From: a virus | Length of the DNA: 30,951 nt | Virus record (IMG/VR): IMGVR_UViG_3300002835_000740 | Span: 1-30,951 of that record | Strand: one strand, 5' to 3' | Shown: positions 1-30,951 of the stretch, piece by piece | Layout: every line of letters starts with the position of its first letter | How positions within the stretch are numbered: position 1 is the first letter of the stretch | Translations under genes and position numbers: made by a program | The notes under the pieces: generated by a model | The model's input: only the letters and a program-made list of their open reading frames with translations | What the model was told of the DNA's origin: nothing | The model's database searches: none

Positions 1-515
1 CCGAGACCCTTACCGAATGACATCACGAACAGATCACCACGGCGGGGCGTGCTGACACGATGCCCGGTACCACGCATGGCGTTCCATTGAGCCATCACAC
101 CGCCCGTTTTGTGTAGCGGGTTAGTGACCTTGGCTTCACGGGCTGCCTTGTCCACGCACCAGTAAACGAATGCCATGCACCATGCGGCGGGGAATGTAAT
201 ACCGACAGATGCGAGGTAACCCTGCACAGCCGGCCCCCAGTTCGACCCACGGGGTTCTTCACAGCGTCCAAGCTGCGACCGGGCTACGGATAGCACACGA
301 TCGGCGAGGTCAATGGTAGGCGGCGGTGGTGGAGGCGGTACAATCGGGCGCATGAACTTCATGCTTACCCATCCGTTAGCTGTCTTGCCCCACCCGTCCA
401 CCTCTTCTGTGATGGCAACGGAAGTACCTTGCCGCAGCGTTCCTACAATAGCCGCTGACGTGCTGCCGGTAGCCCTTACATTCAGGTTGGTGGCGATTAC
501 GATGTGCGTTTCCAT
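1..515 (-). CDS. Endolysin with SH3b and CHAP domains (3' end cut by window edge)
   Basis: This is a peptidoglycan-degrading lysin that would act on the host wall at the end of infection. Seen: the ATG at 515-513 opens a frame with no stop through position 1, so only about 171 residues are visible. Residues 1-57 form an SH3b-like domain (NLNVRATGSTSAAIVGTL, then GWVSMKFMRP). A run of seven prolines makes a linker. From about residue 69 a CHAP-type amidase/peptidase begins, with the catalytic-cysteine segment FPAAWCMAFVYWC and the following RRGDLFV strand. The CHAP histidine should lie beyond the window. It overlaps the upstream gene's stop by 19 bases and lies just downstream of the holin, the usual lysis-cassette order. 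A binding-domain-first layout is less common than CHAP-first. The call is firm; bond specificity cannot be read. Confidence 0.9.
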   Translation of the reverse strand, partial: METHIVIATNLNVRATGSTSAAIVGTLRQGTSVAITEEVDGWGKTANGWVSMKFMRPIVPPPPPPPTIDLADRVLSVARSQLGRCEEPRGSNWGPAVQGYLASVGITFPAAWCMAFVYWCVDKAAREAKVTNPLHKTGGVMAQWNAMRGTGHRVSTPRRGDLFVMSFGKGL

Positions 516-772
516 GCGAATGGGTTAAGCAATGATAGGAACTCAGCGATGCGCCGCAGTATAGACCCTGCGCGTGTGGTATGCTCAGTCTGCGAGTATG
601 CCTGTAAAGCATTCCGCAGGGCTATAAGCAGCAGTTGTTTGGCATCCCTTGGGTCAATATCAGCAGCAGCCATATATCCAAGTTCACGGCGCACGATGTA
701 GTTATACTGCGGCACACGGCGTTGGAAGTATGTAATGTCCTGATCGGTCAGGAGATATTCGTATTCGCTCAT
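497..772 (-). CDS. Hypothetical 91-aa protein in the lysis cassette
   Basis: I do not recognise this protein. It starts at an ATG that overlaps the holin stop (ATGA at 772-769) and ends 19 bases inside the endolysin gene, so it is translationally coupled on both sides. It is charged and helical in composition, with DPRDAKQLLLIALRNAL near the middle, a conserved-looking YNYIVRRELGYM segment, and a C-terminal LSLLNPFAWK that could lie on a membrane. There is no signal peptide and no full transmembrane helix. Its position between holin and endolysin suggests an accessory lysis role (antiholin or spanin-like), but that is inferred from context only. Confidence 0.65.
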   Translation of the reverse strand: MSEYEYLLTDQDITYFQRRVPQYNYIVRRELGYMAAADIDPRDAKQLLLIALRNALQAYSQTEHTTRAGSILRRIAEFLSLLNPFAWKRTS

Positions 773-993
773 CCTTGTGCTTCGGCCCCCTTGCCGTAGT
801 TTTTGTACTCAGGGTTAAGGTAGTTCAGGATTACAGGCATACCGGCTACTACGCCGGCAGTGGCGAGTGCCTTGATACTTTCCATATCCATGCACCACAA
901 ATCATCCATTGCAATCCAAAGGGTTAGTACAGTTGACAGAAACACCTTCAGGAATGTTCCGATAGGGCCTGCCATTACTTTGCGTGTGTTCAT
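769..993 (-). CDS. Putative holin (74 aa)
   Basis: A small membrane protein expected to form lesions in the inner membrane and release the endolysin. Seen: an N-terminal hydrophobic segment, GPIGTFLKVFLSTVLTLWIAM, and a second, ALATAGVVAGMPVILNYL, separated by a short acidic turn. The tail is charged (NPEYKNYGKG). Two segments, length 74, the closing NYLNP pattern and a position one gene before an endolysin all fit small holins of phages from Bacteroidota. The ATG at 993 follows the upstream gene's stop by four bases; the stop overlaps the next gene (ATGA). Assignment rests on topology and context. Confidence 0.75.
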   Translation of the reverse strand: MNTRKVMAGPIGTFLKVFLSTVLTLWIAMDDLWCMDMESIKALATAGVVAGMPVILNYLNPEYKNYGKGAEAQG

Positions 994-997
994 AGTA

Positions 998-1924
998 TTA
1001 CCAGTTTACTTGTGAATGTACTTGTGTTATAGTCCAATTCGCATCCGTTCCTGCATCTATGCTCAGGCCGATATATTGCCCTGCGAATGCTGTGCTGTCA
1101 AAGGTAGCACTTGTTCCGTCTACTTGGCCTGTATTGTCTTCGCAAAATCCGACCGCATGGCTTCCGCTTTTACCTTTATGCACCCACCATGCCGAACCCT
1201 GCACCACGGTGAGAGTGCCTATTGCCCGCACTGTTGCCATGACATGAAGCACCCCGTTATCTGTATCTGCTGTCTGCGGTGAGCCTGTTAACTGAAGAAT
1301 GGCCGTATCTGATGATGACAGACCCGTGCCTACCCTAATTGAGTACACAGGAGAGGCTACCCCGTCTGCCGTCTTTGAGGCCGAAATACGCCAGTAGAAC
1401 ATGGACCGCAGTGCGAACCCATGTGAAGGAATAATGATGTTGCTATCGGCAACGTATGTGTCCACATCGAATCCTACTTGGTCCGCAATAGATGCATCCG
1501 TAGTGTCCTTGCCATTCACAGCGAGGTTGATAGCTGTCATCACATCCGCAATAGCATCGGTAGTCTGCACGGATGCATACCTGCGGAAAAGAATCAGCGC
1601 ATCACCGCTGACTGCCTGTACACGATGCACTGCGGCGCAGTTAACGAGAACATAGGTATAGGCGGCATGGTTGAACTCGTGGAAGCCGTAGCCGTCTGTA
1701 TAGGCTACTATCTCTGCGTATGTTTCAGCTATTCTTATTGTCTGCGTGCCGTACAGGCCCGAAGAATCCCACACAAGGCTACTGAGTGCGGGATCTATCC
1801 GCACGGCCTCTATTGGCTCTGTATTTAGCGTAACAAACACATTACCTCCGTCTTGGAACACAAACGCAATAAGGCTCGTATCGACGTAGAATGTATTGCC
1901 GTTATTGGTTAGTGTAAGAATCAT
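998..1924 (-). CDS. Putative virion/tail protein with C-terminal beta-sandwich-like domain (308 aa)
   Basis: Probably a structural protein of the tail or its fibres. The start is the ATG at 1924, which overlaps the upstream stop (ATGA); a longer frame would need a non-ATG start inside that gene. The N-terminal 100 residues are short beta strands (MILTLTNNGNTFYVDTSLIA, then VNCAAVHRVQAV). Residues ~105-150 resemble a helical oligomerisation stretch (TDAIADVMTAINLAVNG). Residues ~165-308 look like a phage jelly-roll: SPVYSIRVGTGLSSSDTAIL, then GTLTVVQGSAWW, closing on GLSIDAGTDANWTITQVH. That closing pattern recurs in phage tail and decoration proteins. There are no catalytic motifs. It could be a second adhesin or a fibre trimerisation partner. 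Function is inferred. Confidence 0.7.
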   Translation of the reverse strand: MILTLTNNGNTFYVDTSLIAFVFQDGGNVFVTLNTEPIEAVRIDPALSSLVWDSSGLYGTQTIRIAETYAEIVAYTDGYGFHEFNHAAYTYVLVNCAAVHRVQAVSGDALILFRRYASVQTTDAIADVMTAINLAVNGKDTTDASIADQVGFDVDTYVADSNIIIPSHGFALRSMFYWRISASKTADGVASPVYSIRVGTGLSSSDTAILQLTGSPQTADTDNGVLHVMATVRAIGTLTVVQGSAWWVHKGKSGSHAVGFCEDNTGQVDGTSATFDSTAFAGQYIGLSIDAGTDANWTITQVHSQVNW

Positions 1925-2244
1925 TTTCCCTTGCGCAGTTCTCTTGTTTCTTTGAGTTCTGTCATCACGCACTCCATTATCTTTGTGTGCCGTTCCATGC
2001 TCTTTTGGATCGATTTCATGGCCTCTGTGTTGTCGCTGATGATGCGCTGCTGTGTTTCGGCCATTACTATCAATTTGCTGTGTGCATTCTCCATGTACTC
2101 ACGGATGCGCTTCTCGGCTTCTTCCAGCTTGTTCTGCGTCCGCTCGGTGAATCGGTCGTATCTGCGCCACAGAATGTACGCCCCGTACAATGCGAGTGCC
2201 ACGATAGGGCTTTGTTCGATTACTTTTTCCCAGAATCCGTTCAT
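1921..2244 (-). CDS. One-TM coiled-coil protein, BhlA/UviB holin-like (107 aa)
   Basis: The N-terminus (MNGFWEKVIEQSPIVALALYG, continuing AYILWRR) is a short amphipathic lead followed by one transmembrane helix. From residue ~30 to the end it is a long charged coiled coil (RTQNKLEEAEKRIREYMENA). This layout matches bacteriocin-associated holin-like proteins of the BhlA/UviB type, where a helix with an EQSP/EQGP lead is followed by a basic coiled coil. The ATG at 2244 directly follows the upstream stop; an upstream TTG would add only three residues and was not chosen. With the two-segment protein at 769-993 the phage may carry two holin-type proteins, or this one may be a membrane-anchored structural or superinfection protein. 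Confidence 0.65.
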   Translation of the reverse strand: MNGFWEKVIEQSPIVALALYGAYILWRRYDRFTERTQNKLEEAEKRIREYMENAHSKLIVMAETQQRIISDNTEAMKSIQKSMERHTKIMECVMTELKETRELRKGK

Positions 2245-2245
2245 G

Positions 2246-2455
2246 CTATTCAATTATTGGCAGTTCTTGTACTTCTTCCATTTCAGATGTGTAGACCTTT
2301 GTGGCCATTGGCGGCTCGGCTTTGAGGATATACCAATCGCCGTCTATTTCTACGGCATCGGCCCAATTAGTAGTACTTGGTCCGTAGTTCTCTCCTGCTA
2401 CGACTTCATTATCGTAAGCCTCGCATTGTTCGTATGTTCCTTTGTAGTATGGCAT
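2246..2455 (-). CDS. Hypothetical 69-aa acidic protein downstream of fibre gene
   Basis: I do not recognise it. The ATG at 2455 overlaps the fibre stop (TAATG), so it is coupled to the fibre gene. It opens MPYYKGTYEQCEAYDNEVV and contains WADAVEIDGDWYILKAEPPM, a pattern typical of a small beta-strand protein. The C-terminus is acidic. It has one cysteine, no signal and no membrane helix. Small soluble genes directly after a fibre gene often encode fibre assembly chaperones or caps; that role is only a guess from position. Confidence 0.65.
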   Translation of the reverse strand: MPYYKGTYEQCEAYDNEVVAGENYGPSTTNWADAVEIDGDWYILKAEPPMATKVYTSEMEEVQELPIIE

Positions 2456-4275
2456 TATGGGTAGATGTTATAGAATGTATTTATGTTAGTTCTAAATGTT
2501 GCGAGTGTTGGTTGAGAAGGCAACAGGATAAGTTCTTGGAATCTACTAATAGGAGTGCTTGCAGTTAGCCCATTACCAAGAGAAAAATCGACATTGTTAT
2601 TGCCTGAATATGTACCCCAATTTTGAGTATTATCATTAACAGGAGAACCACCATTTAGATAACCTGTTGTTCTTTGTGAAGCTGTTGCATTGTTTGCGTC
2701 AACATAAAATGTCAATAATGCCTGTGCGTCAGGTGTAGAAGCTGCTGCAGTCCCATTATAATTATTTGAACTTGATTGATATGCTTGTATATACGTTTTG
2801 CCATCAGTCCAATTTAAAACTCCCCATCCATTATTAGTGCCACCTACACCTGTATTTGATGTTGCAATTAATGCCCTTGAACTTGTTGTTGTAATTCCTT
2901 TTTTATAAACTGAAAATAATGAACTTTCTGTTCCATCTCTCATAAATAGGAAATATGTTGTAGATGAAGGTATTGTCATTCTACAACTTGTGGCAATATC
3001 ACATACAGCAGTAGGCTTTGTGTTTAACAAATGAAGAGTTCCTGCATTTACAATTCTAAACTGGTTTGCTGCTGTTGTTTGTTGCCAATTATACCCACTT
3101 CCAACCTGCTCATAAATGCGAGTAATAAACGCAGAGTTAGCCCCAACAAATGAAGTAATCGCAGCTGTATTAAGTGCGCCACCGCTGAATCCGATGTCTG
3201 TTTCTGCGTTATCATTAGACCTGCGAATGCGGATAGCAACGGTAGCCGTGTTCTTTAACTGACGAGCAACCGACCATGCATAAGCTGTATTTGTTGCGTA
3301 TGAATCAAGTAAATAAGGCAAAGGCACCGCATAACTATTCGATGACGCTTGCGGTGTTGAACCTGCCGAAGTGGTTGCCGTCACAACGCAGTCAATTGTA
3401 TTGCCTCCGTCTGCGGTAACCAATGTATAAGTCGAAGCCGTAGCCCCTCCAATCGGTGAGCCGCCCCTGCGCCATTGGTAGGCGTAGCTTATATCTCCGA
3501 GGTATGTCCATGTACCTGTTGAGCAAGTCAGCACAGAGCCAACCGAGTTTGTACCTGTAATCGCAGGAGCCACCGTATTCACAGGTGCTGTATCCCATTG
3601 GGTTGTTACATCGTTGTTGGCGTACAGGTCGAGAATATCACCATCAGGCTGTCCTGCGTTATTCGTTGCAAGTGCGATGTTGAATATTGCACTAATCGAC
3701 TGACCGCTAATGCCCGTGAATATGCCGTCATTGCCTGACGTTGAGCCGAGGGCAGTGCAGGCAGGCAGTTCAATGTTTGACAGCGGGCAGTTACCGAGCA
3801 GGCCATTACCCACGGAAACCGCAGCGGACAGCACAAGGTTCGCAATAGAACCGCCTGCAAGGCAGTTATCGCCCATGCTGTTGACACTTCCGTCATCTGT
3901 CACTTGCACGAGGTTGGAATCAATCAGCGCAGATGCGGGAATGTCTACACCGCTTCCGCCTGTCAATATAACATCATTGCCAATGACTGAAACTGCGGTA
4001 TAATTACCCGCAAGCTGTGTATTCCAATCATTGAGCGACTGCATAGGCGCATTGCCTGCTGAATATCGAAGTGTAAGCGTGTACGGCGAACCGCATGACG
4101 GCACATGGCTGAGAAAGTATTGCTGCCATTGGTACTCATTAAATGCGAGGTTGTTCGGCTGTGCAATCCATACATTCTCAGACTGAGAACAGCAGGTATA
4201 GTTTGTATCCTTAACAAGCGCATAGAAATCGCACTCATTCAGGTATTGTCCGGTAGCTATGTTATAAAAGGTCAT
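2455..4275 (-). CDS. Modular tail fibre/adhesin: LRR-like, Ig-like and C-terminal ABF-B/LamG-like domains (606 aa)
   Basis: Probable receptor-binding fibre. Residues ~115-230 resemble BspA-type leucine-rich repeats found in Bacteroidota phage fibres (NCLAGGSIANLVLSAAVSV, then NCPLSNIELPACTALGS). Residues ~230-318 are an Ig-like domain (PVNTVAPAITGTNSVGSVLT, AYQWRRGGSPIGGA, NTIDCVVTATTSAGS). Residues ~320-606 resemble the concanavalin-like/arabinofuranosidase-B-type module seen in phage fibres (VARQL, AIRIRRSNDNAETDIGFSGG, TAANQFRIVNAG). Bases 2460-3200, encoding that last module, are visibly more AT-rich than the rest of the gene, suggesting separate acquisition. The start ATG overlaps the upstream stop. 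Domain calls are by recognition; the sugar or protein target cannot be read. Confidence 0.82.
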   Translation of the reverse strand: MTFYNIATGQYLNECDFYALVKDTNYTCCSQSENVWIAQPNNLAFNEYQWQQYFLSHVPSCGSPYTLTLRYSAGNAPMQSLNDWNTQLAGNYTAVSVIGNDVILTGGSGVDIPASALIDSNLVQVTDDGSVNSMGDNCLAGGSIANLVLSAAVSVGNGLLGNCPLSNIELPACTALGSTSGNDGIFTGISGQSISAIFNIALATNNAGQPDGDILDLYANNDVTTQWDTAPVNTVAPAITGTNSVGSVLTCSTGTWTYLGDISYAYQWRRGGSPIGGATASTYTLVTADGGNTIDCVVTATTSAGSTPQASSNSYAVPLPYLLDSYATNTAYAWSVARQLKNTATVAIRIRRSNDNAETDIGFSGGALNTAAITSFVGANSAFITRIYEQVGSGYNWQQTTAANQFRIVNAGTLHLLNTKPTAVCDIATSCRMTIPSSTTYFLFMRDGTESSLFSVYKKGITTTSSRALIATSNTGVGGTNNGWGVLNWTDGKTYIQAYQSSSNNYNGTAAASTPDAQALLTFYVDANNATASQRTTGYLNGGSPVNDNTQNWGTYSGNNNVDFSLGNGLTASTPISRFQELILLPSQPTLATFRTNINTFYNIYP

Positions 4276-4550
4276 GTGCGTGAAGGTCGTGCTGTGGTGA
4301 TTGTTGTGTATTGCATCACACGGTAGTAGACGTTGCCGAGTTCATCGGTGATGTAGTCGGTATCATCGCACTGCACCGATTGCGTGTAATCAAAGAACCC
4401 CGTACTGATGTTACTGATGCCGCCTGATATATCCACACCAAAGCGGGTATAGGTAGCACCTCCTGAAGTAGATGTGAAGTTAATCCAATCTTGACCGGAC
4501 CATTCGACAACGGTATTGGTCACTCCTGCGGTTGCGATGCGTATGAACAT
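4272..4550 (-). CDS. Hypothetical 92-aa beta-rich protein before fibre gene
   Basis: I do not recognise this protein. It begins MFIRIATAGVTNTVVEWSG and is rich in T, S, G and aromatic residues in alternating strands, ending in TTITTARPSRT. It has no membrane helix and one cysteine. The ATG at 4550 overlaps the membrane protein's stop (TAATG) and its own stop overlaps the fibre start (ATGA), so it is made together with the fibre. Size, composition and position suggest a small structural protein, such as a fibre attachment or tail-tip piece. That is inference. Confidence 0.65.
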   Translation of the reverse strand: MFIRIATAGVTNTVVEWSGQDWINFTSTSGGATYTRFGVDISGGISNISTGFFDYTQSVQCDDTDYITDELGNVYYRVMQYTTITTARPSRT

Positions 4551-4939
4551 TATAAATCAAGTTTTGAGGATTCTACTTCAGGCTGTGGGTTGCGCCATGA
4601 TACGCCTTGCTCTTGCCCCCTTGACTGCGCATAGAACACCATGCCGCCGAATAGTACATAGGTCAGCAGGTCATAGTACCACGGCTCAGGGAACAGGAAC
4701 CATAGCAGCAAGGTGGCAAGTTCTGCGAAGCGTTGAATAGTACAGACCCTACACCCGCCGATGGATTTGAATGCGAACTCTGCGGCCTTGCTCTGAGCGC
4801 TGCGAGCGTGCAGCCATGCAAGCGGTCGGGCCATGAAATCGAGAAATTGCCCTTCCCGAATTGCGAACAGATACAACTCACCAACACCGACCACGGCGAA
4901 GGCAAGTAGGATGAATGTTAGAACGAACTCTATGCTCAT
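4550..4939 (-). CDS. Putative integral membrane protein (129 aa)
   Basis: A small membrane protein. The first ~27 residues (MSIEFVLTFILLAFAVVGVG, ELYLFAI) form an N-terminal transmembrane helix. After a charged middle (FMARPLAWLHARSAQSKAAEF) come ATLLLWFLFP and WYYDLLTYVLFGGMVFYAQS, likely two more. A GGCRVCTIQRF motif (CxxC) lies between them. The tail is soluble and charged. It is unusual between neck/structural genes and the fibre gene; the start is coupled to the upstream stop (ATGA). Possible roles are superinfection exclusion or lysis; neither is shown by sequence. Confidence 0.65.
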   Translation of the reverse strand: MSIEFVLTFILLAFAVVGVGELYLFAIREGQFLDFMARPLAWLHARSAQSKAAEFAFKSIGGCRVCTIQRFAELATLLLWFLFPEPWYYDLLTYVLFGGMVFYAQSRGQEQGVSWRNPQPEVESSKLDL

Positions 4940-5628
4940 ATTGCGTTGCTGATTAATTGGTTACCGACTGCGACACCTACCGGCAGGAATGAATAGCAGG
5001 CTACATAATTGCGCCAGTTGACCGGTGTGCAGTTTGGCGTTTCGAATGTAATTGCATAATAAATTGTGTTGCCTCCAATCTGCGACTTGTCAACGATTGT
5101 CATTACATTATTGGCTATGCTAATACCTGCACTGACAGCCGTATAGCTAATTCCTGTTACTCCTCCCGCAGGATTGTACAATGCCCCGATTGTTATTTCT
5201 GTACCGTCATCAATGAGGTTAATATCATTTAACGTAATAGCACCAGATACAGACCAAACAGAACCTGACGGTAGAATAGGTGCGCATACTGCATTGTCAA
5301 GGAATACACTGCTGCTAATCGTTCCCCACGGCTCAACATCGGTGTAAATATTGGATTCCTGTGCAAGTACCTTTACCTTATAGCAGGCCAACTCAACACC
5401 CGCTGAAGTGCTGATGCTGAATGTGGTTTCGCTGCCTTCGTTGAATGTATTACCTGGCACAGTAAGGAATCCGCCGCTGCCATTGCTCAGAAGTTGCCGA
5501 GTAATCACGGCTCCGTTGTGTTCAAAAGATAACGTGAACACGCCTGCGCAGTCTGCGGTAACTGAAGTGGCTATGCCTTCGCAGGCACGAATGCATCCGA
5601 GGTCTTGTGGGTTAGTGCAGCAACTCAT
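4936..5628 (-). CDS. Cys-rich beta-sandwich-like structural protein (~230 aa)
   Basis: Not recognised as a named family. The ATG at 5628 overlaps the upstream stop as ATGA; an in-frame ATG six bases earlier is also possible. The N-terminus is cysteine-dense (MSCCTNPQDLGCIRACEG), followed by two regions of alternating strands: VFTLSFEHNGAVITRQLL, and a second half with GSVWSVSGAITLNDINLI and NTIYYAITFETPNC. Composition resembles two Ig-like or tail-tube-like domains. Downstream of the neck genes, a tail tube or head-tail protein is plausible. It is an alternative candidate for the major tail protein to the 216-aa product at 13263-13913. Confidence 0.65.
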   Translation of the reverse strand: MSCCTNPQDLGCIRACEGIATSVTADCAGVFTLSFEHNGAVITRQLLSNGSGGFLTVPGNTFNEGSETTFSISTSAGVELACYKVKVLAQESNIYTDVEPWGTISSSVFLDNAVCAPILPSGSVWSVSGAITLNDINLIDDGTEITIGALYNPAGGVTGISYTAVSAGISIANNVMTIVDKSQIGGNTIYYAITFETPNCTPVNWRNYVACYSFLPVGVAVGNQLISNAI

Positions 5629-6116
5629 AGACATTCACAGAGTAAGAGGTTACAGTCCTTGCCGGACAAAATATCGTTTACTTCAAAGTCAACGGCCACA
5701 AGGGTAAGCCCTCGCAGTCCGTCCGTTATATTTCGGTTGCCCGTCTCAGCGAAGAATACCTCCGTGCGCTCGGTAACGATGCGTGTAGCGGTATGCCCGT
5801 TGCGTGTTATTGCATCCACAAGAACCATTGACAGATTCTGCTCAGATGAGCCACGCATAATAGCCACGATGCGGCAAGATGTTGTGCGCTCATAGTATTG
5901 CACACGGCATCCACGGGCCTGCGCTGTCAGGCGGCTATCCTTCAGAGAACGGATGTAGAAGTAATTTCCGTAATCATCCCTAATGCCAACGTATTGGCGG
6001 TAAGTGTCCATTACCACATCAGTACCTGACGGCTTCTCGACATTGGCAAAGCCTGTATTCCACTCGCTGTACTTGGCGAGGAGATAGTCTTTGAGGTCGT
6101 TTAGTTTGCCGGTCAT
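5625..6116 (-). CDS. Neck protein, tail-terminator/head-tail joining candidate (163 aa)
   Basis: Starts at an ATG overlapping the upstream stop (ATGA). The N-terminal MTGKLNDLKDYLLAKYSEWN helix is followed by strands (YFYIRSLKDSRLTAQ, CRIVAIMRGSSEQNL, ALVDAITRNG-like segment). Length 163 and a helix-then-sheet arrangement fit the tail-terminator/head-tail joining family, which usually follows a gp10/Mu gpG-like gene as it does here. The C-terminus ends CNLLLCECL, three cysteines in nine residues. No motif is diagnostic, so the assignment is from order and fold pattern. Confidence 0.65.
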   Translation of the reverse strand: MTGKLNDLKDYLLAKYSEWNTGFANVEKPSGTDVVMDTYRQYVGIRDDYGNYFYIRSLKDSRLTAQARGCRVQYYERTTSCRIVAIMRGSSEQNLSMVLVDAITRNGHTATRIVTERTEVFFAETGNRNITDGLRGLTLVAVDFEVNDILSGKDCNLLLCECL

Positions 6117-6673
6117 GCGTTGCGGGTTGTTATGATTATGGCTTGGTCAGCAAGTTGAGTGCGAAGATAATCTTTTTCCGCTTCTTGTAGCGAGGCCCAG
6201 TCCCCGAATCTTTCCTCGTTGCCAAGGACTTTCTGATGCTCGGCTGCATCAGCATTGCCGAACAGCACTTCGCTGCCGAACTTGTAGACACGAAAGGCCC
6301 GTTCAAGTGAGCCTCCGTACTTCAGGTTGACAACCTCTGTGCTACGGCCTTGGATGCTGCGAAGTTCGCTATAACCACCGGGAAGGTACATTGATTTGCG
6401 TTGTGCGCCGTTCTCGAATGTAGCACCTCCTCCGTTCTTTCCTCTTGGCTTAAATGCCCCTGTACGGATGAATGCGGCCTTAGTGTAGTACGCAGGTTTA
6501 GTGCTGTACTGCCCAATATCTCCGCCGTCTGAGTTCTCACCACGCCCGAACACACGGTCCTTCCATTCGGCCTCAAGTTCCGTCATGGCCTGCACCACAC
6601 CCACCTCCGGCATCTGCTCGTCAAGCTGACGGGCGATGTCTTGAAGGTGTATAGATAGTGCTTGGAAACTCAC
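6113..6673 (-). CDS. Head-tail/virion morphogenesis protein, HK97 gp10- or Mu gpG-like (186 aa, GTG start)
   Basis: Likely a neck or tail-completion protein. The only start giving a complete N-terminus is GTG at 6673, three bases after the upstream stop; the next in-frame ATG would remove 20 residues of a well-formed helix (ALSIHLQDIARQLDEQM). The middle carries LEAEWKDRVFGRGENSDGGD, then TGAFKPRG and a YGGSLERAFRVYKFGSEVLF strand block, as in virion-morphogenesis proteins with a 'mutual helix, disordered basic loop, sheet' layout. Its stop overlaps the next gene (ATGA). Family assignment is tentative. Confidence 0.7.
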   Translation of the reverse strand: MSFQALSIHLQDIARQLDEQMPEVGVVQAMTELEAEWKDRVFGRGENSDGGDIGQYSTKPAYYTKAAFIRTGAFKPRGKNGGGATFENGAQRKSMYLPGGYSELRSIQGRSTEVVNLKYGGSLERAFRVYKFGSEVLFGNADAAEHQKVLGNEERFGDWASLQEAEKDYLRTQLADQAIIITTRNA

Positions 6674-6676
6674 TGA

Positions 6677-7654
6677 TTAGACGTTGGTTTTTACTTGCAC
6701 CCCTGAGCAGTCGATGCACTTGCACCCGCCGTCAGAGTTTACAATATACTGCCGCACGGCTTGCATAGCATTAGTGAGGTAGCCACGATAGGCATCGAAT
6801 CCTGCGGCTGCTTGCTGCGTTATCTGATCACCCTGATAGATGGTCAGGTAGTTCAGCCGATGGTTCTTCACCATCTCGTCATAGAACATAGCACCGCAGA
6901 GTTCATACGCAGCTTGCCCGATCAGGCCCTGCGTGGCAAGGTCGCAGACAAGCGTACCGATGTCGCACTTGCAGTACAGGTCGAGTTCTATGCCATAGGA
7001 TTGCGTGGTGTTGGCTACTCCATTGTTCAGCCCGTTCACCCGCACGCATTCATTCTTCACGGTCCCACCGCAGCCCGTGCCGCAGTTTGGTTTGTTGCCA
7101 TATACGGCGATGTCTGAAGGCAGCGTGACCTGAATCTCGTTGCCTTCGAATGTCTTATTCACAACGAACTCGTTAATCTTCCCCGCTGTAAGGCTTACCG
7201 ATGCTGTGTAAGTGGTTCCTGTGGTGTCTGCAAGTTGCAGGGTGGTGTCGATGGTCTGATTTGAGTAGATACGAACGGCTCGGACCACAATCTTGTACAG
7301 GCGGCATTGAGGCTTCTGTTTGTACACCACGATGCCTCGGCGCTGTCCGGATGTTCCGGCGGCGATAGTGGTGCCGTCCCATTCACCGGTTCGCCATGCG
7401 TTCGATTGAATCCCATTGACACGATATGTTGAGGCGATGTAGGCCTGAATGTCTGAATTGAGACGCAGCATAGCACGGCGTCGGAGGTCGGTCAGGTAGT
7501 TGAATCCAGTTACCGTCTTCTCGTCATTGTAGTTCGCTGCCGATTGAATAGTGATGCCGGGGTAGTCCGTGATGAAGTACCCGCTAAGGCTTTCCGTGTC
7601 GCTGCCTGAGCATGAGGCACGGATTCCGATTATATTGTCAAGGCATGAGGCCAT
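6677..7654 (-). CDS. Cys-rich virion protein downstream of major capsid (325 aa)
   Basis: Not recognised as a named family. The start is the ATG at 7654 after a 56-bp gap holding a terminator. It begins MASCLDNIIGIRASCSGSDT and has a helical first third (DLRRRAMLRLNSDIQAYIAS). The central beta region has NQTIDTTLQLADTTGTTYTA and a cysteine cluster, GNKPNCGTGCGGTVKNEC. It closes with CKCD and GCKCIDCSGV, all possible metal or disulfide sites. Such a protein directly after the capsid gene could be a minor capsid, head-completion or adaptor protein; the helical N-terminal part would suit a connector. The role is inferred from order. Confidence 0.7.
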   Translation of the reverse strand: MASCLDNIIGIRASCSGSDTESLSGYFITDYPGITIQSAANYNDEKTVTGFNYLTDLRRRAMLRLNSDIQAYIASTYRVNGIQSNAWRTGEWDGTTIAAGTSGQRRGIVVYKQKPQCRLYKIVVRAVRIYSNQTIDTTLQLADTTGTTYTASVSLTAGKINEFVVNKTFEGNEIQVTLPSDIAVYGNKPNCGTGCGGTVKNECVRVNGLNNGVANTTQSYGIELDLYCKCDIGTLVCDLATQGLIGQAAYELCGAMFYDEMVKNHRLNYLTIYQGDQITQQAAAGFDAYRGYLTNAMQAVRQYIVNSDGGCKCIDCSGVQVKTNV

Positions 7655-7671
7655 CTGTGTTAGGTTTGGGG

Positions 7672-7704
7672 TTTAAAAGAAGGGGGCGGTAGTTAGCCGC
7701 CCCC
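7672..7704 (-). terminator. Rho-independent terminator after the major capsid gene
   Basis: On the minus strand GGGGGCGG (7689-7682 complement side) pairs with CCGCCCCC across a 7-base loop. The arms are 7682-7689 and 7697-7704, 8 perfect G/C pairs. They are followed in the direction of transcription by TTCTTTTAAA. It lies 7 bases after the capsid stop. It would lower transcription of neck and tail genes relative to capsid, a common dosage device. Confidence 0.8.
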
Positions 7705-7710
7705 ATTCAG

Positions 7711-8790
7711 TTAGGCTTCTGGTGCGGGTGCGCACTCCACAGCCGTGGCAGGACATACATCGTACTTCACGATGCCGGAGAAGTCTTCGGTGCCAACGCA
7801 GCCGGTCACAGGCAGAATCAGGTGCTTGTAGTAGGCTTTCAGTTGGTACTGGAACTTCTTGCATTTCGGCTCAAACACGATGTTTAGGTCGAACAGCATA
7901 CCGGTAGACGGGTCTTCGATGGTGGTGAAGGCGTAGCTGTCACCCTCACGGATGAGGCTCAGCGGGTCCACATCATCCCAGCGGGACGGGTTCTGACGGG
8001 AGGCGAACATACCGGCATTCTCAGACCATGACAGGTGATTCACGATACCGGGCAGCACGGCGAGCATTACCTCGTTTCCGGGCGTGGTCGGTGCGCAGTT
8101 GGCATCTACTACGTTGTTATCGTAGAAGGCAGGGAAGCGCATCATGGAGGCGAGGTTCAGGCCGCTGTCAGCCATGCCTGCACCGGCTTGTGCCTTGGCG
8201 AAGCGCAGGGTTTGGCGGTTACCGAGCAGCAGGGGGGTGATACCAGCGAAACCGGCATCTCCAAAGTCGGCGAGGATGTCGCTGTCAACGCTGTAATTCG
8301 GCGCACCGAGAGCGTTCAGCAGGTTCAGTGTACCGGTAGTGCCGGCAGCGGTGCAGATAGCGGTAACGAGGTCCACATCGATTGCGGCCTTGATCTTCTG
8401 CATCTGATCCCACAGGTGGGCGGCAAAGACTTGGCGAGTGTCGGCAGAACCGAGGTCACGCAGGCTGCTAATGGCAAGGTTACGCCATGCGGGCATAGAC
8501 TTGCAAGAGAAGCTGCTGAAGGTTTCGCAGGAGGTCAGCGATGAATCATCGGTACCAGCACCGGTGCAATCGAATGACTCACACGATACCGGTTCGGTAC
8601 ATGTGCTGTCTGCGTAGGTGATTGAGTAGACGGAATTCTTGCCGTCTTGGCGGATCATTTGAGCCTGTACTTCGGCTCCGTTTGCGGCACTCATGGCGAG
8701 TTCCACGGCACCGGCGGGGGCTTGCGCCCGACCAATGCGGTACAGGTCATTGATGTATGCCTGTACATTGGGTGTGCAGTTATTTGCCAT
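7711..8790 (-). CDS. Major capsid protein (HK97-fold candidate, 359 aa)
   Basis: The probable main shell protein. It follows a scaffold-like gene, is followed by a strong terminator, and has its own 165-bp leader, all typical of the capsid gene. N-terminal residues (MANNCTPNVQAYINDLYRIG) could be the N-arm. A helix MPAWRNLAISSLRDLGSADT followed by QKIKAAIDVDLVTAICTAAG fits the spine helix and P-domain of HK97-type shells. TTPGNEVMLAVLPGIVNHLS and LFDLNIVFEPKCKKFQYQLK fit the A-domain and late strands. About a dozen cysteines, many in the 80-110 region (CTEPVSCESFDC), are unusual for a cytoplasmically assembled capsid. No protease gene is visible. Call is from context plus fold pattern. Confidence 0.78.
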   Translation of the reverse strand: MANNCTPNVQAYINDLYRIGRAQAPAGAVELAMSAANGAEVQAQMIRQDGKNSVYSITYADSTCTEPVSCESFDCTGAGTDDSSLTSCETFSSFSCKSMPAWRNLAISSLRDLGSADTRQVFAAHLWDQMQKIKAAIDVDLVTAICTAAGTTGTLNLLNALGAPNYSVDSDILADFGDAGFAGITPLLLGNRQTLRFAKAQAGAGMADSGLNLASMMRFPAFYDNNVVDANCAPTTPGNEVMLAVLPGIVNHLSWSENAGMFASRQNPSRWDDVDPLSLIREGDSYAFTTIEDPSTGMLFDLNIVFEPKCKKFQYQLKAYYKHLILPVTGCVGTEDFSGIVKYDVCPATAVECAPAPEA

Positions 8791-8955
8791 TGTAAATGGG
8801 GTTGTAAGTGAAAGAAAGGGTTAGTTCTCGCTCACTTTCAACAGGCAGGAGCAGGCCAACTGTGGTAAGGGTTGCCGCTGATTAGATAGGCTCAGGGGCA
8901 AGGCCAACAGGGTCTGTCTGTGCCGATTACCCATCGGCGGGGGTCTGCAAGTATC
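8791..8955 (-). promoter_or_regulatory. Non-coding leader of the capsid gene with two stem-loops
   Basis: This 165-bp gap between scaffold and capsid holds an 11-base inverted repeat with one mismatch (8801-8811 with 8832-8842) ending about 10 bases before the capsid ATG. A smaller hairpin (GCCGAT with ATCGGC around GGGTA) lies near 8921-8937. Neither is followed by a T tract, so they are more likely mRNA stability or processing signals than terminators. No TAnnTTTG box was seen in the gap. A 37-codon frame (8934 to 8821) lies inside but has poor coding character. Confidence 0.4.
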
Positions 8956-9816
8956 TTAATTGGTAGCCGCAGCGACTTGTGCGAGTTTCGCCTCAAGTCC
9001 TGTGGCTCCGTTTTTCGGTGTAGTTGGCTCGGCTGCACCACTACCCGCAGCGGGCAGCGGCTTGCGTTCTGTGCCGTGTGATTTCTTCGTCAGGCCGTAG
9101 TAGTCCACTGTTTCAGAAACCAAGTCTGCAAAAGTATGCAGCGTTGTTTCGTTCTTCTTCAGCGGGCTGTCAGGGTTCTTCGGGTCGTACAGGCCGATGC
9201 TGCCGTCATCCTTCAATCGGATAACAGCGTTGCGCTCCAGTTGTGCCTTAATCAGTTCGGCAACCTTTGCCGGGCTATCCACCTTATCATTCAGCACCTT
9301 CATCAGTTCGGTAGTCACCACTCCATCACGTTTGAACTGCTCGATGGTTTCACGGGCCTTGCGCTCGGCAGCTGATTCAATCTCAGGAATCTTGGCCTCG
9401 TACTCAGCAATCTTGGCATTGGCCGTGTCGAGCATCTTCTGCAACTCGGCTTCGGGTCGGCCGGACTTGTCGGAGGCTTTCTCCTTCAATGCGTTCAGTG
9501 CAGCGTCGATAGACTGCCCTTCGTTGGCCGGATCGTTCAGAATATCGTCAATCTCTTTATTCGTCAGCACATTTCCGAACGTCTTATTGGCCTTCAGCAG
9601 TGCCTCCTTCATGTATTTTCCCTTCCACTGCCCACGCTCGGTCTTGATGCGCTCATTGTACTCGCCCTCAATGAATGGACGGGCGTACTGCTGTGCGCCT
9701 TTGAGGACGGATTGCACCGCCTCGTCTGCGGGGCTGTCAGAAAGAATAGCGGCAGCCACGGTGTCAATATCTTGAACTCCGAGTGATGCGAGAAGTGCTG
9801 TGAGGTTTGCGCTCAT
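8956..9816 (-). CDS. Scaffolding protein (286 aa)
   Basis: Internal capsid scaffold that would direct shell assembly and then leave the head. Seen: almost wholly helical and charged, with a long coiled coil at ~120-185 (PEAELQKMLDTANAKIAEYE, then AAERKARETIEQFKRD) and a GYMKEALLKANKTFGN-type helix before it. A flexible region rich in P, A and G precedes the short C-terminal helix LEAKLAQVAAATN, as expected for the capsid-binding tail of scaffolds. Length and position one gene before the capsid fit the minor structural GP20/scaffold class. The start is the ATG at 9816 after an A-rich leader. No protease domain is visible. Confidence 0.8.
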   Translation of the reverse strand: MSANLTALLASLGVQDIDTVAAAILSDSPADEAVQSVLKGAQQYARPFIEGEYNERIKTERGQWKGKYMKEALLKANKTFGNVLTNKEIDDILNDPANEGQSIDAALNALKEKASDKSGRPEAELQKMLDTANAKIAEYEAKIPEIESAAERKARETIEQFKRDGVVTTELMKVLNDKVDSPAKVAELIKAQLERNAVIRLKDDGSIGLYDPKNPDSPLKKNETTLHTFADLVSETVDYYGLTKKSHGTERKPLPAAGSGAAEPTTPKNGATGLEAKLAQVAAATN

Positions 9817-9834
9817 ATTGTTTGGGTGTTGTTG

Positions 9835-9900
9835 TTACTTGTTTCCGCAGGTTGAGCAACCGCCGTTACCTGCTGCGTGGCCTCTTACGAAGAAGGTCAC
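9835..9900 (-). CDS. Possible 21-aa microprotein (GTG start) or -1 frameshift extension
   Basis: After the stop of the 80-aa protein, a GTG overlaps that stop (GTGA, 9900-9897). It opens a 22-codon frame encoding MTFFVRGHAAGNGGCSTCGN plus K, ending TAA at 9835. Composition and the CxxC look coding. The same frame can be reached by a -1 slip on the run of nine A (9901-9909) at the end of the upstream gene, which would append it to that protein. Too short to assign; it may also be chance. Confidence 0.4.
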   Translation of the reverse strand: MTFFVRGHAAGNGGCSTCGNK

Positions 9901-10139
9901 TTTTTTTTTGTATCCTCAATCAGTTCCCATGTTTCGGGCTTGTATGCCTTATCTACTCCGTACTGAGTAGCATGGACGATGATACCGGCAGGCTTACCGC
10001 TGCCGTCTTTCAACCGAATGCGAATGTAACCCGGCAGCACAGGCGATGTAGCGGCAGGAACAGGTGCAGCGGGCTTAACATCTGCGGGTTGCTCGGTCAT
10101 TTCAATGCCTTCTTCGATGATGTTATCTTTCTTTGCCAT
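9897..10139 (-). CDS. Small head-region protein (80 aa), related in layout to the next one upstream
   Basis: Not recognised by family. The N-terminal half is acidic then P/A-rich and flexible (MAKKDNIIEEGIEMTEQPAD, PAAPVPAATSP). The C-terminal ~40 residues form a small beta domain (GYIRIRLKDGSGKPAGIIVH) ending in a lysine run. It shares this 'linker plus basic beta domain' plan with the 106-aa product just upstream (GLKVQLKNRKTGRIVAMSVN), suggesting tandem duplication. Location between minor head and scaffold genes suggests a decoration or head-fibre-type protein. The ending ACA-AAA-AAA-AAG-TGA is a potential slippery stretch. Confidence 0.7.
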   Translation of the reverse strand: MAKKDNIIEEGIEMTEQPADVKPAAPVPAATSPVLPGYIRIRLKDGSGKPAGIIVHATQYGVDKAYKPETWELIEDTKKK

Positions 10140-10141
10140 GC

Positions 10142-10462
10142 TTAGAGGATTTCGAGGTTTGAGTTTTTAGCAGCAAGGACCAATGCCAGTTCTTTATTCA
10201 CCGACATGGCCACAATGCGGCCCGTCTTTCGGTTCTTCAGTTGAACCTTCAGCCCCGGTGTCGGCGGTTTCGGCACTCCACGGGTGACCACAGCGGCAAC
10301 GGGTGCAGCGGTTTCGGTCAGCGTCAGTACGCCATCTTCTTCGGTGGTTTCCAATGCCGCAGGCACAGCCTCAGCGGACTGCTCTTCTGCGGTCGGGCCT
10401 TGCTGTGCCAATGCTGCCACGTCTATGCTGTCGCGCTGCGGTGCGGCTTTCTTTCTTGCCAT
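10142..10462 (-). CDS. Small head-region protein with A/E-rich linker (106 aa)
   Basis: Not recognised by family. The start is the ATG at 10462 (MARKKAAPQRD); a longer frame would need a TTG. Residues ~14-68 are low-complexity, rich in A, E and V. Residues ~69-106 form a basic beta-type tail (GLKVQLKNRKTGRIVAMSVN, then KELALVLAAKNSNLEIL) that resembles the tail of its downstream neighbour. It would be the first minus-strand gene after the plus-strand insert, so it needs read-through from the minor head gene or its own promoter. A head decoration or accessory role is inferred. Confidence 0.68.
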   Translation of the reverse strand: MARKKAAPQRDSIDVAALAQQGPTAEEQSAEAVPAALETTEEDGVLTLTETAAPVAAVVTRGVPKPPTPGLKVQLKNRKTGRIVAMSVNKELALVLAAKNSNLEIL

Positions 10463-10502
10463 TGTTGACAAAGTTCCGCAATATATGTGGTGGGGAATAA
10501 TG

Positions 10503-10510
10503 TATCTTTG
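10503..10510 (+). promoter_or_regulatory. Bacteroidota-type -7 box (TATCTTTG) for the plus-strand gene
   Basis: TATCTTTG fits TAnnTTTG exactly and lies 17 bases before the ATG at 10528. No clear -33 TTG is present at the usual spacing. Motif-only matches are expected by chance about 15 times in this window over both strands, so its position, not its existence, is the evidence. Confidence 0.5.
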
Positions 10511-10527
10511 TTACAATTTATAACAAT

Positions 10528-10740
10528 ATGCCTAAATCTATTTTACTCAAACCGATTGATGCGCTGACCAATGCAGCGATTAATGAAAAGACTGCCGAAC
10601 TGATCCTGTCAGGCCGTAGCTTGACAAAACCTGCCATCGTGATGGAGATCATCCGTGAATGGCACGAACTGCGGAAGGAACGGCAGATTGGTGTAGTGCT
10701 GACCGGCAAGGTAGCGCAGCGCACTAAGGCTTCCGTCTGA
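10528..10740 (+). CDS. Plus-strand 70-aa basic protein, possible DNA-binding moron
   Basis: The only convincing plus-strand gene. It begins MPKSILLKPIDALTNAAINE and continues with helices (KTAELILSGRSLTKPAIVME, IIREWHELRKERQIG) ending in a basic tail, KVAQRTKASV. The pattern resembles small ribbon-helix-helix or helical DNA-binding proteins, but no motif is diagnostic. Codon use is as good as in neighbours, and it has its own -7 box. Its end overlaps the minor head gene's end by 17 bases (tail to tail), while its start is divergent from 10142-10462. An independently transcribed small gene inside a structural operon is the usual signature of a moron or a regulator. Confidence 0.75.
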   Translation: MPKSILLKPIDALTNAAINEKTAELILSGRSLTKPAIVMEIIREWHELRKERQIGVVLTGKVAQRTKASV

Positions 10741-11590
10741 CCGGCAGAGCGGTGTGTGTGCAATTATATCCGCCCCGCTGCGTGAGGAAGTTCTTGCGAT
10801 TGGTGTTTGGCATCAGACCGCTCCACTTGTGGCCTTCGGGCTTTTCCAATTTGGCCGTCTGATTCTTGTATGCCAATTTGATTTCATTCTCAAGGTCTTC
10901 CCACGGGATATACCCTTTCAGTTCTCTCACCCACCGATAACACTGCCCACGGCTGTCATTGAGCAGACCGCCAACGTATCGCACGCCTGTCGTTTCCACC
11001 GCATCGGCAATGGACTGAAACTGCTGCCCTTGTAGCTGCCCCACGCTGTCACGGGCGGTCTGTGTAAGGTAGCTTTGCAGCTTACCTGACTTGTCCTTAC
11101 CGCCCTTAACGAACTCAGTCAGGGTCTTCTTAGCTGCGTCAATGCTTCCGCCCGTGCTGATGGTATCGTCAAGGATGCGCAGGATCGGGCGCTTGAAGTT
11201 CTCATTGATACCGCTACCGAGCAGGCTTTCCACGGTGTTCATCTTCCACTTGTTCTCTATCTCGCTGAGTGCCACACGCCGAACAGCCACGCCGCCAACC
11301 TGCTGCATAATCTCCGCTGTGTTGATGGTCACCTTACCGAAGTCGGACATGAATAGCTGGACCTGCTGCGGATAGCCTGCCCCTGTCAGTGCTTGGTTAA
11401 TCACCTGCGTCAGTTCCATCATCTTATCCGCTGTCAGCACGCCGGTAGTGAAGTTGCCGCCTGCGCTGTCCATCTTGTCAATGATGCGGAATATCTCATC
11501 CAACACCCGTTGCTCGATGTCGGGCATAGCATCGGCAAGGCGCTTAGCCATCTCCTCTTTGAACAGGTCGTTTTGGCCGATGATGCCCAT
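10724..11590 (-). CDS. Minor head protein, Mu F/SPP1 gp7-like (288 aa)
   Basis: Likely an internal or portal-associated head morphogenesis protein. Seen: a helical N-terminal region (KEEMAKRLADAMPDIEQRVL), central helices around TARDSVGQLQGQQFQSIADA, and the family-type C-terminal block with LLNDSRGQCYRWVRELKGY followed by GHKWSGLMPN and RGGYNCTHTALPVR. The conserved 'SR..C..W' and 'RGGYNC.H' elements are the ones typical of Mu F-like proteins. It starts three bases after the portal stop, the expected partner order. Its C-terminal codons overlap the plus-strand gene end by 17 bases. Confidence 0.82.
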   Translation of the reverse strand: MGIIGQNDLFKEEMAKRLADAMPDIEQRVLDEIFRIIDKMDSAGGNFTTGVLTADKMMELTQVINQALTGAGYPQQVQLFMSDFGKVTINTAEIMQQVGGVAVRRVALSEIENKWKMNTVESLLGSGINENFKRPILRILDDTISTGGSIDAAKKTLTEFVKGGKDKSGKLQSYLTQTARDSVGQLQGQQFQSIADAVETTGVRYVGGLLNDSRGQCYRWVRELKGYIPWEDLENEIKLAYKNQTAKLEKPEGHKWSGLMPNTNRKNFLTQRGGYNCTHTALPVRRKP

Positions 11591-11593
11591 GTC

Positions 11594-13231
11594 TTACAGG
11601 GTATATATTCCAGCAGGTACTGATGCCTGTGCCATCTCCGTCAGTCGCTGCACCAGTTCCCTTGTCGGGGTGGCCTTGAATACGTCAGGTGTCATCTCAT
11701 CGGCCATGCGGACGAGCATCTTGTAGCCCTTCTCATGTAGCGTGATGTCGGCCTGAGTGTACACGCCGGACAAAATCTTAGTGCGCAGGGCTGCACCGGC
11801 CACGCCGTACAGCGGGTCGGCAAGGTACAGCACCTCAGTAATCTTTCCCTGTACGGGATCGTCACGGAATACCTTGCTATTCACTATGTAGGCCAACTCG
11901 CTCAGCGTCTGTGAATCGTCAGTCTTGGCCTGAAGCATGGCGAACTCGTTTACCAGGTCGCTGTCACTCATAAGGTCGAACTGCTTTGGCTCAACGATGT
12001 ACACCGGCTGCGGTCCGTTCGGGTTCAGGTACCCGCTAACATAGCGCAGCCCCTTGCGTAGCTGTGCGAAGACGAAGGAAGATACAGTCTGAAGGAAGTA
12101 GTATTGGTCCTTGCGGTCCTCCCGCTTGGCCTCGCCTGACTGCGTGCCGTCCTGTATCGTGCGAAGATGCAGGGATGATTCCACACGCTCATAGAACGTC
12201 TGCCAACGCTTCAGGTGGTACTCAGGTATGCCAACGTCCGGCGTGATGAACTTGGCCATGTCCTGCATGGTTCCGCCGTTACGGGCCAGCGTTTCCTCGC
12301 TGATGGTGTAGAAGTCACCGGGGTTCCGGCTGATAGTTCCCTTGCCGTTACAGGTGCTGCACTCCTTGTGGCAGATAGTGGTCGGATCGTGCGGGTCGTA
12401 TCCTATAGCGGTTGTATCTACCACCTGCTTCTGCCCGTGGCATGATGTACACTCCTGCTCCACGACCTGAACAATGGGGTAGCTGTAATGCTTCACCATC
12501 GCCTCGTCATCGTTCATGTTCCGAACGAGTGAATCGGACCAAAACTGATACGGCTGAAGGAATGAGTTATGGTAATCCCAAACGGGAACCTCACCGAACT
12601 GATGAGGCTTTTCAATGTAGTCTGTTTTGTTGATTTCGTAAACCGCATAGCTGTCCACGAAGTAAAGTTTCCCCTCATAACGGAATGCCACGCTTTCGCC
12701 ATCATCCATCAGCACATCCTCGTATGGTATAGTCACCATGTCGATTTCAGGCGCTTCGGTTGGCCCGTACTCATGCTCAGGAATAACGGCAATGTAGCCG
12801 TAAGGGTTCTCAAGAATGAAGTCCATGAGTTCTGCTATCTCATGGCTCAGGTTCTGCGCTGCTGCCCACTCCATCAGCCGCTCGTCACCGCTGATGCTGA
12901 AGTTGTTAGGCTGAAGAATGCTGCCCTTGCACAGGTTGCTGAACTTGTCGAACAACTCCTTAGCCACGGGTGAATACACCGACAGCCGCCAATTATAGTG
13001 GCTCGGCGATTCGTTCGGGTGGCGGTTCAGAAGACGGGTCTGAAACAGCTTGTCGTACTTCTTGTGGTATGTCTCAGGCTTGATCCATCCTCGGCTGCTC
13101 TCATACGCAGGGCGTGCGCCAGTGGTGTGAATCTGTACCGCAAGGCACGCCTCTACCCGTTGGCTGTGGCCTTCGGGCAGAGGCATTGTGCTTTTGCTGC
13201 GGTAGCCCTTGAGGAATTGTGCGAACTCCAT
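11594..13231 (-). CDS. Portal protein with inserted DnaJ-like zinc motif (545 aa)
   Basis: Dodecameric DNA gate at one capsid vertex. The start is the ATG at 13231 (MEFAQFLKGYRSKST); frames extended upstream would overlap the previous gene with a non-ATG start. Portal-like features: N-terminal Y/R-rich region, LTNLCKGS-type clip/wing helix (KELFDKFSNLCKGSILQPNN), ENPYGYIAVIPE strand, and a helical stem near QYYFLQTVSSFVFAQLRKGL. The order portal then Mu F-like protein supports it. Residues 261-299 carry CTSCHG and CSTCNGKG, the CxxCxG(xG) pair of DnaJ-type zinc fingers, with extra cysteines at 287 and 291. This insertion in the clip/wing region is not usual for portals. Confidence 0.82.
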   Translation of the reverse strand: MEFAQFLKGYRSKSTMPLPEGHSQRVEACLAVQIHTTGARPAYESSRGWIKPETYHKKYDKLFQTRLLNRHPNESPSHYNWRLSVYSPVAKELFDKFSNLCKGSILQPNNFSISGDERLMEWAAAQNLSHEIAELMDFILENPYGYIAVIPEHEYGPTEAPEIDMVTIPYEDVLMDDGESVAFRYEGKLYFVDSYAVYEINKTDYIEKPHQFGEVPVWDYHNSFLQPYQFWSDSLVRNMNDDEAMVKHYSYPIVQVVEQECTSCHGQKQVVDTTAIGYDPHDPTTICHKECSTCNGKGTISRNPGDFYTISEETLARNGGTMQDMAKFITPDVGIPEYHLKRWQTFYERVESSLHLRTIQDGTQSGEAKREDRKDQYYFLQTVSSFVFAQLRKGLRYVSGYLNPNGPQPVYIVEPKQFDLMSDSDLVNEFAMLQAKTDDSQTLSELAYIVNSKVFRDDPVQGKITEVLYLADPLYGVAGAALRTKILSGVYTQADITLHEKGYKMLVRMADEMTPDVFKATPTRELVQRLTEMAQASVPAGIYTL

Positions 13232-13262
13232 GCGTGGGCGGGTTGGGTTTTGGGGTTGATGT

Positions 13263-13913
13263 TTAGGATTGGAAGAGCCATGCAAGCAGCGGGTCGTTAC
13301 CGGCAGCAACGATGTCGAGGTAAGGCGTGGTGTAGGCTACGGGGTCACCCATGAAGGTGATGTTGTAGTTCTTAAACTCCACGTTCTGACCGTCGATCTC
13401 GGTGTCATAACCGGTGAAGAAGTGCGCATTGTAAGACATGAAGGTGCCGTTCGGATTCTTGAACAGGTAAATCTTCCCGTCACAGGTGACATAGCCACGG
13501 ATGGCGAATGCGGGGTTCTTTACGATGTTCTCGAAGAACAGGCGGTCAGCGTAAGGCTCGGCGGCTCCGGTGCTGTCAACGTCTGTGGCGTTGAAGTCTT
13601 TACCGGTCAGCTGACGGCTTACATTGATAACCTTCGGAGGCTTGCAGCGTGCGCGATACTGCTTCGTTGCGGTGGTGGGGTCTGCCCATGCGACTTCTGC
13701 AAGTTCGTATGTGGCGGTTACATCGCCTGAAGTGATAAGGGCTGCAAAGGCTGTGGCAAGGGCGGCATCATCATAGTCTCCCGTTGGGAAGTCTACATTA
13801 CACAATGCACCGATAAGGCGGACGGGAACTTCCGAGCGCTGATATACGTTACATTGGTCCGTCTTGGTCAGCGTCAGCGAACCCACGCAGGCGGAGTTAC
13901 AGGTACTGAACAT
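13263..13913 (-). CDS. Structural protein, candidate major tail protein (216 aa)
   Basis: Starts at an ATG after a 44-bp gap from the upstream gene. It opens MFSTCNSACVGSLTLTKTDQ and is beta-rich throughout: VPVRLIGALCNVDFPTGDYD, then VINVSRQLTGKDFNATDVDS, KIYLFKNPNGTFMSYNAHFF, and FKNYNITFMGDPVAYTTPYL near the end. Size, a central 'GK-F' loop and strand-rich C-terminus fit a tail tube protein, but position after the tail-tip genes and before portal is atypical. It could instead be a capsid-associated or baseplate protein. A possible promoter (TACCTTTG at 14001-13994) lies 81 bases upstream. Confidence 0.65.
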   Translation of the reverse strand: MFSTCNSACVGSLTLTKTDQCNVYQRSEVPVRLIGALCNVDFPTGDYDDAALATAFAALITSGDVTATYELAEVAWADPTTATKQYRARCKPPKVINVSRQLTGKDFNATDVDSTGAAEPYADRLFFENIVKNPAFAIRGYVTCDGKIYLFKNPNGTFMSYNAHFFTGYDTEIDGQNVEFKNYNITFMGDPVAYTTPYLDIVAAGNDPLLAWLFQS

Positions 13914-13957
13914 TTGGTGTTTAGGTTTGAGTTATTGGATGGCTTGCAGACCTCCTG

Positions 13958-15070
13958 TTAACAGACAAACACCTTCTCAGACTTGCATTGCTGCAAAGGT
14001 AAGTCGATATTCTGATACGATGAACTTTCAATATCACTATTCTGAAAAACACTATCCTGCGTGTCGTTCAGATACTCAATGTTATCAACAGCGAAGCCCG
14101 TACCTGCTGCGATGTTCTCTACCTCATGGGCGAACCACCACGGCACGGGGTCAGACTTCAGCCGGTAGCGCTTCTGTACCTCTGTGCGGTATGCGAAACA
14201 CTTGCTGTTGAAAGACTTAACCACACGGCTTGCCTCCCGGTCAATGTCGGCGGGTATGCGCAGCAGCAGCCTGTTAGGGTCAGCGATAGAGGCGATGTTC
14301 CAGCTAGCGGAGTGCAGATAGCCGTTCGGGTCGGTGGTGGCCGATGGATATTGAGCGGACACCCGCACGCTGTCAGCACAGCGGAAGATTCTGAACGGCT
14401 TAGTGTAGAAGTCACGGGTTACGCCTGACACGGTGAAGGTCAGCGTCAGTCGGAAGCGGAAGCACTGGAAGGCTTCGTTATTGCATCCCGTGGCGGTGGT
14501 GTATAGAAGTGTAGGAACTATAGGCGTTCCGTTCACGTTGACCGTAAAGCCTACTGTTACCAACCGGACAGGGATAACGATTCTGCCCGGCTTGATCTCA
14601 ACCAACATATCAGGCAGCGGGTCGGAGCCGTAAATGAAGTCAGCATCTGCGCCGGTGGTGGTGCCTGTGATGCTCACCCAATCACCCGCAGTTACATCGA
14701 CATAGTAATGCGTGTACGGGTCGGTCAGGACATTGCCACCTGCGACCACCATCGGAATCGGTGCGTAAATCTGATACTGCGCCACCTTGTTAGTGTTGTC
14801 ATTCACATAGCCGAACAGGAACCTGCCTGCATTAGCCGTACTTAGGTCGCATAGGGTGTTGGTGCCTACCTCGTCCACAATGCGCAGCCTTACGCTTGTA
14901 TTGACAGGCAGACCGCCGCCGTTGGCCGTGACGTACTGGTACGGCAGTTGCAGCCGTAGCGCCACAAGGTCAGTCCTCTCAAGGGGCATGAAGAACGGCT
15001 CATCGGCAGGGCATAGGTTGCAGTTCGCCTGCGATGATGATTCTTCCCAAAGGTTATTGATTACACTCAT
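13958..15070 (-). CDS. Putative baseplate/tail-tip protein (370 aa)
   Basis: Not recognised by family. The ATG at 15070 overlaps the upstream stop (ATGA). N-terminus carries CNLCPADEPFFMPLERTD with a CxxC. Middle strands include VALRLQLPYQYVTANGGG, FTVNVNGTPIVPTLLYTT and FRFRLTLTFTVSGVTRDFYT. The C-terminal part is more helical (DIDREASRVVKSFNSKCFAY, RYRLKSDPVPWWFAHEVENI) and ends with CKSEKVFVC. As the second gene after the tape measure it would be a baseplate or tail-tip component coupled to the preceding 572-aa protein. Function inferred from place. Confidence 0.65.
   Translation of the reverse strand: MSVINNLWEESSSQANCNLCPADEPFFMPLERTDLVALRLQLPYQYVTANGGGLPVNTSVRLRIVDEVGTNTLCDLSTANAGRFLFGYVNDNTNKVAQYQIYAPIPMVVAGGNVLTDPYTHYYVDVTAGDWVSITGTTTGADADFIYGSDPLPDMLVEIKPGRIVIPVRLVTVGFTVNVNGTPIVPTLLYTTATGCNNEAFQCFRFRLTLTFTVSGVTRDFYTKPFRIFRCADSVRVSAQYPSATTDPNGYLHSASWNIASIADPNRLLLRIPADIDREASRVVKSFNSKCFAYRTEVQKRYRLKSDPVPWWFAHEVENIAAGTGFAVDNIEYLNDTQDSVFQNSDIESSSYQNIDLPLQQCKSEKVFVC
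13994..14001 (-). promoter_or_regulatory. Possible -7 box (TACCTTTG) upstream of the 216-aa structural gene
   Basis: The minus strand reads TACCTTTG, matching TAnnTTTG, inside the 3' end of the 370-aa gene and 81 bases before the ATG at 13913. A transcript from here would have a leader of about 75 bases and could drive portal and head genes separately from the tail. No well-spaced -33 TTG is visible, so this is weak. Confidence 0.3.
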
Positions 15071-16785
15071 ATTAGGTTGCCTTTGATGGTTATTGTGCGG
15101 TTTTGGTAGTCGTATTGAATGTAATTGATTTCGCCCTCAGTAACGCCGTCTTGGAACAGCACCTTCATGTACAGGTCCAATGAATTATAAGAGCAGCAGT
15201 AGTTCAGTTTGAACTCGAAAGCAATGTTTGTTTTCTTCCCGCCTACTGGCATATCAATAGCCCAATAGTTCCACAGGTTATTAGCTATCCCATTCTGACA
15301 CGGGCTGAATGACATCGGATAGTTGATGTGCTTCAGGTCTGACATGGTAATGGGGAAGAACGGGCCATCATCATCAAGGAACTCAACACACGCCGTATAT
15401 GGGCTGTAGTTGGTGAATATCGCCCTTGCATCGCTCATGTCAAGTCCATCCCATATAATTAGTTTCGCCAATGCAAGCGTATCGCCTTGGGTCTTTAGGC
15501 ATCGCTTGTAGGTAATGGGTGAAAATGAACCGCCGATAGAGTTCACAATATTGGCATCATACAATGAATCATCGCCATCGAGTACGAATGATGCGGCCCC
15601 AAATTCATTCATTGATTCCTGAATGTCAGATTTGAGTGCAGGCGCATTGGTCAAGTCCAACCATTCCCCGTTGAATCTGTTCAGCACCTGGTTGCCGATG
15701 TTATCGGATGGGTCTGTACCCCATTTAAGATATATCCGTGCAGGCTTGCCCTTGCCATTCCATGAATAGCACACATAGCCTAAGACATTATCATTATCCG
15801 ATCCGGTCAGGTCGATGCCGTATGTGTTGCCGTACATCAGCGCACCGAGCATATCCTTTCGGTGCATATACACAGTGTTGTTTCTGAAGTACCAACGAGC
15901 GTTCCAAGGTTTCTTGAGATAGGACAGCGCACCGAATAAAGTCCATGACGGCTTTGATGCTTCGATGTAATCCTTCGTGCCATTCAGGTCAACACCTTTC
16001 TTTGTTTCCGATGTCAGCAAACAGGTATTGTAATATACATTGCTTTGCGCAGGGTTCAGCGGGTCGTTGACATCGTAGAAGATAGGCGCAGTAGTATTGT
16101 CAATGGTTATGCCGCACTTATCGCAAGCATTGCTCAGGTAGCTGCGGACAAACGGGGCGGGCCATCCCCAACGGCAACCGCCTATCAAGCTGAACAGATA
16201 CGGGATGTAATTGAACGGGTTAAACCCAAGCGCTGTAACTATGATGTTGATGAACGTGATAAGCGCATTCAATACAATGAATATAGAATCCACGGCATTT
16301 GCAATGGTAATCAGCATCCCGTACACGAATGTAGGCTTGAACACATCGCAATAGCGGAAGCGGGGATGCGGCATACCGCTTGCGGGATATGCCTGATATT
16401 CGTTTTGCCAGTTGTCAGCTATGGCAGTCTTCTTGGCACATTCGAAGTACTCATCGTACAATTCCATACTGAACTTGATGCGGCATTCCCCATCATCGCA
16501 CCACTTCAGGTTTTCTGTTTCGAATTTAAAAAGAAACTGCTCGCCTGAGCATTCCGTATCGGTTACCCTTGCAAAGATAGCAGTTGTGTACAGCGTTGGG
16601 CTGTTGATCAGGTTAGTGCTGACAAACTGATATCCAAGGCCATATAGTTCAATGTCACTCGTCACCGGTCGTTGCGGGTCATTGTCACCGTTAAGGCTTA
16701 TTTCACGCTTCAGTTCGTTGAGTTCCGCATAGTCTGAGTAATCCGTCCACGGCCCTGCAGCTGCGAGTGAAAGTTCAATAGTCAT
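15067..16785 (-). CDS. Tail-tip/baseplate hub candidate with long hydrophobic segment (572 aa)
   Basis: Follows the tape measure (TGATG overlap), the place of distal tail or tail-associated hub proteins. N-terminal part: MTIELSLAAAGPWTDYSDYA followed by strands, then CDDGECRIKFSMELYDEYFE. Residues ~153-203 are almost uncharged and strongly hydrophobic (FVYGMLITIANAVDSIFIVL, NALITFINIIVTALGF, YIPYLFSLIGG), enough for two membrane passes. The C-terminal 370 residues are mixed strands and loops (GKGKPARIYLKWGTDPSDNI, GGKKTNIAFEFKLNYCCSYN) and end in TIKGNLI. The hydrophobic stretch might enter the host membrane after attachment. Hub assignment is from context; the hydrophobic segment is directly visible. 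Confidence 0.68.
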   Translation of the reverse strand: MTIELSLAAAGPWTDYSDYAELNELKREISLNGDNDPQRPVTSDIELYGLGYQFVSTNLINSPTLYTTAIFARVTDTECSGEQFLFKFETENLKWCDDGECRIKFSMELYDEYFECAKKTAIADNWQNEYQAYPASGMPHPRFRYCDVFKPTFVYGMLITIANAVDSIFIVLNALITFINIIVTALGFNPFNYIPYLFSLIGGCRWGWPAPFVRSYLSNACDKCGITIDNTTAPIFYDVNDPLNPAQSNVYYNTCLLTSETKKGVDLNGTKDYIEASKPSWTLFGALSYLKKPWNARWYFRNNTVYMHRKDMLGALMYGNTYGIDLTGSDNDNVLGYVCYSWNGKGKPARIYLKWGTDPSDNIGNQVLNRFNGEWLDLTNAPALKSDIQESMNEFGAASFVLDGDDSLYDANIVNSIGGSFSPITYKRCLKTQGDTLALAKLIIWDGLDMSDARAIFTNYSPYTACVEFLDDDGPFFPITMSDLKHINYPMSFSPCQNGIANNLWNYWAIDMPVGGKKTNIAFEFKLNYCCSYNSLDLYMKVLFQDGVTEGEINYIQYDYQNRTITIKGNLI

Positions 16786-19310
16786 CAGTTCCGGCGTAGG
16801 TTTTTAAGGTGAATCTGCCCCATCTGCGATGCCACAGCCTGACCGAACCCGTCGGCATCAAAGTTATTGGTCACGCTTACCTCACGCTGCTGCATCAGCC
16901 TGCGCATGGCCGATAGTTCAGCCAACACCTGCCCGTCCTGCGTGCTGTACTTAGCCGTCTGATAGTCGGCGGATAGCTTGTCCACGTCAGGGGCGATGTA
17001 GTATTGCCCGTCATCCAACTGCCGGACCTTCAAGCGGCGCTTGTGTATGCCTTCGAACAAGTCCCGGTGGTCGGCTGTCAGGTCAGCATCCATCACGAAC
17101 TCGCCCTTGTGGTACTTATACGGACGGCGGCCCACGGCGGTGGATTCCTGATTCGGGTCACCGTCACCGGTGTAGCCACCTTCCTTGAAGCCTACATCCC
17201 CGAAGCCGCTGCGTACTGCTGCTATCGCTGCTGCAATAGATGCTGCAATGGCAATAGCATTGGCTGCGATTAGCACTGGGTTACCGCCCGCATCCGTAAT
17301 GGCACGAATGGCACCACTAATTGCCACGGCCTGATTCGCCACGATAACAGCGGCATCAATAGCCCTCTGCGCACGCTCGTACTTCTGTCTGCGTTCAAGT
17401 AATGCATTCAGCCTATCCTCTTCGATTTTTAGGCTTACCTTGCTGTTATCTTTGGCTGCATCTACTCTTTGCTGTTGCAGTTCGATTAAACGGTCAGTCT
17501 TCTCTTGTTCAATAGAGATTATTTGCTGTGCTGTCGAGGCGGCATTGAGGACGTTGTTATAAAGTTCTTCACGGTCCCCGCGCCGCTGATCTTTTCGGCG
17601 TTTGTCGGCTTCCTGTTCCAGTAGCTTGATATTATCCATCGCCACCTTCATCTGAAGCATCCGGTCAGCAAGTGCCGTACTGCCCACAATGCCCTCCGAT
17701 GCTACAGCCCTTGGTGCGCTTATTCCTGACGTGGACATTCGGTCAAGCAGTTGACCTTCCATCTGTATGTTCAGCTTGATGGTGTTTTCTTTCTTGGCGG
17801 CTTCTTTCTTTGCCGCTTGTGCGATTGTTTTAGTCTTCGCCGCTGCCGCTTTTGCTTCTTTGTCTGCTGATTCACGCTCTGCCTTTACCCTTGCCTCCTC
17901 TTCTTGCCGTGCCTTCTCTTTGGCATCAAACTCACGTGAGGCTTTAGCTACGGCCAAGTTCTTGGCGGTTGCCTTAGCCACTAACTCCTCTTCATTCTTG
18001 ATTCTTTCCTGAAGTTGGAATCGCTCCTCACTTGACATCTTCTTGCCATCCATAGCACGCATATCGGCAATTCTTTTCAGACTTGCCTTTATCTCCATCT
18101 CCCTCACCTTGCTTTGTCGCTGCTGTATGGCTAACTCCTCTTTAGTCAGTCCTTCTGCGTATTCCTGCGCATCATCAGCAATGCCTTTAAGCGCTTCATT
18201 TCGTGCATCATCAGCACTCCTCGCCATGTCACGGATGAAAGTATAAAGGCCAGCAACGGCTGTCTTCCAAAACATTTCAATCTTAGACGCTGCCTCGCCG
18301 TACTCTTCAAGGATATTTGCTTTCTGCTGTTCTGCCGCTGCCTTAATACCCTCACTTGACTGCATAAAGTCTTGCGCAGCACCCTTCACCTTCTCACCCA
18401 AAGTACCCTGCACAAGTGCGAGGCGCTCGGTGAATGTTTCGGCATCCTTCAGGTTGATGCCGTACTGCTTTAGCTGCCTTCCTTGCCCTTCCAATGCGCC
18501 GATAACGAGTTCAGTAGCCGAAGGTATATCCTTGCCGGTGCGGGCTGCGAAGTCGATGATAATAGGAAGTAGTGAGGATATTTCCTGTCGTGTCAGCTTG
18601 CCGTAGGTGAGTAGCTTTTGCTGCGCATCGACAATATCGTCATTGTCAAGGTATCCGAATGTCTGTGCCAGTTGGTTGGCTTCACGCATCAGCCCATCGA
18701 AATACTGCTCTTGGCCAAGGTTTTGCAAAGTACCTTGCAGCAGTCGTGTGGTCCGCTCTGCTGCTTCAAACTCCTGCACCGCTGCGGATCCTAACTGGGT
18801 AAGCTGTCCTATTAGCGCCTCTACTCCAAAAGTGCCTAAACCAAGCCCAAAACCTGCCATAACGCTCTGCCCTAATCCGCCAACCTTGTCCATAATGCCA
18901 CTCATCTTGCTGCCTGCGATAGTAGCCTTGTTGCCCATTGCATCCAACTGCTTTTCAACCTTGTGCAGTTCACGCAGCAGACCTTGCACCTGTTTCGGGT
19001 CGTTGGCCTTGCGCAGTTCAGTTCCCAATTCCTTGGCACGTTGCGTTAACTGTTTCTGCAAATCCGCCTGCTTTTGTTGCCCCTTAACGATAGCATCCGC
19101 AGCCTGTGCGGTCTTCTTCAATTCGGCGGTCAGTGCGGCCTGCTTCTTTGGGTCGTTGGTCTTGACTAACTGGTCCTCCAACCTGCGCCCCTTCATACGC
19201 AGTTCCTCCAACGTCTTATCCTGTTGCTTTAGCTGTTGGTTCAGCTTGTCTATCTCTGCCCCATTCGTATCCCACGATACACGGGCAAGTAGGTCGAATA
19301 TCTCTGCCAT
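16785..19310 (-). CDS. Tape measure protein (841 aa)
   Basis: Sets tail length and is packed inside the tail tube. Seen: long helical N-terminal coiled coils (NQQLKQQDKTLEELRMKGRR), two copies of an NDPK-containing heptad unit at ~50-70 and ~101-121, a hydrophobic stretch at ~142-175 (GLGQSVMAGFGLGLGTFGVE), then long charged coils (REFDAKEKARQEEEARVKAE). A second hydrophobic stretch lies at ~660-705 (VANQAVAISGAIRAITDAGG, ANAIAIAASIAAAIAAVRSG). The C-terminal FKEGGYTGDG and YKYHKGEFVMDADLT motifs are typical of siphovirus tape measures. At the usual 1.5 angstrom per residue it would specify a tail of about 125 nm. Preceded by frameshifted chaperones. Confidence 0.93.
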   Translation of the reverse strand: MAEIFDLLARVSWDTNGAEIDKLNQQLKQQDKTLEELRMKGRRLEDQLVKTNDPKKQAALTAELKKTAQAADAIVKGQQKQADLQKQLTQRAKELGTELRKANDPKQVQGLLRELHKVEKQLDAMGNKATIAGSKMSGIMDKVGGLGQSVMAGFGLGLGTFGVEALIGQLTQLGSAAVQEFEAAERTTRLLQGTLQNLGQEQYFDGLMREANQLAQTFGYLDNDDIVDAQQKLLTYGKLTRQEISSLLPIIIDFAARTGKDIPSATELVIGALEGQGRQLKQYGINLKDAETFTERLALVQGTLGEKVKGAAQDFMQSSEGIKAAAEQQKANILEEYGEAASKIEMFWKTAVAGLYTFIRDMARSADDARNEALKGIADDAQEYAEGLTKEELAIQQRQSKVREMEIKASLKRIADMRAMDGKKMSSEERFQLQERIKNEEELVAKATAKNLAVAKASREFDAKEKARQEEEARVKAERESADKEAKAAAAKTKTIAQAAKKEAAKKENTIKLNIQMEGQLLDRMSTSGISAPRAVASEGIVGSTALADRMLQMKVAMDNIKLLEQEADKRRKDQRRGDREELYNNVLNAASTAQQIISIEQEKTDRLIELQQQRVDAAKDNSKVSLKIEEDRLNALLERRQKYERAQRAIDAAVIVANQAVAISGAIRAITDAGGNPVLIAANAIAIAASIAAAIAAVRSGFGDVGFKEGGYTGDGDPNQESTAVGRRPYKYHKGEFVMDADLTADHRDLFEGIHKRRLKVRQLDDGQYYIAPDVDKLSADYQTAKYSTQDGQVLAELSAMRRLMQQREVSVTNNFDADGFGQAVASQMGQIHLKNLRRN

Positions 19311-19311
19311 T

Positions 19312-19542
19312 TTACTGACAGATTACGAAGTTCCACGGATTAGGGCCGTCCAAGCTGTCCTGCATCTGCTGTGCGGTTGCAGCCATGCCCGTGTAGGTAA
19401 CCTCCATGAACATGGTGGTATCTCCATTCACGGTGCTGATACTGTATGCACGGCAGGTGTAGGAATATCCGGCTGTCGGCTGCTGTTGGGTGCATGAAAC
19501 GGCAGCAATGGAGAGGGTAAGAAGGAAAATGAAAGTGCGCAT
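19312..19542 (-). CDS. Small lipoprotein inserted in tail module (76 aa)
   Basis: The start is the ATG at 19542. The sequence MRTFIFLLTLSIAAVSCTQQ is a short signal peptide with a type II signal peptidase site, cleaving before Cys17. The mature part (~60 residues) has TAGYSYTCRAYSISTVNGD, then EVTYTGMAATAQQMQDSL and ends WNFVICQ, with two more cysteines. It lies between the tail assembly chaperone and the tape measure, where no structural component is needed. A TACCTTTG box lies five bases before the ATG. Phage lipoproteins of this size (TP-J34 Ltp, T5 Llp type) block superinfecting phage. That function is inferred; the lipoprotein signal is seen. Confidence 0.72.
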   Translation of the reverse strand: MRTFIFLLTLSIAAVSCTQQQPTAGYSYTCRAYSISTVNGDTTMFMEVTYTGMAATAQQMQDSLDGPNPWNFVICQ

Positions 19543-19546
19543 GGTA

Positions 19547-19554
19547 CAAAGGTA
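19547..19554 (-). promoter_or_regulatory. Possible -7 box (TACCTTTG) for the lipoprotein gene
   Basis: The minus strand reads TACCTTTG four bases before the lipoprotein ATG, implying a leaderless or near-leaderless transcript if used. The nearest upstream TTG is at 11-base spacing, too close for a standard -33 element. It sits exactly in the chaperone-lipoprotein gap. Confidence 0.4.
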
Positions 19555-19571
19555 CATATTTCCCACAATTC

Positions 19572-20305
19572 CTACCGCCTTTTCCCTTTTGCCGCTTCCT
19601 GCGCTGTCTTCCGGGCCTCCTCTATCCTGCGGCTATGGATGCTGTTGGCGTAAAGGAACTGATACAGCCCCTCAAGGCTCCATGTGTTCAGTTCCCGCAG
19701 CCGCACAGGGTCACGGTCTGACAAGGTGAAGAGCAGATAGTTCCTCTCTTCGATGTGTCGCTGAATTAGTTGGGCAGGATCGGAAGTTGTGCGATCCTTT
19801 CTTCTGCTGCGAGGCATACGGCTAAAATATCGCTCATTGAGATATTCGCCGATGCGGTGATGCGCTTGAAGGCCTCTATGGTAAAAAAATCCCGCTCCCC
19901 TGCCGACCTCCATGCGGCGATCTTGCGGCGTTGCCATTCTTCGTCCATCTCGGCCGGTTCATCATCCATAAGGAAGTAAACGCAGGCTAACTGCTCGTAC
20001 ATCTCCCGTTCGGCAATCATGCCCAACCGCCCTTGAAGGTTCTGACCGATGGCGATGCAATCCTGCCGGAGTGCCTTCAGGTCCTTGGCATCCATCGCCC
20101 TGTCGATTAGTAGCTGGGCCACTTCGCTTAGGAATGCCTCGCTGATACCCGCCCGTATGTATAGTTCCTGAATCTCAGCGGCCATGTATCGGCTGTGCAG
20201 AATCTCATCGGCTTGTTCGATGGCGTAGAAGCTATGCTGTGTGCCATCGGCTGCGGTGATGACCTTGATTGGGTCACGGCGTTTCTGTGGGTGTGTTGCT
20301 GTCAT
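19572..20305 (-). CDS. Tail assembly chaperone fusion (gpGT-like) made by -1 frameshift, 244 aa
   Basis: Minor product of the lambda G/GT-type arrangement. The first 141 codons are those of the 179-aa protein. At GA-TTT-TTT-T the ribosome slips -1 on seven T (19889-19883) and continues in the -1 frame from TAC for 103 codons to the stop at 19572. The -1 frame has no convincing independent start near the overlap; it continues RGLQAHHRIGEYLNERYFSR and ends with basic helices (ARKTAQEAAKGKRR). AGGGGAG lies five bases upstream of the slip site, as in dnaX-type signals. Position just before the tape measure (one small lipoprotein between) is the canonical place. The T domain would recruit tail tube protein to the tape measure. 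Confidence 0.82.
19766..20305 (-). CDS. Tail assembly chaperone (gpG-like), 179 aa
   Basis: Major, unshifted product of the chaperone pair, thought to coat the tape measure before tube assembly. The ATG at 20305 overlaps the terminase stop (ATGA). It opens MTATHPQKRRDPIKVITAAD followed by a strand (GTQHSFYAIEQADEIL) and then helices throughout (AAEIQELYIRAGISEAFLSE, EREMYEQLACVYFLMDDEPA). The all-helical second half, 150-180 residue length and acidic patches fit gpG-type proteins. Sequence identity to G is not expected across phages; the frameshift and order make the case. Confidence 0.82.
   Translation of the reverse strand: MTATHPQKRRDPIKVITAADGTQHSFYAIEQADEILHSRYMAAEIQELYIRAGISEAFLSEVAQLLIDRAMDAKDLKALRQDCIAIGQNLQGRLGMIAEREMYEQLACVYFLMDDEPAEMDEEWQRRKIAAWRSAGERDFFTIEAFKRITASANISMSDILAVCLAAEERIAQLPILPN
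19883..19889 (-). promoter_or_regulatory. Programmed -1 frameshift slippery heptamer (T TTT TTT)
   Basis: The minus strand reads GAT TTT TTT ACC in the zero frame; the run of seven T satisfies X-XXY-YYZ in the correct register. The upstream AGGGGAG resembles the Shine-Dalgarno-like stimulator of dnaX. No obvious strong hairpin follows immediately. Confidence 0.8.
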
Positions 20306-21630
20306 AGTCTGCGTTTCATGTATTGGTTAAAGTATGTAGTAATGAGGTAGAGGAAGCCATCTACGAGATGCATTCCGTACTCCGTGTTGCCCGATGTCTT
20401 GTAGAGTTTGTCCTTGCCTTCCTCGGTGGTGGCGAGTTCCAAGTCGCTGATGAGGTCAGCCGCACCGACAGGACAGAGCAGAAGATTGGGATGGTTCTGA
20501 AGCATCGTATTGGCGAAGATACGCAGTTCAGTCCACGCATCCGTGCGGGCGAAGTTCAATAGCGGTTTGTCCATCTGATTGGCACCGATTCCCAGTTCCC
20601 GCCGGATGATGCTGTGCATGGTGGTGTTCACGCTGTCATAGCCTGCTGACCTCGCGCCGCCTGCAGGGTCTGCCGTCACCCGATACACCGCACCTGGGAA
20701 ATCTACACGGATGCGGGTACACAAATCGCGGATGGTGCAGTTGTTCAGCTTGTATGCCTTCACGATGGCACAGAACGTCCCCGGCTGCAACTGAGCCACG
20801 ATGCAGGTCATCGGGTCTATGTTGAAGTCGAATGCGAGGTATACAGGCAGGGCGGGATTGTATCGCAGCGGTGCTGATGCAATGTGCTTGGTGCGGTCGA
20901 AGGCGAAGAAGAACGGGTTTTTGTTCTCGAACGATTCCCAGTCCCCCTCGATCATTCTTGCCCGAACATCCGGCGGCATCTTGTTCCACACCGCCCATTG
21001 GTCCTCAGTGTTGGACGGCTCGCCTGTCGGACTGAGCGGGAAGTACACCTCATCGTGCGGTAGCGTGTTGGCCTTGAATCGCTTATAGAGTTCAGTCTTG
21101 ATCCATCCGGGATGCGGATTGAATGTAGTCATCACCACGGGCCGAGGCTCGTGCTGTATGTGCCAACTGCCAACACGCTGAAGAACGGCATTGTAGTACT
21201 CTTGGCTGACATCCTCAAGCTGATCGAAGAACGCTCCGTTAATTTCAAGACCGAGCGTGTCGGTAAAGTCACGGTCACGGCTCTCATTGGCACCCACGAA
21301 GAAGATGCGGCTACCAGTTGGGCGGTGGGTAAGGTGGAAGTTAGCCCTGTTCCTGTTCCAATGCCATTCAGGTGAGTTGCCGAGAATCTTGCTGAATGTT
21401 TCGATTGTGGTTGTTTCAAGGATGGTCAGGTCTTTCCGATGCACCGACCATTTGCTGCCTGGATAAGTCCTGGCCAAGGTCAGCAGGGCGAGTGTATTCG
21501 TGAACGACTTGGCTCCCCTAATAGCACCGCCTGAATGAATACGGCGATAAGGTGTCAGCCCTTGCGCAGAGGCAAGGATAGTTTGGAATAGTTCGAACTG
21601 CGTTGGCCGTCCTTCAAATGTTATGTGCAT
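20302..21630 (-). CDS. terL: Terminase large subunit (442 aa)
   Basis: DNA packaging motor: an N-terminal ATPase and C-terminal nuclease that acts at the portal. ATPase: Walker A-type loop GGAIRGAKS at residues 34-42, Walker B region NGAFFDQLEDV at 131-141, and the coupling motif TTFNPHP at 168-174. Nuclease of RNase H fold: AFDFNIDP with Asp268, TADPAGG with Asp321, and HLVDGF with Asp424, the three metal-binding acids. Length 442 is normal for the class. The ATG at 21630 immediately follows the small-terminase-like stop; the stop overlaps the chaperone start. Walker B is slightly atypical (DQLED rather than DE). Confidence 0.95.
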   Translation of the reverse strand: MHITFEGRPTQFELFQTILASAQGLTPYRRIHSGGAIRGAKSFTNTLALLTLARTYPGSKWSVHRKDLTILETTTIETFSKILGNSPEWHWNRNRANFHLTHRPTGSRIFFVGANESRDRDFTDTLGLEINGAFFDQLEDVSQEYYNAVLQRVGSWHIQHEPRPVVMTTFNPHPGWIKTELYKRFKANTLPHDEVYFPLSPTGEPSNTEDQWAVWNKMPPDVRARMIEGDWESFENKNPFFFAFDRTKHIASAPLRYNPALPVYLAFDFNIDPMTCIVAQLQPGTFCAIVKAYKLNNCTIRDLCTRIRVDFPGAVYRVTADPAGGARSAGYDSVNTTMHSIIRRELGIGANQMDKPLLNFARTDAWTELRIFANTMLQNHPNLLLCPVGAADLISDLELATTEEGKDKLYKTSGNTEYGMHLVDGFLYLITTYFNQYMKRRL

Positions 21631-21951
21631 CTATCCGATTGGTATGGTTGCACCATTAGGCAACACGATGACCTGCTGCTGCATCTTCTCGCCATCGGTG
21701 GTGATGTCAATGTGCGTCTGAGCTTTGCCATATCCACGCTCAAACAGCCACTCCGCAGCACGGGTATCACCTTTGGCCGCCTTTGCCCTTTGAGCCTTCA
21801 GTATTGCCTCGGCTGCGCTGATGCCGTCTTTTTCTTCCCCAAGCACAAGCGCCATTAGTTCCTTTAGTTCAGGCAGCTTCTTTGGCCGTCCATTGGGATT
21901 GCCTGATTGGCCTTTCTTAAATTTCGTGTGATCAGGTGGTACGCCTTTCAT
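21631..21951 (-). CDS. DUF5681 protein, probable small terminase or packaging accessory (106 aa)
   Basis: Contains the DUF5681 signature FKKGQSGNPNGRPKK near residue 15, followed by a helical part (LPELKELMALVLGEEKDGIS, AKGDTRAAEWLFERGYGKAQ) and a short beta tail. Proteins with this start are commonly encoded directly upstream of large terminases and probably serve as, or with, the DNA-recognition subunit. The ATG at 21951 follows GGGAAA, one of few SD-like sites here, ten bases after the methyltransferase stop. Earlier in-frame starts (ATG at 21990, TTG at 22017) would overlap that gene. DNA binding is inferred from family context. Confidence 0.82.
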   Translation of the reverse strand: MKGVPPDHTKFKKGQSGNPNGRPKKLPELKELMALVLGEEKDGISAAEAILKAQRAKAAKGDTRAAEWLFERGYGKAQTHIDITTDGEKMQQQVIVLPNGATIPIG

Positions 21952-21961
21952 TTTCCCTGAT

Positions 21962-23167
21962 TTAACCCTGTTTATTATACGGCTGACCATTCCGCTTGAT
22001 TTCAATGCTTGGGTCAAGTTTCAGCATTCGGTCTATGATAACTTGGCAGTATTTAGGGTCGAATTCAACAACATAAGCCTTTCTATTCATCTGATGGCAA
22101 GCGACCATTGTTGTTCCTGAACCACCAAACCCATCCGCCACAATATCTCCCTGTTTGCTGCTGTTGCCTATTTGATAAGCAAATAAAGGGATTGGTTTCA
22201 TTGTTGGGTGTTCGGCATTTCGAGAAGGCCTGTCAAATTCAAGTACCGTCGTTTGCTTTCTGTCTGAATACCATCCATGTGCTGCGCCCTCTTTCCATCC
22301 GTAAATGCAAGGCTCATGAATCCATTGATAATCTTGTCTTCCCATAACAATTGAACTTTTTTTCCAAATTAAATCCTGCTTTGGAGTAAGTCCAGCATCT
22401 ATCATTGCTTTATGAAAATTAATAGTTTCACGGCTTGCATACCAAACATACCATGCACCACCAGATTTCGTATAACTTCCAAGTGCCGTATAAAAGTCAT
22501 AAAGAAATTTGTAAAAATCTTCATCGCTCATGGAGTCATTTTGAATTTTTTTACCATTTTTTCTATTTGGGTTACCATGATTTCCGCCTTGTATTGCTAC
22601 ATTATACGGCGGGTCAGTTACCACCAAATCAGCCAACTGCTCCCCAAACAGCGCCTTAAATGTGTTGGTTTGTGTACTATCCCCACAAAGCAAACGATGC
22701 GGCCCTATTTCAAACAAATCACCAAGTACAATATCTGTCTTAATTTCATCAGGTATTTCATAATCATCCTCCTCGGCTTCAGGTTCGACTTTGAAATCCT
22801 TAGGTACATCAAGCCCCCATTCTTCAAGCTGCGAAACATCCCAGTCTGCCTGAAGTTCATCCCAATTCCATTCACCAAATCCAACATTGTCCTTTATCAG
22901 AAACTCAGCACGCTGATCTTCAGTCCAATCATCAGCAAGTACAACAGGCAGCGTTTTCATTTTAAGTTCTTGTGCAGCACGAAGGCGCATATTGCCTCCA
23001 AGAACCACATATTTGCCATCAGTATCTGTAAAGCATACTAAAGGCCTTTTTTGTAGCATTTCCGGGAACTCTTGGAGCGATTTAAGAAGTTTTTTATACT
23101 TCTCGTCCTTGATTACCCGTGGGTTTCTTGGATTTGCTTTTATTTCGGCAATTTTAATTTCTGCCAT
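21962..23167 (-). CDS. ParB-like domain fused to DNA methyltransferase (N6-adenine/N4-cytosine type, 401 aa)
   Basis: Two-domain protein. Residues ~1-85 are ParB/sulfiredoxin-like, with the GGNMRLRAAQEL box at 58-69. Residues ~145-401 are a beta-class S-adenosylmethionine methyltransferase: catalytic DPPY at 185-188 precedes the SAM-binding GFGGSGTT at 346-353, where most family members have DPFxGSGTT. HPTMKP before it is typical. Such fusions are common in phages and usually act without a restriction partner, protecting phage DNA or marking packaging sites. The gene is clearly more AT-rich than flanking genes, a sign of transfer. It overlaps the upstream gene by 14 bases. Target sequence cannot be read. 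Confidence 0.93.
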   Translation of the reverse strand: MAEIKIAEIKANPRNPRVIKDEKYKKLLKSLQEFPEMLQKRPLVCFTDTDGKYVVLGGNMRLRAAQELKMKTLPVVLADDWTEDQRAEFLIKDNVGFGEWNWDELQADWDVSQLEEWGLDVPKDFKVEPEAEEDDYEIPDEIKTDIVLGDLFEIGPHRLLCGDSTQTNTFKALFGEQLADLVVTDPPYNVAIQGGNHGNPNRKNGKKIQNDSMSDEDFYKFLYDFYTALGSYTKSGGAWYVWYASRETINFHKAMIDAGLTPKQDLIWKKSSIVMGRQDYQWIHEPCIYGWKEGAAHGWYSDRKQTTVLEFDRPSRNAEHPTMKPIPLFAYQIGNSSKQGDIVADGFGGSGTTMVACHQMNRKAYVVEFDPKYCQVIIDRMLKLDPSIEIKRNGQPYNKQG

Positions 23168-23324
23168 CGCTATTCTGTTGATTTAGTCTATCAAACTCAG
23201 CAACTTCGCTATCGGTCAGCTGCCCGATGCACACTGCGAATCGCTGCGATTGGTCGGGGTATTCCGAGTTCATCTTGGTATCTGCCATACAGCGGCCAAT
23301 GAACTCTTTAGGGTTTTCGGTCAT
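23154..23324 (-). CDS. Short conserved protein at head of late operon (56 aa)
   Basis: Small soluble protein beginning MTENPKEFIGRCMADTKMN, with the 'FI.RCM ... QR.AVC' pattern (SQRFAVCIGQ) that recurs next to or within phage packaging and head-protease genes. An in-frame ATG at 23345 would add seven residues, but the strong promoter at 23350-23380 places transcription start at about that ATG, so the internal ATG is preferred unless the message is leaderless. Its last codons overlap the methyltransferase start. Function unknown. Confidence 0.72.
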   Translation of the reverse strand: MTENPKEFIGRCMADTKMNSEYPDQSQRFAVCIGQLTDSEVAEFDRLNQQNSDGRN

Positions 23325-23349
23325 TGTTTTCTTGGGTATTGGCATAGGG

Positions 23350-23380
23350 CAAAGTTAGGATGAGGTATTGAATTGGCAAA
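23350..23380 (-). promoter_or_regulatory. Bacteroidota-type promoter of the packaging/late operon
   Basis: The minus strand carries TTTG (23380-23377), a 19-base spacer, and TAACTTTG (23357-23350), matching the -33/-7 consensus with ideal spacing. It sits in the 36-bp gap right after the VRR-NUC stop and before the first gene of the packaging block. Confidence 0.72.
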
Positions 23381-23381
23381 A

Positions 23382-23867
23382 TCACCGCAAGGATGCTATG
23401 AACTCATCATACCACACAAGGAATCCTGCGAAGTCACGGGCGATGATGTACACGCCTCCTGCCGAGGTAACGGCCTCTTCGTACTGGCGTTGTGCATCGC
23501 TCTGCCTGTCCTGGCCGACCTTGACCTCAATCTTTACAGACCGCCCGGCGATGGTGGCTGATATGTCTGCGCTGCCACGGGTTCCTGTGGTAGGTGTCCA
23601 AGTGATTCCGATTGACTTGATTCGGCGGCCTGTGAGCGGGTCAATGGTGAACTTCTCACGGGCAAGTCCTGTGGTGTTAATCCGTTCAGCTTGCCATCCT
23701 TCCCACCTGAGGAAGTCCACGATGCAGGAAGTCAGTCCATTGGCTGTGGTGTCGGTTTTGGTATAAAAGACGAAGTTGCGGCATTCCTGCTCCGACCAGT
23801 TTGGGTGTTTTCGCCTCAGATGGTTGTAGAGCGAGGTCAGAAGGCGTTGTTTGGCTTGTTTTGTCAT
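23382..23867 (-). CDS. VRR-NUC domain nuclease (161 aa)
   Basis: PD-(D/E)XK-type nuclease, possibly a Holliday junction resolvase or replication-linked nuclease. The ATG at 23867 (MTKQAKQRLLTSLYN) is chosen; the longer frame uses TTG inside the repeat region. Core: GTRGSADISATIAGR gives the catalytic aspartate, KIEVKVGQDRQSDAQ gives the E-x-K pair and following glutamine, then GGVYIIARD the last strand. The N-terminal 80 residues are helical and basic with an HPNWSEQECRNF segment. It directly follows the iteron region and primase, and would process recombination or replication intermediates together with RecT. Confidence 0.85.
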   Translation of the reverse strand: MTKQAKQRLLTSLYNHLRRKHPNWSEQECRNFVFYTKTDTTANGLTSCIVDFLRWEGWQAERINTTGLAREKFTIDPLTGRRIKSIGITWTPTTGTRGSADISATIAGRSVKIEVKVGQDRQSDAQRQYEEAVTSAGGVYIIARDFAGFLVWYDEFIASLR

Positions 23868-23881
23868 ATTATGGGTTGAAA

Positions 23882-24117
23882 GTTGCAAAGGTTGCAGAAT
23901 TAGTTGCAGCTGAAAGCCTACTGCCGCAAGGGTTGTTGCAAAGTTGCAAAGTTGCAGGGGTAGTTGCGGTATATCTTAGTATCATATTATATATATATAT
24001 ATATATTGATTTTTATATTCTTAGGAATCTTGCAACTTTGCAACTTTCCTTTGAAATATGCGCCATTGCTACATTTTTTGGTTGCAAAAAGTGCAACCAA
24101 ATTGCAACTTTTGCAAC
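23882..24117. other. Candidate replication origin: iterons around an AT-rich core
   Basis: The gap between primase and nuclease genes holds thirteen copies of a GTTGCA-type hexamer: eight forward (23882, 23891, 23903, 23935, 23943, 23951, 23963 as GTTGCG, 24081) and five reverse (24031, 24039, 24092, 24103, 24112). A 15-base perfect inverted repeat, 23935-23949 with 24030-24044, brackets about 80 bp that include a 19-base alternating TA tract (23988-24006). A seven-pair hairpin lies at 24080-24098. Clustered iterons, a melting-prone core and a neighbouring primase-helicase fit an origin; an operator array for the nuclease and late genes is the alternative. Confidence 0.65.
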
Positions 24118-24119
24118 TT

Positions 24120-26390
24120 TCAATAGTTCTTCTCATAGCTGCCTCGGTCTATTAGTGTAAATAAGGCCTTATTTCGGCTCAAAAATGATTTCAGAGTACC
24201 AACCTTCACACCAACCTCTTCAGCGGCTTTTTGGGCCGTTTGCAGCGTGAATAGAGCAGGTAGAGCATTATACAGCTTCTTGTAGTGTGCAGGGAGTTTA
24301 TCCACAGGTGTTTCAGGAGCAAGAATCTGCATCGCCTTGTGGATATTTCCGAGGAAGTATTCAGTCAATCGGGTAGCCTTCTCCATGCTTGATGCCTCAA
24401 CCACAGGTGCCGCAGGGTTGTTCATAATCTCAATCAGCAGGGCGAATCTTAGGCAATACTCCTGATACTTGGCGATGATGCCCTTGACATTGTCGTCATA
24501 CGCCTTGTTGTACTTAGCGCACTTGGCGTTGTACCACCGGGCCAGAACCGCCTCGGCCTCTGCCGTCATCTCAATCACTCTGCGTTGGTTGAATCTGAGC
24601 GACATCAGTTCGCTGAAGACAAGGTCATAGTCCTGAATGACACGCTCTGCGATGCGTACACGCTCCCATTCGGGCTTCGGCTGCGGATCAGGATAGCAAA
24701 ATAGGAATCGGTGGAAGAATCCGTTTTGACCGTTCTGATCCTTGCTAAGAATCTCAAGAACTCCCGGCTGAATGCCGCCAGCGATGCAGCAGAATGGGTC
24801 TCTGATATAGTTGTCTTCCCGTGTGATCCGTTGGAGCAGCAGCGTTTGGCATGACCATATTGAGAGCCACTTCTGCACCTCATCAGATTTCTCGTAGCGA
24901 TTCATTCTGTTGATGAATCCGCTCAACTCATCGGCATACACGCAGCAGCCTTCCTTGTTGTTGGTCAGAATCTTGACAACCATCTCAATAGTACTGTCTT
25001 CGATAATAATCTGCTCGCAGTTCGGCTTCTCAGGTTCTTCGCCTTTCTTCTTTCCGTCCTCCCATATCCGATTGAGTTGCTCATATTCTTTGAGCGCATC
25101 ACCGAATGCCTTGCGCCTGATGTCATCAATCGCTCGCAGGTATCTGAATGCCTTGCTCATGGCGGGTGTCTTGGATGCTCCGGGCGGTGCAACCACTACC
25201 ATGTACAGCACAGGACTGAGATCCCAGTTATCACCCGCCCTCAGCTTAACTGAGTTGCCGATGGTGGATGCCACGGCTGCAAGCATAAACGCACCCATGT
25301 ATTCGTGTTGGATATTTCGATGCGCAGAGATATAGTTGCTGAGTTCAACAGGGAATACATCCATCGGGAAGCGCAGTCGGTCTGAGGGCAGGAATACGGA
25401 TTCGATGGGTCTGTATGATTCCAACTGAATGCCGTGGCGCTTGGCAAGGTCTTTGATTCGGTCAATAGCGCATAGCCAGTTGCCCTTGCATCCGTAGTAG
25501 GCTATCAGCGTAGGTGTCAGCACCCAAGAATGGTCATGCTCATCAACACGGCTATGGAATGATGGAAAATCGGGAATGGATGATGTGAAGAGCAAGAGTT
25601 TCTTCCCTGCGTAGTACACCTTGGCTGAGTAGTCTGCGGTGCTGCCCTTGCGTAGGTACTTAAGGTGCTTGTCTTTATCTCTTCTGCGTTGGCCTTTGAT
25701 TTCAAACAATCCGATGTCATTGAGCATTTCTTCAAAGGCCGAATCGTTGCAGAAGCGGTCAAAGTGCAGAGCCATTGTTTCATACTCAATGGGATAGGTA
25801 GTGACAATGTGCTTGCTGTAATCATATTCCTGCGTGTATGCATTGAATGATAGGCTGATGGTGTTCATCACATCAAACTCATCCTCTGTGAGTTCTTCAA
25901 GTTCACTCAGGCTTCCGCTGATGATCTCATAGCCCGGTGTAGGATGGCAAAATGATAGCAGACCGCCCGTGTAGTTGCTGATTACTTCTGCGCCTGTTGC
26001 TGACTTGGCCAGCGTTTGCTTCTGCCTGATGCCGCTATACTTGCAATACACATGATAGCCGCCATTGCGTGTACGCTCAATGCAGACCTTGCTTGTGAAG
26101 TCCTCCATCTGACTGCACACGGCGTTGAGCCACTTGTCATAGATTGTCTTGTCCTCCGTATTCTTCATATCAAAGTCCACCATAAAGAACGGCGGAAACA
26201 GCTTGACTGCAAGGCCATTACACTTGCTGAAGCGGTCTGCCCACAGCCCAAGCAGTTCAGATTCCGTTGTGTTCGGAGTGACAATGCTATGCTCAGGATA
26301 TTCCGTAGCTTGCTTGGTAGCCTCATTCCATTGTATCGGTATCGGATGCAGTCCTGCACGCAGTAGGTCTACGAATTGGTCTAATTGCAT
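24120..26390 (-). CDS. Prim-pol-like/DUF3987 primase-helicase (756 aa)
   Basis: Likely the main replication initiator of the phage. N-terminal ~200 residues look like an archaeo-eukaryotic-type primase: FPPFFMVDFDMKN gives the metal-binding DxD at 72-74, and RTRNGGYHVYCKY at ~107-118 the histidine motif. The C-terminal half is a DUF3987 P-loop ATPase: Walker A APPGASKT at 401-408 and a Walker B-like CCVYADELSGF about 75 residues later, followed by the family's IAGGIQPGVLEIL segment. The frame begins at an ATG ten bases beyond the U tract of a structured leader RNA, and ends at the iteron region. A consensus DnaA box lies in its 3' end. Confidence 0.85.
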   Translation of the reverse strand: MQLDQFVDLLRAGLHPIPIQWNEATKQATEYPEHSIVTPNTTESELLGLWADRFSKCNGLAVKLFPPFFMVDFDMKNTEDKTIYDKWLNAVCSQMEDFTSKVCIERTRNGGYHVYCKYSGIRQKQTLAKSATGAEVISNYTGGLLSFCHPTPGYEIISGSLSELEELTEDEFDVMNTISLSFNAYTQEYDYSKHIVTTYPIEYETMALHFDRFCNDSAFEEMLNDIGLFEIKGQRRRDKDKHLKYLRKGSTADYSAKVYYAGKKLLLFTSSIPDFPSFHSRVDEHDHSWVLTPTLIAYYGCKGNWLCAIDRIKDLAKRHGIQLESYRPIESVFLPSDRLRFPMDVFPVELSNYISAHRNIQHEYMGAFMLAAVASTIGNSVKLRAGDNWDLSPVLYMVVVAPPGASKTPAMSKAFRYLRAIDDIRRKAFGDALKEYEQLNRIWEDGKKKGEEPEKPNCEQIIIEDSTIEMVVKILTNNKEGCCVYADELSGFINRMNRYEKSDEVQKWLSIWSCQTLLLQRITREDNYIRDPFCCIAGGIQPGVLEILSKDQNGQNGFFHRFLFCYPDPQPKPEWERVRIAERVIQDYDLVFSELMSLRFNQRRVIEMTAEAEAVLARWYNAKCAKYNKAYDDNVKGIIAKYQEYCLRFALLIEIMNNPAAPVVEASSMEKATRLTEYFLGNIHKAMQILAPETPVDKLPAHYKKLYNALPALFTLQTAQKAAEEVGVKVGTLKSFLSRNKALFTLIDRGSYEKNY
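24298..24306 (+). promoter_or_regulatory. Consensus DnaA box (TTATCCACA) near candidate origin
   Basis: Exact TTATCCACA inside the 3' end of the primase gene, about 180 bp from the iterons. A one-mismatch match on the other strand (TGTGGATAT) is at 24338-24346. In coding sequence, so chance cannot be excluded, but the phage encodes a DnaA domain IV protein. Confidence 0.4.
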
Positions 26391-26400
26391 TGGTTGGGAT

Positions 26401-26521
26401 AAAAAATCCCCTCACGAAGCCTCCCGGTAGCACCCCGACAAGTCGGGCAGGAAGCCCCGTGAGGGGCGATGATATTGTGATTGATTGCGGGTGCTACGCC
26501 GCTGAGTGGTAAGAACTACGA
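26401..26521 (-). ncRNA. Structured RNA leader/attenuator candidate upstream of primase
   Basis: On the minus strand three nested helices are seen. The outer pairs 26458-26466 with 26408-26416 (9 perfect pairs). The middle pairs 26448-26454 with 26420-26426 (7 pairs, two or three G-U). The inner is CCCGA-CTTG-TCGGG at 26434-26447, with a stable CUUG tetraloop. Six U (26406-26401) follow, as in an intrinsic terminator, ten bases before the primase ATG. A 5' segment, GTAGCACCC (26497-26489), is exactly complementary to GGGTGCTAC (26435-26427) inside the fold, allowing a pseudoknot or an alternative, antiterminating structure. A TATTTTTG box lies just upstream. It may be a small RNA, an attenuator or a riboswitch-like element controlling the primase. 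Confidence 0.5.
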
Positions 26522-26529
26522 CAAAAATA
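26522..26529 (-). promoter_or_regulatory. Possible -7 box (TATTTTTG) for the structured leader
   Basis: The minus strand reads TATTTTTG, matching TAnnTTTG, 10 bases after the zinc-ribbon stop and 56 bases before the outer stem. No -33 TTG at proper spacing was found. Confidence 0.3.
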
Positions 26530-26539
26530 TAGGCATTGG

Positions 26540-26785
26540 CTATGCACATCTGCGGGAATTATGCACATTCAGCATCGCCCTTACTGCGGCTCTGATAAGC
26601 CGAGAGTGTTCGGTTCGCTCGGATGAGCAGATAGGGCATCGTGGTGTGAGGTACCGTGCAGCACCGCAGTCAAGGCATAACTCTACGAGCCTACTCGTTA
26701 CAGCTTGTAACGGATTGCATTTGGGCTGCTTGGTCAGCTTAAGGCCGATGCTGGCTGTAAAGTTATGCCATGCTGTGGTCATCAT
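26540..26785 (-). CDS. Small zinc-ribbon protein (81 aa)
   Basis: The ATG at 26785 overlaps the SSB-like stop (TGATG). A four-cysteine zinc ribbon is visible: CLDCG at residues 37-41 and CPICSSE at 50-56 (CxxC-x9-CxxC), preceded by a basic region (LKLTKQPKCNPLQAVTSRLV) and followed by a helix (SRLIRAAVRAMLNVH). Such proteins bind nucleic acid or tether replication proteins. Located between the SSB-like and primase genes, it may aid replication. There is no family name I can give with certainty. Confidence 0.68.
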   Translation of the reverse strand: MMTTAWHNFTASIGLKLTKQPKCNPLQAVTSRLVELCLDCGAARYLTPRCPICSSERTEHSRLIRAAVRAMLNVHNSRRCA

Positions 26786-27156
26786 CAGAATGGTAGGTCT
26801 GTTGATTCAGCAGGAGCCTCTGTGGGGAATTGCGATGCGATGTCCGTTGGTTCGGCTTGCGCAGCTTCGATTCTCCAAGCATCCAGCGTATTGAACCATT
26901 TAGGCGTGCCTGTCTTCGGGTCATCCCACTTGCGGCCCCGCAGGTTGTAACTGATTGTGACAGACTGCCCGACTGCGATGTTGTACTTCTCAATCAAGTC
27001 GCAGCGGTCTTGGCTGAGTTGGAACTGCACCTCTTGTGGGTACTGCGAATCAAGGTCTGTGCGCAGGATTACATTGCGGCAGCGGAATTTCTCGGACTTT
27101 GTTTCGATTGGCCCGATGTTGATGATTTGCCCGGAGGCTGTTGGTGAATTGCTCAT
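26785..27156 (-). CDS. DUF3127 SSB-like protein (123 aa)
   Basis: Single-stranded-DNA-binding-type OB-fold protein of the DUF3127 family, widespread in Bacteroidota. Family features: EKFRCRNVILRTD near the start, YPQEVQFQLSQDRCDLIEKY, then ISYNLRGRKWDDPKTG and KWFNTLDAWRIEAA. The tail becomes acidic and ends ESTDLPF, like the DDDLPF tip through which SSB recruits partners. It would coat single-stranded DNA in replication and RecT annealing. The start is the ATG at 27156 after a 74-bp gap. Confidence 0.87.
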   Translation of the reverse strand: MSNSPTASGQIINIGPIETKSEKFRCRNVILRTDLDSQYPQEVQFQLSQDRCDLIEKYNIAVGQSVTISYNLRGRKWDDPKTGTPKWFNTLDAWRIEAAQAEPTDIASQFPTEAPAESTDLPF

Positions 27157-27230
27157 ATATGAGTGGTTTAAGAGTGACTATGTTGTATTGGCGCCAAAAA
27201 TGTGCGGCAATATGGTAGTTATAAGCCATT

Positions 27231-27467
27231 TTAGAGAAACACTCCGAACTTGGCTGCAAAGTCCCACCATCCGAAACACAACATAAAGCCTCTGTGCCTT
27301 ACATCTGTAAATGCTTCGTGATTAGTATTTATATACAATATAGTTGGCAATACTGTTTTTTCAGGGTCGGCTTTATCTCTACCAACTTTGAAATAAAAAC
27401 GGCTTATAACACCACCTAACCCAAAGCGGTGCAGTCTGCCATTATTTATAATTTGTGCTTTCTTCAT
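27231..27467 (-). CDS. Hypothetical 78-aa protein
   Basis: I do not recognise it. It opens MKKAQIINNGRLHRFGLGGV with a basic first half (SRFYFKVGRDKADPEKT), and closes with an aromatic, hydrophobic GFMLCFGWWDFAAKFGVFL, perhaps membrane-associated. The leader is A-rich (AAAAACAAAAATATG), as is usual for Bacteroidota starts. It and its upstream neighbour are more AT-rich than flanking genes, suggesting later insertion. Function unknown. Confidence 0.65.
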   Translation of the reverse strand: MKKAQIINNGRLHRFGLGGVISRFYFKVGRDKADPEKTVLPTILYINTNHEAFTDVRHRGFMLCFGWWDFAAKFGVFL

Positions 27468-27527
27468 ATTTTTGTTTTTAATTTAGTTTAGTGGTATAAA
27501 TCACCGCCTTCGGTTAGCTGTAAAACG

Positions 27528-27740
27528 TTACCTGCCATTGATAACATGCTCGTCCAAATACCAATTACCAGTAAGTTCGGGATGAAATTCCCAAAACATA
27601 CCACTCTTTAGTAATGACATGTAATTTTCCTCTGTTTTGATGTTTCTGTACCTATCCGAATAATCAACGGCAGGTAACACAGTATTGCCGACAATAGCGG
27701 CTTCTGTGGTTTTTTCAGATTTTTGTTCTTTATTGTTCAT
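27528..27740 (-). CDS. Hypothetical 70-aa protein
   Basis: Not recognised. It begins with a charged, probably disordered stretch (MNNKEQKSEKTTEAAIVGN) and ends in an aromatic module, SLLKSGMFWEFHPELTGNWY followed by LDEHVINGR, that reads like a small conserved protein-binding motif. It is separated by short AT-rich gaps from both neighbours, not overlapped like most genes here. Base composition is more AT-rich than average. Function unknown; early-region location suggests host takeover. Confidence 0.65.
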   Translation of the reverse strand: MNNKEQKSEKTTEAAIVGNTVLPAVDYSDRYRNIKTEENYMSLLKSGMFWEFHPELTGNWYLDEHVINGR

Positions 27741-27806
27741 TTGCTCTTAATTTAAAGTTTTGTAATTCTAATTCCGCTACTGCGGCAATACTCGGCACGT
27801 TATCGG

Positions 27807-28211
27807 TCATTGTCCATTAGGATGAATTGTACAGCCATTCGGGTACCATTTATCACCACCTGTAAACCTTACACACTTGCATCCATTCTGTTCATTCATC
27901 AGGTCTTCTGCCGTCTGTTCAAGCCTTCTCAGACGCTCATCGTCAAGGGTGAGGGCCATGAATAGGATGTTATCGAATGCTATTGTTTCCCAGTTATCGG
28001 CTATCTCTTTACGGATTACCGCTGCGAGTTCAGGCGTTGTGCGAAGGCAAATATCCCGCTCGATGCTTTCGGCTTTTTTTCGGGTATCCGTTAGGAACTT
28101 TTTTGCCGTTCCGCTAATCTTTTCTTCGATGATGATCTGATCGATATACCGCTTCATATTGGCAGCGGCGACCAATACGGCTTTAATGTACAATGTTGCT
28201 GAGTTATTCAT
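27807..28211 (-). CDS. Hypothetical helical protein with C-terminal Cys cluster (134 aa)
   Basis: Not recognised. The ATG at 28211 overlaps the DnaA-like stop (ATGA), so it is coupled to that gene. It is helical throughout (LYIKAVLVAAANMKRYIDQI, TRKKAESIERDICLRTTPEL, LDDERLRRLEQTAEDLMNEQ), then ends with CKCVRFTGGDKWYPNGCTIH, holding three cysteines and a histidine that could bind a metal. Coupling suggests it may partner the DnaA-like protein in replication or host DNA interaction. Confidence 0.68.
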   Translation of the reverse strand: MNNSATLYIKAVLVAAANMKRYIDQIIIEEKISGTAKKFLTDTRKKAESIERDICLRTTPELAAVIRKEIADNWETIAFDNILFMALTLDDERLRRLEQTAEDLMNEQNGCKCVRFTGGDKWYPNGCTIHPNGQ

Positions 28212-28642
28212 GCGGCATATTGTTTTAGATGCAGCCCTGTAATCGCCGGGCATGGGTAACGCTGCGCTGAGTAGTGCTGCCTTGCGATGCCTATAGCGTG
28301 GTTGAGTGCTGCGGCTACATGGTCCACGCTGCGACCAACATGGCCGATTACATTGCAGGCGTGCAGTACTGTGGTATGGTCAGCACCGCCCACTACTGTT
28401 AGCCTGCCTGTTTCCGTTAGCTGCATCCCGCAGCCACGCACAAGGGCGAACTGAAGTACCTGCCGTGCATCGACAATGTTCCGCACCCTGCGAGGTATGA
28501 AGATGTCCGCTGCGTTGAGCCGGAAGAATGGTGCGATAGATTCCGCAAGCTGCTGCACGATAGGCGGCAGGCTGTGGTAGTGGTCTGATGTTACTGCTGC
28601 GTATCGCTTGCGCAGTTCTGTGATGTTGACTGTTTTTGGCAT
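28208..28642 (-). CDS. Stand-alone DnaA domain IV-like DNA-binding protein (144 aa)
   Basis: Corresponds to only the C-terminal DNA-binding domain of the bacterial replication initiator DnaA. Residues ~34-110: IAPFFRLNAADIFIPRRVRN is the basic loop of domain IV, IVDARQVLQFALVRG the next helix, and GGADHTTVLHACNVIGH at 85-101 the DnaA signature (consensus GGRDHTTVLHA). No AAA+ ATPase is present, so it cannot assemble into a DnaA filament by itself. The ATG at 28642 is chosen over upstream starts inside a tRNA-like element. It may bind DnaA boxes on phage or host DNA, recruiting or excluding host DnaA. Confidence 0.85.
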   Translation of the reverse strand: MPKTVNITELRKRYAAVTSDHYHSLPPIVQQLAESIAPFFRLNAADIFIPRRVRNIVDARQVLQFALVRGCGMQLTETGRLTVVGGADHTTVLHACNVIGHVGRSVDHVAAALNHAIGIARQHYSAQRYPCPAITGLHLKQYAA

Positions 28643-28658
28643 ATTGTTGTTTCTGTTG

Positions 28659-28748
28659 CCCCATGTACGGGAATCGAACACGTGTCCCGCAGCCCTTCTG
28701 CTGCGATTCTACCATGTGTGGCTACTTAGCCCTCCGAACTAACAGGGG
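28659..28748 (-). other. tRNA-like element (90 nt), degenerate
   Basis: Between RecT and the DnaA-like gene the minus strand has a T-arm-like sequence, ACGTG-TTCGATT-CCCGT (28683-28667), four of five pairs, followed by ACATGGG, which pairs six of seven with CCCCTGT at the 5' end (28748-28742). CGCAG-CAGAAGG-CTGCG could be an anticodon arm but lacks U33, and no consistent D-arm can be fitted with it. It may be a decayed tRNA, a tRNA mimic or a long-variable-arm form. No functional tRNA is claimed. Confidence 0.35.
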
Positions 28749-28754
28749 TGTGCG

Positions 28755-29663
28755 TTACTCCGGCATATTATTCAGGTGGTTCTTAATATCCGTCTGCGAG
28801 TAGTTCCGCCCTGCCAGTATCGGGTCCATTGTGTTGGCCTTAGCTTCGGAAACCATGCGCTCGTATTCTGTCTTCGTGATACCTTCGTACACACGGGCCA
28901 CAAGGTGACGCTGTGCCTGCGGGTCGTACCCTGCCTGCTCAATCAGTTGTACAAGGTAGTCAGCCTGTTGGTCGCTGATGGTGTAGTCGCTGTCTGCGAT
29001 GGCTATTGCTTCAGCTGCACGGTTGAACTGGTCAGACTTGGGCAGGTACTTGAATATGCGCTTAATTACGGTCTTGCGGGCCATCTCGCCGTAGTCGCTC
29101 TCCCATGTGCATGACTTGACCTTACCGGCTTGGAATGCCTTATAGGATTCTGACCGCTCACGGATGCCGTTCACTTCTTCTGCGGTCATTACCTCAAACT
29201 GCTTGGCCCCATCGGACAGGGTAGCCACGGCGTAGACGTGGGTCATTACCTTTGAAGAGAACTTCGGGCGGTGGATCAGTTCGGCGGTTGTCCCGTATTG
29301 CACCTCGAACTCATCGCCATCGTACACGGGATGGGCGTAGATGCTGCGCAGGCTGCCGCTATCGGTCAGCAGTCGGATAAGCCCCTGGTATGATGGTTCG
29401 AGTACCGCTTGCATTCCACCTGCGGACCACCGTGGGATGAGGTACGCCAATTTGGTGACGGGGTTCAGGCTAAGACCGGTTAGGGCGATGTTGAACACGG
29501 CCTTTTGCAGTGATTCTTTGCTGCACTTTTGCAACCCTGCCGAGCCGTTAATCGCTTGCATGGCGAAACTAATTTCCCGCTGTACGGTGTCAGCATCGAG
29601 CAGGCTGCTCATGCGGGCCTTAACAGGCTCCATCTCTTGCTGTGTGATGATTGCTGTACTCAT
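28755..29663 (-). CDS. recT: RecT family recombinase (302 aa)
   Basis: Single-strand annealing recombinase. Family features: SFAMQAINGSAGLQKCSKES with the following QKAVFNIALTGLSLNPVTKL, then AYLIPRWSAGGMQAVLEPSY and QGLIRLLTDSGSLRSIYAHP, the core that binds DNA. VMTAEEVNGIRERSESYKAF and MARKTVIKRIFKYLPKS are the usual C-terminal core elements. Length 302 is normal. The ATG at 29663 overlaps the upstream stop (ATGA). No RecE-type exonuclease is next to it; the SSB-like and VRR-NUC proteins downstream may cooperate. Confidence 0.94.
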   Translation of the reverse strand: MSTAIITQQEMEPVKARMSSLLDADTVQREISFAMQAINGSAGLQKCSKESLQKAVFNIALTGLSLNPVTKLAYLIPRWSAGGMQAVLEPSYQGLIRLLTDSGSLRSIYAHPVYDGDEFEVQYGTTAELIHRPKFSSKVMTHVYAVATLSDGAKQFEVMTAEEVNGIRERSESYKAFQAGKVKSCTWESDYGEMARKTVIKRIFKYLPKSDQFNRAAEAIAIADSDYTISDQQADYLVQLIEQAGYDPQAQRHLVARVYEGITKTEYERMVSEAKANTMDPILAGRNYSQTDIKNHLNNMPE

Positions 29664-29938
29664 GGCTGAACGGATTGTTGGTACATAGATTCGATGTGAT
29701 TGAATGTGTGCTTAGCGGCTGCACGGTACTCATCAGCGGTAATTTCGGCCCCTGGCTGATATTCCCGCAGGGCTTCTTCGGCTGTCAGAGAATTAATGAA
29801 CCCACGGTTCAGCGACTCCCACCAATGGGCGACTACGGCTTGTTCTTCACTGAATACGGCATAGGCTGATGCGCCTGCACGGAAGTATAGCGGGAATTGA
29901 ACCTCGACCGCTATGGCTTTTTTGATGATCACTTGCAT
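29660..29938 (-). CDS. Hypothetical 92-aa protein upstream of recT
   Basis: Not recognised. It opens MQVIIKKAIAVEVQFPLYFR and carries a helix-rich middle (AVFSEEQAVVAHWWESLNRG, SLTAEEALREYQPGAEITAD), closing with AAKHTFNHIESMYQQSVQP. It is acidic overall, with no membrane or signal segment. Tight coupling to recT (ATGA) suggests a recombination accessory, but a general early protein is as likely. Confidence 0.65.
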   Translation of the reverse strand: MQVIIKKAIAVEVQFPLYFRAGASAYAVFSEEQAVVAHWWESLNRGFINSLTAEEALREYQPGAEITADEYRAAAKHTFNHIESMYQQSVQP

Positions 29939-29983
29939 GATGTTGTTGTTTTGTGCAATGATAATGAGTGATGTTGATAAATC

Positions 29984-30214
29984 CTAATCCATCGTATGAA
30001 TTGATGAATCTGCGCCAGGTGCGGGCGATGCTGTACGGCCTTCAGGGGCGGCTGACCTCATGAGTTGGCATTCACGCTGTTGAATAACAGCATAGGCGAG
30101 TGTGTGGTGCTGTTCGTATGCGCCCCAAAGGTAGTCTGCGAAGTGGCGGCAAGTGTCAAGCTGAAGGACTGTGGTGCATGATGCGACTATGTCGTGGAAT
30201 TTAGCGGGTAGCAT
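29984..30214 (-). CDS. Hypothetical 76-aa protein
   Basis: Not recognised. The ATG at 30214 overlaps the upstream stop (TAATG). Sequence: MLPAKFHDIVASCTTVLQLD, then FADYLWGAYEQHHTLAYAVI, ending in a flexible G/A/S-rich tail. The codons for YLWG include a chance TACCTTTG. Soluble and slightly acidic; function unknown. Confidence 0.6.
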   Translation of the reverse strand: MLPAKFHDIVASCTTVLQLDTCRHFADYLWGAYEQHHTLAYAVIQQRECQLMRSAAPEGRTASPAPGADSSIHTMD

Positions 30215-30426
30215 TAGTTGAAGAAGATTTTAAGATTATTATTTAGGCGTTTAATTTTTTTTTGCAGGTAGTCGATAGCGCTTTCTGATTCATTGGCATA
30301 GGCCCACAGCAATCGTTCTTGCTGTGTTTTCTTGTTCGTCTGCCATACATACCACAATGGGATGAATGTATGCGGCTGGATATACGGTTGCCGTTCAATG
30401 TGCCTATTCTTCGTTGTCTGCTGCAT
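30214..30426 (-). CDS. Hypothetical 70-aa basic protein
   Basis: Not recognised. The start ATG at 30426 (MQQTTKNRHIERQPYIQPHT) lies within the end of the microprotein gene by 23 bases; an earlier in-frame non-ATG start is possible but unlikely. C-terminal ERLLWAYANESESAIDYLQK followed by KIKRLNNNLKIFFN is a basic amphipathic helix. The coding region includes AAAAAAAA near its end. Possible DNA or RNA binding from charge only. Confidence 0.58.
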   Translation of the reverse strand: MQQTTKNRHIERQPYIQPHTFIPLWYVWQTNKKTQQERLLWAYANESESAIDYLQKKIKRLNNNLKIFFN

Positions 30427-30505
30427 AGTCGGAAAACATTGCAAGTCCACAGATACCGATGAAGAACAATCCAAGTGCGGCAAGTAGCCATAGTAATGGT
30501 GTCAT
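30404..30505 (-). CDS. 33-aa membrane microprotein
   Basis: The ATG at 30505 overlaps the HTH stop (ATGA). It encodes MTPLLWLLAALGLFFIGICG and a short acidic tail, AMFSDYAADNEE: one clear transmembrane helix of about 20 residues. It ends at TAG (30404). Small single-helix phage proteins can act as inhibitors of host membrane enzymes or as superinfection factors; function not readable. Confidence 0.55.
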   Translation of the reverse strand: MTPLLWLLAALGLFFIGICGLAMFSDYAADNEE

Positions 30506-30717
30506 GATGCGAGCGCCTCCTCACGCTTGTTGATAATGCGGCGGGCCGCTTCTCTGATGTCCCATGCGGTATCGTAATTGGTCCCACGGCCGGTCAGGTA
30601 ATTGTTGACCGATGCGGCGCTGAGGCCGGTCATGAATGCGATTTCGGTGCGCTCCCGTGATGTGATGTTCTCACGCAGACGGATTAGGTCTTCTTTGATG
30701 ATTTTCAGATGGTCCAT
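30502..30717 (-). CDS. Small helix-turn-helix protein (71 aa)
   Basis: Five-helix-like small protein: MDHLKIIKEDLIRLRENITS, then the HTH ERTEIAFMTGLSAASVNNYL with recognition helix SAASVNNYLTGRG, then AWDIREAARRIINKREEAL. This resembles Cro/C1-type lambda-repressor-fold domains without a dimerisation or protease domain. Role could be repression of early genes or counting timing. ATG at 30717; the stop is shared with the microprotein start. Confidence 0.75.
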   Translation of the reverse strand: MDHLKIIKEDLIRLRENITSRERTEIAFMTGLSAASVNNYLTGRGTNYDTAWDIREAARRIINKREEALAS

Positions 30718-30738
30718 GTGTTTATTGTTTTTGAGTGA

Positions 30739-30951
30739 TTATGCTTTGCCTTGAAGGTAATCCCATTCGTTAGGAAATGCTGAGTTATCAGGTCCTGCGC
30801 AGATTTCCTCCCGATGCTGCGGTGATTCGTAGTGAATCCAATTTTCGATAGCTTCCGAGCAGCGGTAGCGGGTCGGCTTGTGCAGGCATACTTCATCTAC
30901 GGCTTGGAAGATGCGGTCATAGTCATCGTGTGAGTATGCCCAATCGTGTTT
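30739..30951 (-). CDS. Hypothetical protein, 5' end cut by window edge (70 aa visible)
   Basis: An open frame runs from the right edge to TAA at 30739. The visible residues begin KHDWAYSHDDYDRIFQAVDE and include YRCSEAIENWIHYESPQHRE and FPNEWDYLQGKA. It is acidic and aromatic, with three cysteines. Not recognised. It ends 21 bases before the HTH gene's start codon and appears to be part of the same early operon. Confidence 0.6.
   Translation of the reverse strand, partial: KHDWAYSHDDYDRIFQAVDEVCLHKPTRYRCSEAIENWIHYESPQHREEICAGPDNSAFPNEWDYLQGKA

Follow-up and report, generated by a model that had tools for sequence, protein, structure and literature searches.

The gap in front of a primase-helicase-like gene in the window analysed here, a 30,951-base IMG/VR virus record with its genes on the minus strand, is predicted to encode an RNA whose 5' hairpin forms a kissing helix with the inside of an intrinsic terminator. 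Judged from its sequence, this RNA is one member of an architecture that recurs in Bacteroidota phages with unrelated sequences: a putative TAnnTTTG promoter comes first, then a 5' hairpin with a 6-10 nt 'address' in its loop. After a linker poor in G there is a predicted terminator, whose inner loop or bulge is complementary to the address and whose U tract stops a short distance ahead of the gene that opens a replication operon. We lean towards the view, with some reserve, that such leaders act as conditional terminators, which would gate read-through into the replication operon while also releasing a small RNA.

Layout and fold of the leader

The structural genes of the window extend to about 22 kb and are followed by a methylase, the DUF3987 primase-helicase, the gap, an 81-aa CxxC protein, an SSB-like DUF3127 protein, a DnaA-C-domain protein and RecT. 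The gene downstream of the element (24120..26390, minus strand; Pfam PF13148, E=1e-56; PHROG DNA helicase/primase) has its ATG at 26390. Upstream lies the gene for the 81-aa protein with two CxxC motifs (26540..26785, minus strand), which ends 10 nt before the promoter box and overlaps the SSB stop codon; the protein is conserved at 85% in L013 and 58% in L014, two relatives found with RecT as the query. The SSB-like protein (26785..27156, minus strand; Pfam PF11325, phrog_4932) ends in DLPF, and its gene marks a conserved order: SSB module, RNA element, replication gene. Repeats also occur in this neighbourhood. The direct repeat TATGCACAT is found twice, 19 nt apart, at 26541-26568 inside the end of the 81-aa gene, just upstream of the promoter; TTATGCACA resembles a DnaA box, and a DnaA-C-domain protein is encoded at 28208-28681. 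After the primase gene (23890-24140), repeated GTTGCA/TGCAAC words are iteron-like and may belong to an origin or operator.

On the minus strand the gap holds, in order, the box, AGUUCUU from 26517, a hairpin P1, a linker, a hairpin P2 and six U. The candidate promoter box TATTTTTG (26529-26522) fits the Bacteroidota-type -7 consensus TAnnTTTG, without a clear -33 element, and sits 4 nt before the AGUUCUU start; its counterparts in L013 (TATATTTG) and L014 (TATCTTCG) keep the same 4-nt distance. In F. johnsoniae, which has a weak -33 motif, transcription starts 4-5 nt past the box (PMC6847099), a spacing with which A26517 as the predicted start would agree. Conservation in L013 and L014 begins at AGUUCUU, and the sequence upstream of the box is not conserved. 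The whole RNA, taken from AGUUCUU to the U run with this conservation as a guide, would measure ~117 nt (26401..26517).

P1 (26487..26502) consists of a 4-bp stem, GCGG/CCGC, and the loop C-GUAGCAC, in which the 7-nt segment GUAGCAC (26491..26497) is complementary to GUGCUAC (26427..26433), an equally long unpaired bulge on the 3' side of P2. The linker from P1 to the terminator (26467..26486) is nearly G-free. P2 (26408..26466) stacks 19 pairs, followed by the 7-nt bulge, 5 inner pairs and a CUUG loop, and it has the sequence features of an intrinsic terminator, a G+C-rich hairpin with a U tract (U6, 26401..26406) directly after it; U tracts are also found in L013 and L014. Ten nucleotides separate the U tract from the primase start codon. 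The RNA has a minimum free energy (MFE) of -49.5 kcal/mol, whereas shuffles average -36.5 (z = -4.1; 0/200 shuffles as low), and P2, at about -42 kcal/mol, is the strongest among the terminator-like hairpins listed by a scan of the window.

A preliminary description of this DNA had drawn a terminator-like RNA with six U in the gap and a box just upstream, and all the features it described are present on the minus strand. Of its nested helices (9, 7 and 5 pairs with a CUUG loop), the outer one of 9 perfect pairs (CCCCUCACG/CGUGAGGGG) and the inner one with its loop are confirmed, but the middle one was an undercount: in the MFE fold the outer helix continues unbroken onto about 10 further pairs. 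The nine-base complementarity that it reported between 26489-26497 and 26427-26435 is exact, yet only the central 7 bp are conserved; since the two outer pairs are not, the true unit would be a 7-nt loop fitting a 7-nt bulge.

That the RNA belongs to no known class, as also proposed there, agrees with a search of Rfam 15, in which the elements of the window, L013, the Flavobacterium moomin phages, phi19:1 and L028 gave no match at gathering score. Pseudoknots combined with terminators are riboswitch-like; we nevertheless give a metabolite riboswitch hardly any credence, given the negative Rfam result, the lack across families of a conserved sequence pocket that could form a ligand core, and neighbours that are replication rather than metabolic genes. 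The leader also does not resemble a leader-peptide attenuator: no ATG precedes the terminator in the window or L013 leader, and GTG/TTG frames run through or are not common to the relatives.

Compensatory changes in two phage families

L013 and L014 carry homologous leaders, both after the same 81-aa gene. Across the three sequences (window, L013, L014), 99% of 34 pairs are standard and 7 show compensatory double changes, a result seen in 0/500 shuffles (sequences within a family are related, and shuffle counts are not strict probabilities); slid versions of the alignment reach 50% paired positions and at most 2 double-change pairs. Two of the seven double changes are in the pseudoknot and four in the P2 helices, so that compensation falls in exactly the helices that the preliminary description had named for such a check. 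One pair of the P1 stem is G-C in the window and A-U in L013 and L014. The pseudoknot keeps 7/7 pairs, as GUAGCAC/GUGCUAC in the window and GUGGAAC/GUUCCAC in the relatives, and RecT is 94-97% identical between phages whose address thus differs on both strands.

The preliminary description had left a choice between a terminator-like fold and another state, or a pseudoknot. The pseudoknot holds; a simple either/or does not, for in the conserved form the loop can kiss the bulge of the completed terminator, and for this reason the kiss need not be an antiterminator. A candidate antiterminator, in which the 5' arm of the terminator would pair over 19 nt with the upstream gene, was discarded when inspection by eye found it not kept in L013. 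Control of the primase, as claimed there, proved too narrow and is unsupported in that form: the next gene is a ResIII/DEAD-type helicase fragment in L013, a Prim-Pol/DUF3987 protein about 25% identical to that of the window in L014, and other replication genes in the isolates discussed below.

The Flavobacterium moomin phages tooticki, mymlan, morran and snusmum9-1 (4 haplotypes) provide an independent family. Here all four keep 8/8 pairs of the kissing helix, and 3 of its positions covary (GUGAGACG/CGUCUCAC, GUGGAACG/CGUUCCAC, GUGAGAAG/CUUCUCAC); the inner and outer terminator stems covary as well, all 26 pairs are standard, and 0/500 shuffles are as good. The loop pairing of a kissing RNA is thereby backed by compensatory changes in two families. 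Loop geometry also recurs: one loop is AA followed by an 8-mer, and its partner is an 8-mer followed by about 5 nt. In the moomin phages it is P1 that carries the AA + 8-mer loop, and the roles are swapped in FL-1, L028 and phi18:3.

These data weigh on two simpler readings. The element could be an ordinary terminator at an operon boundary, with the pairing to the 5' hairpin as mere decoration; the textbook hairpin with its U tract would suit this, as would an upstream module that is conserved while the downstream genes change. Compensatory changes in the kissing helix of two separate families, recurrence tied to a promoter box and a start codon that follows without room for a promoter nonetheless make it very improbable. 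Alternatively, the DNA itself could be the functional form, as a replication origin, a protein-binding inverted repeat or a primase hairpin, next to replication genes and a DnaA-C-domain gene and with the direct repeats TATGCACAT just upstream. We regard this too as highly unlikely: the minus strand of the window keeps several G-U pairs that would become A-C mismatches on the opposite strand, whose score is also much lower (20 vs 143 bits with the covariance model described next; folding energies were also compared), and in every family the element starts at the predicted promoter start and ends in a U tract.

A covariance model (R1) built on the window's version recovers the window, L013 and L014 at 115-143 bits. 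Applied to everything fetched, it found these three and no distant member; its 0 matches in 396 Bacteroidota genomes are uninformative, the model being sequence-bound. The window's own version has only three homologues in the collections, two of them close. A protein search of viral contigs with the primase found no relative, the DUF3987 alignment was too divergent for scanning, and searching viral and genome contigs for leader DNA patterns returned only the two known relatives or chance matches.

Recurrence ahead of replication genes

Distant members came instead from a scan for the architecture, in which a unit was a TAnnTTTG box followed by an intrinsic terminator and the complementarity between leader and hairpin interior was compared with dinucleotide shuffles of the leader. 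In contigs related by RecT or SSB, 9/39 boxed units reached p<=0.01 versus 5/517 hairpins without a box, and one of those five is probably L014's own element, whose box is TATCTTCG. The contig matches are G003, G004, G006/G008, L028, a second element in L014 and the window. Among isolates, the scan identified Flavobacterium phages FL-1, 11b, morran9-1, tooticki6-1 and mymlan6-1 and Cellulophaga phages phi18:3, phi19:3, phi13:2 and phi46:3; Polaribacter phages Freya_1 and Danklef_1 and Cellulophaga phages phi10:1, phi19:1 and Nekkels_1 were added by eye from the gap before their replication genes. In the combined set (705 kb), 12/131 distinct units reached p<=0.01 where 1.3 were expected, and all 12 are this kissing-terminator element; in unrelated DNA from phages and bacteria (426 kb), 0/5 units passed. 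As phages were sampled via RecT and SSB, these counts do not give prevalence. Complementarity to the element's own partner averages 7.8 nt against 4.6 nt with the interiors of other phages (P = 1e-11), and in L028 the true kiss is 8 nt.

The second look-alike in L014 (10050-10180), exposed by the terminator scan of the relatives, combines TATCTTTG, P1 as CCAU-GUGCAG-AUGG, a G-free linker and the terminator loop CUGCAC, before a 61-aa ORF; it is the weakest member, with a 6-nt kiss only (p 0.005 on leader shuffles). Variations on the pairing also occur. In Nekkels_1 (L117, about 5888-6050) there are two separate kissing pairs, AUUGGAA/UUCCAAU and GUCUAAC/GUUAGAC, and in L089 (minus strand, 5495) and G003 it is the extreme 5' end of the transcript (10 nt), not a hairpin loop, that matches the terminator loop.

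We did not count an AT-rich scan match in L021, AT-rich matches of 8-11 nt without a box were treated as chance, and the candidates in the Maribacter Panino gap and in Bacteroides phages B40-8 and B124-14 were not accepted as members. In the latter two (L118, minus strand; L119, 2931-3060, plus strand) there is a weak conserved candidate, GCAACG/CGUUGC with the hairpin GGGAUGU...ACAUCCC, which in B124-14 lies on the strand opposite to the phage genes. No recognisable element was found in the related phages P12024L, Fpv5, Gundel_1, BS-TP2 and Porphyromonas 005b.

Members mostly share their surroundings: the 5' neighbours are SSB, DnaA-domain or recombination genes and the 3' neighbours primase, helicase, replisome-organiser-like or DnaC-operon genes, and the order of SSB module, element and replication gene recurs in L028 and several isolates. 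Over 15 elements the linker has a G fraction of about 0-0.23, in most cases under 0.15. The distance between U tract and start codon is about 4-50 nt, from 4 nt in L013, which leaves no space for another promoter, to ~50 nt behind the terminator in the moomin phages, where there is some room for other signals. A conserved GGTAATCTTAAAACC-like motif lies between terminator and start codon in L106, L107, L112, L114 and L098 (Flavobacterium moomin and Cellulophaga phages). GUNNNAC recurs in 6/17 address helices, more than chance for a motif noticed after seeing the data, which suggests that the addresses carry some sequence preference and are not freely variable.

Proposed read-through, small RNA and specificity

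How could such a leader work? Transcription would begin at about 26517 and the second address segment, once out of the polymerase, would be free to pair with the P1 loop; the terminator hairpin would close next, so that most transcripts would stop there, giving a small, compact RNA that the kissing helix holds together. Since the stretch behind the terminator is too short to hold a separate promoter, the replication gene would then depend entirely on read-through from the leader's or upstream promoters. How often this happens may be tuned by the kissing contact, either in cis or when a second copy or some factor blocks it in trans. We infer the transcript ends, the termination efficiency and regulation by the kissing helix from the layout described above. 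In folds of shortened RNAs, the address helix belongs to the nested MFE structure in 13/15 elements and is replaced in most when the terminator is completed, the finished terminator being the thermodynamic winner; the pairing could therefore be the earlier of the two, later surviving as a kiss on the closed terminator or else holding back its closure. At -42 kcal/mol, however, the terminator greatly outweighs a kiss of 7 bp, so it is not evident that the RNA would switch.

It is also possible, if less likely, that the product of interest is a trans-acting phage small RNA, a stable RNA of ~117 nt that pairs with or titrates host or phage targets, with read-through as an incidental consequence. 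The element has its own candidate promoter box and a very strong predicted terminator, the gene behind it is exchangeable (a helicase in L013, a different DUF3987 protein in L014), and all members share a compact kissed fold; IsrK of Gifsy-1 sets a precedent from a prophage, in which a small terminated RNA is made along with a read-through mRNA (PMC4825925). Against this, the conserved site directly before replication operons suggests a role in cis, complements to the conserved 5' end AGUUCUUACC elsewhere in the window do not exceed chance, and the families share no sequence usable as a common target site.

In another scenario, the terminated RNA of one phage copy could kiss, in trans, a leader still being transcribed from a second copy and raise termination before the replication genes, which would make it a copy-number or superinfection-immunity RNA with the address as its specificity. 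The address does change on both strands between phages with 94-97% identical RecT, as a specificity determinant would, and between close moomin relatives; the element lies ahead of replication genes; and phage P4 is reported to stop its own replication genes via RNA pairing with leader sequences (PMC4825925). We nonetheless find this reading doubtful: intramolecular pairing would compete, most isolates look virulent, and with GUNNNAC in 6/17 the addresses are not freely variable.

In the repZ leaders of IncI-alpha and IncB plasmids, a hairpin loop pairs with a downstream hairpin before the replication gene, and loop changes alter specificity; these leaders act on translation together with an antisense RNA. 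The kissing element, by contrast, has a predicted intrinsic terminator as its downstream hairpin, and no antisense RNA was identified for it. Among phage RNAs, the CI RNA of P4 and RNAs of the IsrK-SeqA type are described as untranslated, with segments that complement each other, and as lying in front of phage replication genes; the control proposed is premature termination (PMC4825925). The kissing element likewise lies ahead of replication genes and has complementary leader segments. P4 CI differs in being processed from a longer leader and in pairing with two outside segments, seqA and seqC, whereas the partner in our element is inside a predicted intrinsic terminator immediately in front of the gene, and its hosts belong to the phylum Bacteroidota. 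IsrK of the Salmonella prophage Gifsy-1 is alike in that one promoter yields a short terminated small RNA and a read-through mRNA, but it differs in host, sequence and downstream genes, and no kissing terminator is reported in the part of the source consulted (PMC4825925). No description of an RNA like ours was found in the open-access literature.

RNA control of replication in Bacteroidota phages, which are important both in the gut and in the sea, is little described, and the element offers a defined, testable RNA at the entry of the replication operon in several cultured phages. A bolder and tentative proposal would be that Bacteroidota phages widely carry a hitherto unrecognised type of regulatory RNA, defined by a 5' hairpin that kisses the loop of an intrinsic terminator ahead of the replication operon; conserved in shape and place though not in its letters, and with a fast-changing, covarying address, it might be a self-specific switch of replication, for copy number or immunity. 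Should the kissing helix set read-through, it would constitute a compact, sequence-programmable terminator. Homology-based RNA searches miss the element because its architecture and position are conserved and its sequence is not, which suggests that other such classes may exist.
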